59,038 nucleotides of DNA, taken from the NCBI GenBank assembly GCA_016194285.1, contig JACQBZ010000015.1, positions 1-59,038 of the forward strand, given 5' to 3'. Source of the stretch: Nitrospirota bacterium. GTDB taxonomy: Bacteria > Nitrospirota > Nitrospiria > JACQBZ01. The notes beneath the pieces were generated by a model, which ran no database searches, was not told the DNA's origin, and was given only the letters and a program-made list of their open reading frames with translations. Both the position numbers and the translations under genes were made by a program. Below are positions 1 to 59,038 of the stretch, one piece after another; within the stretch, counting starts at the first letter, position 1; every line of letters begins with the position of its first letter.

Positions 1-276
1 CACCGACTCGGGACGCAGACTCAGGAGCTGGCGAAACGGTTTGAGCTTCAGGCGAGGTTTTATCTCCGCCAGAAACGCAATCGTCTGGAATCCCTCTTGA
101 CGGCCCTGGACGGTTTAAGCCCGCTCGCCATCTTAGGCCGCGGATACAGCATCACGCGGAAGCTTCCAGAGATGCGTCTCATAAAAGAGGCGCGGGGGGT
201 GGACCCCGGCACGCGTGTGCATGTGCGATTGCATCAAGGTTCCCTAATCTGCCGTGTCGAAGAAACCGAGGGATAG
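1..276 (+). CDS. xseA: Exodeoxyribonuclease VII large subunit, C-terminal end (partial)
   Basis: The open frame from base 1 to the TAG at 274-276 encodes the last 91 residues of a protein cut by the window edge. It has a long charged helix followed by LSPLAILGRGYSITRK, matching the conserved C-terminal LSPLxxLxRGY motif of XseA, and a short beta-rich tail. XseA is the catalytic subunit of exonuclease VII, which degrades single-stranded DNA to acid-soluble oligonucleotides. The gene for the small subunit overlaps its 3' end, the usual arrangement. The N-terminal OB fold and catalytic region lie outside the window. Confidence 0.9.
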   Translation, partial: HRLGTQTQELAKRFELQARFYLRQKRNRLESLLTALDGLSPLAILGRGYSITRKLPEMRLIKEARGVDPGTRVHVRLHQGSLICRVEETEG

Positions 277-280
277 TCCG

Positions 281-559
281 ATGGCCCAATTTAAATTTGA
301 GGACGCCTTGGCTCGGCTTGAAATCATCGTGGGACAGCTCGAAAAAGGCGATCTTCCTCTGGAAGAATCGCTGAAGATTTTCGAGGAAGGGGTCCGGCTT
401 TCGAAAAATTGTTTGAAGATGCTTGAAGAGGCCGAGCGCAAGGTGGAGATCCTGTTGCAGGATAAAGACGGCCGGAAACGCCCCAGGCCTTTTGAAATGG
501 AAAAGGAAGAGCGGGGAGGCCCTCGCGAAGACATCCGTGATGCTGAAGACCAGGACTGA
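281..559 (+). CDS. xseB: Exodeoxyribonuclease VII small subunit
   Basis: 92 residues from the ATG at 281; a GTG at 254 would give 101 residues. The ATG is preferred because FKFEDALARLEIIVGQLEKG, the conserved XseB opening, begins three residues later. XseB is a small helical-hairpin protein, and several copies bind the long C-terminal helix of XseA. The visible pattern is two amphipathic helices, with the conserved LPLEESLKIFEEG in the second, then a charged tail. The gene begins 4 bases after the xseA stop and overlaps the start of ispA, so all three are probably co-translated. Confidence 0.9.
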   Translation: MAQFKFEDALARLEIIVGQLEKGDLPLEESLKIFEEGVRLSKNCLKMLEEAERKVEILLQDKDGRKRPRPFEMEKEERGGPREDIRDAEDQD

Positions 560-1481
560 ACGGGAACTGAAGCAGTATCTTGAAGACCGAAGGGCTCGGA
601 TCGACCGGACGCTGGAGGTCTACCTTCCGGCTGTGATGACCGTTCCGGAGCGGCTCCATGAGGCAATGCGGTACAGCCTTTTTGCCGGAGGGAAACGGAT
701 TCGGCCGATTCTCGCGATCGCGGCCTTTGAAGCGGTAACGGCAAGCAAGCGGCCTCCCGATACGATAGACGACGCATTCCCGGTGGTATCCGCGATCGAG
801 CTGGTCCATACCTATTCGCTGGTTCATGACGATCTTCCGGCAATGGACAACGACGACTACCGTCGCGGTCGGCTCACCAGCCACAAAAAGTTCGGCGAGG
901 CCGCCGCCATCCTGTCGGGCGACGCGCTTCTAACGGCGGCCTTTACCCTGCTCTCGGATCGACACTTGAATCGGACGATCCCACCGGATATACTGCTTTT
1001 AGTCATCCGGGAACTCGGGCTGGCCGCCGGGAGTCTTGGAATGGTCGGGGGGCAGTTCGTGGACATCGAGTCCGAGGGCATGATCGGATCGCAGACCGTA
1101 TCGGAAGAAACCCTCCGCTATGTCCATTCCCATAAAACCGGCGCTCTGATCCGTGCCGCCGTCCGTATCGGGGCCATTCTGGGGAGGGCTGGAACGGAAG
1201 CGCTGTCTTCCGTGACGGTTTACGGGGAGAAGGTGGGACTGGCGTTCCAGGTGGCGGACGACCTCTTGGATCTGGAAGGAACGGAGAAGGAAACCGGAAA
1301 GCGGGTTGGAAAAGACGGGGCCCATCAGAAATTGACCTATCCGATGGTCGTGGGCCTGGAGAAGTCCAAGCGGTTTGCCGATCGGCTGATCCGCGAGGCC
1401 CAGGAGGCGTTGACCTCGTTCGGCCCTGAAGCGGATCCCCTCCGGGCGATCGCGCGTTTCATCGTTGAGAGGAAGTATTGA
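540..1481 (+). CDS. ispA: Polyprenyl synthetase (farnesyl/geranylgeranyl diphosphate synthase)
   Basis: 313 residues from the ATG at 540, which overlaps the end of xseB. The frame stays open further upstream, but there it only shadows xseB. The protein condenses isopentenyl diphosphate with allylic diphosphates to give C15-C20 prenyl diphosphates. Visible motifs are GGKRIRP (about 50-56), the first aspartate-rich motif DDLPAMDNDD (97-106), an SHKKFGEA-type segment, and the second aspartate-rich motif DDLLD near residue 240 followed by the Mg-diphosphate-binding GKDGAHQKLTYP. Next downstream is dxs, which makes the precursor of the same pathway. Product chain length cannot be read from sequence with certainty. 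Confidence 0.88.
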   Translation: MLKTRTERELKQYLEDRRARIDRTLEVYLPAVMTVPERLHEAMRYSLFAGGKRIRPILAIAAFEAVTASKRPPDTIDDAFPVVSAIELVHTYSLVHDDLPAMDNDDYRRGRLTSHKKFGEAAAILSGDALLTAAFTLLSDRHLNRTIPPDILLLVIRELGLAAGSLGMVGGQFVDIESEGMIGSQTVSEETLRYVHSHKTGALIRAAVRIGAILGRAGTEALSSVTVYGEKVGLAFQVADDLLDLEGTEKETGKRVGKDGAHQKLTYPMVVGLEKSKRFADRLIREAQEALTSFGPEADPLRAIARFIVERKY

Positions 1482-1530
1482 ATAACAATGGAAGACGGGT
1501 AAGGCGTTTGTTTAATACAAGGAGTCCTTC

Positions 1531-3438
1531 ATGCGGTTATTGGACACAATCAACAGCCCGGCGGATCTGAAAAAACTTCCCAGGACGGACCTGCCCCTGC
1601 TGGCGCAGGAGATCCGGGAAGAAATCATCCGGGTCACCTCGGTCAACGGAGGCCATCTCGCGACCAATCTGGGCATTGTCGAACTGACGTTGGCGCTGCA
1701 TGCCGTCTTTGATGCGCCCCGGGACAAGATCGTCTGGGATACCGGCAATCAGGTTTATGCGCATAAGCTGATCACCGGACGGCGGGAGCAGTTTCACACA
1801 ATTCGTCAGTTCGGGGGGCTCAGCGGGTTCACCCGGCGGGAAGAAAGCCCGTATGACACCTTTAATGCCGGCCACGCCGGAACCTCGATCTCCGCCGCGT
1901 TGGGCATGGTGGAGGCGCGCGATCATCTGGGGCAGAATCACAAGGTGATCGCCGTGATCGGGGACGGGGCGATGACGGCCGGAATGGTTTATGAAGGGCT
2001 CAATCAGGCCGGGGCTTCCAAAAAGGATTTCATCGTCATCTTAAACGATAACGAGATGTCGATCTCAAAGAATGTGGGGGCGATCTCGGCCTATCTTTCC
2101 CGGATCATCACGGGCCAGCTCTATACCAGGGTGAAAGAGGAGGCCAAACACCTTTTGAAAACAATCCCTCGGATCGGCCAACCCATGATCAAGGCCGCGC
2201 ACAAGGTGGAGGAATCGGCCAAAGGATTCATCGGTCCGGGTCTTCTTTTTGAAGAGCTGGGATTTCTGTACATCGGGCCGATTGATGGAAACCGGTTTGA
2301 GCATCTCTTCCCGACCCTGGAGAACATCCGCCGATTGAAGGGTCCGATCCTGGTTCATGTCATCACGAAAAAAGGCAAGGGATATGAGCCGGCCGAGCGG
2401 AATCCGGTCACGCTCCATGCCGCATCGCCGTTTCAGATCGAGACGGGGCAGGCCCGCAAGACGCCCCGTTTTCCGACCTACACCCAGGTATTCGCCTCGA
2501 CCCTGATCCGGTTGGCCAAACGGGATAAACAGATCATGGCGATTACGGCCGCGATGCCGGAGGGCACGGGACTTTCCCAGTTTGCCAAGGAGTTTCCGGA
2601 CCGTTGCTTTGACGTCGGGATCGCCGAGCCCCACGCCGTCACGTTTGCGGCCGGACTGGCGGCCTCCGGTCTCCGTCCGGTGGTCGCGATCTATTCCACG
2701 TTCATGCAGCGGGCGTACGATCAGATCATCCATGATGTCTGCATTCAAAACCTGCCGGTCGTGCTCGGTCTGGACCGCGCGGGTCTCGTCGGAGAAGACG
2801 GCCACACGCACCACGGGATCTTTGATATCGGATTCCTTCGCATTCTTCCCAACCTCGTGGTCATGGCCCCGAAGGATGAGAACGAATTGCAGCACATGGT
2901 GTACACCGCGTCAAAGCACGACGGGCCGGTGGCGATTCGGTACCCGCGCGGGGAAGGCATCGGTGTGGAAATGGATTCGCGGCTTATACGACTTCCCATC
3001 GGCAAGGCCGAGTTGCTGAAGAACGGGAGTGATGTGGCGATTCTGGCTCTGGGTCACGGGGTCTATCCTTCGCTTGCAGTGGCCCGCGAGCTTCAAAAAG
3101 AGGGGATATCGGCGGCCGTGGTGAATGTCCGTTTCGTCAAACCCATCGATCGTGAATTAATCCTACAGCTGGCTCGGAGGACGCGGCGTCTGGTTACCGT
3201 GGAGGAACATGTTTTGCAGGGTGGTTTCGGCTCGGCCGTATTGGAAGTCCTGGAAGAGGATGGCCTGTCCGGTGTGGAGGTTAAACGGATCGGTCTGCCG
3301 GACCAGTTTATTGAACACGGCGCCGTTCGATCGTTACGCGAGCGTTTCGGTTTCACAACCGAAACGCTTCTTCGCGACGTCCAGTCCTTTGTCCAGGCGG
3401 GCCTTCCAAAGTTGGAAGTGCCGCGGCGAGTGGGTTAA
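1531..3438 (+). CDS. dxs: 1-deoxy-D-xylulose-5-phosphate synthase
   Basis: 635 residues, the usual length for DXS. It joins pyruvate and glyceraldehyde 3-phosphate using thiamine diphosphate, the first step of the methylerythritol phosphate route to isoprenoids. An AAGGAG site lies 7 bases before the ATG. Visible are the N-terminal GGHLATNLGIVELTLALH, the thiamine-diphosphate site GDGAMTAGMVYEGLN (about 143-157), the central transketolase pyrimidine-binding domain with AGLVGEDGHTHHG, and the C-terminal transketolase domain. It follows ispA by about 50 bases, so two isoprenoid genes are likely expressed together. Confidence 0.96.
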   Translation: MRLLDTINSPADLKKLPRTDLPLLAQEIREEIIRVTSVNGGHLATNLGIVELTLALHAVFDAPRDKIVWDTGNQVYAHKLITGRREQFHTIRQFGGLSGFTRREESPYDTFNAGHAGTSISAALGMVEARDHLGQNHKVIAVIGDGAMTAGMVYEGLNQAGASKKDFIVILNDNEMSISKNVGAISAYLSRIITGQLYTRVKEEAKHLLKTIPRIGQPMIKAAHKVEESAKGFIGPGLLFEELGFLYIGPIDGNRFEHLFPTLENIRRLKGPILVHVITKKGKGYEPAERNPVTLHAASPFQIETGQARKTPRFPTYTQVFASTLIRLAKRDKQIMAITAAMPEGTGLSQFAKEFPDRCFDVGIAEPHAVTFAAGLAASGLRPVVAIYSTFMQRAYDQIIHDVCIQNLPVVLGLDRAGLVGEDGHTHHGIFDIGFLRILPNLVVMAPKDENELQHMVYTASKHDGPVAIRYPRGEGIGVEMDSRLIRLPIGKAELLKNGSDVAILALGHGVYPSLAVARELQKEGISAAVVNVRFVKPIDRELILQLARRTRRLVTVEEHVLQGGFGSAVLEVLEEDGLSGVEVKRIGLPDQFIEHGAVRSLRERFGFTTETLLRDVQSFVQAGLPKLEVPRRVG

Positions 3439-3442
3439 TCCG

Positions 3443-4213
3443 GTGATCTCCCACTCCGTCAAAAAACGGATCAAGAATCGTTTGGACCGGGTCCTGGTTG
3501 ATCGCGGCCTGGCCGACAGCCGCGAGAAGGCGCAGGCCCTGATCCTGGCCGGCGCGGTTGAAGTCGAGGGGGTGACTCTGACCAAAGCCGGGATACCAGT
3601 TCAGGATGACGCCCTCATCCGGATTCGTGAAGAAAAGGCCGGTACGGCCCTCCGATACGTCGGTCGAGGAGGCTTGAAACTGGAGGCCGCGATTGAGCAT
3701 TTCGGTATGGATATCGGCGGGAAGGTGGCGGTCGATATCGGCGCCTCGACCGGGGGGTTTACGGACTGCCTCCTTCAGCACGGCGCGGCCCGTGTCTATG
3801 CCGTCGATGTCGGGTACGGGCAGTTGGCCTGGCCTCTGCGTCGGGACGCTCGGGTCCATGTGATCGAGCGAACCAATATCCGGACCCTTCCGGCGGGCCG
3901 GATTCCGGAACCGGCGGATCTGGCGACGATCGACGTTTCCTTCATATCCCTCACCAAGGTGTTGCCGAAGGTGGCCGAGCTCCTGAAGCCGGGCGGCGTG
4001 ATCGTGGCGCTGGTCAAGCCCCAGTTCGAGGTGGGTAAAGGAGAGGTGGGTAAAGGGGGCATTGTTCGGGATCCGGTGAAGCGGGAAAACGCTTTGAACG
4101 GCGTCGTCCGTTTCGCCGAATCGACGGGGTTGATCGCAAAGGGCGTGATGTCCTCGCCGATCAAGGGACAGAAAGGCAATGTTGAGTATCTCATTCTCCT
4201 TGTGAAACCATGA
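3443..4213 (+). CDS. tlyA: TlyA family rRNA 2'-O-methyltransferase / hemolysin-type protein
   Basis: 256 residues from the GTG at 3443, 5 bases after the dxs stop; the longer open frame upstream is a shadow of dxs. The N-terminal S4 RNA-binding domain (about 11-60, RLDRVLVDRGLADSREKAQ) is followed by an FtsJ-like methyltransferase domain with YVGRGGLKLEAA, the SAM-binding DIGASTGGFTDCLLQ, and VALVKPQFEVGKG. TlyA proteins methylate ribose 2'-OH groups in 16S and 23S rRNA; the exact nucleotides here are unknown. Its TGA shares ATGA with the next gene, a sign of translational coupling. Confidence 0.9.
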   Translation: MISHSVKKRIKNRLDRVLVDRGLADSREKAQALILAGAVEVEGVTLTKAGIPVQDDALIRIREEKAGTALRYVGRGGLKLEAAIEHFGMDIGGKVAVDIGASTGGFTDCLLQHGAARVYAVDVGYGQLAWPLRRDARVHVIERTNIRTLPAGRIPEPADLATIDVSFISLTKVLPKVAELLKPGGVIVALVKPQFEVGKGEVGKGGIVRDPVKRENALNGVVRFAESTGLIAKGVMSSPIKGQKGNVEYLILLVKP

Positions 4214-5181
4214 AGACGATCTTAGTCACCGGCGGCGCCGGGTTTATCGGATCCCACGTAGTGGAACGTCTCTTGACGGAGGAGAACCGGGTCGTTTGCA
4301 TGGACAATTTTGACTCGTTCTACGAACCCGCCGTCAAACGAGCGAACATTAAATGGGCCATGAACCAGTCAAACTTTCGACTGGTCGAGGGCGATATCCG
4401 GGACGAACAGACGCTGGCCCGATTGTTCCGGGAAGAGCGCATCGAGGCCGTCTTTCACGCGGCGGCCCGGGCGGGGGTGCGTCCGTCGATTCAGGATCCG
4501 GTTTTGTATCATGACGTGAACGTCCACGGAACCACCCGGCTTCTCGAAGCGGCTCGGTCGACCCCGGTCAAAAACTTTGTGTTTGCGTCCTCCTCCTCGG
4601 TGTACGGCGTCGCCAACCACGTTCCTTTTTCGGAAGAGGATCCGGCCGACTTTCCGATCTCGCCCTACGCCGCCACCAAGCGAGCCGGAGAATTGTTGTG
4701 TTACACCTACCATCATCTGTACGGAATCCCGGTGACCTGTCTGCGCTTTTTCACCGTCTACGGTCCTCGCCAGCGTCCCGAGATGGCCATCCATAAATTC
4801 ACGCGGCTGGTGGATGAAGGCCTCCCGGTGCCCGTTTTCGGCGACGGATCTTCGCGCCGCGACTACACCTATATTTCGGATGCCGTCGAGGGGGTCCTTC
4901 GGGCCCTGGCACACCCGCAGCTGTACGAAATCCTAAACATCGGGGAATCCCAGACCACCGAACTGCGGGATTTGGTGATCAAGATCGAGAAGGCCTTGAA
5001 CAAAAAGGCTCAAATTCAAGACATGCCGCTTCAGGCCGGCGATGTCCCGCTGACTTTCGCGGACGTCAGCAAGGCCAAACGGCTTCTCGGGTACCAACCC
5101 CGAACGTCGATCGAGGAAGGTCTCAAGAAATTTGTGGAGTGGTATCGGGAAAATAAAAATCTCAAGAAGGAGAATCCATGA
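4210..5181 (+). CDS. NAD-dependent epimerase, UDP-glucuronate 4-epimerase-like
   Basis: 323 residues, extended short-chain dehydrogenase fold. The NAD-binding motif TGGAGFIGS lies at 7-15, the catalytic serine is in SSSSVYG (about 127-133), and the YAATK catalytic Tyr-Lys pair is at 153 and 157. The segments DNFDSFYEPAVKRANI, RAGVRPSI and FTVYGPRQRPEMAIHKF resemble UDP-glucuronate 4-epimerases (GalU-epimerase/Gla type) more than GalE. The likely role is supply of nucleotide sugars for surface polysaccharide or glycosylation. It overlaps tlyA by 4 bases and is overlapped by the next epimerase gene by 4 bases. The substrate is inferred from motif resemblance only. Confidence 0.8.
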   Translation: MKTILVTGGAGFIGSHVVERLLTEENRVVCMDNFDSFYEPAVKRANIKWAMNQSNFRLVEGDIRDEQTLARLFREERIEAVFHAAARAGVRPSIQDPVLYHDVNVHGTTRLLEAARSTPVKNFVFASSSSVYGVANHVPFSEEDPADFPISPYAATKRAGELLCYTYHHLYGIPVTCLRFFTVYGPRQRPEMAIHKFTRLVDEGLPVPVFGDGSSRRDYTYISDAVEGVLRALAHPQLYEILNIGESQTTELRDLVIKIEKALNKKAQIQDMPLQAGDVPLTFADVSKAKRLLGYQPRTSIEEGLKKFVEWYRENKNLKKENP

Positions 5182-6110
5182 AGGTGCTGGTAACCGGGGG
5201 GGCGGGATTCATCGGCTCGCATATTGTGGACCGGCTGATCCAAGAGGGGCATGACGTGGTGGTGGTGGATAATCTTTCCAGCGGAAAAAGGAAGAATATC
5301 AACCGCGCCGCGCATTTCTATAAGATGGACATTCTCAACTCGAGGATCGAAAAGATCTTCAAGAAGGAAAAACCGGATTTGATCAGCCACCACGCCGCCC
5401 AGATGGACGTCCGCCGCTCCGTGGCCGATCCGATCTTTGACGCGCAGGTGAATATTCTGGGGTTCCTCAACGTCTTGGAAAACGCGGTTCGTCACGGGGC
5501 CAAGAAGGTGATCTTCGCCTCTTCCGGCGGCGCGGTGTATGGCGAACAGCAAACGTTTCCGACCCCCGAAACCCATCCGATCCACCCGGTTTCGCCGTAC
5601 GGGATCAGCAAGTTGGCCGGCGAACACTACCTGTACTACTATCAGCAGGCGGCCGGCCTGAACTATGTGGCCCTGCGATATGCCAACGTCTACGGGCCGC
5701 GTCAAGATCCCTTCGGGGAGGCCGGCGTGGTCGCGATCTTCAGCCAGAAGACCTTGATGAATGACCAGCCGATCATCAACGGCAACGGCAAGCAGACGCG
5801 GGACTATATCTTTGTGGAAGACGTGGTCGAGGCCCACATGGCCGTGATCGACAACAGCATTCAGGGGATTTTTAATGTCGGGACCGGCAAGGAGACGTCG
5901 GTCAACCAACTCTTCCGCTATTTGGTCGAGATTTCAGGAGCAAAGGTTAAAGAGATCTACGGCCCGGAGAAACGGGGTGAGCAAATCCGCAGCGTGCTGG
6001 ATTCCACAAAACTCAAGAAAGCGGCCGATTGGGAACCCAAGGTCGGCATCCATGACGGACTCAAGATGACGGTGGACTATTTCCGGACGACCCTCCAATT
6101 GACAACGTGA
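5178..6110 (+). CDS. NAD-dependent epimerase, UDP-glucose 4-epimerase-like
   Basis: 310 residues of the extended SDR family. It has TGGAGFIGSH (6-15), the acidic residue at the end of beta-2 in VVVDNLSSGK, SSGGAVYGE (116-123) and the YGISK catalytic pair (141, 145). The NLSSG and GGAVYGEQ segments are typical of bacterial and archaeal GalE-like enzymes. An AAGAAGGAG site precedes the ATG, and the start shares 4 bases with the preceding epimerase gene. Two different epimerases back to back point to making precursors for a glycan. The protein is only about 38% like its neighbour by eye, so this is not a recent duplication. Confidence 0.8.
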   Translation: MKVLVTGGAGFIGSHIVDRLIQEGHDVVVVDNLSSGKRKNINRAAHFYKMDILNSRIEKIFKKEKPDLISHHAAQMDVRRSVADPIFDAQVNILGFLNVLENAVRHGAKKVIFASSGGAVYGEQQTFPTPETHPIHPVSPYGISKLAGEHYLYYYQQAAGLNYVALRYANVYGPRQDPFGEAGVVAIFSQKTLMNDQPIINGNGKQTRDYIFVEDVVEAHMAVIDNSIQGIFNVGTGKETSVNQLFRYLVEISGAKVKEIYGPEKRGEQIRSVLDSTKLKKAADWEPKVGIHDGLKMTVDYFRTTLQLTT

Positions 6111-6154
6111 GCCCATGTGGTATTCTAAACGAGTGCAAAAGCTTTTCATTTGGC

Positions 6155-6182
6155 TTGACTTTTTTTTAAAAGCGCATAAACT
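6155..6182 (+). promoter_or_regulatory. Possible sigma-70-type promoter for the pilBC operon
   Basis: TTGACT (6155-6160), a 16-base T-rich spacer and TAAACT (6177-6182) lie in the 143-base gap before pilB. The -35 is good and the -10 is mediocre. The gap marks the break between the isoprenoid/epimerase operon and the pilus operon. Confidence 0.4.
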
Positions 6183-6253
6183 ATAGAAATCTAAATCCAA
6201 ACTCTTTCCCGCTGCTCTTAACACAGGGGAATGACCCTGTGGAGAAAAGGACT

Positions 6254-7966
6254 ATGCCTCTACCGCAACAGAAACGGAAGATGCTGGGTGAAATGCTGAT
6301 CGCCGAAGGGCTGCTCAGCCGTGAACAACTCGAACGCGCGCTCAGCGAACAGAAGCTCCACGGCGGCCGGATCGGAACCATCTTCCGCGGCATGGGTTTC
6401 GTTACCGAAGAAGACATCATCAAGGTGCTCGGAAAGCAGATGGGCATCCAGCCGGTGGTGCTTTCCAGCATCATCATCGATCCGGATGTGGTCAAGATCA
6501 TTCCAGAAACGATGGCCCGACGGCATCAAGTCATCCCGGTCTTCAAGAAAGACCGAGTCCTCACCCTGGCCATGGTCGATCCCCTTAATGTGTTTGCCAT
6601 CGATGATCTGCGTCGGGCGACCGGCATGGAGATCCAGCCGGTTGTCAGTTCGGAGACCGAGGTGATGAAGGCCATCGATCGCTTCTACAGCGCGACGTCG
6701 ACCATGGAAGAGGCGGCGAAAGAAGCCGATATCCAGGGATACGGCGTGATGCCGGAGGAGCAGGTGATCGATCTCCAGCGGATCGGGGACGACACGCCGA
6801 TGATCAAGCTGGTGAACACCATGATCGCCCAGGCTGTCCGAGAAGGCGCCAGCGATATTCATATCGAACCGGATGCCGAGGTGCTCCGGATTCGCTATCG
6901 GGTGGACGGGATGCTCCGGGAGGTGATGACCCCGCCGCGGAATCTCCAGGCCGGCGTTGTATCCCGAATCAAGATTATGGCCGATCTGGACATCGCCGAG
7001 AAGCGGGTTCCTCAGGACGGCCGGATCCAGATGAAGGTGGGCGACAAGGACGTGGACATCCGACTGTCCACCCTGCCCACCATTTTCGGCGAGAAGCTGG
7101 TCATGCGGCTTCTGGACAAGGGCACTGTCCTTCTGGGTTTGGAGGAGATGGGGTTTTCGGCGGACACCTTAAAGAAGTTTGAAAAAATGATTCGTCGGCC
7201 GTACGGCCTTTTGCTCGTTACCGGCCCGACCGGGAGCGGGAAGACCACCACGCTCTACGCCGCGTTGAACCGCATCAGTTCCATTGAAAAGAACGTGATC
7301 ACGATCGAGGACCCGGTCGAATATCAACTCAAGTACATCAATCAGGTCCAGGTGAATCCCAAAGTGGGCATTACATTCGCCAACGGCCTGCGGTCCATCC
7401 TGCGGCAGGATCCCAACGTGATCATGGTGGGCGAGATCCGGGATACCGAAACGGTGTCGATTGCGATCCAGGCGGCGCTGACGGGCCATCTGGTTTTCTC
7501 AACGCTGCACACAAACGACGCGGCGGGCGCGGTGGCCCGGCTGCTGGACATGGGCGCCGAGCCGTTTCTGGTCGCCTCGTCCCTGGTCGGGATCATGGCC
7601 CAGCGATTGGTGCGAAAGGTCTGCGCCCATTGTAAGAGTCCGTTCACGCCGCCGGCGGACCTGGTCAAGAGCCTGGATCTGGAAAAGCTCCTCAACGGAC
7701 GAAAGGAGATCCATCTGGTGAAAGGAGCCGGCTGTCCGCAATGTCGGAATACCGGCTATGCGGGTCGGGTCGGCATCTATGAGCTGCTTCCCATCGATGA
7801 AGCCGTTCGAAGCCTGATTGTCGCCAAGGCCTCTTCCAGCGCGATCCGCAATCAGGCGGTCCAGTCCGGGTTCATCGGGTTGCGTCTGCACGGCCTGGCG
7901 GCGGCCCTCAAAGGCATCACCACACTGGAGGAAGTCTTGCGCGTCACTCAAGAAGTCGAGGCATAA
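6254..7966 (+). CDS. pilB: Type IV pilus assembly ATPase PilB
   Basis: 570 residues from the ATG at 6254, chosen because AAAGGA lies directly upstream; an in-frame GTG at 6239 would add five residues. The protein powers pilin polymerisation from the cytoplasmic side. Order of parts: an N-terminal MshEN domain (about 1-150), an N2 domain with ASDIHIEP, the Walker A GPTGSGKTTT near 322, an Asp box, the Walker B region ILRQDPNVIMVGEIRD, a His box (TLHTNDA), and the zinc tetracysteine made of CAHC (about 456) and CPQC (about 494). It belongs to the GspE/PilB family; pilC follows after one base. No PilT retraction ATPase is present in this window. Confidence 0.95.
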   Translation: MPLPQQKRKMLGEMLIAEGLLSREQLERALSEQKLHGGRIGTIFRGMGFVTEEDIIKVLGKQMGIQPVVLSSIIIDPDVVKIIPETMARRHQVIPVFKKDRVLTLAMVDPLNVFAIDDLRRATGMEIQPVVSSETEVMKAIDRFYSATSTMEEAAKEADIQGYGVMPEEQVIDLQRIGDDTPMIKLVNTMIAQAVREGASDIHIEPDAEVLRIRYRVDGMLREVMTPPRNLQAGVVSRIKIMADLDIAEKRVPQDGRIQMKVGDKDVDIRLSTLPTIFGEKLVMRLLDKGTVLLGLEEMGFSADTLKKFEKMIRRPYGLLLVTGPTGSGKTTTLYAALNRISSIEKNVITIEDPVEYQLKYINQVQVNPKVGITFANGLRSILRQDPNVIMVGEIRDTETVSIAIQAALTGHLVFSTLHTNDAAGAVARLLDMGAEPFLVASSLVGIMAQRLVRKVCAHCKSPFTPPADLVKSLDLEKLLNGRKEIHLVKGAGCPQCRNTGYAGRVGIYELLPIDEAVRSLIVAKASSSAIRNQAVQSGFIGLRLHGLAAALKGITTLEEVLRVTQEVEA

Positions 7967-7967
7967 C

Positions 7968-9191
7968 ATGCCGGTTTTCCAGTACCGCGCACGGGATAAA
8001 TACGGTTCTTTGTCTACCGGCACGATCGAGACTTCCAGCCGGGACGCCGTGGCTTCGCAGTTGGATCATCTCGGTTACCACCCCGTTTTGATCGAGGAGA
8101 TTCGGAAGGAACTCGGGGCGGCCGAACTCTTCGATCGGTTCACGCGCATTTCCCCCGAGAACCTGATCATCTTTTCGCGGCAGCTCGCCACGCTCATCTC
8201 GGCCGGCCTGCCTTTTATGACCAGCTTCGACGCCCTGATCGAGCAAACCGACAATAAACGACTGAAGAACGTGATCGTGCAGGTTCGCAAGGATGTGGAA
8301 GGCGGCAGCTCCTTTTCGGATGCCCTCGCGAAACATCCGACCGTGTTCAGCAATCTTTACGTGAGCATGATCCGCGCCGGCGAGACCGGCGGCGTGCTGG
8401 ATGAAATCCTGCAACGTCTGGCGACCCTCGCGGAGCATGAAGCCGAAACCCGCGCCCGAATCAAGGCCGCCACCCGTTACCCCAAAATCGTGATCGGGGC
8501 CCTGGTGATTGCGTTCGTTATTCTGTTGCAGTTTGTGGTCCCCCGCTTTGCGGCCTTGTATGCCAACTTCAAAGCCAAATTGCCGCTGCCGACCCGCATC
8601 CTGATCGGGATCAACAATGCCGTCCAAAGCTATTGGTGGCTGATATTGGCCGTCATCGTTCTGGCCACTTTTGGGATCCGGGCCTACATCCGGACGGAAG
8701 CGGGACGGCTTTGGTGGGATGGGATGAAGATTAAGCTGCCGGTCTTCGGTCCTATCTTTCTGAAGACGGCCCTTTCCCGGTTCGCCCGTATCTTCGGGAC
8801 CTTGACCCGCAGCGGACTTTCGATTCTGCAAACCCTCGAGATCGTTTCTCAGACAGTCGGCAATACCGTCATCTCGCGGGTGGTGGACAACATTCGGGAC
8901 AGCGCCCGGCAGGGCCGCGGCATCGTCCAGCCGATGCAGGTCAGTCGGATCTTTCCACCGGTGGTGGTCCAGATGGTCTCCATTGGAGAGCAGACCGGGA
9001 AGATGGAGGAGATGCTGATGAAGGTTTCCGAATACTACGATCAAGAGGTGGAGTATTCCATTCGAAATCTGTCCACCTCCCTGGAGCCTCTGTTGCTGGC
9101 CGTCATCGGCGGAGTCGTTCTGTTTCTGGCCCTGGCCATCTTTATGCCTTGGTGGAATCTGATCAATGTCTTCAAAGGTGGCGGTGGGTAG
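7968..9191 (+). CDS. pilC: Type IV pilus inner-membrane platform protein PilC
   Basis: 407 residues from the ATG at 7968, one base after the pilB stop. The family carries two T2SSF domains of about 120 residues. Both are visible: ISPENLIIFSRQLATLISAGLPF opens the first and LKTALSRFARIFGTLTRSGLS the second. Three membrane segments occur near residues 170, 215 and 375. PilC is the platform on which the PilB motor acts. The TAG stop at 9189-9191 is followed within a few bases by a structured repeat that also occurs, inverted, after nuoL. Confidence 0.94.
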   Translation: MPVFQYRARDKYGSLSTGTIETSSRDAVASQLDHLGYHPVLIEEIRKELGAAELFDRFTRISPENLIIFSRQLATLISAGLPFMTSFDALIEQTDNKRLKNVIVQVRKDVEGGSSFSDALAKHPTVFSNLYVSMIRAGETGGVLDEILQRLATLAEHEAETRARIKAATRYPKIVIGALVIAFVILLQFVVPRFAALYANFKAKLPLPTRILIGINNAVQSYWWLILAVIVLATFGIRAYIRTEAGRLWWDGMKIKLPVFGPIFLKTALSRFARIFGTLTRSGLSILQTLEIVSQTVGNTVISRVVDNIRDSARQGRGIVQPMQVSRIFPPVVVQMVSIGEQTGKMEEMLMKVSEYYDQEVEYSIRNLSTSLEPLLLAVIGGVVLFLALAIFMPWWNLINVFKGGGG

Positions 9192-9194
9192 ATT

Positions 9195-9257
9195 CCCAGC
9201 GAGCAAGGCGAGCGAGAGGGGGAGACTCCGTCAGCGGAGGGGGCGACGTGAGCCCCT
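9195..9257 (+). repeat. Multi-hairpin dispersed repeat, copy 1
   Basis: About 63 bases directly after the pilC stop. It shares two near-identical blocks with the reverse complement of 51304-51376: one of about 23 bases beginning GCGAGCGAGAGGGGGAG, and one of about 20 bases beginning GGAGGGGGCGACG. Between the blocks is a small hairpin (CTCCG-TCAG-CGGAG). The repeat supplies the GGAGG and the GTG start of the downstream kinase gene. Confidence 0.8.
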
Positions 9258-10390
9258 CTAATAATAAATTCGTGCAGCCCGGCAACGGTTTTGATAATGG
9301 GCTGTCTTCCTTCCTCTTCAAGCGACGCGTTCAACTCAGTCTCTTTTTTTTCATCCCTTTATTCCTGATCCTGTTTTCCCTCGCGCCGACCTACATTGCG
9401 GTCGCGCTGGTATCCCGGGCCGTCCTTTCTTCTGAAAAATTCGGTCCGGTCGCTGCCCTGGCCGGCTTTCACGCGTCCATCACCGGGATGATCCCGGTCT
9501 TTCTGATCATCGGGCTGATCGCACTGGCGGCCGGTCTCTTCATCGCCTATGCACTGGTCCAGCCTGTAAAGCGGCTCCAGGAAGCGATTCACAGTGTCAC
9601 GATCGGAGATTTCAGGGCGGATCTCCGGTTAGACGCGACGGGAGAGTTCGCTTACCTGGGCCGAGACTTCAACCGGATGGTTTCAAAACTGGCGATGCAG
9701 GAACAACTCCAGCGAACGGAACGTCTGGCGGCTCTGGGGACGCTGGCCGCCGGCGTGGCGCACGAGATCCGAAACCCCTTGGGGGCGGTTAAAGGGTTGG
9801 CTCAACTCCTGCAGGAATCGGCCGATTCACCGTCTGAGAGAAAGTACGCCGAGACGATCGTGGGGGAAGTAAACCGGCTGGACACGGTGGTGGAGCGTCT
9901 CTTGCGGCTCGCCCGTCCGGCCAGTGGCCTGATCGAAAAAGTGGATCTGAACCGACTGGTTCATGATGCCGTTGAATTGTGCGGCTACGAACGAAACACA
10001 AAGCAAATTACGATCCTCCAGGAGTATGATCAACGGATCTCCGAAATCTTGCTGGACCGAGAAGCGATGCTCCAAGCCGTCTTAAATGTGCTCCGGAACG
10101 CCGTCCAGGCGATTCCAGGTGCGGGGACGATTCGGGTCAAGACGGCCTTGCGGGCCAAGCCGGACCCTTCCCAGGCACGGCGGGTGTCGATCGAGATCGC
10201 GAACACCGATTCGACGATTCCTCCCGCCGATTACAAGCGGATCTTCGATCCCTTTTACACCACGAAGGAAGGCGGAACCGGCCTGGGCTTGGCCATTACC
10301 CACCAGGTTGTGACCGCGCAGGGCGGGACGATCGAGGTCGAGAGCGGCCACGGCGAGACGGTCTTCGCGATCGAATTGCCGGTGAAATAA
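9248..10390 (+). CDS. pilS: PilS/NtrB-like membrane sensor histidine kinase
   Basis: 380 residues from the GTG at 9248, which has GGAGG at ideal distance, although both lie within a dispersed repeat; a later in-frame GTG at 9272 is possible. Two membrane segments (about 27-57 and 78-103) flank a short periplasmic loop. A HAMP-like linker, a HisKA domain with HEIRNPLGAVKGLAQLL (His near 171) and a HATPase_c domain follow. The N box reads NVLRNAVQAI and the G2 region EGGTGLGLAI. The G1 box, normally DxGxG, reads NTDSTI, an unusual degeneration. It forms an overlapping pair with the NtrC-type gene and probably senses pilin in the membrane, as PilS does. Confidence 0.82.
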   Translation: MSPSNNKFVQPGNGFDNGLSSFLFKRRVQLSLFFFIPLFLILFSLAPTYIAVALVSRAVLSSEKFGPVAALAGFHASITGMIPVFLIIGLIALAAGLFIAYALVQPVKRLQEAIHSVTIGDFRADLRLDATGEFAYLGRDFNRMVSKLAMQEQLQRTERLAALGTLAAGVAHEIRNPLGAVKGLAQLLQESADSPSERKYAETIVGEVNRLDTVVERLLRLARPASGLIEKVDLNRLVHDAVELCGYERNTKQITILQEYDQRISEILLDREAMLQAVLNVLRNAVQAIPGAGTIRVKTALRAKPDPSQARRVSIEIANTDSTIPPADYKRIFDPFYTTKEGGTGLGLAITHQVVTAQGGTIEVESGHGETVFAIELPVK

Positions 10391-11757
10391 TGGATGCCTC
10401 ACCCAAAATCCTGATCGTCGACGATGAAGAGGGCATGCGGTTTTTTTTGAGCGAGGCGCTGAAAAAGGAAGGCTACTCCTTCGAGACGGCGTCGGACGGA
10501 CGGGAAGCCCTTGAAAAACTGCAATCCGGACAGTGTAAGATCGTCCTGATGGACGTCAAGATGCCCCGTCTTAACGGCCTGCTGGCGTTGGAAAAAATGA
10601 AGGAGTTTGATCCGGATCTTGTGGTGATTCTCATGACGGCGTTCGGATCCAAAAAAGTGGCGATCGAGACCTTGCAGAAAGGCGCCTACGATTATTTTAC
10701 AAAGCCGTTCGATCTGGACGAGATGCGAATCGTGATTAAACGAGCCGTGGAGCGTTGTCGGCTCACGGAGGAGGTCCGGCGGCTCCACCGGCACCTGGGT
10801 GAGGAATCGTCGGTGATGCTGGGAGACAGCCCGGCCATGCGGAAGGTTTTCGACCTGATCCGAAAAGTGGCCGACAGCGATGTCACCGTGCTGGTGACCG
10901 GCGAGAGCGGAACGGGGAAAGAGCTGGTGGCCCGGGCCATCCATCAGCAGAGCCCCCGCCGGCCTCGGCCGTTTCTGACCGTCAACTGCGCCAGCATCCC
11001 GGAGAGTTTGCTGGAGGCCGAGTTGTTCGGGCATGAAAAGGGGTCCTTCACCGGGGCGCATCAACAAAGGCTGGGTAAATTTGAGTTGGCCCATGAAGGA
11101 ACCCTTTTTTTGGACGAAGTGGGCGAGATGACGCCGGGCATGCAGGCCAAGATCCTTCGCGTGCTGCAGGAACGCGAGATCGAACGCGTCGGCGGGGTCA
11201 AGCCCATTCCGGTGGACATCCGGGTCATCGCCGCGACGAATCAGGATCTGGGCGAAGCCGTGAAGACCGGCCGATTTCGCGAAGACCTGTTCTTCCGCTT
11301 GAACGTCGTGAATATTCATCTGCCCCCGCTTCGTGAGCGGCTCGAAGATATCCCGCTGCTCGCCCAATCGTTTCTCAAACTGTACGCTCAGAAATTCAAT
11401 CGCCGTGTCGGCCGGATCGATGAGCAGGCCAAGACCTGGCTGCTTCGTCAACGGTGGCCGGGAAACATCCGGGAGCTTGAAAACGTGATCCAGCGGGCGG
11501 TCGTCTTAGCGGAGGCCGATGTTCTGGATTTGAATGATCTTCAGGACGCCGTTCAGTCTCCGATCGAAGACCATTCTGAACCCATAGGGACCGGACGTCT
11601 TCGCGACCATTTGGAGCGAATCAGTTCGGATATCGAGAAAAAATTGATCGAGCAGGCGTTGGCCGAGGAGCATGATCAAAGAAGCGCCGCCGCAAAGCGT
11701 CTCGGCATCAGCCGGAAGCACCTTTATAACAAAATGAAGAAATATGGACTTGTGTAA
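10390..11757 (+). CDS. pilR: PilR/NtrC-like sigma-54-dependent response regulator
   Basis: 455 residues in three domains. The receiver domain (1-120) has acidic residues at DDE (11-13), phospho-acceptor Asp55 in LMDVKMP and Lys105 in FTKPF. The AAA+ domain (about 140-375) has GESGTGKE (171-178), GSFTGA (218-223) at the sigma-54 contact loop, Walker B LFLDEVGE and a WPGNIRELENVI sensor II region. The C-terminal Fis-type helix-turn-helix is AAAKRLGISRKHLYNKMKKYG. Its ATG overlaps the kinase stop (TAATG). A sigma-54 promoter 104 bases downstream makes the pilin genes the obvious target. Confidence 0.9.
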   Translation: MDASPKILIVDDEEGMRFFLSEALKKEGYSFETASDGREALEKLQSGQCKIVLMDVKMPRLNGLLALEKMKEFDPDLVVILMTAFGSKKVAIETLQKGAYDYFTKPFDLDEMRIVIKRAVERCRLTEEVRRLHRHLGEESSVMLGDSPAMRKVFDLIRKVADSDVTVLVTGESGTGKELVARAIHQQSPRRPRPFLTVNCASIPESLLEAELFGHEKGSFTGAHQQRLGKFELAHEGTLFLDEVGEMTPGMQAKILRVLQEREIERVGGVKPIPVDIRVIAATNQDLGEAVKTGRFREDLFFRLNVVNIHLPPLRERLEDIPLLAQSFLKLYAQKFNRRVGRIDEQAKTWLLRQRWPGNIRELENVIQRAVVLAEADVLDLNDLQDAVQSPIEDHSEPIGTGRLRDHLERISSDIEKKLIEQALAEEHDQRSAAAKRLGISRKHLYNKMKKYGLV

Positions 11758-11805
11758 TGGCGGTGACGTTTGTGTACAGGATTACTCACGGTTTTTGGCA
11801 TCTGC

Positions 11806-11811
11806 TATAAT
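11806..11811 (+). promoter_or_regulatory. Possible -10 element upstream of the first pilin gene
   Basis: A consensus TATAAT lies 50 bases before the sigma-54 site. The best -35 match (TTACTC at 18 bases) is poor, so this is recorded only as a possible basal promoter. Confidence 0.25.
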
Positions 11812-11860
11812 GGTATTGGTTAACAGGCTAAAATATCGCAGGGTAACCTGTCCGAGCCCG

Positions 11861-11877
11861 TTGGCATGAGTTTTGCT
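11861..11877 (+). promoter_or_regulatory. Sigma-54 (RpoN) promoter for the pilin cluster
   Basis: TTGGCATGAGTTTTGCT matches the TGGCAcg-N4-TTGCa consensus with the obligatory GG (11863-11864), ten-base spacing and GC (11875-11876). It lies 104 bases after the stop of an NtrC-type activator gene and about 55 bases before the first pilin start. That spacing and context are as known for PilS/PilR-controlled pilA promoters. Confidence 0.88.
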
Positions 11878-11932
11878 TGATGTCTAGGAGTGGTTAGCGA
11901 AACTGTCCGGGTCATGGATTCAAAAAACATAG

Positions 11933-12325
11933 ATGCGGCTCAAAGGGGAACAGGGCCTTGGAATCGTTGATACACTGATTGTTCTGGTCCTGATCTCGAT
12001 CTTCATCGGGGTGCTGCTCCCCAAGTATCAGCGAATGGCGCAGGAGGCGCGTGAGGTGGCCTTGCAGATTTCCTTGGGAAATATACGGAAGGCGATGCAA
12101 ATGTACGTGCTTACCAAACAAAAAATCCCGACCGATCTGCGGGTTCTGATGAATGAACGATATGCTTTTCCTATCAAAGAAGGAACCATCTTTACCGATC
12201 AGTATTTGAAGGCCATTGCATTAGATGAAGCAGGCTATCCAATGGATCCGTTCGGCAATCGATTCGGATATGATCCTTCGAACGGCCGCGTTTATTCGAC
12301 GACGAAAGGGTACGAAAAGTGGTGA
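11933..12325 (+). CDS. Type IV pilin-like / GspG-like pseudopilin with Asp at position 5
   Basis: 130 residues. A short basic leader ends in Gly8, followed by a hydrophobic helix (GIVDTLIVLVLISIFIGVLL), so the prepilin architecture is clear. The mature N-terminus would read LGIVD, placing Asp rather than the near-universal Glu at position 5. The C-terminal region PMDPFGNRFGYDPSNG resembles the DPWGNPY segment of GspG-type major pseudopilins. It is first in the pilin cluster, directly below the sigma-54 promoter. No strong ribosome-binding site precedes the ATG. The likely role is as a pseudopilin or minor pilin initiating the fibre. Confidence 0.75.
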   Translation: MRLKGEQGLGIVDTLIVLVLISIFIGVLLPKYQRMAQEAREVALQISLGNIRKAMQMYVLTKQKIPTDLRVLMNERYAFPIKEGTIFTDQYLKAIALDEAGYPMDPFGNRFGYDPSNGRVYSTTKGYEKW

Positions 12326-12434
12326 TCGACAGTTCTTGATAAAGGTGGAAAAGGAAAGGCATTGTGATTAATGAAATGATGGAAAGATGGAGCATCAATC
12401 CATAAACCCTACACCAAAACAAAGGAGAAAGAAC

Positions 12435-12914
12435 ATGAAGATGCTAAAGAATGAAAAAGGTTTCACGCTGATCGAGTTGGTCTTGATTATCGTAATCCTG
12501 GGCATTCTGGGCGCCGTGGCGACGGTACAGTTCGGAAACATTATCCGCGATTCAAAAGATTCGTCCGTTGTGGGCGGGGCGGCTTCCGCGAGTGCGCAGC
12601 TTGCGATAGGGATCAATGCGGCCAAAACGCTTCCGACAGCAACCGCAGGAACCGGGAACTGCAACACCGGCACCGGTGGAGATAACAGTTTTAATGACAG
12701 GGTCTATAGCTGTCTTTCATTCACAGGCGGTGTATTTAAAGGCGGCTTAGAGAATCCAACAACAACTAACAATTTCAATATTTGCACCGGGGCGGCTTGT
12801 GCTGGCGCAACGGGAACCGGCTGCGGCTCAATTACGGAACGGTTTGTGAGGGTTACCTATACCAGTACGACCGGCGCGCTCGCCGTTACCTCACCAACTG
12901 GCTGTGCATCGTAA
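12435..12914 (+). CDS. pilA: Type IV major pilin (PilA-like)
   Basis: 159 residues from the ATG at 12435, preceded by AAAGGAGAAAGAAC. The leader MKMLKNEKG ends at the prepilin peptidase site, followed by FTLIELVLIIVILGILGAVA with Glu at +5. The body is small, rich in Ala, Gly and Thr, and has several cysteines (GNCN, YSCLS, NICTGAAC, GTGCGS, PTGCAS) that could make disulfide loops. A strong hairpin follows the gene. It is the best candidate for the major subunit because of its strong ribosome-binding site and its own following hairpin, but this is inference from sequence alone. Confidence 0.8.
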   Translation: MKMLKNEKGFTLIELVLIIVILGILGAVATVQFGNIIRDSKDSSVVGGAASASAQLAIGINAAKTLPTATAGTGNCNTGTGGDNSFNDRVYSCLSFTGGVFKGGLENPTTTNNFNICTGAACAGATGTGCGSITERFVRVTYTSTTGALAVTSPTGCAS

Positions 12915-12968
12915 TAAACGGCTGGGTGGTCTGACAAGGGATTAAATCAGCCGTGTTGCATCTGTAGA

Positions 12969-13003
12969 GAGGCAGGGAGAGGGTTTTCCCCTCTCCCTGC
13001 CTC
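12969..13003 (+). terminator. Strong 15-bp hairpin after the major pilin gene
   Basis: GAGGCAGGGAGAGGG (12969-12983) pairs perfectly with 12989-13003 around a TTTTC loop. No run of T follows, so it could be an mRNA-stabilising 3' hairpin that keeps pilin message high rather than a classical terminator. Apart from this hairpin and a weak -10 (TATAAT at 13154-13159), I see nothing in the 264-base gap. Confidence 0.55.
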
Positions 13004-13178
13004 ATATTAAGATAAGAGAGCATGAACGATGTGGAGTAGGCGGGGTTTTCGCTTGCGCGCTGGGTGAGTCGACTTTCTGAGTAGGGTGCGAATCTTGTTT
13101 CCCCATCGAATCGCAAGCGGGATGTCTTCCCCTTGCGATCTTTTTTTTGAGGGTATAATGAAAGAGTGAGCCAATAGA

Positions 13179-13712
13179 ATGATCGTTAAGAATGAAAACG
13201 GTTTCACCCTGATCGAACTGGTCCTAACCATTATTATTGTCATCATCTTGGCCACTGTCGTGTCCCTGGGTCTTTCCGGTCTTTCAACCGCCCGGCTGAA
13301 CAATGCAGTGAATAAAGTGGTCGGCGACCTGAGATATGCCCAACAACTGGCGATCAGCACGCAAAGCCGCCACGGGATGACGGTGGATCCTTCGGCGGCC
13401 CAGTACACGATCTATAGGACTCCGGCCACAGCCGTTCCGGACCCGTCCAATCTGGGAAAGAACCTGGTGGTAATCTTTAATGACTATCAGCAGGGGCAGC
13501 TTGCCGGGGTGGTCTTTGCCTCGGCCACGCCGTTCACGACGGTCCCGCCGGCCTGCGGTGCGGCGCGCAGCGCGATCGAGTTCAACAGCATCGGCGCACC
13601 GACCGATACCGGTGGAACAGTCTTGACTTGTACCTATACCCTTACCCTGAGCTATGCGGGGAATCCCTGGCAGATTACGATTCAACAGAACACGGGCAAC
13701 TTGACCTACTAA
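13179..13712 (+). CDS. Minor pilin, FimT/GspH type
   Basis: 177 residues. A short leader ends in NG, then FTLIELVLTIIIVIILATVV with Glu at +5, a standard type III signal. The following SGLSTARLNNAVNKVVGDLRYAQQLAISTQSRHG matches the GspH/FimT pattern, in which a long helix leads to a beta-rich head. Pilins of this type prime assembly and may bind DNA. It is the first of a run of four closely spaced genes in the order typical of minor pilins (FimT, PilV, PilW, PilX), with one base to the next gene. Confidence 0.82.
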   Translation: MIVKNENGFTLIELVLTIIIVIILATVVSLGLSGLSTARLNNAVNKVVGDLRYAQQLAISTQSRHGMTVDPSAAQYTIYRTPATAVPDPSNLGKNLVVIFNDYQQGQLAGVVFASATPFTTVPPACGAARSAIEFNSIGAPTDTGGTVLTCTYTLTLSYAGNPWQITIQQNTGNLTY

Positions 13713-13713
13713 A

Positions 13714-14142
13714 ATGAAGACGAAAGGATTTACATTGATTGAAGTGATTCTAACCATCGTGATCCTCGCGGTCGCGATCCCGGGCCTGATCTCGGCCGTC
13801 AGTTTCATGACCCAGAGCCAAGTGAACACCATCGGAACGACGATAGCGGCCGATCTGGCCCAGGATAAGATGGAGGAGATCATGGGGGACAGGATGAATC
13901 CGGCCAGAGGTTTTGCCTGGATCGTCAATGGCGCTCACTATCCAAACGATACCCCGATGACGGGCTATAACCGGACCGTGAATATCATCTGTGGGACGTC
14001 GCTCGACCTCAACACAAACGTCCCCCCATGTACAAGTGCAAATGCAACGGATTACAAACGCATCCAGGTCACGGTCAGCGCATCGGGAATCGGGCCGAGC
14101 GTGCCGGATGCGGTGCTGTATTCCGTGGTGACCAATCATTAA
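13714..14142 (+). CDS. Minor pilin, PilV/GspI type
   Basis: 142 residues. The short leader MKTKG is followed by FTLIEVILTIVILAVAIPGLISAV, with a helix-breaking Pro typical of PilV/GspI-like pilins. The next helix (AADLAQDKMEEIMGDR) matches the AxxxAxxKMEEI pattern of that group. It begins one base after the FimT-like gene and ends one base before the PilW-like gene. Such proteins cap the growing pilus tip; which exact partner it contacts cannot be read here. Confidence 0.82.
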   Translation: MKTKGFTLIEVILTIVILAVAIPGLISAVSFMTQSQVNTIGTTIAADLAQDKMEEIMGDRMNPARGFAWIVNGAHYPNDTPMTGYNRTVNIICGTSLDLNTNVPPCTSANATDYKRIQVTVSASGIGPSVPDAVLYSVVTNH

Positions 14143-14143
14143 G

Positions 14144-14638
14144 ATGCGAAACGAGCGCGGCGTTACATTGATCGAAATGATCCTCTCAATCGTCCTGATC
14201 GGGATCATCGGGACGGTTGCGGCCGGGGCGTTTCTCTATTCAACCGAAAGCGTACTGACCGGGAACAATGTCCGTGAGGCGACGCAGGTTAATCGTCTGG
14301 CGATGGACCGGATGGTTCGCGAGATGCGGAATGTGGCGGATAACACGAGCGTCGTGGCGGCCGGCGCCTCGACCTTCACGTTTGTAGATACGGGCGGAAA
14401 CAATATCAGTTTTACGCTGGCGGGGACCAACCTCAATCGCGTTAGCGCGACGACCGATACACTGGCCGCGAACGTTTCGGCGTTAGCCTTCACCTATTTC
14501 ACCAACACGGGGGCGGCGGCGGTGCCGAACCTGTCACCGGCCGCGACTGATATCTGGTGGGTCCAGATTGCCCTCACGGTGGGCACCGGTTCGTCGGCGG
14601 TCCAATTCCGGTCCCGCGTTCACCCGCGGAGCTTTTGA
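14144..14638 (+). CDS. Minor pilin, PilW/GspJ type
   Basis: 164 residues. Leader MRNERG, then VTLIEMILSIVLIGIIGTVAAGAF with Glu at +5. The following helix includes NRLAMDRMVREMRNV, the RMVREMR signature of PilW/GspJ-type pilins, and the body is beta-rich and polar. Position between the PilV-like and PilX-like genes supports a role in the tip complex. The mature N-terminus begins with Val rather than Phe, a tolerated variation. Confidence 0.8.
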   Translation: MRNERGVTLIEMILSIVLIGIIGTVAAGAFLYSTESVLTGNNVREATQVNRLAMDRMVREMRNVADNTSVVAAGASTFTFVDTGGNNISFTLAGTNLNRVSATTDTLAANVSALAFTYFTNTGAAAVPNLSPAATDIWWVQIALTVGTGSSAVQFRSRVHPRSF

Positions 14639-14651
14639 TGGAGGCGATGGC

Positions 14652-15608
14652 ATGAAACCTCTCCAATGGCAGAGTCAGCGAGGTGCCAGTCTCCTTATCG
14701 TTGTGGCGATTCTATTGATCGTCGGAATCATCGGTGCGGTCTTTGTATCGCTGATCGGCAACGAAAGCTTCACGGCCATGAACCAGTCGGCCGGTCTGCT
14801 GGCGTTCGGGGTTGCAGATGGCGGGGTGGAGTTTGAACAGTACAATCTTGCGCAGAACGTGGATTGGTACCGGAGCACGACGGATCCCATGCCGTCCTCG
14901 AACCGGACGCTGGGCACGGCCCCGAATACCGGCAGCTTCACCGTCAGCACCAACCTGCCGGCGACACGGCTGCGGCGACGGATTCCGAATGGGGTCACAA
15001 ACGCGGACATCTGCGTTTATACCACGGCCCAGTTCACACCGCCGGCCGCCGGCTACCTGCAGATCGGGGATATCGGGCAGGATCCGTTTGAGTTTGTTCA
15101 TTACAACAACATCGGGGCTTCGCCGGGCTGTGCCGCCGAATTCGCAGGCATTACGAGAAATCAGGCGATCAGTGGGGTTACAGGAACGGCCCAGGCGCAT
15201 GAACGCGGGGAGCCGGTTTACCCCGTTACGACACTGTTGGACGCGCTGGCCAATAACTGTACTGCCCTGGCCTCTCTCAGGATCACGAACCATCCCAAAT
15301 TTCTGACGGCCGGGACGCTCTCGATCTTAACCAACACCACTCCCGGTACGGTCGCCTGGGAGGAGATCAGCTATACCGGCTCGACCCGTGACTTGGTCTT
15401 GGGAGTGATGACCCTTCTCGGCGTGCAACGTTGCCGGAACGGGACTGCATCGGCCGCTCAGTTCGTCGGAAATCCCATTACGCCGATCCTGGCGGAGGGA
15501 ACGCTCGGCACGCCGGATTATGAGGCCGAGATCGTCTCGACCGGGACGACGCCGGTGGTCGTGGTGGGCAGCGCCAACCGCGTGATCCGGAAGACGGTCC
15601 AACGATAA
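14652..15608 (+). CDS. PilX-like pilus assembly protein
   Basis: 318 residues from the ATG at 14652; the open frame continues upstream but there overlaps the PilW-like gene. The N-terminus (RGASLLIVVAILLIVGIIGAVF) is a hydrophobic helix after a short basic stretch with no clear Gly-Phe and no Glu at +5, as in PilX/GspK-type proteins whose N-terminus is atypical. The following SFTAMNQSAGLLAFGVADGGVEFEQYN matches the A-x-A-E-G-G/A-x-E region of the PilX family. The rest is beta-rich with paired cysteines. It is the last pilin-like gene of the cluster and probably part of the tip complex. Confidence 0.7.
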   Translation: MKPLQWQSQRGASLLIVVAILLIVGIIGAVFVSLIGNESFTAMNQSAGLLAFGVADGGVEFEQYNLAQNVDWYRSTTDPMPSSNRTLGTAPNTGSFTVSTNLPATRLRRRIPNGVTNADICVYTTAQFTPPAAGYLQIGDIGQDPFEFVHYNNIGASPGCAAEFAGITRNQAISGVTGTAQAHERGEPVYPVTTLLDALANNCTALASLRITNHPKFLTAGTLSILTNTTPGTVAWEEISYTGSTRDLVLGVMTLLGVQRCRNGTASAAQFVGNPITPILAEGTLGTPDYEAEIVSTGTTPVVVVGSANRVIRKTVQR

Positions 15609-15625
15609 AGAAAGCGGGTGCTCTG

Positions 15626-17347
15626 ATGAAGATGAAATGGATAACCTTTGCGATGACGGCGATTTTCCTCGGGCTTTGGCAGTCCTCGGCCGAGGCGGCT
15701 TGTGCCTATACTGCAGTTCAGATAGGTCCGGTGCCGTCTGAACTCACAATGGGAAGCACTGCAACGATTACTTACAGGATTACGAACAATGTTACCGCGG
15801 GTGGAATATGCGCTGCCACCGACAGAATCTACCAGGTGCGATTCAAAATTGCCGGAACACTCAGCACCTTTAATGTAGCGTCAACCGTTCCTCCGTTAAA
15901 CTGGAATACCGATCCCGGCAAGTCAACAACGACCCAAATGTATTTCATGGCTAATTCATGGGCGGATTCCATTCTCCCCGGCGCTTCCAAGGATTTTAAC
16001 TTTGTTATCAACGTCGGCACCTCGTCGGCGGATGTTACGGAAACGCTCAAAGAAGTCCGCGCAAGATGGACTAACCAAACCACGGCATTCCCTGCTCCCA
16101 CCGCTGAGCCGACACAGACTGGAAGCGTAAGGTGTACTACCGCTGCATGCAAAGGGTCTTGGACTTTGAAATCGCTGTCTATGACTCTCGTGCCGTCAAC
16201 TTTCAACATAGGGACCGGCTGCCAATTTACGCTGACCATGACGGTGACGAACAAATCAACATCTGGACCAATTACTGTAACCTCAGTGCCAAAGCCGCCG
16301 ACACGAACAGGCGTGAGCGCCACAACAACCTCTATCCCTCCCGATCTGAGCCTGGCCGCCAACGGTGGAACGGGGACCATGATCTGGACATACACTGCCG
16401 GTGCCACGGCAGGCACGCTTACCTTCACTGCCTATGCCCAGGACAGCACAGCAACGCGAAAATCATCATCTGTAACTACTGCGACCATAACCATTTCCAC
16501 AGGCGTCAGTTGCAATCTTACTGCCACCATTGCTGTTACGGCTTGCCTCTTCACAGGCGATACGGCCACCTTTGTCATGACCGTGACAAATAACACGGGA
16601 GGCGCAGTAACTGCTGTTACACCGTCGGCCCTCACAAAATTCACGACCGGTGCAGCCGCGATCGGCGCATTCACAGGACCGGCCCCCGCCTCCATAGCAG
16701 CCATTGCCAACGGCGCCTCGGGAACATTTACATGGACCGCGCCGGTGACGGGAAACGTGAATGACACCTACTATGTGACCGGCTTCGCCACGGCAGCCGG
16801 TCCGATTACGACAGCGACTGCAACGTCCAATACAGGGCGCGTGGGCGGGTATACCGTCGCCGTAAGTCCGGCATCAACAAACGCCGGCAGCACCAACCAG
16901 GAATTGAGCTGGACGATCACGAACAACGGCTGCGCCGATGTGAAACAGGTCCAGATCACGGTCCCCGCGGGCTGGGGCCTGCCGGTCACGGATACCTATT
17001 CGATGATCGACCAGTACAATCCGCCCAATCCCGGAACGAATCCGATCGAGGATATCTGGACAGTTTCCGGCGCCAATCCCGTCACCTTCGCCGCGACGAT
17101 CTTGCCTCCCAGCGCGAGCACGGATGTCCTCCCGCTCATCGGGGGTTCGCCCAAGGACGGTACCTTCAATCTGGTCTTTCCAACGACGCCCTCTTCGACC
17201 GGGACCAGCAGCTTCCAGATCACAATCACGGATACGAACAATACATCCGTCACTCGGACCACGGATGTCACGGTGAACGCATTTAACTCAGGAAGCCCGG
17301 ATCCGAACGCAAACGGGACCGGGGCCACGCGGGAGGATTTCCCTTAA
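15626..17347 (+). CDS. Secreted protein with repeated Ig-like (CARDB/DUF11-type) domains
   Basis: 573 residues. The Sec signal peptide (KMKWITFAMTAIFLGLWQSSAEA) has a good cleavage site before ACAYTA. The mature part is a series of Thr/Ala-rich beta domains, each with a T-N-N/K signature: TYRITNNVTAG, TMTVTNKSTSG, VMTVTNNTGGA and SWTITNNGCAD. This suggests four related Ig-like repeats of about 110-130 residues. There is no C-terminal anchor; it ends GTGATREDFP. Position after the minor pilins suggests a pilus-associated surface adhesin or tip protein in place of PilY1, which is absent here. The function is inferred from context; I do not recognise the family precisely. Confidence 0.6.
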   Translation: MKMKWITFAMTAIFLGLWQSSAEAACAYTAVQIGPVPSELTMGSTATITYRITNNVTAGGICAATDRIYQVRFKIAGTLSTFNVASTVPPLNWNTDPGKSTTTQMYFMANSWADSILPGASKDFNFVINVGTSSADVTETLKEVRARWTNQTTAFPAPTAEPTQTGSVRCTTAACKGSWTLKSLSMTLVPSTFNIGTGCQFTLTMTVTNKSTSGPITVTSVPKPPTRTGVSATTTSIPPDLSLAANGGTGTMIWTYTAGATAGTLTFTAYAQDSTATRKSSSVTTATITISTGVSCNLTATIAVTACLFTGDTATFVMTVTNNTGGAVTAVTPSALTKFTTGAAAIGAFTGPAPASIAAIANGASGTFTWTAPVTGNVNDTYYVTGFATAAGPITTATATSNTGRVGGYTVAVSPASTNAGSTNQELSWTITNNGCADVKQVQITVPAGWGLPVTDTYSMIDQYNPPNPGTNPIEDIWTVSGANPVTFAATILPPSASTDVLPLIGGSPKDGTFNLVFPTTPSSTGTSSFQITITDTNNTSVTRTTDVTVNAFNSGSPDPNANGTGATREDFP

Positions 17348-17411
17348 GTTTTTAGTTCTAGAGGCGCCGGTATCTCTTAAGACACCGGCAAAACCGACAA
17401 AGGAGGAAATC

Positions 17412-17630
17412 ATGGGCTGGATGATTTTCATGGGTCTGATCGCACTGGTCGTCGGCGGATTGCTGATCGCCGCGCCGGGCGCGTTGTTGAGGATGAGCGG
17501 GGAATTGAACCGCGTGGTGACCCGGATTGACGAGCAGGTCGTCAAGTATCGGATCGGTTTTGGAGTCAGCTTGATCCTGGCCGCGATATTCCTCTTCTTT
17601 TATGCTTACATGATGGGCCGTGCACGATAA
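17412..17630 (+). CDS. Small two-span inner-membrane protein
   Basis: 72 residues with an excellent ribosome-binding site (AAAGGAGGAAATC before the ATG). Two hydrophobic segments (about 2-26 and 48-67) are separated by an amphipathic charged stretch (GELNRVVTRIDEQVVKYR). I do not recognise a family. It lies between the pilus repeat protein and the MerR-like gene and is followed by a hairpin with a T run, so it probably closes the pilin transcript. Confidence 0.65.
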   Translation: MGWMIFMGLIALVVGGLLIAAPGALLRMSGELNRVVTRIDEQVVKYRIGFGVSLILAAIFLFFYAYMMGRAR

Positions 17631-17673
17631 AAGCGCCGGTTCCGAATCAGAGCCGGGTTAAAAATAAGTACGA

Positions 17674-17714
17674 GGCGGGGATCCAAGAGAGCGCTTGACA
17701 ATCCCGCCTTTTTT
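17674..17714 (+). terminator. Intrinsic terminator closing the pilin transcript, overlapping a promoter
   Basis: GGCGGG (17674-17679) can pair with CCCGCC (17703-17708), followed by a run of six T (17709-17714). The 23-base loop holds the TTGACA of the next promoter, so the descending arm and the T run lie in the -35/-10 spacer of the MerR-like gene. Confidence 0.5.
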
Positions 17715-17722
17715 GGTACACT
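17695..17722 (+). promoter_or_regulatory. Sigma-70-type promoter for the MerR-like gene and pilMNOPQ
   Basis: TTGACA (17695-17700), a 16-base spacer and TACACT (17717-17722) lie about 50 bases before the MerR-like start. The -35 is perfect. It is the only good promoter before pilM. Confidence 0.7.
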
Positions 17723-17772
17723 GAACCTTAGAAAAATAAATTTACAAATAGATTTATACACGAGATTCATAC

Positions 17773-18048
17773 ATGGACCGCGGGAATAAGACGATGAAAA
17801 CCGCCGAGATTCTGAAAAAAGTCGACATTCCTCGACACAAGCTCTACTACCTCGAACAGAAGGGATACATTACGCCCAAACGCGTTCCGATGGGCGATCT
17901 GGAGGCGCGTGAATATTCGGAAGAGGACACGCTAAAGATCATGCTGATCTGGAAATATCTTAAACGGGGGTTCAAGCACAAGACGGCCTATCAGAAGGCG
18001 ATCGAGGAGATGAAGGCAAGCGGTGCTTCGGTCCGCAGGTTGTTTTAA
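17773..18048 (+). CDS. MerR-family helix-turn-helix regulator lacking an effector domain
   Basis: 91 residues (70 or so from the second ATG at 17794). The helix-turn-helix and wing TAEILKKVDIPRHKLYYLEQKGYITPKRV followed by REYSEEDTLKIMLIWKYLKRGF is the standard MerR N-terminal DNA-binding half. The protein stops after about one helix, so there is no long dimerisation helix or metal/drug-binding domain. It is separated from pilM by 22 bases and shares its promoter, so local control of pilMNOPQ or of its own terminator-overlapped promoter is plausible. The ligand, if any, is unknown. Confidence 0.8.
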   Translation: MDRGNKTMKTAEILKKVDIPRHKLYYLEQKGYITPKRVPMGDLEAREYSEEDTLKIMLIWKYLKRGFKHKTAYQKAIEEMKASGASVRRLF

Positions 18049-18070
18049 TGGATGGCATTGGGTGGGGATC

Positions 18071-19174
18071 ATGAAAGGGTCTTTGCTGGCCTGGGTGAAA
18101 CCGAAGCGACATCTTCTCGGATTGGACATCGGCCGGAGCGCGATCAAGGTGGTCCAACTGGCCTCGACCCGGAAGGGTCTGGTTCTAAAATATGCCGGGC
18201 TGACCGAACGGCCGCCCATGGATCGAACCGCCCCACCCGATCAGGATGGAGGCGCCCCCCTGGCCCTTCATGACGTGTTGAAGGAAGGCCGACTCAAACG
18301 ACAGAAGATCGCGATCAATTTTGGCGGGCGCAACCCGATCATACGGTACATTTTGCTGCCGAAGATACCCAAAGATGAATTGGCGGAAGCGGTCCGTTGG
18401 GAAGCCAAGAAACTGATCCCGTTCCCGATCGAGGAGGCCGTGATGGATTATCTCATCGTCGGAGAAACTCAGGAGCGTGAGCTCAAACGGATCGAAGTGT
18501 TGTTGGTCGCAACCGAACGGACCGCCGTGATGAGCCAGATCGGGTCCCTCAAGCGGATCAACCTTCCCATTGTGGCGATGGACGTGAATCCCCTGGCCCT
18601 CTTCAATACCGTCAAATTGAATTACAAATCGGATCTGGATGAAAACCTCGTCTTCGTGGATATCGGTGCCGAGAAGATGGACATCAGTATCTCGAAACGG
18701 AGTGTATTACGGTTCACGCGAAATGTCCAGCTCGGAGGGGAAGATATTACGCAGGCGATCGCGCAGGGATTAGGGGTTGAACGGGAGGAGGCGGAGCAAC
18801 TGAAACGGCAAAAAGGGCTCTCCGGCGCAGGGGCGGGCGAAGGGGACGCCGGTCCGTCCAAGGATCAAAACGTACGGCGGCTCGAAATCATCAAGGCCGA
18901 GGTGGACCGGATGGTCCTGGAAACGCAACGATCCATGGATTACTACCGCGCCCAGTTCCGGGAAGGCTCGGTCAAAAAAATCGTGTTGATGGGCGGAGTC
19001 GGCCTCATGCCTGGATTCCAGGAATACTTTGCGTCCTATTTCGATGCCAATGTGGAATTAGACGACCCGTTCGCAGAAATCCTCTGCGATGAGACGGCAT
19101 TTCGAGAGATCCGGTTGATGGCACCCCGATTCTCAACCGGCGTGGGACTGGCCCTGAGGACGACGGATGTTTGA
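18071..19174 (+). CDS. pilM: Type IV pilus inner-membrane accessory protein PilM
   Basis: 367 residues from the ATG at 18071; the longer open frame overlaps the MerR-like gene. It is an actin-like (SHS2) cytoplasmic protein. Visible are the first phosphate loop LGLDIGRSAIKVVQL (about 16-30), LPKIPKDELAEAVRWEAKKLIPFPIEEAVMDY, the second phosphate motif VFVDIGAEKMDISI and the third LMGGVGLMPGFQEYF. PilM binds the N-terminal tail of PilN and links the motor to the alignment complex. It is followed by pilN, O, P and Q in canonical order. Confidence 0.94.
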   Translation: MKGSLLAWVKPKRHLLGLDIGRSAIKVVQLASTRKGLVLKYAGLTERPPMDRTAPPDQDGGAPLALHDVLKEGRLKRQKIAINFGGRNPIIRYILLPKIPKDELAEAVRWEAKKLIPFPIEEAVMDYLIVGETQERELKRIEVLLVATERTAVMSQIGSLKRINLPIVAMDVNPLALFNTVKLNYKSDLDENLVFVDIGAEKMDISISKRSVLRFTRNVQLGGEDITQAIAQGLGVEREEAEQLKRQKGLSGAGAGEGDAGPSKDQNVRRLEIIKAEVDRMVLETQRSMDYYRAQFREGSVKKIVLMGGVGLMPGFQEYFASYFDANVELDDPFAEILCDETAFREIRLMAPRFSTGVGLALRTTDV

Positions 19175-19204
19175 GAGAATAAGACCCTTGAGCGCGGAAG
19201 ATCC

Positions 19205-19804
19205 ATGAAGTCGCATATTAATTTAATGGCCCCCGAGATCCTATTTGGGGAGAAACCTTTCTCCTTCAAACAGAGGGCCGTTCCGATGGGCGTGGCCGGC
19301 GGTGTTATCCTTTTGGCTGTTTTTTCTTTAGGCTATATGTGGAAAGTGAACCTGCTGAAGAAAGAAGTGCGTGAGCTCACCGTTCAGCGGGACAAAACTC
19401 AACAGGAATTGGCCCGGCTCAACGGAGAGATCGGAAGCTTGGCCAAGGAGACGCAGGCCGGTCAGGAGGTCACGGCGCAGCAACTTGCGGCCATGAAGGA
19501 CCTCCTGAAAAACCGCATCCTTTGGTCGGACATCGTACGGGAAGTGAGCTTCCTTGTGCCGGACGGGGTCTGGCTGACGCGCGTAGAAAGCACGGATTCG
19601 AAATCCGGCGGCCTTTTACCCTCCTCAACCGAAGCCGGGCTTCGCTTTGTCGGCGTAGCCCAATCGCAGTCCGCCATCAACCTTTTTATTTCGGCCCTTG
19701 AGCGCTCTCCCCATTACGGGTATGTTTCATTGGTCTACGCTCAAAAGGGAGGTGGAGAGGGTGTGCAGGGGATGAGTTTTGAGTTGACGGCGAGTTTACG
19801 TTAA
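19205..19804 (+). CDS. pilN: Type IV pilus alignment protein PilN
   Basis: 199 residues, with GGAAG before the ATG. The short cytoplasmic N-terminus carries the PilM-binding INLMAPE motif (family consensus INLLPxR, here degenerate), then one membrane segment (about 28-47), a coiled coil (LLKKEVRELTVQRDKTQQELARL) and a ferredoxin-like periplasmic domain. PilN pairs with PilO to span the inner membrane. The gene sits 12 bases before pilO. Confidence 0.9.
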   Translation: MKSHINLMAPEILFGEKPFSFKQRAVPMGVAGGVILLAVFSLGYMWKVNLLKKEVRELTVQRDKTQQELARLNGEIGSLAKETQAGQEVTAQQLAAMKDLLKNRILWSDIVREVSFLVPDGVWLTRVESTDSKSGGLLPSSTEAGLRFVGVAQSQSAINLFISALERSPHYGYVSLVYAQKGGGEGVQGMSFELTASLR

Positions 19805-19816
19805 CCAAGGAAAGCC

Positions 19817-20407
19817 GTGGCGCTGACCGATTATCTTACAAAGCTGGACTTTAGCAAACTCACGATGCGCGAGCGCGGTCTGGCGGTCCTGACCCTCGGT
19901 GCTGTTTTATTCCTCTTTTTGAGCTATTTCATGATCCCGATGGTCCGGAGCGCAAAAAACCTGACGGTTCAAAGGGTTGCTCTCAAAGCCGAAATCGATC
20001 AAGGAATGACGCAGATCCCCTTGCTCCGGAAACGGGCCGAAGAACTTTATAACTCGTCACAGAGCAAAGAAGCAAGCGCCGAGTTTGCGGGAAAGGCGGG
20101 GGATCTGTTTCCGGGCGGAAGCCGGCTGTCGGTGCTGTTGGAGGAGATGACACGGCTGGCCCGTTTGCGGCAGATCGAGTTTGTATCGATTCGTCCGGAA
20201 TCCGTCGAGGATAAAGGGGCCTATCTCCAACTCACGCTTCAGATTGATGTCCAGTCCCGGTTTCGCGAATTGGGAGATTATCTCCTGATGCTGGAGAATT
20301 TGCCGCGCGCGGTCGTCGTGAAAGAGGTCAAAGTCGAGACTCGGCCCGACATCAACCCGTCCATTATGGCGCATTTGAAGACAATAACGTATCTGGGCAA
20401 GGAATGA
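19817..20407 (+). CDS. pilO: Type IV pilus alignment protein PilO
   Basis: 196 residues from the GTG at 19817, preceded by AAGGAAA. One membrane segment (about 22-45), a coiled coil and a periplasmic ferredoxin-like domain (about 100-190). It forms heterodimers with PilN and contacts PilP. Its TGA (20405-20407) is the first codon of a short GAGACG...GTGAGG repeat that also begins exactly at the nuoE stop. Confidence 0.9.
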   Translation: MALTDYLTKLDFSKLTMRERGLAVLTLGAVLFLFLSYFMIPMVRSAKNLTVQRVALKAEIDQGMTQIPLLRKRAEELYNSSQSKEASAEFAGKAGDLFPGGSRLSVLLEEMTRLARLRQIEFVSIRPESVEDKGAYLQLTLQIDVQSRFRELGDYLLMLENLPRAVVVKEVKVETRPDINPSIMAHLKTITYLGKE

Positions 20408-20441
20408 GACGCGAGGGGTAAGGCGTGAGGGGTGAGGGAGG
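20405..20441 (+). repeat. GAGACG...GTGAGG intergenic repeat, copy 1
   Basis: Starts at the TGA of pilO (TGAGACGCGAGGGGTAAGG, then GCGTGAGGGGTGAGGGAGG). It consists of degenerate 7-8 base units of the form AGG(G/C)GTGAGG. A second copy begins at the nuoE stop (42543). The last unit doubles as the ribosome-binding site of pilP. Confidence 0.7.
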
Positions 20442-20442
20442 A

Positions 20443-20835
20443 ATGGGGAATAAAGTGTTGAAGGTTGCATTTGCATTCATTCTCGCGGTCTGGCTGTTGA
20501 CGAATTTCCCTTCGTTCTTACGGGCCCAACCGCTTTCCGAGATCAATACCCAATGGCTGGAACGTCAAGAGAAAGCCCTGCAGTGGGGAAGGGATCCGTT
20601 TGTGCTTCCCAACCCATCGGCCGGTACGGGATCGGAGCCGGAGGGTGAGTTCCATCTCAGTGCGATTATCTATCGATCGGGACGGGGGGTGGCGATCATC
20701 AACAATAAGATTCTGCGAAAAGGTGATATGATTGAGGGAAGACAGATCACCGAGATCTTGGAGGATCGCGTGGTGCTGCAGGGGCCCGCAGGAGAAAAGG
20801 AACTGCGGGTCAATAAATTTGTATTAGGCCATTAG
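20443..20835 (+). CDS. pilP: Type IV pilus protein PilP
   Basis: 130 residues from the ATG at 20443 (GAGGGAGG upstream); a GTG at 20425 is possible but lies in repeat DNA. After a hydrophobic N-terminus (KVAFAFILAVWLLTNFPSFLRA) comes the RDPFVLP motif that opens the PilP domain, then a small beta-sandwich (about 65-128). PilP normally is a lipoprotein, but there is no lipobox cysteine here, so it is either a cleaved periplasmic protein or anchored by an uncleaved signal. It connects PilN/O to the PilQ secretin encoded next. Confidence 0.86.
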   Translation: MGNKVLKVAFAFILAVWLLTNFPSFLRAQPLSEINTQWLERQEKALQWGRDPFVLPNPSAGTGSEPEGEFHLSAIIYRSGRGVAIINNKILRKGDMIEGRQITEILEDRVVLQGPAGEKELRVNKFVLGH

Positions 20836-20853
20836 ACCTAAGAGGAGGTCTCC

Positions 20854-22275
20854 ATGGGGTGGGGGCGTCACAAAAAAACTGTTAGGATGATTTGGGTCCT
20901 GATCGTGATGGTTTGGATGACGAGCCATTCAATGGCCTCTGCGGCCGCGACCGGTCAGGGGACGATCAACGTTAAAAAGGAGTCCAATGACGCGGATGGA
21001 TCCATCTTTACCATGGAATTCCGGGATGCGGATCTGAAGGATGTCCTCCGGGCTTTGGGGCAGGAGGAAGGTTTCAATGTGATCATTGGGGAAGATATCA
21101 CCGGCCGGCTGACCTTGAGTTTCCAGCGGGTCACCGTTCGAGAAGCATTTGGTGCCATCCTTAAGATCAACAACCTTGTCTCGTTTCAGGATGGGACCAT
21201 CATCCGGGTCGTTAAATCGCCCTTTGCGGAGGGCGTAAATAATATGACGACGCAGATCATTCCAGTTAACTTCGGCGATGCCAAAGTGAACGCCGACTCC
21301 ATACGGAGTCTTTTGAGTAAACAGGGCAGCGTTTCGGTCGATTCACGGACCAATTCGCTGATTGTCCGTGATCTTCCGGATAACGTCGTCAAGATCGTGT
21401 CGATCATGAAAAGTCTCGATAGCCGAACGCCGGAAGTTCTGATCGAGGCGCGCATTGTGGAGGCCAGCACAAACTTTACACGGGAGCTCGGTATCCAGTG
21501 GGGCGGCAACTTTTCCAATCAGACGAATCGGGGAACCTATCAGGTGACCGGGGCCACGAGCAACCCCGGCGGTTCCGGTTCAACACCGTTGCCGCTGACC
21601 GGCGGCGCGGGATTGAGCGGCAACAACTTTGTGGTTAATCTACCCGCCACGGTCGCACAGGGGACAGGTGGAGCGCTCGGATTTACTTTTGGAAATGTGG
21701 CCAGTACCCGACAGTTGGATCTGCAGTTGTCGGCCATGGAAGATTCCGGTCACGGACGGATCCTGTCCAATCCCCGGGTGTTGACCATGGATAATAAAGA
21801 TGCCCTGATTTCAAGCGGGACGGAGATCTTTATCCAGAGCGCGGTTCTAAGCGGCTCGACCAGCACGGGAACCACCGGAACAACAAGTTCCGGAACATCG
21901 ACCGGGGCCACCGGCGTTGGCGGGTTAACCAAGATCGATGCAAAGCTGGAGCTGACGGTAAGGCCCCACATTACGCCGGACAACCAAGTGGTGATGCATG
22001 TGAAGGCCGATAAGAAAGAACCCGATTTCAACCGGGAGGTCCAGGGTATTCCGCCCCTATCGACCCGGACGGCCGAGACGGATCTGTTGGTCAAAGACGG
22101 TGAGACGATCGTCATCGGCGGTATCTATACTCGGAACGAGTCGGTGGACACCCAAGGGATACCGTTCCTGTCGCGGATCCCCATTCTGGGGTGGTTGTTT
22201 AAAAAAGAGAACAAAGTGGACAACCAAAGCGAGCTGATGATCTTTATCACACCGACGATCTACAAAGGAAGCTGA
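20854..22275 (+). CDS. pilQ: Type IV pilus secretin PilQ (short form)
   Basis: 473 residues, with AAGAGGAGG upstream. The signal peptide ends near SMASAAA. A secretin/TonB N-domain (ITMEFRDADLKDVLRALGQEEGFNVIIG) is followed by one secretin N1 domain (TTQIIPVNFGDAK...), then the secretin core with VEASTNFTRELGIQWGG, a Gly/Ser/Thr-rich loop (about 325-350) and the GIPFLSRIPILGWLFK...SELMIFITPTI gate and end motif. PilQ forms the outer-membrane pore for the fibre. The protein is shorter than most PilQ (about 700): the AMIN domains that bind peptidoglycan are absent. Confidence 0.92.
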   Translation: MGWGRHKKTVRMIWVLIVMVWMTSHSMASAAATGQGTINVKKESNDADGSIFTMEFRDADLKDVLRALGQEEGFNVIIGEDITGRLTLSFQRVTVREAFGAILKINNLVSFQDGTIIRVVKSPFAEGVNNMTTQIIPVNFGDAKVNADSIRSLLSKQGSVSVDSRTNSLIVRDLPDNVVKIVSIMKSLDSRTPEVLIEARIVEASTNFTRELGIQWGGNFSNQTNRGTYQVTGATSNPGGSGSTPLPLTGGAGLSGNNFVVNLPATVAQGTGGALGFTFGNVASTRQLDLQLSAMEDSGHGRILSNPRVLTMDNKDALISSGTEIFIQSAVLSGSTSTGTTGTTSSGTSTGATGVGGLTKIDAKLELTVRPHITPDNQVVMHVKADKKEPDFNREVQGIPPLSTRTAETDLLVKDGETIVIGGIYTRNESVDTQGIPFLSRIPILGWLFKKENKVDNQSELMIFITPTIYKGS

Positions 22276-22278
22276 TCC

Positions 22279-22596
22279 TTGCCGAAAGAGTTGGTCGTTT
22301 TGATCACGACCCCAACTTTCAAGGAAGCCCGTGCGATCGGGAAAAAACTGGTCGAGGAAAAACTGGCGGCCTGCGCCAATATCATCCCTCGGGTCGAGTC
22401 GGTATTCTTCTGGCAGGGCCGGATTCGTCAGGAGCGGGAATCCCTGATGGTTATTAAAACGCAGCGGTCTGTATTTGGACGCCTCATGAAGCGCGTTAAA
22501 TCCCTCCATCGTTATTCTGTTCCGGAGATTATTGCCCTGCCGATCACCCGGGGTTCGAAAGAGTACCTCCAGTGGATCCGTGAAACCACACGGTAG
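22279..22596 (+). CDS. cutA: Divalent-cation tolerance protein CutA
   Basis: 105 residues from a TTG at 22279, three bases after pilQ, with AAAGGAAG at the pilQ end as ribosome-binding site. The conserved CutA1 features are present: VLITTPTFKEARAIGKKLVEEKLAACANI, VESVFFWQGRI, MVIKTQRSVFGRLMKRVKSLHRYSVPEIIALPI and the closing YLQWI. CutA is a small trimeric ferredoxin-like protein linked to copper tolerance and protein stability; its reaction is unknown. It is co-transcribed with pilQ by position only. Confidence 0.9.
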   Translation: MPKELVVLITTPTFKEARAIGKKLVEEKLAACANIIPRVESVFFWQGRIRQERESLMVIKTQRSVFGRLMKRVKSLHRYSVPEIIALPITRGSKEYLQWIRETTR

Positions 22597-22610
22597 CGGT
22601 CCGACCCTTC

Positions 22611-23288
22611 ATGAAAGAAAAACCGCGGACAACCCGGCAACTTGAGGGGTATTATCGACGGCTGCTGAAAGCTTATGGTCCCCAGCATTGGTGGCCCGCG
22701 GACAGCCGGTTTGAAATCATGATCGGGGCGATCCTGACCCAAAATACCGCTTGGAGAAATGTGGAACGGGCCGTGGCCAATATAAAGCGGGAAGGACTCA
22801 TGACGCCGCGGGCGCTCCATCGAGTCTCCATGAGGCAATTGGCCGAAATGATCCGCCCATCCGGTTACTTCAGAGTCAAGGCCGGACGAATAAAGGCATT
22901 CGTACGATTTCTGATCCAACAGTATGAGGGCGATTTAAGACGCATGATGTCTGAACCGGTAGGCATCCTGCGTTCGAAACTGCTTTCCGTGAAAGGGATT
23001 GGGTCTGAAACGGCCGATTCGATTTTGTTGTATGCAGGGGATGTTCCGGTTTTTGTCATTGATGCCTACACGCGACGCGTGTTAAGCCGGCACCGATTGA
23101 TCCCCTCCAAGGTGTCGTACGATCGTCTGCAACGCTTTTTCATGGACCATCTTCAACCCCGTGCCGCTCTTTATAATGAATACCACGCCCTGTTGGTGAA
23201 GGTCGGTAAGGAGCATTGTAGACCCACGCCGGCCTGTCAGGGATGTCCTTTGAAGGTTTACCTAAACGGGAAACAGCCCAAGATATAG
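22611..23288 (+). CDS. Endonuclease III-like HhH-GPD DNA glycosylase (MagIII-like) lacking a full iron-sulfur motif
   Basis: 225 residues. It has the helix-hairpin-helix-GPD fold: FEIMIGAILTQNTAWRNVERAV, then the hairpin LLSVKGIGSETADSILLY followed by catalytic Asp in VFVIDAYTRRVLSR (Lys of KGIG and Asp of IDAYT are the catalytic pair). The C-terminus reads CRPTPACQGCPL: three cysteines, while endonuclease III has a C-x6-C-x2-C-x5-C cluster. The QNTAWRNVE segment is typical of the endonuclease III-domain group that includes 3-methyladenine glycosylase MagIII. Substrate is uncertain. It follows cutA after 14 bases. Confidence 0.85.
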   Translation: MKEKPRTTRQLEGYYRRLLKAYGPQHWWPADSRFEIMIGAILTQNTAWRNVERAVANIKREGLMTPRALHRVSMRQLAEMIRPSGYFRVKAGRIKAFVRFLIQQYEGDLRRMMSEPVGILRSKLLSVKGIGSETADSILLYAGDVPVFVIDAYTRRVLSRHRLIPSKVSYDRLQRFFMDHLQPRAALYNEYHALLVKVGKEHCRPTPACQGCPLKVYLNGKQPKI

Positions 23289-23427
23289 TAGAGATCAAAT
23301 AAAATCGTCTATATATGGTATTTTAAACTGTATTATTGTGCTTGCCGGAATCAGAATTTCTGCTATCTTAAATAAGTAAAGATGGATGCGAAATGGAAAA
23401 AGCGGTTCTAAAAAGAGCAAAAATTTC

Positions 23428-23456
23428 TTGACAAGCTTTTTGGGGTATGGTACCAT
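23428..23456 (+). promoter_or_regulatory. Sigma-70-type promoter for the M23 peptidase gene
   Basis: TTGACA (23428-23433), a 17-base spacer and TACCAT (23451-23456), 27 bases before the ATG of the peptidase gene. The -35 is perfect, and the upstream sequence is AT-rich. Confidence 0.7.
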
Positions 23457-23483
23457 CACCCCGCATTTTTGCGAGGTTACTAT

Positions 23484-24398
23484 ATGAAAACATTGAAGGA
23501 TTCGTACACGGTAATGATTATACCGACGCCCACCTCTAGGGCGTATCGATTCAGCTTAAGCAAGCAAGCCCTCAAGACTATTTTAGGAACCACGATCGTT
23601 GCGGCCGTTCTTCTACTGGTTTTTATTATTCAGTATTCTTATATGGTTCGTGATATGTGGGAGTTGAAGTCGCTCCGGAAAGAGACCAAGGCTCAGAAGA
23701 TTCAAATCCAGGCTTTCGCCTCTAACATTACCGATTTGCAAAAACAGATGACACGCATCAAGGATCTGGACACCAAGCTTCGGGTGATCACGGACATTGG
23801 TCCGCCGCCGGAAAACGACCAACTCAAAGGTATGGGTGGACCGGAAGAGCGCGGGGCGGATGCGGTTTCTGAAACCGGGAATGTGCAGCCGGAGGACCTC
23901 AGAAAGATGGATGAGAATCTCAACCGGCTCAAGTCGGATGCGGCGGTCCAAGAGTTAAGTTTCGAGGAACTGACGGAGGCTATGAAAGACCGACGTTCCT
24001 TGTGGGCGTCGACCCCTTCCATCTGGCCCGTTCGAGGGTGGTTGACATCGGGATTTGGAAATCGAATCTCTCCATTCACCGGAAGCGTTATGATGCACCA
24101 CGGGATCGATGTGGCTTCGCGTCGGGATACCCCGGTCATGGCCCCGGCCGGCGCCGTGGTCAGTTACGAAGGATTCGATAGCGGTCTCGGCAAGGTGGTT
24201 AAACTCAATCACGGTTACGGAATGCAGACGATCTACGGACACCTGTCCAAGGTGAACGTCCGGATCGGTCAAAAGGTTAAACGGGGAGACGTGATTGGTT
24301 TTGTCGGCAACACCGGATTGTCGACTGGTCCCCATTTGCATTACGAGGTCTACGTCAATAATGTCCCGGTCAATCCTCTGAGGTACATCCTCAATTAG
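23484..24398 (+). CDS. M23 family membrane-anchored peptidoglycan endopeptidase
   Basis: 304 residues from the ATG at 23484 (GAGG upstream; a TTG at 23469 is in frame but less likely). One membrane segment (about 34-57) is followed by a periplasmic coiled coil (LKSLRKETKAQKIQIQ...LQKQMTRIKDLDTKLRVI) and a C-terminal LytM/M23 domain (about 185-304). Zinc ligands are visible in HHGIDVAS and TGPHLHYEV. Proteins of this build cleave peptide cross-links or act as activators in cell-wall growth and division. It has its own promoter. Confidence 0.9.
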   Translation: MKTLKDSYTVMIIPTPTSRAYRFSLSKQALKTILGTTIVAAVLLLVFIIQYSYMVRDMWELKSLRKETKAQKIQIQAFASNITDLQKQMTRIKDLDTKLRVITDIGPPPENDQLKGMGGPEERGADAVSETGNVQPEDLRKMDENLNRLKSDAAVQELSFEELTEAMKDRRSLWASTPSIWPVRGWLTSGFGNRISPFTGSVMMHHGIDVASRRDTPVMAPAGAVVSYEGFDSGLGKVVKLNHGYGMQTIYGHLSKVNVRIGQKVKRGDVIGFVGNTGLSTGPHLHYEVYVNNVPVNPLRYILN

Positions 24399-24526
24399 TA
24401 CATTTCCATTTCATAGAATCGTTTTGGCGGGGAGCAGGTGGACTATTTTGCACGGCCCGCTTGCTCGATTATCCATAGCTGTTCCGGTTAGAGTTCCGGG
24501 GCGGATTGTAGGGAGGGGTCAGCGTA

Positions 24527-24730
24527 ATGAGTAAAGGAAAGGTGAAGTGGTTCAACGAGAAAAAAGGTTATGGGTTTATTGAACAAGAGGGCGGTGGAGA
24601 CGTCTTCGTCCATTTCTCGGCGATTCAGGGAGATGGATTTAAAACATTGACCGAGGGTCAGGAGGTGGAGTTTGATGTGGTGGATGGTAAAAAAGGTCCA
24701 CAGGCATCGAATGTGACAAAGGCGCAGTAA
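24527..24730 (+). CDS. cspA: Cold-shock domain protein
   Basis: 67 residues with GGGAGGGG upstream. The single cold-shock domain has both RNA-binding motifs, KGYGFI and DVFVHF, and the family opening [12 protein letters not shown]. Such proteins bind single-stranded RNA and DNA and melt RNA structure. The 128-base upstream gap contains repeated GTTCCGG sequences that could fold as a leader. A strong intrinsic terminator follows, so the gene is monocistronic. Confidence 0.96.
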
Positions 24731-24755
24731 CCAACCGTAGAGATGATGATTCCAT

Positions 24756-24794
24756 AAAACCCCGACAAGGCTTCCGCTTTGTCGGGGTTTTTTT
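24756..24794 (+). terminator. Intrinsic terminator after the cold-shock gene
   Basis: A perfect 13-bp stem, AAAACCCCGACAA (24756-24768) with TTGTCGGGGTTTT (24779-24791), and a T run to 24794. It separates the cold-shock gene from secA. Confidence 0.93.
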
Positions 24795-24867
24795 GTGTGA
24801 TAACCTTTTTGCGTGCCTTTTTAATGTTGTGGTATTATAATAGAACAATTTTTGAGCAGACGCCATC

Positions 24868-27561
24868 ATGTTGGGAATACTGATCCGAAAAGTCATCGGG
24901 ACCAAGAACGATCGGGAGTTGAAACGATTAGCCCCCGTGGTACAGCGGATTTCCGCCTTCGAACCGGCCGTCGCATCGTTGGACGATCAGCAACTGCGGT
25001 CGAAAACGGAGGAGTTTCGGTCCCGATTGGCCGCCGGCGCGTCGCTGGAGGATGTTCTCCCCGAGGCCTTCGCCGTGGTGCGGGAGACGTCGAAACGCCG
25101 GTTGGGGATGCGGCATTTCGACGTGCAGCTCCTGGGCGGAATCGTTCTGCATGAAGGCAAGATCTCCGAAATGAAAACGGGCGAGGGTAAGACGCTCGTG
25201 GCCACGCTCCCGTTGTATCTGAATGCCCTGCCCGGACTCGGTGCGCATCTGGTTACGGTGAATGACTACCTGGCCAAACGGGATGCGCAGTGGATGGGTC
25301 CGATCTACCATGCGCTGGGTTTATCGGTGGGCGTGATCCAGCACGAGGCCGCTTTTCGATTTGACCCGACCTACGAAGCGGCCGACCGCCGCCTGCAACA
25401 CCTGCGGCCGGTGAGTCGGCCCGAGGCCTACCACGCCGATATCACCTACGGGACCAACAACGAATTCGGGTTCGACTATCTCCGCGACAACATGACGGTC
25501 GATTTGAGCCAGGGCGTTCAGCGAGAGCTCCACTTTGCCATCGTGGACGAGGTCGACAGCATCCTGATCGATGAGGCCCGGACGCCGTTGATCATCTCCG
25601 GCCCGACCGAAGAGTCCACGGACAAATACTATCGGATCAATCAAATCATTCCGGCGCTCAAAGAATCGGAGGACTATACCGTTGAGGAAAAAACCAAAAC
25701 GGTGACCCTGACGGAGGAAGGCAACGCGAAGGTCGAGCGACTCCTGGGGGTGTCGAATCTGTACGACCTGTCGAACATGGAGCTGGTGCATCACGTCATT
25801 CAAGGCCTCAAGGCCCATACCCTGTTCAAAAGGGACGTGGACTACGTCGTCAAGGACGGCGAGGTGATGATCGTCGATGAGTTTACCGGCCGGCTGATGC
25901 CGGGCCGTCGCTGGAGCGACGGGCTGCACCAGGCAGTCGAGGCGAAGGAAGGGGTGAAGATCGCCAACGAAAACCAAACGCTGGCCTCGATCACGTTCCA
26001 GAACTACTTCCGGTTGTACAAAAAACTGGCCGGGATGACGGGCACGGCCGATACCGAAGCGGCGGAATTTGCGAAAATCTACAATCTCGACGTGATGGTG
26101 ATCCCGCCCAACCGGAACATGATCCGGAAAGATTATGCCGATGTCGTGTACCGGACCGAACCTGAAAAATTCAATGCGATTGTCGACGAAGTGGGCGAGC
26201 TTAATCAAAAAGGACAGCCGGTTCTCGTGGGGACGATCTCCATTGAAAAATCCGAACGGTTGAGCGGCCTCCTCAAGCATCAGGGGGTCAAGCACTCCGT
26301 CTTGAATGCCAAGTACCATGAAAAGGAGGCCGAGATCATCGCGCAGGCCGGGAGCAAGGGCGCCGTGACGATCGCGACCAATATGGCCGGGCGCGGAACG
26401 GATATCCTCCTGGGAGGGAACCCCGAATTTCTCTTCAAGCGGCATCTCATTCAGCAAACCGAGATGCCGCCGGCCGAGCAGGCGCGGCTTCTGGAGCGGA
26501 TCAAAAAGGAGTGCGAGGCCGAAAAAGCGGAAGTGGTGACGCTGGGCGGGCTTCACATCCTGGGCACCGAGCGTCATGAGAGTCGCCGGATCGACAACCA
26601 GTTGCGGGGCCGGGCCGGCCGGCAGGGGGATCCGGGATCGTCGCGGTTTTACCTTTCCCTGGAAGACGATCTCATGCGGATTTTCGGCTCCGAGCGCATC
26701 TCGGGGCTGATGCAGCGGCTCGGAATGGAGGAGGGGATTCCCATCGAACACCGCATGGTTACCCGCGCCATCGAGAACGCTCAGAAAAAGGTGGAGGCGC
26801 ATAATTTCGATATCCGGAAGCAGTTGCTCGAGTACGACGACGTGATGAATAAACAGCGCGAGGTGGTCTACGAACAGCGGCGGCGGGTTCTTCGCGGCGA
26901 AAATTTGACCGATCTGTTCCTGGGCATGATCGATGATCGGTTGAACGAAATCCTGGATCTGTACTGTCCGGAAGGGGTTTACCCCGAGGAATGGGATTTC
27001 AAGGGGCTCAACGAAGCGCTCGCCCGACAGTTTGCGATGAACCCCGAGGCCGAATCGGAGATGAAAGACCTGGGACGCACGGCCCTGCGGGAGCATCTCA
27101 TTCAGAAGATCGATGAGGCTTACAAAAAGAAAGAGGCCGAATTGGGCGAGCCGCTGATGCGTCAGTTGGAAAAGATGGTGACGCTTCGGGTTATGGATAC
27201 CCAGTGGAAAGATCATCTCCTGGCGATGGATTACCTGAAGGAAGGAATCGGCCTGCGGGGTTACGGGCAGAAGGATCCATTGGTGGAATACAAACGGGAA
27301 GGCTTCCAGATGTTCGCGGCCATGATGGACCGCATCAAGAACGACGCGGTGGAACATCTCTTCAAGATCCAGGTGGTCAAGGATCAGCCCGCCCCGGCGG
27401 CCCGTCCGGCTGCGGTTCCCCCGCCGCAGCGGCTTCAGTTCAGCCGCGGCGATGCTGCGGCCCAGCCCAAAACGGTTCACCGGGACGTTCAGAAGGTCGG
27501 CCGAAACGACCCTTGTCCCTGTGGAAGCGGAAAGAAATATAAAAAATGCCACGGAAAATGA
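24868..27561 (+). CDS. secA: Preprotein translocase ATPase SecA
   Basis: 897 residues, full length. SecA drives secretory proteins through SecYEG. Domains in order: nucleotide-binding domain 1 with [20 protein letters not shown] (Walker A) and [20 protein letters not shown]; the preprotein-binding domain; nucleotide-binding domain 2 with [20 protein letters not shown]; helical scaffold and wing; and a proline-rich linker ending in the zinc-binding C-terminus [20 protein letters not shown] (C-x-C-x8-C-H), which also contacts SecB and ribosomes. A TATAAT lies at 24836-24841, but I see no matching -35. Confidence 0.97.
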
Positions 27562-27562
27562 C

Positions 27563-28417
27563 ATGTCTGCTGCGATTCGCAGCATGCAGGTCGGGAGCCC
27601 CATGCTGAAAATCGCCGGCATCCAGATGAGATGCTCCAGGGACCCCGACGCGAATCTTCGAAAGGCCCTCGAAATGATCGCCCTGGCCGCGGAACGAGGG
27701 GCGAGGATCATCGCCACACAACAGCTTTTCAGCCTGCCCTGGTTTGCCTTCGAGAGCCGGGAGGATCCTTTTCGATGGGCCGAGCCCATCGACGGTCCGA
27801 CCGTTTCAACGCTTCAGGCGGAAGCCCGGAAACACGGCGTGGTGTTGGTCGGAACTTTTTTTGAGAAGGACGGGGATTCCTACTTCAACACGTCGGCCGT
27901 GATCGAAAAAGACGGAGCCTTGATCGGACGTTACCGCAAGGTGCATCTCCCCCAGATCCCCCTCTGGGAAGAAAAGACCTATTTCAAATCGGGCGATCTG
28001 GGCTTCCCGGTCTTTCAAACCTCCTATGCGCGGATCGGCGTTCAGATCTGCTGGGACAATTTTTTCCCGGAGGGCAGCCGGATCATGGCCCTGCAGGGCG
28101 CGCAGATCATCCTCGCCCCGACCGCGGCGGCCTTCGCTTCCCAGTCCCGCTGGGAAAAGATGATCTGTGCCAACGCCATCGCGAACAACGTCTTCATTCT
28201 TCGGATCAATCGGGCCGGCAAGGAAGAACGACAAACGTTCTATGGCCGGAGCTTCTGCGTCAATCCCTTCGGGGAATTGATCGCCTCTCCCGCCGGAACG
28301 AATGATGCCATTGTGTTTTCGGAGATTAACCTGAATGAGGTCCAGGAGACGCGCGACATCTGGACTTTTTTCCGGGACCGTCGGCCCGAACTCTACGGGG
28401 AGCTCTCCCGACCGTGA
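27563..28417 (+). CDS. Nitrilase-superfamily protein with the catalytic glutamate replaced by glutamine
   Basis: 284 residues from the ATG at 27563, two bases after the secA stop; an ATG at 27602 is also possible. The alpha-beta-beta-alpha carbon-nitrogen hydrolase fold is clear. The lysine motif YRKVHLPQIPLWEEKTYF and the cysteine motif VQICWDNFFPEGSR are intact. In the first motif, where amidases of the AguB/beta-ureidopropionase type read QELF with the general base Glu, this protein has QQLF (ARIIATQQLFSLPWF, codon CAG). It may be a pseudo-enzyme, or the residue may be met by another group. It is overlapped by 4 bases by the GGDEF gene. Confidence 0.82.
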   Translation: MSAAIRSMQVGSPMLKIAGIQMRCSRDPDANLRKALEMIALAAERGARIIATQQLFSLPWFAFESREDPFRWAEPIDGPTVSTLQAEARKHGVVLVGTFFEKDGDSYFNTSAVIEKDGALIGRYRKVHLPQIPLWEEKTYFKSGDLGFPVFQTSYARIGVQICWDNFFPEGSRIMALQGAQIILAPTAAAFASQSRWEKMICANAIANNVFILRINRAGKEERQTFYGRSFCVNPFGELIASPAGTNDAIVFSEINLNEVQETRDIWTFFRDRRPELYGELSRP

Positions 28418-29517
28418 AGACCGCCCAACTCCTTCAGCGATACCGACTGGAAAACAGCCGCCTGCGCACCGCACTGGCCCAACGCTCCAAGGAACTGTCT
28501 TTTTTCATCAACAGCGGCAAGGCCCTGACCTCCACATTGGAATTCAATAAGATCCTTCGGGTCATCATGGAGCGGGCGCTGCGGTTGATCAAGTGCGATG
28601 CCTGGTCGCTGCTCCTGTTGGATGAAGAGGTTCAGGAACTCCGTTTTGTCGCGGCCAAAGGGACCAAGGGCGTTAAAAAAATCCGCTTGAAGGTGGGACA
28701 CGGGATCGCCGGCTGGGTGGCCAAGACCGGCCAGCCGTTGATCATCCAAGATATCCGGAAGGACCGGCGGTTCAACCGGGCCGCGGATCGCATCACGCGG
28801 TTCAAGACCCGCTCCGTCCTGTGCGTGCCGATCGTCAATAAAAAGCGGACCATCGGCGTCCTGGAAATGATCAACAAACAGAACCGAAAACCGTTCGACG
28901 AAACCGATCAGGATCTCCTCCGGAAACTGGTGGATCAGGCCGCGATCGCGCTGGAGCGGGCAAGCCTCTACGAGCGCATGTCGAATCTGGCGATCACGGA
29001 TGACCTGACCAAGCTGTTTAATTTCCGCTACCTGGATCAGATCCTCGACCGCGAGATCAATCGCTGCCGGCGCTACGGTTCCGTACTTTCACTCATCTTT
29101 TTTGATATGGACTACTTTAAACACGTCAACGATGTTCATGGGCATCTCATGGGCAGCAAAGTGCTGATTGAGGTGGCGCACATTCTGATTGAAAACCTTC
29201 GGGACGTGGATATCATCGCGCGCTACGGCGGCGACGAATTCGTCGTGGTCCTGCCGGAAACCAATGTCGAGACGGCCGTCCGAATCACCCACCGGTTGCA
29301 CAAAAGCCTGAAGGCGCACGAGTTCTTGAAGGAGGAAAGATTGCAGATCAAGATGTCGGCCAGCTTTGGGATCGCGGGCTATCCGGAGCATGCGATGACG
29401 AAACGGGATCTCGTCCGGCTGGCGGATCAGGCGATGTATTTGGCCAAGACCAGCGGGCGCGATCAGGTTTGTATTGCCGAGAAACGGCAGGCCCGGTCAC
29501 GGGTTCGTGCCCACTAA
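28414..29517 (+). CDS. GAF-GGDEF diguanylate cyclase
   Basis: 367 residues from the GTG at 28414, which shares GTGA with the nitrilase-like gene. A short N-terminal coiled coil is followed by a GAF domain (about 45-180, FVAAKGTKGVKKIRLKVGHG and GIAGWVAKTGQPLIIQD) and a GGDEF domain (about 195-355) with the signature RYGGDEF, so it should make cyclic di-GMP from GTP. The inhibitory site RDVD lies five residues before GGDEF, so feedback control is likely. There is no receiver domain or membrane segment; the GAF domain would sense a small ligand. The window also encodes two PilZ proteins, possible targets. Confidence 0.92.
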   Translation: MKTAQLLQRYRLENSRLRTALAQRSKELSFFINSGKALTSTLEFNKILRVIMERALRLIKCDAWSLLLLDEEVQELRFVAAKGTKGVKKIRLKVGHGIAGWVAKTGQPLIIQDIRKDRRFNRAADRITRFKTRSVLCVPIVNKKRTIGVLEMINKQNRKPFDETDQDLLRKLVDQAAIALERASLYERMSNLAITDDLTKLFNFRYLDQILDREINRCRRYGSVLSLIFFDMDYFKHVNDVHGHLMGSKVLIEVAHILIENLRDVDIIARYGGDEFVVVLPETNVETAVRITHRLHKSLKAHEFLKEERLQIKMSASFGIAGYPEHAMTKRDLVRLADQAMYLAKTSGRDQVCIAEKRQARSRVRAH

Positions 29518-30626
29518 TTCAGGCGCAACGGATCGTCTTTCAATTCGCCCGGCAGGGCGTCCCCCTGCCCTGCCGAGATCAGGCGTTCCCCGAACCGATC
29601 CAGACGGATCGAAGCCTCGTCATATCGGCCTTTGGCATTGGTGAGGTGCGTGCCGATCACTTCGAATTCCTTCCGGAACCGTTCGAAATCCCCCCGCAGA
29701 CGTTCCAGGTGGCTGATGATGATCTGAGCGCTTTTCTCGATCTGCAGACCCTTTAAGCCCATCACGATCGCCTGCAGGTACGCGTACAGGCTGTTGGGCG
29801 AGACGGGGATCACCTTCCGTTCGAGTGCATACGCCGACAGGCTCTTCTCGTCGCCCAGGTTTTCATCCTTGATGATCGTTTCGTAATAGACATTCTCGGC
29901 CGGTATGTACATCAGCGCAAACGGGAACGTTCCTTCATCCGGCAGGATGTATTTGTCGGCGATGGCATCGATATGTTTCTTGACGTCCGTATTAAACTTT
30001 TTTCGGGCGGCCTTCCGCTCGTCATCGTTTTTGGATTCGACCACCCGACGGAAATTCTCCAACGGGAACTTCGAATCAACCGGCACCATGAACTGGCCCA
30101 GCCGGACGACGGCGTCGACCGCCTCGCCGCTCTTGAACCGGTGCTGGAGCGTGAAATGATTCGGCGGAAGAATCTGACCCAGGAGGTCTCCCAAAAACAA
30201 CTCGCCCAAAACCCCGCGCAGCTTCGGGGCCCGAAGAATCTCCTGGAGGCTGGCGATGTCCTTCCCGACGTCAAACACCTGCTGCGTGGCCTTCGACAGC
30301 TCGCCCAGGTTCTGCTTCACCTCGCCGACGACCCGGGCGGCGTTATCCAGCCGGTTCCCGATCTGTCCCGTCGCGTTCTGGAGCTGCTGGACCATCGCGG
30401 TCAGCTGCTGATTGACCTGTTGCGTGACGGAGGAGAGCTGTTGATTGAGGGCGATCGTGTTGCCCGTGATCGTCTCGGTGATCTGCTGCCTCAGCGCGTC
30501 CACCTGCTGCTGCATTACCAACATGCCGGTGTCCGGGGGTTTGCTCCGTCCCTGAATCTGCAGGATGATAAGAACCGCGAGCAGTCCAATGACGGCAACG
30601 AGGCCAATGATTAAAATCATTTCCAT
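29514..30626 (-). CDS. rmuC: DNA recombination protein RmuC
   Basis: 370 residues if started at the ATG at 30626; the longer frame to 30662 would lie over the promoter. An N-terminal membrane segment (MILIIGLVAVIGLLAVLIIL) is followed by a long coiled coil (QQQVDALRQQITETITGNTIALNQQL...) and the RmuC nuclease-like domain with LRGVLGELFLGDLLGQILPPNHFTLQHRF, VPVDSKFPLENFRRV and FALMYIPAENVYYE. RmuC limits inversion events at short repeats. It is convergent with the GGDEF gene; the two stops overlap by 4 bases. The promoter reading suggests a leaderless mRNA. Confidence 0.9.
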   Translation of the reverse strand: MEMILIIGLVAVIGLLAVLIILQIQGRSKPPDTGMLVMQQQVDALRQQITETITGNTIALNQQLSSVTQQVNQQLTAMVQQLQNATGQIGNRLDNAARVVGEVKQNLGELSKATQQVFDVGKDIASLQEILRAPKLRGVLGELFLGDLLGQILPPNHFTLQHRFKSGEAVDAVVRLGQFMVPVDSKFPLENFRRVVESKNDDERKAARKKFNTDVKKHIDAIADKYILPDEGTFPFALMYIPAENVYYETIIKDENLGDEKSLSAYALERKVIPVSPNSLYAYLQAIVMGLKGLQIEKSAQIIISHLERLRGDFERFRKEFEVIGTHLTNAKGRYDEASIRLDRFGERLISAGQGDALPGELKDDPLRLN

Positions 30627-30633
30627 GGCCGGA

Positions 30634-30662
30634 ATTGTAGCGGTATGGGGTGATGAAGTCAA
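30634..30662 (-). promoter_or_regulatory. Sigma-70-type promoter for rmuC, implying a leaderless transcript
   Basis: On the minus strand TTGACT (30662-30657), a 17-base spacer and TACAAT (30639-30634). Transcription would begin about 7 bases on, at or next to the ATG at 30626. Confidence 0.72.
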
Positions 30663-30844
30663 TCGCCACGCGCCGATTTTCAGGCGCCGGATTAGGGGGG
30701 AGGATCATTGTTAGAAAGCCGCGTTTTATACTTCACGGCCTTCGCGTGGACGATCGTGGTTCTCGTGTTGTAAATCCCCAGGATGGAAAAATAACGCTCG
30801 TCGATCCGGATGTCATACAGATCGCGAACTCGGCCCGAGTTCTT

Positions 30845-30873
30845 TGACTTTCAATCGACAACTGACTAAAATG
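30845..30873 (+). promoter_or_regulatory. Sigma-70-type promoter for the kinase-MidA-PilZ genes
   Basis: TTGACT (30845-30850), a 17-base spacer and TAAAAT (30868-30873), 23 bases before the ATG at 30897, with GGGAGG as ribosome-binding site. Good match at both boxes. Confidence 0.75.
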
Positions 30874-30896
30874 ATAGCCATGTTAGGGAGGCGCGG

Positions 30897-32453
30897 ATGA
30901 TCTGGTATCGCTCGCTCATGAACCCTGCGGCTTACCCCCATCCCGTCCGGGAGATCCGTCATCTGGCGACTCATATCTCGGACGTCTTTTTGACCGGACC
31001 GTTTGCCTACAAAATCAAAAAACCGGTTGATCTCAAATTTCTCGATTTTTCCACACTGGAAAAACGGCGTTACTATTGTGAGCGGGAGGTGGCCTTGAAC
31101 CGCCGGTTGGCGCCGGAGATTTATCTGGGGGTCGTTCCGATCACGCGGGACGGCGAGAATTTCCGTGTCGAGGGGGAGGGCGAGCCGGTGGAGTATGCCG
31201 TGAAGATGGTCCAGTTCGGTCAGGAAGGTCTCCTGGATGCGATGGCCGAGCGGGGCGAGCTGGGGCGCGGGCCGATCGTGGAATTGGCCTCCCAGGTCGC
31301 CCGGTTTCACCGGTCCGCCGAGCGGGCCGACGACGCGTTTGGGACTCCGGAAGTCATCGGCGAGAACGTGCTCCGGAACTTCGAGCAGACGGCGAAATAT
31401 CAGGGGAGCGTCGTTTCCCCGGGACGATTTTCGAGGCTCAAGGAATATTCGGAACATTTTCTAACCCAAAAAGCGTTCCTGTTCCATGAGCGGATCAAGC
31501 GCGGCGCGATTCGCGTCTGCCACGGCGATCTGCACCTTCAGAATATCTGCCTTGATCGCGGGCGGTTGATCGTCTTTGACTGCATCGAATTCAACGACGC
31601 CCTGAATCATATCGACGTCGTCAACGAGATCGCCTTCTTGCTGATGGATCTGGATCATCGCGGCCTCTCCGGGCTGGGCCATCGGTTCCTCAACGCCTAT
31701 CTTGAGAAGACACAGGATTACGAAGGGCTGTCGATGCTGGATTTCTATCTTATCTATCGCGCCTGCGTGAGGGCGAAGGTGGCCTGCTTTCTTTTCGAGG
31801 ATCCCGATATCACGGAGGTGGAAAAGGCCACGGCCCAGGAACGCGCCTCGTCCTATTTCGAGCGGGCTGAGCGTTATCTTGCCGACCGCCGGCCCGGCCT
31901 AATTTTAATGGCGGGGGTGAGCGGATCGGGAAAGAGCACCGTCGCGTCCGACGTCGCGGAGCCGTTGGAGGGCATCATGATTCGTTCGGATGCCGTGCGT
32001 AAATCACTGGCCGGGCCGGGTCCGGATGCGCGGGCCGCGACGGATTACGGCCGGGGTATCTACACGCCGGAGATGACGGAGCGAACCTATAACGGCCTTC
32101 TGGAACGGGCCGAATCCGTGATCACGAGCGGGCGCTGGGCCATCCTTGATGCCACGTATGCCCAGAAGCGACATCGATCGGCCGTGAGGTCGTGGGCCGA
32201 GAAACAAACCGTGCCTTTTGTAATCCTTCATTGCACCGCGCCCCGGTCCGTTCTTGAGGCGCGTCTGTCGCGGCGATCGGCCGAGGGCCGTGATCTTTCG
32301 GATGCCGACGTCGAGATCATGCGGCGACAGCTCTCGGTGTTCGAGCCGTTCGGTCCGGAGGAGGCGGGGTCCGTGGTTCCGGTGGATACGGAAAACAGAT
32401 GGAACGCGCAGGAGATCGTGGCCGCATGTCGGACGCGGGCAAAGCGCCACTGA
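30897..32453 (+). CDS. Two-domain kinase: aminoglycoside phosphotransferase-like plus AAA/P-loop kinase
   Basis: 518 residues. The N-terminal half (about 20-330) is an aminoglycoside phosphotransferase/YihE-like kinase with the catalytic HGDLHLQN (Brenner motif) and FDCIEF for metal binding. The C-terminal half (about 335-518) is a P-loop kinase with MAGVSGSGKST and an R-x-D-A-V-R-K segment, like the gluconate/zeta-toxin group of small-molecule kinases. This fused architecture is common in proteobacteria and Nitrospirota and is annotated as bifunctional aminoglycoside phosphotransferase/ATP-binding protein; substrates are not known. The next gene overlaps it by 28 bases. Confidence 0.85.
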   Translation: MIWYRSLMNPAAYPHPVREIRHLATHISDVFLTGPFAYKIKKPVDLKFLDFSTLEKRRYYCEREVALNRRLAPEIYLGVVPITRDGENFRVEGEGEPVEYAVKMVQFGQEGLLDAMAERGELGRGPIVELASQVARFHRSAERADDAFGTPEVIGENVLRNFEQTAKYQGSVVSPGRFSRLKEYSEHFLTQKAFLFHERIKRGAIRVCHGDLHLQNICLDRGRLIVFDCIEFNDALNHIDVVNEIAFLLMDLDHRGLSGLGHRFLNAYLEKTQDYEGLSMLDFYLIYRACVRAKVACFLFEDPDITEVEKATAQERASSYFERAERYLADRRPGLILMAGVSGSGKSTVASDVAEPLEGIMIRSDAVRKSLAGPGPDARAATDYGRGIYTPEMTERTYNGLLERAESVITSGRWAILDATYAQKRHRSAVRSWAEKQTVPFVILHCTAPRSVLEARLSRRSAEGRDLSDADVEIMRRQLSVFEPFGPEEAGSVVPVDTENRWNAQEIVAACRTRAKRH

Positions 32454-33580
32454 TCCATAAAATCCAAGAAGAGATCCGACGCAAGGGCCGGATGACCTTC
32501 GCCCGGTTCATGGAGATGGCTTTGTACGATCCGGAAGAAGGCTATTATACCTCATCGGGAGAGCGCATCGGACTCGGCGGCGATTACTACACCAGCCCCG
32601 ATGTCCATCCCGTCTTCGGCCGACTTCTGGCGAAGCAGATCCAGCAGATGGAAACGCTCCTGACGGGGCCGGAGCCCTTTACGATTCTGGAGATGGGCGC
32701 CGGCAAAGGGCTGCTCGCTCGGGACATCCTGGCCGGATTGAAGGCGGATGCGCCGGAGGATTGGAAGCGGTTTCGGTACGCCGTGGTCGAGCGCAGTCCG
32801 GCGATGATGGCCAAGCAGAAATCGCTGCTCGCTTCGTCCGGCTTATCGGCGTCGGTCCGCTGGGTTTCGGGTCTCGATGAGGTCTTGGCCGAAGGCCCCC
32901 TCTTCGGGTGTGTCCTTTCCAATGAGCTTGTGGATGCCTTCCCGGTCCATCGGGTCGTCGGGACCAAAGAAGGGCTGGATGAAATTTATGTCGGTTTTAG
33001 TGAAGGCCGGTTCGTTGAGACGAGCGATGTCCCCTCTACGCCGGATCTGTCGGCCTATTTCGATACGCTGAAAATCCGTTTGGCCGAGGGCCAGCACGCC
33101 GAGGTGAATCTTGAAGCGGCCCGGTGGATTCGCGAGGTCGGCCGCGCCATGAATCAGGGCTTCGTGATCACGATCGATTACGGCTACCCGGCCTCGGAGC
33201 TGTTCGCCGCGCATCGAAAAAAAGGGAGCCTGCTCTGCTATTACCGGCATACCGTCAATGACGATCCATACGCCCGGATCGGCGAGCAGGACATCACGGC
33301 CCATGTCGATTTCACCGGGCTGGCCCGGGCCGGCGCCGAGGCGGGCCTGTCCGTGACCGGTTTTACGAATCAGCTCAATTTTCTGATGAGCCTCGGGATC
33401 GCCCGGGAAATGGAACGGTCCGATCCGGAGAGTCCCGAGATGCTGTCGGTCAAACGCCTTTTAGCCCGTGAAAGCATGGGCGGAGTATTCAAAGTTCTCA
33501 TCCAGCATAAAGGTCTCACGCCTCCCTCGCTGGAGGGATTGACCTTCCGGCCGTATTTTAAGGATGTCCTGGCCGGGTAA
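32426..33580 (+). CDS. MidA/NDUFAF7-family SAM-dependent methyltransferase
   Basis: 384 residues from the ATG at 32426, inside the end of the kinase gene. The SAM-binding Rossmann domain has LEMGAGKGLLARDIL (about 88-102). Typical family signatures are MEMALYDPEEGYYTS, GGDYYTSPDVHPVFGRLLAKQI, LSNELVDAFPVHRV, GFVITIDYGYPASELF, AHVDFTGLA and NFLMSLGI. The human homologue NDUFAF7 dimethylates an arginine of the complex I 49-kDa subunit (NDUFS2); the bacterial role is not settled. The nuo operon lies about 6 kb downstream, and its NuoD retains the corresponding arginine (GVLRVV, Arg54). Confidence 0.85.
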   Translation: MSDAGKAPLIHKIQEEIRRKGRMTFARFMEMALYDPEEGYYTSSGERIGLGGDYYTSPDVHPVFGRLLAKQIQQMETLLTGPEPFTILEMGAGKGLLARDILAGLKADAPEDWKRFRYAVVERSPAMMAKQKSLLASSGLSASVRWVSGLDEVLAEGPLFGCVLSNELVDAFPVHRVVGTKEGLDEIYVGFSEGRFVETSDVPSTPDLSAYFDTLKIRLAEGQHAEVNLEAARWIREVGRAMNQGFVITIDYGYPASELFAAHRKKGSLLCYYRHTVNDDPYARIGEQDITAHVDFTGLARAGAEAGLSVTGFTNQLNFLMSLGIAREMERSDPESPEMLSVKRLLARESMGGVFKVLIQHKGLTPPSLEGLTFRPYFKDVLAG

Positions 33581-33608
33581 TCGCACCTCAATCGTTTGCG
33601 GAGAGAAA

Positions 33609-33968
33609 ATGGAGACAGAGGAGAAGCCTCAAAAGATTCCGGATAAACGCAAATCGTTGCGGTACCCCATCCTCATTCTCAAGGTGACGGAGGAAGGGAA
33701 GAAGGAGCATCTGTTCGGGTACGCAAAGAACATCAGCCGCAGCGGTTTCTTCATTCAGTCGGTCAATCCCCGAGAACCCGGCGAGCGATTTACGATCTCT
33801 TTCCATATCCCCAAAACGGAGATCCGCGTCCGTTGCCGGTGCGAGGTGGTATGGATGCGAAAGTACCATCCGAAGGAAAAATTGGAGCCCGGCTACGGAA
33901 TCCGGTTTCTCGACCTATCGCCGGGGGTGGCGGATGCGATTGATGCCTGGATCAAACAGCAGAGCTGA
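33609..33968 (+). CDS. PilZ-domain protein
   Basis: 119 residues from the ATG at 33609 (GGAGAG upstream). A single PilZ domain: the c-di-GMP-binding RKSLR (RxxxR) at about 11-15 and NISRSGFFI (the (D/N)xSxxG motif) at about 40-48, then a beta-barrel ending in YGIRFLDLSPGVADAIDAWI. No other domain is attached, so it should act by binding a partner after c-di-GMP binding. Candidates in the window are the type IV pilus machinery and the GGDEF protein's output. It trails the MidA-type gene by 28 bases. Confidence 0.85.
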   Translation: METEEKPQKIPDKRKSLRYPILILKVTEEGKKEHLFGYAKNISRSGFFIQSVNPREPGERFTISFHIPKTEIRVRCRCEVVWMRKYHPKEKLEPGYGIRFLDLSPGVADAIDAWIKQQS

Positions 33969-33992
33969 CTTTCGACCTTGAAAGACCCCCCG

Positions 33993-34022
33993 TTGTGCCT
34001 GCGCGGTAAGACCTGTTAGAAT
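33993..34022 (+). promoter_or_regulatory. Possible promoter for the P-type ATPase gene
   Basis: TTGTGC (33993-33998), an 18-base spacer and TAGAAT (34017-34022). A CueR-type inverted repeat in the spacer is not evident. Confidence 0.45.
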
Positions 34023-34050
34023 AGCACGAGGGAAAAATCCGAGGAAGAAG

Positions 34051-36408
34051 ATGAAGGACGAAATGCATCGGCATTCCAAAAGCGAAGAGGGGACGGTCGG
34101 GACGGGAACGACGTCGACCGTGACGGATCCCGTCTGCGGGATGGAGATCGCACCGTCGGATGCGGTCGGGACGCATACCTATAACGGGCGGACCTACTAT
34201 TTCTGCAACGCGTCCTGCCTGGAGCGGTTCCGCGAAGACCCGCGACGCTATCTCGAACCGTCCCTGGATACGGGACAATCTGCGCCGGCGCCTGGCAGCG
34301 ACTACGTCTGCCCGATGCATCCCGAAGTGGTGCAGGATCATCCGGGCGCCTGCCCGATCTGCGGAATGGCGCTCGAGCCCCGAACCGTTTCGGTCGAGGA
34401 GGTGAATCCGGAGCTGATCGATATGTCGCGCCGGTTCTGGATCGGTCTGGGCCTGACCTTTCCGCTGCTTGCCATGGCGATGTCGGATTTCATCCCGGGC
34501 GAACCCCTAATGAAGATCATTTCATCCCGGCTGATGGGTTGGATCCAGCTCGCACTGGCCACGCCGGTCGTGTTATGGGCCGGTTGGCCGTTCTTCGAGC
34601 GCGGGTGGCGGTCGATCGTCAACCGAAGTCTGAACATGTTTACGCTGATCGCGATCGGAACCGGAACGGCTTACCTCTACAGCGTCGTCGCAATGCTCTT
34701 TCCGGACTTTTTTCCGCAATCCTTCCGCCACGCGAACGGCCAGGTCGGGGTTTACTTTGAAGCGGCGGTCGTGATCACGGTCCTTGTGCTTCTCGGTCAA
34801 GTCCTGGAGCTTCGCGCCCGGTCCCGCACGAGCGCTGCAATCCGTGCTTTGTTGAACCTTGCGCCCAAGACCGCACGGCGGTTTCGTGAGGATGGGACCG
34901 AGGAGGATGTGTCGCTCGATTTTGTGAAGCCCGGAGACCGGCTACGCGTTCGACCGGGCGAAGGGGTTCCGGTCGATGGCGTTGTTCTCGAAGGCGTAAG
35001 TTCGGTGGACGAATCGATGATCACGGGCGAGCCGATCCCGGTCGAGAAGGTGCCGGGAGTCCGCGTTACGGGCGGAACGATCAACGGCACGGGTGGTTTC
35101 GTGATGCGCGCGGAACGGGTCGGCGGGGACACGCTTCTGGCCCGAATCGTACGGATGGTGAGCGAGGCACAGCGCTCCCGCGCGCCGATCCAGCGGCTGG
35201 CCGATACGGTCTCGGCGTACTTCGTTCCGACCGTCGTGCTGACGGCCATTGTAACATTTGTTGTCTGGGCCCTTATCGGCCCCGATCCGCGGATGGTCTA
35301 TGCGTTGGTGAATGCCGTCGCGGTCTTGATCATCGCCTGTCCCTGCGCGCTTGGATTGGCCACGCCGATGTCGATCATGGTCGGGACCGGCCGGGGCGCG
35401 ACGGCGGGCGTTCTGTTTAAGAATGCCGAGGCGCTGGAGCTTTTGGAAAAGATCGACACCCTCGTTCTGGACAAGACCGGCACATTGACCGAAGGCCGGC
35501 CACGTCTCGGCACCATCCTGGCGCTGCCGGGTTACGACGAGAACGAGGTCTTGAAATTGGCCGCCGGCCTTGAACGGGGCAGCGAGCATCCGCTCGCCGC
35601 AGCCATCGTCAACGGCGCGCAACAGCGGGGCCTCACGCTCGAATCGCCACAGGATTTTCGGTCGATCACGGGAAAAGGCGTGGTCGGCAAAATCGGAGGA
35701 CGGGATGTCGTGCTCGGCAACCGCGCTCTTTTTGATTCGATGGCCATTCAACCCGGAGAGCTATCCGATCGGTCCGAACTCCTCCGGAAAGAAGGCCAGA
35801 CCGTTGTCTGGCTTGCGGTCGGAGGACGGCCGGCCGGTCTGATCGGTGTTTCGGATCCGATTAAACCGTCGACGCCCAAAGCGATCGCTTCCCTGAAGGG
35901 CTACGGGATACGGACCGTGATGTTGACGGGAGACAACCGAACCACGGCCGAGGCGGTGGCACGGAAACTGGGACTGGATGAAGTTGTGGCCGAGGTATTG
36001 CCGGAGCAAAAGACGGATGCGATCAAGCGGTTCCAATCCAACGGCCGGATGGTTGCGATGGCCGGGGACGGAATCAACGACGCGCCGGCGTTGGCCCAGG
36101 CCCTTGTCGGGATCGCGATGGGCACCGGCACGGACGTCGCGATCGAGAGCGCCGGGGTGACGCTGGTGAAGGGCGATCTGCGGGGGATCGTCCGCGCGAT
36201 CCGCTTGAGCCGGGGCACGATGAAAAACATCCGCCAGAACCTTTTCTTCGCCTTCATCTATAATATCCTGGGCATTCCGATCGCGGCCGGTGTTTTGTAT
36301 CCGGCCTTCGGCCTGCTGTTAAGCCCGATGATCGCCGCGGCCGCGATGAGCTTCAGCTCGGTTTCGGTCATCACCAACGCCCTCCGCCTCCGACGATTGA
36401 CGCTTTGA
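34051..36408 (+). CDS. copA: Copper-type heavy-metal P1B ATPase with YHS and CPMHPE metal-binding domains
   Basis: 785 residues. The cytoplasmic N-terminus has a YHS domain (about 24-72, DPVCGMEI...[12 protein letters not shown]) and a heavy-metal-binding domain (YVCPMHPEV...[10 protein letters not shown], about 87-115), replacing the usual HMA domains. The P-type core follows: actuator TGEP, CPC in the sixth membrane segment (near 430, defining Cu/Ag specificity), phosphorylation site DKTGTLTEG (Asp near 474), HP of the nucleotide domain, and [12 protein letters not shown]. It should export Cu(I) or Ag(I). No copper chaperone or regulator gene is adjacent. Confidence 0.94.
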
Positions 36409-36467
36409 ATCGGCCGGCCACCTGCCTCCTTTTTACCCATCCGATGTGCCGTTCTCATCAACCGTCC

Positions 36468-36496
36468 TTGTAGAATTGGGGCATTTTTAGTATAAT
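36468..36496 (+). promoter_or_regulatory. Sigma-70-type promoter for the nucleotidyltransferase gene
   Basis: TTGTAG (36468-36473), a 17-base spacer and a consensus TATAAT (36491-36496), 56 bases before the ATG at 36552. Confidence 0.65.
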
Positions 36497-36551
36497 CCGC
36501 CCATCTGTATCGTTCATTTCGGTCAACTCGAAATCTGCTTGAAGGTCAACC

Positions 36552-36905
36552 ATGCCTGAGCACGGTAAAAAACGAAGAGGGAGAATCAGCCCGAAGCTGC
36601 GTTCGATTCTTCAGGAGTTTTCGGCCGATTTGCGGAAGCGGTATGCGGATCGCTATAGGGACCTACGGCTCTACGGGTCGCAGGCCAGGGGAGAAGCCCG
36701 TGCGGAGTCGGACGTGGATCTGATTCTTGTCCTGAGCGACGCGAATCGTCCGACACGGGAGATCGACCGGATCTCCGATCTTATCGTGGACTACAATCTC
36801 CGGTACGGCATTCTGTTGTCCGTGGTTCCCGTGGATGAGCGGACGCTGAAGACTTCCGAAGGGCCGTTTTGGCGGAACGTCCGCCGCGAGGGAGTGGCCG
36901 CGTGA
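36552..36905 (+). CDS. MNT-type minimal nucleotidyltransferase (MntA-like antitoxin)
   Basis: 117 residues. The nucleotidyltransferase signature is complete: LYGSQARGEARAESDVDLIL, with Gly42-Ser43 and the catalytic Asp54 and Asp56. The family partner is a HEPN protein, and MNT/HEPN pairs act as toxin-antitoxin modules in which the antitoxin modifies the HEPN RNase with AMP groups. The N-terminus is basic. The downstream HEPN gene overlaps this one by 4 bases, the usual coupling, but is truncated. The gene is apparently intact. Confidence 0.88.
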   Translation: MPEHGKKRRGRISPKLRSILQEFSADLRKRYADRYRDLRLYGSQARGEARAESDVDLILVLSDANRPTREIDRISDLIVDYNLRYGILLSVVPVDERTLKTSEGPFWRNVRREGVAA

Positions 36906-37108
36906 CGGAACGGCAAGGCTTGGTCCGCAAGGCCGAGAAATTTCTGGCGTCGGCAGAATTGCTGATGGATTCCGGCGATATGGATTCGGCTGTTTCGCGG
37001 ATCTACTACGCGGCGTTCTACATAGCCGAGGCGCTTCTCGATGCGCTCGAACTTTCATTCTCAAGTCACAAGAGCGTCATATCCGCCTTCGATCAGCCTG
37101 ATCGATAA
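36902..37108 (+). pseudogene. HEPN-domain protein, truncated (HepT-like toxin remnant)
   Basis: 68 residues from the GTG at 36902, overlapping the nucleotidyltransferase stop. The first half of a HEPN domain is clear: KAEKFLASAELLMDSGDMDSAVSRIYYAAFYIAEALLDAL followed by SSHKSVISAF. Full-length family members run about 120-140 residues, and the C-terminal RxxxxxH RNase motif lies in the missing half. The frame ends at DQPDR* in sequence CAGCCTGATCGATAA. The following 80 bases show no continuation in another frame, so this looks like a deletion rather than a simple frameshift. It is probably inactive as an RNase. Confidence 0.7.
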
Positions 37109-37195
37109 AAAAGCGAAGTCCGCGGCGTGAACTGAAGACCGGAATAGTCAACAAGCCAAGCCTGACCCGGATTTGTTTTCGGGGATCAGGTTAGT

Positions 37196-37720
37196 TCACC
37201 CTTCTATTTTTGTAGAAACATCGGTTACCTTATATTTAAACTGATATTCAAAACCATTATGAGACAGCACTAAAACGACATCAGTGCCTTTAAATTTTTG
37301 GGCTTTGCTGATGATTGTTTTCGCTTGCCCCCACGCTCCTTCAAACTTATGGGGAGCGACTTCCTCATTAGGGACAAACATGAATTTGTTATCTTTGATG
37401 TCATACCAATCATAATTTGGGTTTTGTGATGTGATTCCTACCCAATGAATTATGTAAGGTGCACGGTCGAAGAAAGGGAAAACACCATTACTATCCTGTG
37501 CCATTATCTTAAAAATGAAATCACCACTCAGCGTATTATCCACATCAAATTGAAAATACTCATCCTTAAACTGATTATTTCCAACTTTATGTAGAAGTAT
37601 ATGCTCCGCACCCTTCCAGCGGTCAACTTGATAAAGAGCCACATTATACCAAATATTTATTACAACAAAATCGCTATTCGAACGGCAGCCACCAATTATT
37701 GCAGTTAAAGTCAGTAACAC
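37196..37720 (-). CDS. Putative lipoprotein, probable ATT start upstream
   Basis: 174 residues from a GTG at 37720, but this start gives MLLTLTAIIGGC with no charged n-region. Nine further in-frame codons give IHYIKKAWL ahead of it, the perfect beginning of a lipoprotein signal. An AAAGAGGT site (minus strand, 37760-37753) lies five bases before the ATT at 37747, so initiation at ATT, or a mutated ATG, is the best reading (full span 37196-37747, 183 residues). The mature protein is soluble, with FPFFDRAPYIIHWVGIT and a C-terminal VLVLSHNGFEYQFKYKV. No family is recognised. A lipoprotein sent to the envelope is the only safe inference. Confidence 0.6.
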   Translation of the reverse strand: MLLTLTAIIGGCRSNSDFVVINIWYNVALYQVDRWKGAEHILLHKVGNNQFKDEYFQFDVDNTLSGDFIFKIMAQDSNGVFPFFDRAPYIIHWVGITSQNPNYDWYDIKDNKFMFVPNEEVAPHKFEGAWGQAKTIISKAQKFKGTDVVLVLSHNGFEYQFKYKVTDVSTKIEG

Positions 37721-37953
37721 AAGCCATGCTTTTTTAATGTAATGAATGGTACACCTCTTTAATCGGGATATCCTTTTGAGTATCGTTCAATGGAACTCCT
37801 TTGAATAAAAGAGGTCAAAGTTTATTTCAGATAATGTGGGGATCGGCAGTAGAGTCGGGCAAATTATATCGGAACCAATCAGGAAGTACAAGGAAGGGTG
37901 GAGAAAAGCGGGCCGCGCTGAGAGGAAAAAATGTGCCGATCCCGAATCAAAAA

Positions 37954-38882
37954 TCAAACTTGCTGTTGCACGGCAATAATTCCTTGCCGCTTCACAAGGG
38001 CAGCACCTAAATGGTTTTCGATGATTTTAAATGAGGGTGTGTTCATTAAAGTATGCATAAAACAGTGATGAACTGTTAAGACCAAGTCTTGCAACGTCTG
38101 GTCATCTTCAATTTTTTCTATTACTAATCCTATTTTCTCACATTCATCGATATGAATATGCCTGTCATGGACTTTATTTTTCTGATAGTTTGATAATTCC
38201 CTGACTATTTTATTTGCTTTTGTTTTACGTTTGGAATCTTCAGCGAACATGTTTTTTTCTAACTGCTCTTTTACAAAATCGTTGGACCATCTTACTGCAT
38301 TTTCGCATTGCCCGAGAAACGTGGGGCGGTACTGACTAATTATTAATTCCCATATAGCAAGTTTACTTGGATCTTTCTTTACTTCCTTAAATGCACGTCT
38401 GAATTCTCGAATAACTCCATATGTTGGAATGTCTCTAAGGTGTGGGTCAATGGGACCTAAATTAGAGTGTTTCGACATTAATATTGATTTGCAAGAGCAA
38501 TCATTGTTCCTGCTGACATTGCAATTTGAGGAACGATTGCTCGGATATTGTTCTTAAACATTCTATGCAAATAGTCGACTATTGACTGCGTTGCAGCAAT
38601 ATTACCACCCTCTGTATGTAAAATTAAATCCAATCCCTTCTCTCGATCTATACCATGAATGGCCATCATAAACCCATTTTTATCTTCATCTGAAATGGCC
38701 GATTGGGCAATGCCAGGCTTAGAAAGAAATCCTGAATAATAAGCAATGACATTACGATGGGTGTGATTAAATAATTGGTCGAGATATTTTCTGCGAATTA
38801 TATCGACAGCAGCGTTGGCTTGGGGATGATCGGATTGTCTAAAAGTGGTGATTTCTTCTAATACGTCTTTCCAATTGGGCAT
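37954..38882 (-). pseudogene. SDH-family Clp-fold serine protease, split by a frameshift
   Basis: Two abutting frames together match a single SDH-type (serine dehydrogenase proteinase, Clp/crotonase fold) protein. The N-terminal part (38882-38478, 134 residues) has the GLDLILHTEGGNIAATQSIV region and the nucleophile motif AMSAGTMIAL. The C-terminal part (38478-37954, 174 residues) starts MSKHSNLGPIDPHLRDIPTYGVI. In the family these join as ...ALxxxIxMGKHSNLGPIDP, so one base is missing at about 38478-38490. Without repair the protease lacks its C-terminal half, unless the TAATG overlap lets the two parts be made separately. It follows the small charged gene by 5 bases. Confidence 0.75.
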
Positions 38883-38887
38883 ACTTC

Positions 38888-39067
38888 TTAACTTTCCAAG
38901 ATTGGCTCTTCGTATGCACCATAAGTTGTAACGGAGGGGATATTCTTTAAGGGCGAGGGTTGCTCCAGTGATTGGTCATCATCTTGTTTTTTTTCATAAT
39001 AGTGCTTGTCCTTTTTCAATAATAACTTGTACTGTTCTTCAAGATTTTTTTCCTTCATTTTTGCCAT
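38888..39067 (-). CDS. Small charged protein encoded upstream of the Clp-fold protease
   Basis: 59 residues from the ATG at 39067, chosen over the longer frame because GGGGGG lies six bases upstream. Highly charged: MAKMKEKNLEEQYKLLLKKD followed by a KHYYEKKQDDDQS helix and a Pro-rich tail. No family is recognised. It has a good promoter and lies 5 bases from the protease gene, so it may be a cofactor or substrate of that protein. Confidence 0.6.
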   Translation of the reverse strand: MAKMKEKNLEEQYKLLLKKDKHYYEKKQDDDQSLEQPSPLKNIPSVTTYGAYEEPILES

Positions 39068-39090
39068 TTGATGCCCCCCGGCTAGATCAA

Positions 39091-39119
39091 ACTTTAACAT
39101 AAATATCATTGAGTGACAA
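39091..39119 (-). promoter_or_regulatory. Sigma-70-type promoter for the islet operon
   Basis: On the minus strand TTGTCA (39119-39114), a 17-base spacer and TAAAGT (39096-39091), about 24 bases before the ATG at 39067. The remaining sequence between here and the nuo promoter shows no gene. Confidence 0.68.
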
Positions 39120-39230
39120 GGAAATTCAACATGCCCCCGGCGCAATGTCGATGGGTAACACTGAATGGGAGACTCCCCCACGGGACTTTGGTTGATCACT
39201 ACACATTCCCTCTAATTCCCCCCTTCTCCC

Positions 39231-39259
39231 TTGACAAGTCCGTCGTGATTTCTTATGAT
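39231..39259 (+). promoter_or_regulatory. Strong sigma-70-type promoter for the nuo operon
   Basis: TTGACA (39231-39236), a 17-base spacer and TATGAT (39254-39259). It leaves a leader of about 115 bases before nuoA. This 313-base intergenic region holds the divergent islet promoter, this promoter and the right copy of TGACCCGGATTT; I see no other feature. Confidence 0.85.
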
Positions 39260-39380
39260 GAACCCTCTTGTTTAAGCTCCCGGCCTGTTTTATACTGAAC
39301 TCAAAGAGTTAGAGAGAGTTTAATCTTTTCAAACGAGTCAATGCTCCGCAAGGAATTGACCCGGATTTAACACAGGTTTA

Positions 39381-39755
39381 ATGATGCCAGGGGAATTTGT
39401 CCCGACAAATTATCTGCCGATCTTGGTCTTCATTGCGATCGCGCTGGCGTTCGGGGGCGTGACGCTTCTGCTCGGCAAAATCCTGCGACCGAGCCGGATC
39501 TACAAGGCCAAGCTGACGCCTTACGAGAGCGGCAGCATTCCCTTTTCGGACGCCCGCGCGCCGTTTCCGCTTCGCTACTATCTCATCGCGATGATCTTCG
39601 TCATCTTCGATATCGAGACGGTCTTTCTGTATCCCTGGGCCGTGGTCTACAACGAGCTGAAGCTGTACGGTCTGATCGAGATGGCGCTGTTCATCCTGGT
39701 GCTGCTGGTCGGCTATTTCTATGCCTGGAAGAAAGGGGCGTTGGAATGGGATTGA
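39381..39755 (+). CDS. nuoA: NADH-quinone oxidoreductase subunit A
   Basis: 124 residues (ATG at 39381 or the adjacent one at 39384). A small membrane subunit of complex I with three hydrophobic segments (about 10-32, 63-85 and 96-117) and the conserved loop [32 protein letters not shown]. It connects the hydrophilic arm to NuoH near the quinone site. First gene of the complete nuo operon; it overlaps nuoB by 10 bases. Confidence 0.96.
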
Positions 39756-40225
39756 TCGACCGGCAATTCGAGGCCAACGTCCTCACGACCTCGGTCGATT
39801 CCGTGGTGAACTGGGCGCGGAAGTCGTCGCTCTGGCCGATGACGTTCGGCCTGGCCTGCTGCGCGATCGAGATGATGGCGACGGTCTCTTCCCGGTACGA
39901 CATCGACCGGTTCGGCGCCGGCGTCTTCCGCGCCTCGCCCCGGCAGTCGGACCTCATGATCGTGGCCGGCACGGTCTGCCGGAAGATGGCGCCGGTGATT
40001 CGGCGGATCTACGATCAGATGCCCGAGCCGCGTTACGTGATCGCGATGGGCTCCTGCGCCACCTCGGGGAATCATTACAACAGTTACAGCGTCGTTCAGG
40101 GAGTGGATCAGATCGTCCCGGTGGACGTCTACGTCCCGGGCTGTCCGCCCCGGCCGGAGGCGCTTCTGCAGGGTTTGATGCTGCTTCAGGAAAAGATTAA
40201 ACACGAAAAGGTGTTTGTAAAGTGA
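39746..40225 (+). CDS. nuoB: NADH-quinone oxidoreductase subunit B
   Basis: 159 residues, the usual length. Binds the terminal [4Fe-4S] cluster N2 that passes electrons to quinone. Ligands are Cys38, Cys39 (tandem CC in [10 protein letters not shown]), Cys104 (MGSCA) and Cys133 (PGCPPRPEA). It overlaps nuoA by 10 bases and nuoC by 4. Confidence 0.97.
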
Positions 40226-40737
40226 ATCCTGAAATCGCACAGAAAATTCAGGAAATGTTTCCGAGCGAGTTCGTCGAGATAAACGAGTTTCGGAACGAAT
40301 TGACCGTGACCGTGAAGCCGGACCGCATCGTCGAGATCGCCCGGTTTTTGCGGGACGATCCTTCCATGGAGTTCGATCATCTCTCGGACATCTTTTCGGT
40401 GGATAATTCCGTGCGGTCCGCGTCGGATGCAGAGCGGTTCGAAGTGGTTTATCTGCTGAACTCGATCCCGAACCGCCATCGCCTGCGGCTCAAGGCCGGC
40501 CTCCGCGAGGATCATTGTGAGATCGATTCGGTTTATTCGGTCTGGAGGGCGGCCGGTTTTCTGGAGCGCGAGGTGTACGACCTCATGGGAATACGGTTCC
40601 GGAACCATCCCGATCTACGGCGGATCTTTCTTCCGGAGGATTTCGACGGCCATCCCCTTCGCAAGGAGTATCCCACCGAGGGAAAAGGATGGCGCAACAC
40701 CTTCGAGTTCCTTCCCACCGAGGAGCCGCAGACGTAG
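40222..40737 (+). CDS. nuoC: NADH-quinone oxidoreductase subunit C
   Basis: 171 residues. A peripheral-arm subunit without cofactors. The conserved end of the family is seen: [41 protein letters not shown] and [10 protein letters not shown] (here with [12 protein letters not shown] after it). It is encoded apart from nuoD, unlike the fused nuoCD of enterobacteria. Its GTG start shares GTGA with nuoB. Confidence 0.95.
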
Positions 40738-40744
40738 CCGCAGA

Positions 40745-42010
40745 ATGGAATTTAAAACCCCACAGAACCCCTCGGCGGGCCTGAACGAAACGCCCCTTCA
40801 CGACGCCGAGCCGCGGCCGATCACCGAGGACCTCCCGCTCCGCCGGAGCGAGGAGCTTCTCCTGAACCTGGGCCCCCAGCATCCCGCCACGCACGGAGTT
40901 CTCCGCGTGGTGCTGGAACTGGAGGGCGAAAAGATCATCAAGGCGACTCCCGACCTGGGTTACCTCCACCGGGGCGTCGAGAAGCTGTGCGAGGGCCTGA
41001 CCTATCAGCAGATCATCCCCCATACCGATCGTCTGGACTATATCTGCTCCATGACGAACAACTTCGCGTACGTCCGCGCCGTCGAAAAACTCCTTGGGGT
41101 TTCGATCCCGGAGCGCGGGGAGTACGTCCGGACGATCATCGCCGAGATGCAGCGGATCGTGGGCCATCTCTTCTGGCTGGGGACGCAGTCGCTGGACATC
41201 GGCGCGATGACGATTTTCTTCTGGACGTTCCGCGAGCGCGAGGTCCTGCTCGACCTGTTCGAGCGGATCTGCGGTGCGCGACTGACCCTGAACTATTTTC
41301 GGGTCGGCGGCGTGAACGGCGATCTCAAACCGGAGGTGATCCTGCCGCTCCGGAAGTTCATAAAAGACTTTCCTTCCAAGATCGACGAGTACGACCGACT
41401 TTTAATGAACAACCGGATCTGGATTTCGAGGACGAAGAACATTGCGGTGATCTCGGCCGAGGATGCCGTCAACTTCGGACTGACCGGTCCGACGCTCCGG
41501 GGCTCCGGCGTCTATTATGACGTGCGGAAGGCCGAGCCGTACGCGGCGTACGGCAAGGTGGAGTGGGAAGTCCCGCTCGGATCCAACGGCGACACCTACG
41601 ACCGGTACTGGATCCGGATGCAGGAGATGAAACAGAGCGCACGGATCATCACGCAATGTCTGGATCAGCTTCCGGAGGGGCCGATCCTGACGGACGTTCC
41701 GCAGGTAGTGGCCCCGCCCAAGGAAAAAGTGATGCAGGACATGCAGAGCCTCATCCACCATTTCATCATCTTTACGGAGGGGTTCCGGCCGCCGAAAGGG
41801 GAGGTCTATTGCGCGACGGAGGCCCCGAAGGGCGAGCTCGGCTTCTCGATCGTGAGCGACGGCGGGCCCAAACCCTACCGGCTGAAGATCCGTTCGCCTT
41901 CTTTCGTTCATCTGGGGGCGTTCGATCACATGGCCCGCGGGTACATGATCGCCGACATCATCACGATCTTCGGAACGTACGATGTTGTGATGGGGGAATG
42001 TGATCGGTAA
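40745..42010 (+). CDS. nuoD: NADH-quinone oxidoreductase subunit D
   Basis: 421 residues from the ATG at 40745; the longer upstream frame shadows nuoC. It forms the quinone-binding cavity with NuoB. Conserved segments include LLNLGPQHPATHGVLRVVLEL, GYLHRGVEKLCEGLTYQQIIPHTDRLDY, CGARLTLNYFRVGGV, GLTGPTLRGSGV and the C-terminal YMIADIITIFGTYDVVMGECDR. Residue Arg54 (GVLRVV) matches the arginine that NDUFAF7 dimethylates in mammalian NDUFS2, and a MidA-type enzyme gene is encoded about 7-8 kb upstream. Confidence 0.96.
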   Translation: MEFKTPQNPSAGLNETPLHDAEPRPITEDLPLRRSEELLLNLGPQHPATHGVLRVVLELEGEKIIKATPDLGYLHRGVEKLCEGLTYQQIIPHTDRLDYICSMTNNFAYVRAVEKLLGVSIPERGEYVRTIIAEMQRIVGHLFWLGTQSLDIGAMTIFFWTFREREVLLDLFERICGARLTLNYFRVGGVNGDLKPEVILPLRKFIKDFPSKIDEYDRLLMNNRIWISRTKNIAVISAEDAVNFGLTGPTLRGSGVYYDVRKAEPYAAYGKVEWEVPLGSNGDTYDRYWIRMQEMKQSARIITQCLDQLPEGPILTDVPQVVAPPKEKVMQDMQSLIHHFIIFTEGFRPPKGEVYCATEAPKGELGFSIVSDGGPKPYRLKIRSPSFVHLGAFDHMARGYMIADIITIFGTYDVVMGECDR

Positions 42011-42545
42011 ATTATCCATGAATCCCGAAACGAAAAAAGTGGAATTCTCAGAGAAGGCCCAAAAAGAGATCCGGGAGTTGCTGACGCATTATCCGGACAA
42101 ACGCTCGGCGCTGCTTCCGGTCCTGAATCTGGCCCAGGCCGAGTTCGGATACATCAGCGAAGAGGTGATGATCATGGTCGCGCGACTGCTCGACCTCACG
42201 CCCCCGAAGGTTTTCGAGGTTCTGACCTTCTACACATTGTTGAACGACCGGCCGGTGGGAAAATATCTGATCCAACTCTGCCGTACGCTCTCCTGCGCGC
42301 TGGTCGGGTCCGAGAATGTCCTAGGTCATCTCAAACAACGGCTGGGGATCGAGGTTGGCGAGACGACGCGGGACGGGCTGTTCACCTTGAGAACGGTGGA
42401 ATGTCTGGCCTCCTGCGGGACGGCGCCGGTGATGCAGATCAACGGGGCGTTCTACGAAAAGCTGACGCGGGAGAAGGTAGACCGGATCCTGGACGACCTG
42501 AAACGCGGCGATCCGCCGGTCCTGAAGCCGATGGGGGAGAATTGA
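42000..42545 (+). CDS. nuoE: NADH-quinone oxidoreductase subunit E
   Basis: 181 residues from the GTG at 42000, overlapping the nuoD end by 11 bases (an ATG at 42018 is an alternative). Thioredoxin-like subunit with the [2Fe-2S] cluster N1a: Cys94 and Cys99 (LCRTLSC) and Cys135 and Cys139 (CLASC). Part of the NADH-dehydrogenase module with NuoF and NuoG. Its TGA is the first codon of the second GAGACG...GTGAGG repeat. Confidence 0.95.
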   Translation: MIGKLSMNPETKKVEFSEKAQKEIRELLTHYPDKRSALLPVLNLAQAEFGYISEEVMIMVARLLDLTPPKVFEVLTFYTLLNDRPVGKYLIQLCRTLSCALVGSENVLGHLKQRLGIEVGETTRDGLFTLRTVECLASCGTAPVMQINGAFYEKLTREKVDRILDDLKRGDPPVLKPMGEN

Positions 42546-42578
42546 GACGTAAGGCGTGAGGAGTAAGGGGTGAGGGGA
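42543..42578 (+). repeat. GAGACG...GTGAGG intergenic repeat, copy 2
   Basis: Starts at the nuoE TGA (TGAGACGTAAGGCGTGAGG), continues with GAGTAAGGGGTGAGGGGA and runs into the first GTAGGGGC palindrome. It matches the repeat beginning at the pilO stop at 20405. Confidence 0.7.
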
Positions 42579-42604
42579 GTAGGGGCGGACCTATGTGTCC
42601 GCCC
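42579..42604 (+). repeat. GTAGGGGC-type palindrome, copy A
   Basis: GTAGGGGCGGAC, then loop CTATGT, then GTCCGCCC: an 8-bp perfect stem (42583-42590 with 42597-42604) between nuoE and nuoF. It lacks the right-hand CTAC found in copies B and E. Confidence 0.75.
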
Positions 42605-42627
42605 AAATCAATCGGTCTAATGGTGTC

Positions 42628-43938
42628 ATGAAATACGAGAAAGTTCTTCATAAGAATTTAGAGACGCCCGGATACACCGGAAGCCTGGCCGACTATGAAC
42701 GGCAGGGGGGGTATCAGGCCATTCGAAAGGCCCTCAAGGAGTACGCCCCGACGCAATTGATCGATCTGGTCAAGCGTTCAGGCCTTCGCGGTCGCGGCGG
42801 TGCGGGTTTCCCCGCCGGGACGAAATGGGACTTTCTTCCGAAGGATCCGGCCCTCACCCGATATCTCTGCTGCAACGCGGATGAGAGCGAGCCGGGGACG
42901 TTCAAGGACCGCGAGCTGATCGAACGGGACCCGCATCAGTTGATCGAGGGAATGATCCTGGCTGCCTATGCCATCGGGGCCAAGGTTGCCTACATTTATA
43001 TCCGCGGGGAATTCGTCTACGGCGCCCAAGTGTTGGAGCGGGCCCTGGCGGAGGCAAACCGGGCCGGCTATCTGGGGAAAAAGATCCTGAAAAGCGGGAC
43101 GGACATCGAGATCTATCTGCATCGCGGCGCGGGGGCCTACATCTGCGGCGAGGAGACGGCGCTTCTGGAGTCGATCGAAGGGAAGCGCGGCCTTCCGAGA
43201 AATAAGCCGCCCTTTCCGGCCATCCACGGCCTGTACGGAAAGCCGACCGTGATCAACAACGTCGAGACGCTGAGCAATCTTCCGCACATCGTGAACCGGG
43301 GCGTGGAATGGTTTACCTCGATCGGCTCGCCGCCCAAGAGTCCCGGGATGCGAATCTTCTCGGTGAGCGGCCATGTGAACCGGCCGGGCAATTACGAAGT
43401 GCCGATGGGGATTACGCTTCGGGAGCTGATTCATGAACAGGCCGGGGGCGTCCTCGGCAACAAAAAGATCAAGGCGATCATTCCCGGCGGCGCTTCGGCC
43501 GCTTTCCTGACCGAGAGTTCGCTGGACGTGAAGATGGACTTCGAGTCAATCGCGCAGGTCGGCTCAATGCTCGGCTCCGGCGGTGTCACGGTGATGGATG
43601 AGGACACCTGCATGGTTTCGGCCGCGCTGAACCTGATGGAATTCTTCGCACACGAGACTTGCGGCAAATGCTCGCCCTGCCGCGAAGGATCCTCCTGGCT
43701 CGTCCAGATGATGCGCCGGATCGAGCACGGGCACGGAAGGATGGAGGACCTCGATCAACTGGTTCGGATCTGCAACAACATCGGCGGGAAGACGGTCTGC
43801 GCGTTCGGCGACGCCGAGATCGCGCCGATTTTGAGCACGCTCAAGCACTGGCGGTCGGAGTATGAATACCATATCAAGGAAAAGAAATGCCTGGTCGGAA
43901 ATCGGGGCGGTCAACTGCTGACGATTGGAAAACATTGA
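42628..43938 (+). CDS. nuoF: NADH-quinone oxidoreductase subunit F
   Basis: 436 residues from the ATG at 42628. The NADH- and FMN-binding subunit: SGLRGRGGAGFPAGTKW with the glycine-rich loop, LCCNADESEPGTFKDRE, ICGEETALLESIEGKRG and NNVETLSNLP. The [4Fe-4S] cluster N3 is bound by ETCGKCSPCREGSSWL and a later Cys in CAFGDAEIAP. Longer start at 42595 is less likely because it lies in repeat DNA; the ribosome-binding site is weak. Confidence 0.96.
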   Translation: MKYEKVLHKNLETPGYTGSLADYERQGGYQAIRKALKEYAPTQLIDLVKRSGLRGRGGAGFPAGTKWDFLPKDPALTRYLCCNADESEPGTFKDRELIERDPHQLIEGMILAAYAIGAKVAYIYIRGEFVYGAQVLERALAEANRAGYLGKKILKSGTDIEIYLHRGAGAYICGEETALLESIEGKRGLPRNKPPFPAIHGLYGKPTVINNVETLSNLPHIVNRGVEWFTSIGSPPKSPGMRIFSVSGHVNRPGNYEVPMGITLRELIHEQAGGVLGNKKIKAIIPGGASAAFLTESSLDVKMDFESIAQVGSMLGSGGVTVMDEDTCMVSAALNLMEFFAHETCGKCSPCREGSSWLVQMMRRIEHGHGRMEDLDQLVRICNNIGGKTVCAFGDAEIAPILSTLKHWRSEYEYHIKEKKCLVGNRGGQLLTIGKH

Positions 43939-43941
43939 ATC

Positions 43942-43975
43942 CCTGTAGGGGCGACGCATGCGTCGCCCCTACAGG
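43942..43975 (+). repeat. GTAGGGGC-type palindrome, copy B
   Basis: A perfect 34-base inverted repeat centred between 43958 and 43959 with core GCGACGCATGCGTCGC, between nuoF and nuoG. A complete member of the family with GTAGGGG and CCCCTAC at both ends. Confidence 0.85.
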
Positions 43976-43998
43976 AAACGGGGTGAGGAGAAACGCGA

Positions 43999-46740
43999 TT
44001 GGCTGACACGGACACGGTCAAATTGAAAACCGAGACGGTGAAGCTGACGATCGACGGCCGCGAGGTGGAGGTTCCCAAGGGCACGCTGGTGATCGAGGCC
44101 GCACGGAAACTGGGGATCGAGATCCCGTTCTTCTGCTACCACCAGAAATTGAAATCCGACGGCAACTGCCGGATGTGCCTGGTCGCGGTCGAAAAGATGC
44201 CGAAGCTCCAGGTTTCCTGTTCCGTCCCGGTTTCCGAGGGCATGGTCGTCCATGCCAACACGACCGTTGTACAGGAGGCGCGCAAGGGCGTGCTGGACTT
44301 TCTGCTGGCCAATCATCCGTTGGACTGTCCGATCTGCGATGAAGGCGGCCGATGTCCGCTCCAGGACTATTCCCAGAAATACACCGCCTACGGGCAGTTC
44401 AAGGAAGAGAAGCGGATTTATGAAAAGGAGTTTTTCAGCCCGCTGATCGAAAAGGAGATGAACCGCTGCATCCAGTGCATGCGGTGCGTCCGCTATTGCG
44501 ACGAGGTGATCGATTCCAAGGCCCTTTCCTCCGTTAACCGCGGCTATCACATCGAGATCGGCCATTACGGCGAAAAGCAGCTCGAGTGCGAGTTCTGCGG
44601 CGGCTGCGTCCAGATCTGTCCGGTCGGAGCGCTCCTCAACCGTCTGCCGCTGTATGAATACCGCCCCTGGATGCTGACCCGGACCGAGACGACCTGCGCC
44701 TATTGCGCCGACGGCTGCTCGCTCCGGCTCGAAAGCCGTCCGCAGACCCGCGAGGTGATCGAGGTGACCTCGTTCTGGGGAAACGAGACGAAGACCGTCT
44801 GGGGGAAAGGACGGAACGAGGGCGATCTCTGCGCGAAAGGTTATTTCGGTTATCAATTCGTCAACAGCCCGAACCGGCTGACGAAACCGCTGGTGCGCAA
44901 GGACGGCCGGAGGGACGGTCCGCTGGTCGAGGCCTCGTGGGAGGAGGCCCTGGAACGGGTTGCAGAAGAATTCGGCCGGATCAAGGGCCTTCACGGCGGC
45001 GAGGCCTTCGGGGCTTTGGCCTCGGCCCGTTGCACGAATGAGAATCTCTACGTTTTTCAGAAATTCATCCGGCTCGTCCTCGGGAGTCCGAACGTCGACA
45101 GCAGCGTGCGGTACGGAATGGTGAACGCGGCCCGGGCGTTGACCGAGCTGACCGGAACGCCGCGATGGCTCCCGTCGTATGAGGACATCACGCAGGCCGA
45201 TCTGGTTTTCGTGATCGGAACGGACATCACGCATTCCAATCCGATCGTCGGGCTGAAGGTCAAGGCCGCGGCGAAGAAGGGCGCGAAGCTGATCGTCGGC
45301 TCGCCGCTCCGGCCGAGGATCAGCACGTTGAGCCACATCGTCAACCTGGCGACGCGCCATCTGGCCCACCGCCCGGGCGCGGAGCGGATCGTGGTGATCG
45401 GGATGGTGAAGGCCGTGCTGGAGCAGGGCAAGGCGGCCGCGGGACTTGCCGAGCATCCTTCCATCGCCCGATTGCGCGAAACGGTTTCGAAGCTGTCCCA
45501 AAAACAGATCGAGTCCGCCACCGGTCTGAGCTATGATGCAATCCGTGCCGCCGCCGAAGAATGGACCGCGGCCTCCCGGGCCGTGATCGTCTTCGGGGAG
45601 TCGATTGTCCGGGCGCGGGACGGGTATGAAACTGTCCGCATTTTAGGAGACCTGGCACTGCTGACCGGTAAATTGACCGCGGAGGGATGTGGTCTGGCCC
45701 CATTGTATGAGGAAAATAACGAGATGGGCGCTTACGAGATGGGCGTCGTTCCAGACCGCCTCCCTGGCCTGGGCCGGTTGGATCACGAACCGGATCGTGA
45801 GCGCGTCCAACGGGCCTGGAAGGAACCGATCCCGACCGGTCCCGGCCTTACGATGATCGAAATGCTTGCGGCCGCACGGGAGGGAAGGATCCGGGCGCTC
45901 TATCTGATGGGCGAGAATCCGGTCGGAACGCTGCCGGCCTCGGCGGGCGCGGCCGAAGCACTGGAGTCGGCCGAATTCGTCGTAAGCCAGGACCTGTTTC
46001 TGACCGAGACCGGGGAAAAGGCCGATGTGGTATTGCCGGCCGCAAGCTTTGCCGAACAGAACGGGACCTTCACGAATCAGGAGGGACGCGTCCAGCCGGT
46101 GCGGAAGGCCATCGAACCGATTCACGGGACGCGGCCGGACTGGGAAATCCTCTCCCAGATCGCGGTCGAGATGGGTCATCCGCTGGAGTATCAGGACGGC
46201 GCCGAGGTTTCACACGAGATCGCACGGCTCTGGCCTGCCTGCCGGCCAGGCGGGCCCGGCTGGCGCGAAATTCCGGGACGATCGGAGCCGGCCGTTGCGG
46301 CGGAGCGGTATCGGGCCGAGCGGCTGACCGAGGGAATTTCGGAACGGTATCGCATCGATTCCGGGGAAAAGGTCCCGGCGTCGTCCAACGGGCGATTCCA
46401 TCTCGCGATGGGGCCGTTGTTGTTCCATTCCGGGAAAATGTCCCTCCAGGCCGACGGGTTGATGAAGATTCAGAACCGGCCTTTTCTCTACATGGCGCCG
46501 GAGGATGCCGAGCGGTTTGGGGTGGGGGAAGGACAGTCGGTGCGGCTCCGTTCGGCCCGGGGCCCGGGATCGGTCGAGGTCGCGGTCAAGATCGACGCGA
46601 AATACCCGCCGGGAATGGTCTTCTTCCCCGAATCGTTTAATGAGCCGCCGGTGAAGGATCTGTTGACGGTCGAGCTGGACAAGGCGTCTCACGTCCCGGT
46701 GTTCAAGACGGCCGAGGTCGTGATTGAGAAGATAACGTAG
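43999..46740 (+). CDS. nuoG: NADH-quinone oxidoreductase subunit G
   Basis: 913 residues from a TTG at 43999 with GAGGAG upstream. In order: a [2Fe-2S] ferredoxin domain (CYHQKLKSDGNCRMCLVAV and a later Cys), the His-Cys motif HPLDCPICDEGGRCPLQ, two [4Fe-4S] clusters (CIQCMRCVRYC and CEFCGGCVQICP), then a molybdopterin-oxidoreductase-like domain with CAYCADGC and GDLCAKG, the N7 cluster also seen in E. coli and Thermus. At residues 745-752 (ACRPGGP) the gene carries a 23-bp GC-rich repeat shared with nuoL. Its TAG stop is formed by the GTAG of palindrome C. Confidence 0.95.
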   Translation: MADTDTVKLKTETVKLTIDGREVEVPKGTLVIEAARKLGIEIPFFCYHQKLKSDGNCRMCLVAVEKMPKLQVSCSVPVSEGMVVHANTTVVQEARKGVLDFLLANHPLDCPICDEGGRCPLQDYSQKYTAYGQFKEEKRIYEKEFFSPLIEKEMNRCIQCMRCVRYCDEVIDSKALSSVNRGYHIEIGHYGEKQLECEFCGGCVQICPVGALLNRLPLYEYRPWMLTRTETTCAYCADGCSLRLESRPQTREVIEVTSFWGNETKTVWGKGRNEGDLCAKGYFGYQFVNSPNRLTKPLVRKDGRRDGPLVEASWEEALERVAEEFGRIKGLHGGEAFGALASARCTNENLYVFQKFIRLVLGSPNVDSSVRYGMVNAARALTELTGTPRWLPSYEDITQADLVFVIGTDITHSNPIVGLKVKAAAKKGAKLIVGSPLRPRISTLSHIVNLATRHLAHRPGAERIVVIGMVKAVLEQGKAAAGLAEHPSIARLRETVSKLSQKQIESATGLSYDAIRAAAEEWTAASRAVIVFGESIVRARDGYETVRILGDLALLTGKLTAEGCGLAPLYEENNEMGAYEMGVVPDRLPGLGRLDHEPDRERVQRAWKEPIPTGPGLTMIEMLAAAREGRIRALYLMGENPVGTLPASAGAAEALESAEFVVSQDLFLTETGEKADVVLPAASFAEQNGTFTNQEGRVQPVRKAIEPIHGTRPDWEILSQIAVEMGHPLEYQDGAEVSHEIARLWPACRPGGPGWREIPGRSEPAVAAERYRAERLTEGISERYRIDSGEKVPASSNGRFHLAMGPLLFHSGKMSLQADGLMKIQNRPFLYMAPEDAERFGVGEGQSVRLRSARGPGSVEVAVKIDAKYPPGMVFFPESFNEPPVKDLLTVELDKASHVPVFKTAEVVIEKIT
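46233..46255 (+). repeat. Intragenic GC-rich repeat, nuoG copy
   Basis: GCCTGCCTGCCGG, then CCAGGCGGGC, read as PACRPGGP. 21 of 23 bases match the nuoL copy at 50892-50914, which is read in a different frame. Confidence 0.75.
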
Positions 46741-46761
46741 GGGCGATCCTTGTGATCGCCC
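46737..46761 (+). repeat. GTAGGGGC-type palindrome, copy C
   Basis: GTAGGGGCGATC, loop CTTGT, GATCGCCC: an 8-bp stem (46741-46748 with 46754-46761). Its first four bases GTAG contain the nuoG stop codon. Confidence 0.75.
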
Positions 46762-46786
46762 AGGTTTGGCGTGGCGGCCTGAAAAT

Positions 46787-46809
46787 GGGGCGAATACAAG
46801 ATTCGCCCC
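46787..46809 (+). repeat. GTAGGGGC-type palindrome, copy D
   Basis: GGGGCGAAT, loop ACAAG, ATTCGCCCC: a 9-bp perfect stem (46787-46795 with 46801-46809), 25 bases after copy C, before nuoH. The GTAG ends are absent (ATGGGG on the left). Confidence 0.65.
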
Positions 46810-46839
46810 TTATATGGAAATAATCGCGGAGACGGATGA

Positions 46840-47862
46840 ATGATCGATATCGCTTTGAATTTAATCGTGGTGCTCGTGACGATCGGCGTCGTGATGGTCA
46901 CGGTGCTGCTTCACGTGGCGTACCTGACCTATTTTGAGCGGAAAATCCTCGGATGGATGCAGGATCGGATGGGTCCCATGGAGGTGGGCTACCACGGGCT
47001 GCTGCAGCCGATCGCGGACGGGCTGAAACTTTTTTTTAAAGAAGACATCGTTCCGGCGCAGGCCAACAAGATCATTTTCACCTTGGCGCCGATTCTGGTT
47101 TTGGTCCCGGCCCTCATCGGTTTTGCGGTGATCCCATTCGGTCGGGATTCCATCCACATTTTCGGTCTGACCTTTCGCCCGTACGTCACCGATATCAATA
47201 TCGGGATCCTCTACATTCTGGCCTTTGCCTCGATCGGGGCCTACGGGGTTTTATGGGGGGGGTGGGCCTCGAACAACAAATACTCCCTGCTCGGCGGCCT
47301 GCGATCGGCGGCCCAGGTCATCAGCTACGAACTGTCACTGGGCCTGGCGATCGTCGGTGTGCTGCTGATGGCCGGCTCGCTGAGCCTCGTCAAGATCACG
47401 GAGGCCCAGGGCGGGGGGCTGCTGCACTGGTTCATCCTCCCGCAGTTCGTGGCCTTCGTGATTTATCTGATCTCGGCGATCGCCGAGACGAACCGGTTGC
47501 CGTTCGACCTTCCGGAGGCCGAAAGCGAATTGGTGGCCGGCTTTTTCACCGAGTACAGCGGGATGCGATTTGCCTTTTTCTTTTTGGCCGAATATGCTAA
47601 CATGATCCTCGTTTCCTGTATCGCCACGATCCTGTTTCTGGGCGGGTGGCACGCGCCGTTCGAGGCCCTGGGATTTATCCCGCCGGTCCTCTGGTTCGTG
47701 GTCAAGGTCTATTTCTTTTTGTTCTTTTACATCTGGATCCGCGGAACGCTGCCGCGTCTCCGGTATGACCAACTCATGATGTTCGGCTGGAAGGTGATGA
47801 TCCCGCTGGCGCTGGCCAATATTCTGGTCACGTCGGCGGTCTTGTATTTTGTCAGGGTGTAA
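46840..47862 (+). CDS. nuoH: NADH-quinone oxidoreductase subunit H
   Basis: 340 residues with about eight membrane helices. Forms the quinone entry channel with NuoA and NuoD. Conserved parts: [45 protein letters not shown], and the acidic loop [31 protein letters not shown]. It comes after two stem-loop repeats, with 100 bases to the nuoG stop. Confidence 0.97.
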
Positions 47863-47874
47863 GCAGGGGCTCCG

Positions 47875-48408
47875 ATGGTCCGTCTGAAGCGATTCATACA
47901 ACAGGTCCTGTTTCTGGAGATCCTGTCGGGGATGGCGGCGACCTTCAAGCATCTTTTCGTTCGGCCCATCACGATCCAGTATCCCCACGAAAAGCGGGTG
48001 CTCCCCAACGGCTATCGCGGTTTTATCGCACTGCTGCGGTACGACGACGGGACCGAGAAGTGCGTCGGCTGCGATCTGTGCGAGGCGGCCTGTCCATCGC
48101 GCGTGATCACGGTGATCAGCGCCGAGGTCGAGGGCCAGCCGCTCAAACGATACGCCAAGGAATACACCATGGACATGACCCGCTGCGTCTTCTGCGGGCT
48201 GTGCGTGGAGGCCTGCCCGGTCAATGCCCTGGGCATGACCAAAGAGTACGAATACGCGACGTATGACAAGCGCAACCTGAAGCTCAATAAGGAACAGTTG
48301 CTGACCCTCGGGGACAGGGCCTTTCCGGTCCGGGAGACGCGCGTTGAGTTTCAACATCCCCATGCGGCCTTCTTCAACGTGGCGCACCGCGGCTATCCCG
48401 CCAAATGA
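47875..48408 (+). CDS. nuoI: NADH-quinone oxidoreductase subunit I
   Basis: 177 residues. The ferredoxin-like subunit with two [4Fe-4S] clusters (N6a, N6b): CVGCDLCEAACP and CVFCGLCVEACPVNAL. The amphipathic N-terminal helix (FIQQVLFLEILSGMAATFKHLF) lies against the membrane. It follows nuoH after 12 bases. A 114-base gap with no identifiable gene separates it from nuoJ, longer than any other gap inside this operon apart from the repeat-bearing ones. Confidence 0.96.
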   Translation: MVRLKRFIQQVLFLEILSGMAATFKHLFVRPITIQYPHEKRVLPNGYRGFIALLRYDDGTEKCVGCDLCEAACPSRVITVISAEVEGQPLKRYAKEYTMDMTRCVFCGLCVEACPVNALGMTKEYEYATYDKRNLKLNKEQLLTLGDRAFPVRETRVEFQHPHAAFFNVAHRGYPAK

Positions 48409-48522
48409 TGCGTCACGCCTGTCGGGCATGTTCCTTCCAAGTCGGATCAAAACCATCGGTTCGTTTCGAGCGGCGTCGGGTGAGCCCCCGCGATCCCGCC
48501 GCGCGCCATTGATGAAGACACC

Positions 48523-49053
48523 ATGACAACGGTCTTGTTTTCGTATTTCGCAGGCGTGATCGTGTTGATGGCGGTCCTGGTGGTCGCGTCGCGGAAGCCC
48601 GTCAACAGCGCGCTTTCGCTGTTGGTCATGTTTTTTCACGTGGCCGGCCTGTTCGTGCTGCTGAACGCCGAATTCATCGCGGCCGTCCAGATCATCGTCT
48701 ATGCCGGGGCCATTCTGGTCCTCTATCTCTTTGTGGTGATGCTGCTCAATCTGCGCGCCGAAGAGAGTTATCATAAGCAATATCTCGTTGGTCTGGTGGT
48801 CGGGCTGGCGATCCTGATCGAGGCCGTGCTCATCCTGAGCCGGTCCGGATTTGCGGACCGCGCGTTGCCGGCCGCCGCTCCTGCGCCCGACGTCCTCTCC
48901 GGCAACACCGAAGGGATCGGCCGGGCCCTCTACACCACCTATCTGTTTCCGTTCGAGGTGGCCTCGCTGATCCTCCTGGTCGCGATGATCGGGGCGATCA
49001 TCCTGGCGAAGAAGGGCATGTTCGGAAAAGAAGAAAAGCGATCCTTAAGGTGA
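48523..49053 (+). CDS. nuoJ: NADH-quinone oxidoreductase subunit J
   Basis: 176 residues with five hydrophobic segments. The third contains the pi-bulge helix of the family ([23 protein letters not shown]) that moves during the coupling step of complex I. The C-terminal segment ends with [16 protein letters not shown]. Its stop overlaps nuoK by 4 bases (GTGA). Confidence 0.95.
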
Positions 49054-49358
49054 CGATGGTTCCGCTCTCGTATTACGTGATTCTCAGCACCATGGTCTTT
49101 GTGATCGGCGTCATCGGAGTGCTGATCCGGAGGAACATCATCGTCATCCTGCTCTCGATCGAGCTGATGCTGAACGCGGCCAACATCAACTTCGTCGCCT
49201 TTTCGCATTATCTGCAGAACATCAACGGCCAGGTCTTCGTCTTTTTCGTCCTGACGGTCGCCGCGGCCGAGGTGGTGGTCGGACTGGCCATCATCATCGC
49301 GCTCTATCGCGGGAAGGCCACGGTCCATATCGAGAACATCAACCTGATGAAAGGGTGA
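49050..49358 (+). CDS. nuoK: NADH-quinone oxidoreductase subunit K
   Basis: 102 residues from the GTG at 49050 (100 from the ATG at 49056). Three membrane segments with the key acidic residues in [18 protein letters not shown] (Glu) and [18 protein letters not shown] (Glu), which belong to the proton path. It shares GTGA with nuoL. Confidence 0.95.
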
Positions 49359-51298
49359 TCCGGATGGACGCGCTCATCCCACTGCTTCCCTTTGCGGCCT
49401 TCGTGGTCATCGGCCTGGGCGATCTCTTCGGCCGCGGCTTCGGGCCCCGCGCCCATTGGATCGCGGTGCCGGCCGTGTTCGGCTCGCTTCTGCTTTCGCT
49501 GGTCGCCTTCGGCTCGGTCCTCTCCGACGGTCCGCACGACCTGACCTTGTATACCTGGGCCGTTTCGGGAACCTTCCGGGCCTCGATCGGGATCCATATC
49601 GACGCCCTGACGGCCGTAATGCTGCTGCTCGTCACGATCGTGAGCGGCCTCGTCCATCTCTACACCGTCGGATACATGCACGGCGACCGCGGATACGCCC
49701 GGTTCTTCGCCTACATCGGATTGTTCACCTTTTCGATGCTGATGCTGGTGATGGCCGCCAACCTGCTTCAGTTGTATATTTTCTGGGAGGCGGTCGGCCT
49801 CTGCTCGTATCTGCTGATCGCCCACTGGTATGAGCGGCCCTCGGCCGCCGCGGCGGCGACAAAGGCCTTTGTCGTGAACCGGGTGGGGGACTTCGGTTTC
49901 GCACTCGGGATTTTCCTCATCTTCCGCCTCGTCGGCTCGCTGGACTACGACCAGGTCTTTGCCGAGCTTCCGAAGCACGCGGGCGAGACGATCTCGATCG
50001 CCGGGTTTGAGCTGCCGGCCGTCACGCTGATCGCGTTGCTCCTTTTTATGGGCGCGGTCGGGAAATCGGCCCAGCTTCCGCTCCATGTCTGGCTGCCCGA
50101 CGCGATGGAAGGACCGACGCCCATCTCGGCGTTGATCCATGCGGCCACGATGGTGACGGCCGGCGTCTTCATGATCGCGCGACTGATCCCGATCTTTAGC
50201 CTATCACCCGCGGCCATGAGCGTGGTGGCCGCGACGGGGGCGGCCACGGCACTGTTCGCCGCCACGATCGCGCTGACCCAGAACGACATCAAACGCGTCG
50301 TGGCCTACTCCACCGTGAGCCAGTTGGGCTACATGGTCATGGCCTGCGGTCTGGGGGCGTCGATGGCCGGGATCTTTCATCTGCTCACCCACGGCGCCTT
50401 CAAGGCGCTCCTCTTTCTTTGCTGCGGGAGCGTGATCCACGCGATGGCGGGCGAACAGGACTTGAGAAAGATGGGGGGGCTGAAATCGCGACTCCCCGTG
50501 ACGTATGGGACTTTTTATATCGGCGCGTTGGCCCTGGCCGGAATTCCGCCGCTGTCCGGTTTTTTCAGCAAGGATGAAATCTTGTTCCGGGCCTTTCTTT
50601 CCGGCGGGACCGGGATTCTTTTCTGGGGCGTGGGGGTCGCGACGGCCTTCCTGACGGCCTTCTATAGTTTTCGTCTGATCTATACCGTTTTTCACGGCCC
50701 GTCTCGTGTCGATCCCAAGGTAGCGGCCTCCCTGCACGAGTCGCCGCCCGTGATGACGATTCCCTTGATCGTGTTAGCCGTCCTATCCGTAACGGTGGGA
50801 TGGGCGGGGCTGCCGGTCGCCGGATGGAACGGGATCGAGGCCGCGCTGGGTCCGGTGCTCTCGCCCGCCGAGTCGTCCGAGCCGGACTCCGGCCTGCCTG
50901 CCGGACAGGCGGGACTTCTGCTGCCGTTGATGGGGGTTTCGGTCGCGGTGGCGTTGGCCGGCTGGATGACGGCCCGGTATTTTTATTTGACGCGGCCGGA
51001 GCTGCCGGGGCGGCTGGCGGCGCGGGCGGCCGCGCTTTACCGGCTTTCGCTCAATAAATGGTATGTGGATGAACTGTACGATCGGCTCGTGGTCCGGCCG
51101 ACGACCCGCCTCGCCGATCGGCTTTGGCGGACGGTGGATGTTCAAACCATCGACGAGGCGGTCAACGGGGTGGGGGGATCGACCCTGGCCGGGGCCCGGG
51201 TTCTCCGGCTCCTTCAGAGCGGCCAGCTCCAGCATTATGCGCTGGTGATGATGGTGGGCACCTTCGTGATTTTGACGGTTTACTTGATCGCGCAATGA
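49355..51298 (+). CDS. nuoL: NADH-quinone oxidoreductase subunit L
   Basis: 647 residues from the GTG at 49355 (an ATG at 49364 is an alternative). An antiporter-like proton-pumping subunit with about 14-16 helices. Conserved parts: [20 protein letters not shown], the Lys-bearing [35 protein letters not shown] and the C-terminal region ending with the long horizontal helix near [19 protein letters not shown]. The segment SGLPAGQAG (about 514-521) is encoded by the second copy of the 23-bp GC-rich repeat. The stop is followed at once by the inverted structured repeat. Confidence 0.96.
50892..50914 (+). repeat. Intragenic GC-rich repeat, nuoL copy
   Basis: GCCTGCCTGCCGG, then ACAGGCGGGA, read as GLPAGQAG. 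It differs from the nuoG copy at two bases and is used in another reading frame. Confidence 0.75.
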
Positions 51299-51303
51299 TT
51301 TGA

Positions 51304-51376
51304 AGGGGCTCGCGTCGCCCCCTCCACCGGCATAGCCGGATGGAGCCTCCCCCTCTCGCTCGCTTTGCGAGCTGGG
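51304..51376 (-). repeat. Multi-hairpin dispersed repeat, copy 2 (inverted)
   Basis: The reverse complement of this segment matches copy 1 at 9195-9257 over both outer blocks. It carries a central hairpin (GGCTCCATCCGGC-TAT-GCCGGTGGAG, imperfect) and GCTCGC-AAA-GCGAGC. It lies between nuoL and nuoM in antisense orientation to them. Confidence 0.82.
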
Positions 51377-51417
51377 TAGATCCACACGGGCGGCGCAAAC
51401 CAGAGGGCCATCTGGCT

Positions 51418-52929
51418 ATGAATGAAAATATGGGGCATATCTTAACAGTCCTGATTTTTCTCCCGTTGGCGGGGGCGATCGTCCTGGCTTTTTTCCCGGG
51501 CAACGACGCCGGGGTCCGCCGGATCGCGTTGGGCCTGACCGCCGCCACCTTCCTGTTCTCGATTCCCCTGCTCTGGGGCTTCGATGTCTCCACCCATGAA
51601 ATGCAGTTTGTCGAGCGGGTTCCGTGGATCCCCTCTTTTCATATCGAATACGCGGTGGGCGTGGACGGGATCAGCCTCCTGTTCGTTCTGTTGACGACGC
51701 TGCTGGCGCCGATCTGCGTCCTGGCCTCCTGGATATCCGTGACCGCACGGGTGAAGGAATTCATGATCGCCCTCCTGGTGATGGAGGCCGCCATGATCGG
51801 CGTCTTCGTTTCGCTGGACTTCGTCCTGTTCTACGTGTTCTGGGAGGCGATGCTGATCCCGATGTACTTGATCATCGGGGTGTGGGGCGGTCCCAACCGG
51901 ATCTATGCCGCGATCAAGTTCTTCCTGTATACCTTGGCGGGAAGCCTCCTGCTGCTGGTGGCGATTCTCGTGCTGTACTTTGCCGGTGGGCGGACCTTCG
52001 ACATCCTCCATCTGATGGGCCAGCCCTACCCGGCCACGGTTCAATTCTGGATCTTTTGGGCTTTTTTCCTGGCGTTCGCGATCAAGGTCCCGATGTTTCC
52101 GTTTCATACCTGGCTTCCGGACGCCCACGTCGAGGCACCCACCGCCGGCAGCGTGATCCTGGCCAGCATTTTGCTGAAGATGGGAGGATACGGCTTCCTG
52201 CGGTTTTGCCTGCCGATGGTGCCCCAGGCCTCGCGGTCCTTCACCAAATTCATCCTGGTCCTCTCGGTGATCGCGATCCTGTACGGCGCGTACATGGCCC
52301 TGGCCCAGACGGATCTCAAGAAACTGATCGCGTATTCTTCGGTCTCCCATATGGGATTCGTGACGCTGGGGATCTTCGTCTTGAACGCCCAGGGCATCGA
52401 GGGCGCGCTGCTCCAGATGGTCAACCACGGGATCACGACCGGCGCCCTCTTCCTCCTGGTCGGGATGATCTATGACCGGACGCACAGCCGCCAAATCACG
52501 GACTACGGCGGGATCGCGCGGCCGATGCCCCGGTACGGCGCGATGCTGGTAATCTTCGCCCTCTCCTCGCTGGGCCTTCCGGGGATGAACAGTTTCGCGG
52601 GCGAGTTCCTGGTGCTCCTGGGGACCTTCATGACGCATGCCGGTCTGGCCGTCCTGGCCACCTTGGGCGTCATCCTGGCGGCGGTCTATCTTCTCTGGAT
52701 GGTCCAGCGCATCCTGTTCGGGCCGATCACAACGTCCGACAACGCGCGGCTGACGGATCTTGGAATGCGCGAGATGGCGATCCTCGTGCCGCTGGTCCTC
52801 CTGGTGTTCGGGATCGGATTTTATCCCGATCCGCTGTTATCTCTGATGCACGCCAGCGTGGATCATCTCCTCGCGCAGGTGAACGCGGCCGCGCCGCTTC
52901 AACTCTCGGAGGTCTGGGTCCGGCCATGA
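51418..52929 (+). CDS. nuoM: NADH-quinone oxidoreductase subunit M
   Basis: 503 residues from the ATG at 51418 (AGAGGG 10 bases upstream); the frame runs upstream through repeat DNA, giving implausible residues. An antiporter-like proton-pumping subunit with about 14 helices. Conserved parts: FVFWEAMLIPMYLIIGVWGG, the Lys motif IKVPMFPFHTWLPDAHVEAPTAGS, KKLIAYSSVSHMGFV and LSSLGLPGMNSFAGEF. It overlaps nuoN by 4 bases. Confidence 0.96.
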   Translation: MNENMGHILTVLIFLPLAGAIVLAFFPGNDAGVRRIALGLTAATFLFSIPLLWGFDVSTHEMQFVERVPWIPSFHIEYAVGVDGISLLFVLLTTLLAPICVLASWISVTARVKEFMIALLVMEAAMIGVFVSLDFVLFYVFWEAMLIPMYLIIGVWGGPNRIYAAIKFFLYTLAGSLLLLVAILVLYFAGGRTFDILHLMGQPYPATVQFWIFWAFFLAFAIKVPMFPFHTWLPDAHVEAPTAGSVILASILLKMGGYGFLRFCLPMVPQASRSFTKFILVLSVIAILYGAYMALAQTDLKKLIAYSSVSHMGFVTLGIFVLNAQGIEGALLQMVNHGITTGALFLLVGMIYDRTHSRQITDYGGIARPMPRYGAMLVIFALSSLGLPGMNSFAGEFLVLLGTFMTHAGLAVLATLGVILAAVYLLWMVQRILFGPITTSDNARLTDLGMREMAILVPLVLLVFGIGFYPDPLLSLMHASVDHLLAQVNAAAPLQLSEVWVRP

Positions 52930-54368
52930 ATTTTGCGGTCACCGATATCGGCGCGGTGCTTCCCGAGGTCATCGTGGCGGTCTACGCCTGCGCCATCCTA
53001 TTGATCGAGCCGTTTCTTCCGAAGGGGCGTCAGGAGGTCCTGGCCTACTTCGGGTTCGCGGCGCTGGGCGTGGCCTTCTACGGGACGTGGAATCTCATGC
53101 GGACCGATCTGACGGTGATGAACGGGATGTTCGTCCTGGATCCATTCGGCAATTTCTTCAAGCTGCTCCTCTACGTCGCGGCCGCGATGACGATCCTGCT
53201 CTCGATGGAGTATCTTAAACGCGAGGGGATCGATCGGGGAGAGTATTACGCCTTTGTCCTGCTCGCCACGTGCGGGATGATGATCCTGGTCTCGGCCTCG
53301 GATCTGATCATGGTCTTTCTGGGGCTGGAGCTGATGTCGATCCCCTTTTATATCCTCGCCGGCTTCAAGCGGTTCGAGGAGAAATCGCTGGAGGCGGCGG
53401 CAAAGTATTTCATCCTGGGATCGTTTTCATCCGGGATCTTGTTGTTCGGCATCTCGCTGTTGTACGGGCTGTCCGGGACAACCAACCTGCAGGCCCTGGC
53501 CCTCCATCTCCGGGGAGCGGAGCTCCAGAACCCGGCCTGGATCCTGGCGATGATTCTGCTCGTCGTGGGATTCGGGTTCAAGATCGCGGCCGTTCCGTTC
53601 CACATGTGGACGCCGGATGTCTACGAAGGGGCCCCCACGCCGGTTACGGCCTTTCTCTCGGTCGGTTCCAAGGCGGCCAGCTTCGCCGTTTTCCTCCGGG
53701 TCTTTATCGAAGCCCTGGGCGGGATTCAGTCCGACTGGCGGTTTCTGCTCATTTTCCTTTCGGTCGTCACGATCGTGCTGGGCAACGTGGTGGCGCTGGT
53801 GCAGACCAACATCAAGAGGATGCTGGCCTACTCCAGTATCGCCCATGCCGGATACGCGATGATCGGCCTGATCGTCGGGGATTCGCTCGGGATCTTCAGT
53901 CTCATGATCTACATGCTGATCTACGCCTTCATGACCCTCGGCGCCTTCGGGGTCGTGATGCTGCTCCGCCGGGAAGGCGTCGAGGGCGACGAGATCCGCG
54001 ACTTCGCGGGGCTGGCCCGAAAAGACCGGCTGACGGCCTTCGCGATGCTGATCTTCATGTTCTCGCTGGCCGGGATTCCGCCGACGGCCGGCTTCGTCGC
54101 GAAGTTTTACATTTTCATGGCGGCCGTCAACGCGCATCTGACGTGGCTCGTCGTTCTCGGAGTGGTCTTCACGGCGGTCTCGGCCTATTTCTATCTGAGG
54201 GTCGTGATGGTGATGTACATGAAGGAACCCGACGAGGCGGTTCAATTGTCGGCCCCGCCGGGGGTGGTCATGGTCCTGGCCGTGGCGGCCGCGGTGGTGC
54301 TGTTGCTGGGGATCTATCCCAGCCCGTTCTTGGATTACGCTCAGGAAGCCGTGCTCAAGTTGCGATAG
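52926..54368 (+). CDS. nuoN: NADH-quinone oxidoreductase subunit N
   Basis: 480 residues with about 14 helices. The third antiporter-like subunit, next to NuoK. Conserved: LGLELMSIPFYILAGF, IAAVPFHMWTPDVYEGAPTPVTAFLSVGSKAA, IKRMLAYSSIAHAGYAMIGL and SLAGIPPTAGFVAKFYIF. It completes nuoA-N with no duplicated nuoM or nuoL. Confidence 0.96.
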   Translation: MNFAVTDIGAVLPEVIVAVYACAILLIEPFLPKGRQEVLAYFGFAALGVAFYGTWNLMRTDLTVMNGMFVLDPFGNFFKLLLYVAAAMTILLSMEYLKREGIDRGEYYAFVLLATCGMMILVSASDLIMVFLGLELMSIPFYILAGFKRFEEKSLEAAAKYFILGSFSSGILLFGISLLYGLSGTTNLQALALHLRGAELQNPAWILAMILLVVGFGFKIAAVPFHMWTPDVYEGAPTPVTAFLSVGSKAASFAVFLRVFIEALGGIQSDWRFLLIFLSVVTIVLGNVVALVQTNIKRMLAYSSIAHAGYAMIGLIVGDSLGIFSLMIYMLIYAFMTLGAFGVVMLLRREGVEGDEIRDFAGLARKDRLTAFAMLIFMFSLAGIPPTAGFVAKFYIFMAAVNAHLTWLVVLGVVFTAVSAYFYLRVVMVMYMKEPDEAVQLSAPPGVVMVLAVAAAVVLLLGIYPSPFLDYAQEAVLKLR

Positions 54369-54384
54369 TTTGAAAGGGGTATCC

Positions 54385-55827
54385 ATGAAGGCATTGTTCT
54401 ATTCTCTCATTTTTCTGGGATTGTTCGTGGCCGCGGTGCCCTTGACGGCCCGGGCCGCCGATATCAAGTTCGGAGGCGAGTTCCGGACCCGGTATTTTTA
54501 CGATAACAATCTGACCGACGCCCATAGCAGCGACGGTAAAACCTGTCGCGGACCGGACGGCGTTCCGGGAACGACCGACGACACCTGCAAGGATCAGGAA
54601 TCCTTCGCCGACGCACGATTCCGGTTGAAGATCGTGGCGACGGAGGATATCATGACGGGCGTGGTCCTGGTCGATTTCTTCAACGGCAATAACGGCCAGG
54701 ACGTGGCCACGCTCAATGCCCCGTCAACGGGCACCGGGACCGGCAATCGGATCTTGGGGAGCGACGGGTTCGGCCAGAGCCTGGACTCCGTGCGCCTGAA
54801 GGAAGGCTACCTCCGGATCAGTTGGCCGGCGGCCCACCTGGTGATTGGCCGCCAGGCCGTCACGCTGGGCCATTCGTTGATCCTGGACGACACCGCGGAC
54901 GCCGTCACGCTGGCGATCCCGATCGGATGGGCCAGCCTGACCTTCATGGATCTTTTTCTGTACAACACGGCCAGCGGGTCGTCGAACACCTCGGCCTATC
55001 TGGCCGATCTGAACATCGACCCCACGGCCGGTTTCAAATCGAGTCTTTTTATGTTGCTTCTGAAGGACCGCGGCCCGAACCTTTCCTTCAACCAGAGCGC
55101 CTTTTTCATTCCGTGCGCGAACGTGCCCCTGTTGTCTCCAGCCACCTGCCCGATTTCCGACTTCGGGGATGATCAGGCGACGGTGGCAACAGTGGGCTGG
55201 TCGATGGATCAGCAGGCAGCGTCCTTTCGATGGGCCACCGAACTGGATTACCTCACCGGCTCGATACACACCAGCAATAACCCCACCGTTGTTCCCGCCC
55301 TGAATCCGTCCGAGCGCAAGATTTCTCTGGGAGGGATGAATGCACTCGGCCAGGTCGGGTGGACGGGCATCCGGTTCGACACCCTTTTCACCGGCCTGTA
55401 CGCGACCGGGCAGAAGGCCGGCAACCTTCCGCCGACCGGGGATAAATTGAACATCAACGCCATCTCGCCCAATTTCGTACTGGGCGACATCCTGGTGAAC
55501 AACGATAACGTGAGCGATCGGGACGGCGGGAACATCGGGGGGCTCACCGCGACCAAACTGGCGTTCGGCTGGAGACCCGACCCCGTATTCCGCGCCGAGC
55601 TGGCCGCGATCTGGGCCCGGTTGACGCAGGAACCGGCGAGCAACGCGCCGCGCAATCTCGGTGTGGAGTGGGATCTCAACGCCTCCTGGCAATTGGAACC
55701 GCGCCTGCTCTTGACCGGCGGTTTCGGAATCCTGTTTCCCGGCCAGGGCTGGAGGACGCTGTACAGCGATCCGCAGGCCAACGACAATATGATCAAAGTC
55801 TCGACCAAACTGAGCTATACCTTCTGA
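54385..55827 (+). CDS. Outer-membrane beta-barrel (porin-like) protein
   Basis: 480 residues from the ATG at 54385 (GAAAGGGG upstream); a TTG at 54370 is possible but lacks a signal-peptide-like start. The Sec signal (KALFYSLIFLGLFVAAVPLTARA) cuts before ADIKFGGEFRTRYF. The mature protein alternates hydrophobic and polar residues throughout and ends in LSYTF with a terminal aromatic, the signature of Bam-inserted barrels. It resembles alginate-export-type (AlgE/DUF1302-like) porins in size and layout, but this is weak resemblance. It follows nuoN after 16 bases, so may be co-transcribed with the nuo genes. The substrate is unknown. Confidence 0.75.
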   Translation: MKALFYSLIFLGLFVAAVPLTARAADIKFGGEFRTRYFYDNNLTDAHSSDGKTCRGPDGVPGTTDDTCKDQESFADARFRLKIVATEDIMTGVVLVDFFNGNNGQDVATLNAPSTGTGTGNRILGSDGFGQSLDSVRLKEGYLRISWPAAHLVIGRQAVTLGHSLILDDTADAVTLAIPIGWASLTFMDLFLYNTASGSSNTSAYLADLNIDPTAGFKSSLFMLLLKDRGPNLSFNQSAFFIPCANVPLLSPATCPISDFGDDQATVATVGWSMDQQAASFRWATELDYLTGSIHTSNNPTVVPALNPSERKISLGGMNALGQVGWTGIRFDTLFTGLYATGQKAGNLPPTGDKLNINAISPNFVLGDILVNNDNVSDRDGGNIGGLTATKLAFGWRPDPVFRAELAAIWARLTQEPASNAPRNLGVEWDLNASWQLEPRLLLTGGFGILFPGQGWRTLYSDPQANDNMIKVSTKLSYTF

Positions 55828-55890
55828 AGCCGGAGGACGATCAAACGCGAGGTCCTTTTATTAACATAAACAGAAAAGGAGGAAAGGCAT

Positions 55891-56424
55891 ATGAAATTCA
55901 TTAAGATCTTCATCATCACCGTTGGAATGAGTCTGTTGACCGTCGGGGCCGCGATGGCCGAGAACAGTCTCCAGTCGGGCGCGAAGGCCCTTTCGTTCGG
56001 GATTGCCGACAGCGACATCTTGATTTCCGGGAGGTTGCTTCTGCAACATGACCTGGCGGTTCTCGCGGGAGTGGGTTTCGACCATTCCAGCAATAACGAC
56101 AGCACGTCGGATTACGGCCTGACGGCCGGGATTCGCAAGTACATCAAGACGTCCGACCTGGCCCCGTTCGTCGGGGGAGTCATCTCCTATCACCGGAATG
56201 ATATCATCGTTCCAACGACCGGAGGGACGAATGTCGAGTCGGAGAAAACGTTCGCCCTCAACGGCGTTGCGGGCCTTGAGTATTTCTTCACCAAATAGGC
56301 CAGCGTCGAGGCCCAGGTCGGGGTGGGTCTGTCCACTGTCCACAATGTCGACGGGACCGGGGACGACCAAACGAGGATCGGGACGTTCAGCTCCGGCGTG
56401 ACGGTGAATTTCTACCTGCCGTAG
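55891..56424 (+). pseudogene. Small outer-membrane beta-barrel gene interrupted by an in-frame TAG
   Basis: From the ATG at 55891 (AAAGGAGG upstream) the frame runs to a TAG at 56296-56298 after GLEYFFTK, 135 residues. Reading on in the same frame to TAG 56422-56424 gives 41 further residues beginning ASVEAQVGVGLSTVHNVDG and closing with VTVNFYLP, plainly the last two strands of the same OmpA/OmpW-type eight-stranded barrel. The signal peptide (MKFIKIFIITVGMSLLTVGAAMA) is intact. The TAG is therefore a nonsense mutation, a read-through codon or a sequencing error. The amino-terminal product alone would lack strands needed to close the barrel. Confidence 0.75.
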
Positions 56425-56453
56425 CCGATCCAAATTCCATACCGGGACGGTGT

Positions 56454-56483
56454 CGTAGGGGTTTGATGAATCAAACCCCTACG
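56454..56483 (+). repeat. GTAGGGGC-type palindrome, copy E
   Basis: A 14-bp inverted repeat with GTAGGGGTTTGAT (56455-56467) and its complement (56470-56482), plus a flanking C-G pair, around a GA apex. The core sequence differs from copies A-D, but the GTAGGGG and CCCCTAC ends are shared with copy B. Confidence 0.8.
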
Positions 56484-56574
56484 GCGTTCCGGACGGCAAC
56501 TGCACCGCGACGACATCGAAACCCTGGAGCGGATCAAGCTTCTTCGACCGGGAGGATCGGAACATGCCCGATGA
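56470..56574 (+). pseudogene. C-terminal remnant of an unidentified gene
   Basis: An open frame without a start, beginning within palindrome E, encodes a tail reading GRQLHRDDIETLERIKLLR then PGGSEHAR before a TGA at 56572-56574. The stop overlaps the start of the next small gene, as in coupled gene pairs. It resembles the acidic tail of nucleotidyltransferase-type proteins, but the family cannot be named from so little. The palindrome marks the point where the upstream part has been lost. Confidence 0.35.
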
Positions 56575-56755
56575 AGCACGACCGTTTTCCAACGGCTACC
56601 GGTATCATCTCACCGATGAGGCCATTCTGAAATATATGCAGTGGTCCATCGCGACCCGTCTGACGTGGCTGGAAGAGGCAAATCGGTTTCTCGCTGCGGC
56701 CCTGTCCCCGCAGGCCCGGAAGGTTCGGGAAGCGTTTCGCCGGGGGACGCTTTAG
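56564..56755 (+). CDS. Small conserved-looking hypothetical protein
   Basis: 63 residues with GGAGG eight bases upstream. Its middle reads TDEAILKYMQWSIATRLTWLEEANRFLAAALSP: a helical segment with the R-L-x-W-L-E-E-A-N-R-F pattern that I have seen in small proteins paired with nucleotidyltransferase genes, from memory only. The coding overlap with the remnant before it supports an original two-gene unit. No further function can be given. Confidence 0.5.
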   Translation: MPDEARPFSNGYRYHLTDEAILKYMQWSIATRLTWLEEANRFLAAALSPQARKVREAFRRGTL

Positions 56756-56783
56756 AAGCATCGTCCTGCCGCTTGCCTCGCAG

Positions 56784-56812
56784 TTGACCCGTCCCACCTA
56801 ACACGGTATAAT
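56784..56812 (+). promoter_or_regulatory. Strong sigma-70-type promoter without a clear downstream gene
   Basis: TTGACC (56784-56789), a 17-base spacer and a consensus TATAAT (56807-56812). Downstream are a possible 45-codon frame at 56898 and the HEPN-like gene at 57069. Confidence 0.65.
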
Positions 56813-56897
56813 CCTCCACATTCCTCCGGCGCAGGCCGTTCCTCCCGACTCTAATTCTTACACGCGGCTCATCCGCTGGAGAGAGAAGAGGAAAGAC

Positions 56898-57035
56898 GTG
56901 ATCCGTCCTGAATTCTACATCTCCCGTGAAGCGTTAAAAATATCTGTCCCCATTTTTATTTTTATGATGGAAACAGCCGGTGAGATGACACGTCGTCAAA
57001 CCCTCGTCGGAGCCGACCGCTTTTGCTGGCATTAA
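56898..57035 (+). CDS. Possible 45-residue small protein
   Basis: GTG at 56898, preceded by GAGAAGAGGAAAGAC, to TAA at 57033-57035. The product (IRPEFYISREALKISVPIFIF, then a basic tail) has one hydrophobic stretch. It sits about 80 bases after a strong promoter. I see no other content in this 313-base gap (56756-57068). It could be a gene fragment or chance frame. Confidence 0.25.
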   Translation: MIRPEFYISREALKISVPIFIFMMETAGEMTRRQTLVGADRFCWH

Positions 57036-57068
57036 TTGCTGTAAATTGGATTTCGCGCAGTATAGTTA

Positions 57069-57764
57069 ATGACGTTAGTCGATAGAGGAGCCACGAGGAG
57101 TCCTGTGTCAACCACCCAAATTCCTCACGCACTACTCAGGGACGCGTACGTCCGATGTGAACGTGCGTTGGAACTCATCAACGAGCTCCAGCGGCTCCTT
57201 AGCGAATACGAGACACAGGAAAAAAGCGTTGTATTCGCCAAGCTGGACCGTGATTCAAAGATCGCCACCCTGGGTTCTACGCGACCTGCTATACCGCCGC
57301 CGACAACAGCGTGTGTGCTCATCGGTGAGGTCGTGTACAACCTGAGAGCTGCTCTGGATTATCTAGTGTTCCTGCTTGCTGCTATAGATTCAGGCCAACT
57401 CCAAGAACAAACTCAGTTTCCCATTATTGATGACGAGAAAGATTTTTCTGCCCAGATTAAAAGCCGTCTCAAGGGCGTATCCTCACAGCACGTGGCTGCT
57501 ATCCGTTCATTGCAGCCATTCGCTGGTTGTGCCTGGACAGGTGAGCTCCGTGATCTCTCTAACCCTGACAAACACCGTCATTTGATCGCTGTGGCGCACA
57601 GAGCAGAGCATGTCTTCAGAATCAAACGGACAAAAGACGATTTTGAAACGCAGTTCGAGCCTAATGTTACAACTACCTTCGAAGACAAGAGGCCAGTTGT
57701 TGAAACCTTGCGCCGCCTGCATTCCGGCGTAGTTAAAACGCTCGACGACTTTGCATCAGCGTAG
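57069..57764 (+). CDS. HEPN-like hypothetical protein
   Basis: 231 residues. Helical N-terminus (ALELINELQRLLSEYETQEK), then GEVVYNLRAALDYLVFLLAAID, FPIIDDEKDFSAQI and LRDLSNPDKHRHLIAVAHR. The NLRxALDxLV and NxDKHRxL segments are characteristic of a widespread group of uncharacterised HEPN-like proteins often found in accessory regions. G+C content and codon use look lower than in neighbours, supporting transfer. Start is uncertain: ATG at 57069 has no good ribosome-binding site, and GTG at 57102 is possible. Not a recognised toxin. Confidence 0.6.
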   Translation: MTLVDRGATRSPVSTTQIPHALLRDAYVRCERALELINELQRLLSEYETQEKSVVFAKLDRDSKIATLGSTRPAIPPPTTACVLIGEVVYNLRAALDYLVFLLAAIDSGQLQEQTQFPIIDDEKDFSAQIKSRLKGVSSQHVAAIRSLQPFAGCAWTGELRDLSNPDKHRHLIAVAHRAEHVFRIKRTKDDFETQFEPNVTTTFEDKRPVVETLRRLHSGVVKTLDDFASA

Positions 57765-57830
57765 TCTTAAAAGACTTCGCGCGGCGACGGAGGATGGAAG
57801 ACGGGGTGATTTAAAAATCGGAGGTGCAGT

Positions 57831-58433
57831 ATGAAAATCGTTGTGATCGGCGCGACGGGGACGATCGGAACGGCGGTGGCCGGTGCTCTGGCGAAGCGCC
57901 ACGACGTGGTTCGTGTGGGAAACCGGAAGGGGGACCATCGGGTGGATCTGGCCTCTCCCGATTCCATCAAGAAGCTGTTCCGCGCCGTGGCCCCTTTCGA
58001 CGCGGTGGTTTGCGCCGCGGGGCTTGCGAAATTCGGTCCACTGATTAAATTGACGGACGAGGACTTCCAGCTCGGCTTTTCCAACAAGCTGATGGGCCAG
58101 ATCAATGTGGTGCGGATGGGGCTTTCCCAAATTGCGGATCGGGGATCGTTCACGTTGACCAGCGGCATTCTGAGCCTTGAACCCATGCCGGGGAGCGCGG
58201 CGATCAGTCCCGTGAATGCCGGGATCGAAGGGTTCGTCCGTGCGGCTTCGCTGGAGATGCCCCGAGACGTACGCATCAATGCGGTCAGCCCGCCGTGGGT
58301 TAAAGAAACGCTTGTGGCTCTGGGCATGGACCCTTCGCCCGGGATGCCGGCGGAAGCGGTGGCCAAGGCGTATGTGGAAAGCGTGGAGGGCGCGAAGAAC
58401 GGCGTCGTGATTGACGCCCGCGCCTTTGCGTGA
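57831..58433 (+). CDS. Short-chain dehydrogenase/reductase with atypical active site
   Basis: 200 residues, with GGAGGT upstream. The Rossmann motif VIGATGTIGTAVAGAL (6-21) and CAAGLAKFGPL are clear. The catalytic Ser is in LTSGILS, but where a Tyr-x3-Lys is expected the sequence is AAISPVNAGIEGFVRAA. This matches a short SDR subgroup that retains VSPPWVKET but lacks the tyrosine. Oxidoreductase activity is therefore doubtful; the cofactor site is intact. It stands alone with its own ribosome-binding site. Confidence 0.8.
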   Translation: MKIVVIGATGTIGTAVAGALAKRHDVVRVGNRKGDHRVDLASPDSIKKLFRAVAPFDAVVCAAGLAKFGPLIKLTDEDFQLGFSNKLMGQINVVRMGLSQIADRGSFTLTSGILSLEPMPGSAAISPVNAGIEGFVRAASLEMPRDVRINAVSPPWVKETLVALGMDPSPGMPAEAVAKAYVESVEGAKNGVVIDARAFA

Positions 58434-58503
58434 AGAGATGGGGGATGGAAGCTTGGTGTGGCGGCGGCACTGCAGTGTATGACCCAAACCAAGGAGAATC
58501 TTA

Positions 58504-58818
58504 ATGGATGAAACCGAGCGCCCTGAACGCCGTAAAGACAAGAGAGGTACGTTCATTAAAGAGGTCGAGGTGATTGGGTTAGGAATACACCGGTGTTCAG
58601 ACATCGGTACCGGCGGGCTGTATTTGGAAACGGTGCAACTTTTTCCTGTGGGGACTCAGCTCGCCCTTCGGTTTAAACTTTATGATGGTGATGCGCAGCC
58701 GATTGAGGTCCGGACTCGTGTGATCTACGTCCATGAGGGTGTCGGAATCGGCTTGGGTTTTATCGATCTCAATTCCGATGACCGTGCGAGGATTGTGAAA
58801 TTTATAGAACAGGGATGA
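58504..58818 (+). CDS. PilZ-domain protein
   Basis: 104 residues, with AAGGAG upstream. A single PilZ domain: RRKDKR (RxxxR) near residue 9-14 and DIGTGGLYLE (a (D/N)xSxxG variant with Thr for Ser) near 33-42, then the barrel ending in GVGIGLGFIDLNSDDRARIVKFI. A candidate c-di-GMP receptor, distinct from the one at 33609. No partner gene is adjacent. Confidence 0.8.
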   Translation: MDETERPERRKDKRGTFIKEVEVIGLGIHRCSDIGTGGLYLETVQLFPVGTQLALRFKLYDGDAQPIEVRTRVIYVHEGVGIGLGFIDLNSDDRARIVKFIEQG

Positions 58819-58884
58819 GAAACTTAAGGATGGATAATGGAACAGCGGTGTTGTCGAGCCGTCAAAGTATGCGCCCGGCGAGGG

Positions 58885-59038
58885 TCATTTCCCCTCGCGC
58901 GCCAGATCTTTCAGGATCGACCCGGTCTCCTTGAGTTCTTTTCCGAATCCGGCCCAATCGCCCTGCCGCAGCAGCTCCTGCGCCCGCTCGAAATGGCTGA
59001 GCGCGGAGCGGATCTTGTCCTTCGCGGTGCCGGCGGAC
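58885..59038 (-). CDS. UPF0182-like protein, C-terminal end (partial)
   Basis: On the minus strand the frame ending in TGA at 58887-58885 stays open to the window edge, giving 51 residues. It reads AKDKIRSALSHFERAQELLR then QGDWAGFGKELKETGSILK, an amphipathic helix pair like the tail of large UPF0182 membrane proteins (ALxxFxxAQxAxxxGDWxxYG). It is convergent with the PilZ gene; the rest lies beyond the window. Confidence 0.6.
   Translation of the reverse strand, partial: SAGTAKDKIRSALSHFERAQELLRQGDWAGFGKELKETGSILKDLAREGK

Follow-up and report, generated by a model that had tools for sequence, protein, structure and literature searches.

The 3' end of nuoG in a Nitrospirota genome coincides with a palindromic repeat, which raises the question of whether the repeat supplies the stop codon and how a gene and a repeat come to share these letters. 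We analyzed the stretch of 59,038 nucleotides that contains the gene (the window; contig JACQBZ010000015.1), the assembly to which it belongs (the source genome, G000) and its relatives among Nitrospirota groundwater MAGs, namely two congeners (G001 and G002) and four other genomes of the family (G003 to G006).

The nuoG stop codon is the tail of a REP

Positions 46737 to 46740 of the window read GTAG, and the last three of these letters are the in-frame TAG that closes an open reading frame of 913 codons (Table 1). The assignments of nuoG, nuoH and neighbouring genes are backed by Pfam domains. TAG is the amber codon (it is labelled "opal" in PMC3733652). The gene ends with AAG-ATA-ACG-TAG, GTAG being the G of the final sense codon plus the stop. 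The same four letters form the unpaired tail of a hairpin of 25 bp in all, with an 8-bp stem that starts immediately behind the tail and a 5-nt loop; a second exact copy of GTAGGGGCGATCCTTGTGATCGCCC is found on contig C82 of the source genome. The claim of the sequence-only reading that a GTAG palindrome provides the TAG of nuoG is confirmed, and the repeat is a GTAG-tagged REP.

The repeat faces an inverted partner with a degenerate tail. The same head-to-head pair, with both tails intact, occurs on C82 and in G002. As RNA, the nuoG hairpin is predicted to fold with -14.8 kcal/mol (z -2.8), and both hairpins between nuoG and nuoH together with -42.4 kcal/mol (z -4.9). A distant second nuoG-like gene (40% identity) is located on contig C87 (positions 442-1005) and is present in the congeners too.

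As available in excerpt, the paper of Di Nocera, De Gregorio and Rocco (2013; PMC3733652) describes a superfamily of such repeats with a GTAG tail, stems of 6-13 bp, short loops, head-to-head dimers, many copies and a preference for 3' ends, and states that the GTAG termini often give a TAG stop to flanking ORFs. The finding at nuoG is known in kind, since this statement covers it. The nuoG REP resembles the superfamily in every respect compared: unpaired GTAG, 6-13 bp stem with a short loop in a total of 20-40 bp, high copy number, head-to-head dimers, and a mostly extragenic location near 3' ends. The text of PMC3733652 gives no match for Nitrospira and, unlike the present analysis, its excerpts contain no ortholog comparison of stop positions and no exchange of hairpin bodies behind a fixed stop.

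Table 1. Genes and repeats discussed in the text, with positions in the window
Feature	Positions	Strand	Remarks
Inverted-repeat element of about 80 bp	9184-9257	-	pilC stop TAG (9189-9191) lies inside one end
Heptad-type array overlapping the pilO TGA	20405-20438	+	Different repeat kind from GTAG REPs
Heptad-type array overlapping the nuoE TGA	42543-42576	+	Different repeat kind from GTAG REPs
REP hairpin GTAGGGGCGGACCTATGTGTCCGCCC, nuoE-nuoF spacer	42579-42604	+	Not a stop
Perfect REP palindrome GTAGGGGCGACGCATGCGTCGCCCCTAC, nuoF-nuoG spacer	43945-43972	+	6 nt past the nuoF TGA; not a stop
nuoG CDS	43999-46740	+	TTG start, TAG stop; Pfam Molybdopterin, NADH-G_4Fe-4S_3, Fer2_4
GTAG-tagged REP hairpin GTAGGGGCGATCCTTGTGATCGCCC	46737-46761	+	nuoG 3' end
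nuoG stop TAG	46738-46740	+	Part of the REP tail GTAG
Inverted partner hairpin	46787-46813	-	Degenerate tail ATAA where GTAG expected; head-to-head pair with 46737-46761
nuoH	46840-47862	+	Next gene 3' of the hairpin pair; Pfam
Second copy of the element of about 80 bp	51304-51387	+	5 nt past the nuoL TGA

Other repeats in the window

The sequence-only reading had treated the repeats at pilO, nuoE, pilC, nuoL and nuoG as one class. This pooled three distinct kinds (heptad arrays, the 80-bp element and GTAG hairpins), and a single kind for the whole window was rejected. Repeats had also been placed just after pilC and nuoL, which is right for nuoL; the pilC TAG lies inside the element. The pilO and nuoE arrays both begin with TGAGACG at the TGA, have units such as GTAAGGC or GTGAGGA, and resemble arrays elsewhere in the genome. 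With the pilC TAG inside the 80-bp element, a gene stop is also contained in a second kind of repeat, unrelated to the REPs. Among 27 tails of this element, the stop came from its GTAG end in 2 of the small sample of 7 that face a 3' end within 60 bp. The three kinds are alike in overlapping or abutting stop codons; nothing in the data shows a common mechanism.

Position of GTAG tails relative to genes

The pattern GTAGGGGCR..CGCCC occurs four times in the window versus 0.03 expected. A looser pattern gave 62+58 matches in the 2.31-Mb assembly versus 7+13 for a reversed control, symmetric REP copies matching on both strands. We scored 157 hairpin tails in repeat-bearing stretches, rather than whole genomes, of G000 (100 of 120 places) and G001 (leaving out some listed places on C31, C32 and C35), plus three loci of G002; for G002 and G004, places are among the matches listed. 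Genes were called with a custom codon-usage caller rather than a published program, and because repeat-bearing stretches were analyzed, the gene sample is skewed to repeat neighbours.

Within 60 bp, 72 of the 157 tails point to a gene 3' end, 34 to a 5' start and 51 to no called gene edge; 4 of the 157 are close to the border of a fetched locus. For 30 of the 72 tails facing a 3' end (18 in G000, 10 in G001, 2 in G002) the gene stops at the TAG of the REP, and every other offset accounts for at most three. Since the 30 include orthologues (nuoG from three genomes, greA and a propeller gene from two each), they represent about 26 distinct gene ends. One tail facing a 3' end lies inside the gene, at offset -29; with this tail omitted, 30 of 71 at the stop compares with a uniform spread over offsets at p = 6e-34. 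TAG is one of three stops and is often preceded by G, which would favor a chance overlap of unrelated hairpins and stops, but a peak of this height at one exact offset makes chance extremely improbable, and we rejected it on the offset histogram.

The tie between repeats and gene ends, suggested earlier from the window, extends to the stretches scored here. The stronger suggestion that repeats enter or are tolerated only at gene ends does not hold, given the tails that face starts or no called gene edge within 60 bp and an rfaE2 gene in G003 that reads through a REP. In-frame REPs 3' of live stops are also found (12 of 41, hand count), with no clear depletion. In several places (L027:1502-1527, L134:2012-2037, also L175 and L186) a single 28-bp REP palindrome makes up the entire gap between convergent genes and gives a TAG to both, one per strand.

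The share of tails located at the stop is not peculiar to REPs: 30 of 71 REP tails compare with 23 of 59 ordinary, non-REP GTAGs after stops (p = 0.33). Such equality is the expected outcome if REPs insert directly 3' of an existing GTAG without bringing the stop. Many noncoding GTAGs close to the end of a gene consist of a TAG stop and the G before it; REPs would accumulate at such sites, and in sister species the same stop could be hit by different REPs. The letters upstream of the GTAG look like any other gene sequence, and no motif is evident in them by eye, which also agrees with this main rival. On the other side, REP-less orthologs mostly end with TAA or TGA without GTAG (nuoG, greA, the propeller gene, gatA, L005, L132). 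Published cleavage by TnpA-REP, as excerpted from PMC8266576, takes place at a CT close to the REP, and the GTAG is compared to a guide within the element. With the gene comparisons given below, we regard insertion next to an existing GTAG as less likely than a stop brought by the REP tail, though worth keeping in view; the relatives compared stand too far apart to offer the clean empty sites that would separate the two accounts.

The end of nuoG in related genomes

Junctions at the end of nuoG were compared in six family genomes. Both congeners have the identical ACG-TAG, but with a different hairpin body (GGGCAGGGCTTGCCCTGCCC). In G004 the gene ends with TCG-TAG, and what follows resembles a degraded REP. 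No repeat is present in G003 and G005, where the gene ends one codon sooner, with GCT-TAA and GTT-TAA, and the spacers 3' of nuoG are nearly identical. The NuoG C-terminus is EKIT with the repeat in the source genome versus EKA and EKV in the repeat-less family members.

The sequence-only reading had proposed this comparison of C-termini and spacers, and had named the same stop without a repeat as the pattern that would speak against it. This pattern is absent for nuoG, because the repeat-less relatives stop elsewhere, namely at a TAA one codon earlier. It is present at greA, gatA and the propeller gene, where REP-less relatives have TAA at the same codon, so that the earlier interpretation as a whole is partly supported.

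Among 80 public Nitrospiria nuoG loci, the GTAGGGG tail at the stop was found in one, that of G004, and 79 were without. In the NuoG tree G004 joins G005 (support about 0.83, with remote outgroups). The glpK and propeller-gene trees place G003 with G005, and the greA and gatA trees G004 with G005. Because the family gene trees disagree, one gain of the nuoG repeat or two are both compatible with the data.

These distributions bear on the possibility that a hairpin abutting the stop was selected for its function (ribosome stalling, mRNA protection or nuo subunit balance). The strong RNA fold would agree with a function, as would the occurrence of REPs between nuo genes at the three junctions E/F, F/G and G/H and the report that E. 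coli REPs stall ribosomes when they lie no more than 15 nt from a stop (quoted in the available part of PMC12306157). The E. coli repeats likewise have the hairpin directly behind the stop, but there a regulatory effect was tested, whereas we compare sequence alone. The lack of the nuoG repeat in G003 and G005 and its rarity among the public loci argue against selected placement, which we consider improbable.

Other genes that end in a REP

At greA the TAG of a GTAG repeat is the stop in 6 of 7 family genomes, the exception being G003, which has TAA and no repeat. Each of the three genomes of the genus has a body of its own, and G004, G005 and G006 have one of the GGTTCGCGAACC type. The propeller gene has a repeat stop in G000, G001, G004 and G006 and a degraded one in G002; G003 and G005 use TAA at that codon. 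For gatA the repeat stop is confined to G000; G001 and G003 to G006 have TAA at the same codon, and G002 has GTAGGGG without a hairpin. Two genomes have a repeat-supplied stop at rfaE2, namely G000, where the gene is one codon longer, and G005, where the body is a different one; G001 and G002 have TAA. In G003 a REP of the G005 type lies in another frame and is read through, appending CRGGFKTRPYSATP (L283).

For glpK, G002 has TGA-CCG-TAG, with a TGA two codons before the in-frame REP TAG. In G000 and G001 the TGA is gone and the gene stops at the REP TAG; G004 has the TGA without such a repeat. Similarly, the L091 gene ends in G001 with a TAA 11 nt ahead of a REP, and in G000 at the REP TAG, four codons later. 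The L027 gene of G001 has a TAA followed by a degraded REP.

Relative to a REP-less ortholog, the stop is shifted in 8 of 14 REP-terminated cases versus 52 of 274 repeat-free ortholog pairs, in a comparison whose pairs are not independent, whose REP class takes in any GTAGGGG at a stop, and whose hand tally of 14 omitted the hairpin-less gatA of G002, the gene before gatA in G003 and the diverged L083 gene. The other 6 of 14 stops are unmoved (greA, gatA, the propeller gene, a second L027 gene, the L150 gene and rfaE2 of G005). C-terminal changes are small (-2 to +5 codons) and no gross truncation was seen; insertion deep in a gene with truncation was rejected.

For insertion next to an existing GTAG, the six unmoved stops and the three bodies at the greA stop are favorable, but the commoner stop shifts than in controls and the later takeover at glpK and the L091 gene are not. 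Among eight gene ends common to two or more genomes, six have the same stop with at least two different bodies among the carriers, and within the genus the body differs at 4 of 7 shared gene ends (hand count). One might see in this a homing of GTAG REPs to GTA(G) at stops, where they would be exchanged in place, unrelated bodies succeeding each other at one fixed stop across species and one 28-bp palindrome ending two convergent genes; we find such use of stops as landing pads doubtful.

Origin of the repeat-supplied stops

We consider it probable, on balance, that a REP came to rest at the end of the gene, that its tail became the stop codon, and that the need for a stop now holds the tail while the bodies turn over. 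At nuoG the REP would have settled at the old stop or within a few codons of it. A REP near a gene end would offer an in-frame TAG, and the old stop could then be lost harmlessly. The TTTAACG of the empty site in G005, set against ATAACG-TAG in the source genome, would correspond to a 2-nt deletion that shifted the frame onto the REP TAG. The latter would become essential once the old stop was lost, and for this reason selection would retain the tail and leave the hairpin free to decay or to be replaced by other REPs. By analogy, a hairpin right behind the stop may affect release or the stability of the upstream mRNA.

The anatomy, the reading frames and the intermediate states can be read directly; we infer the sequence in which the events took place and whatever part a RAYT may have had. 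The nuoG junctions in the six family genomes and the genome-level overlap with stops support capture of the tail as a stop, as do the more frequent stop shifts than in repeat-free pairs and the different bodies behind shared stops. The states of glpK (G002 and G004 versus G000 and G001) and of the L091 gene would be intermediates, the L027 gene of G001 a stop kept during decay of the body, and rfaE2 of G003 the out-of-frame outcome. Against capture stand the unmoved stops, the similar share of ordinary GTAGs at the stop, the in-frame REPs past live stops, the discordant gene trees and the lack of a REP-flanked RAYT.

Concerning the last point, the source genome has four Y1_Tnp genes, and none of the four loci (2.2-3.3 kb) carries a GTAGGGG repeat, an absence that weighs little because the assembly is 88.6% complete. 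Assignment to a REPtron (RAYT-REP system) was rejected, as no Y1 transposase flanked by cognate REPs was found.

Capture of this kind bears on the question of where and how REPs insert. When a REP serves as a stop its tail is held in place, and the ends of orthologous genes therefore preserve a history of the REP families that have arrived and disappeared there. The genes described above, found in empty, intermediate, captured and read-through form, offer natural experiments in how REPs insert and how new stop codons are born. Beyond the known supply of stops, the relatives compared here have, judging from their aligned gene ends, a fixed stop with a hairpin behind it that varies among species.

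Exchange of REPs at one chromosomal place has a parallel in the REP orthoswitch (Nunvar 2013; PMC3686654), in which, according to the available excerpt, related strains have different REP classes at the same location, but around orthologous RAYT genes rather than at gene stops. The REP literature searched, as far as its excerpts go, contains no account of bodies exchanging behind a fixed stop or of capture intermediates. REPINs (Bertels and Rainey 2011; PMC3116915) are likewise inverted REP pairs that act as a mobile unit, and the excerpts report new REPINs in or beside old ones; in contrast to the repeats described here, stop codons are not mentioned (0 matches in the text). At L003 (about 1489-1528) and L116, a REP seems to have inserted in the remnant of an older one, with GTAGGGGCGCAT preceding a complete GTAGGGGCGACG palindrome; in both genomes the gene upstream ends at the TAG of the remnant.
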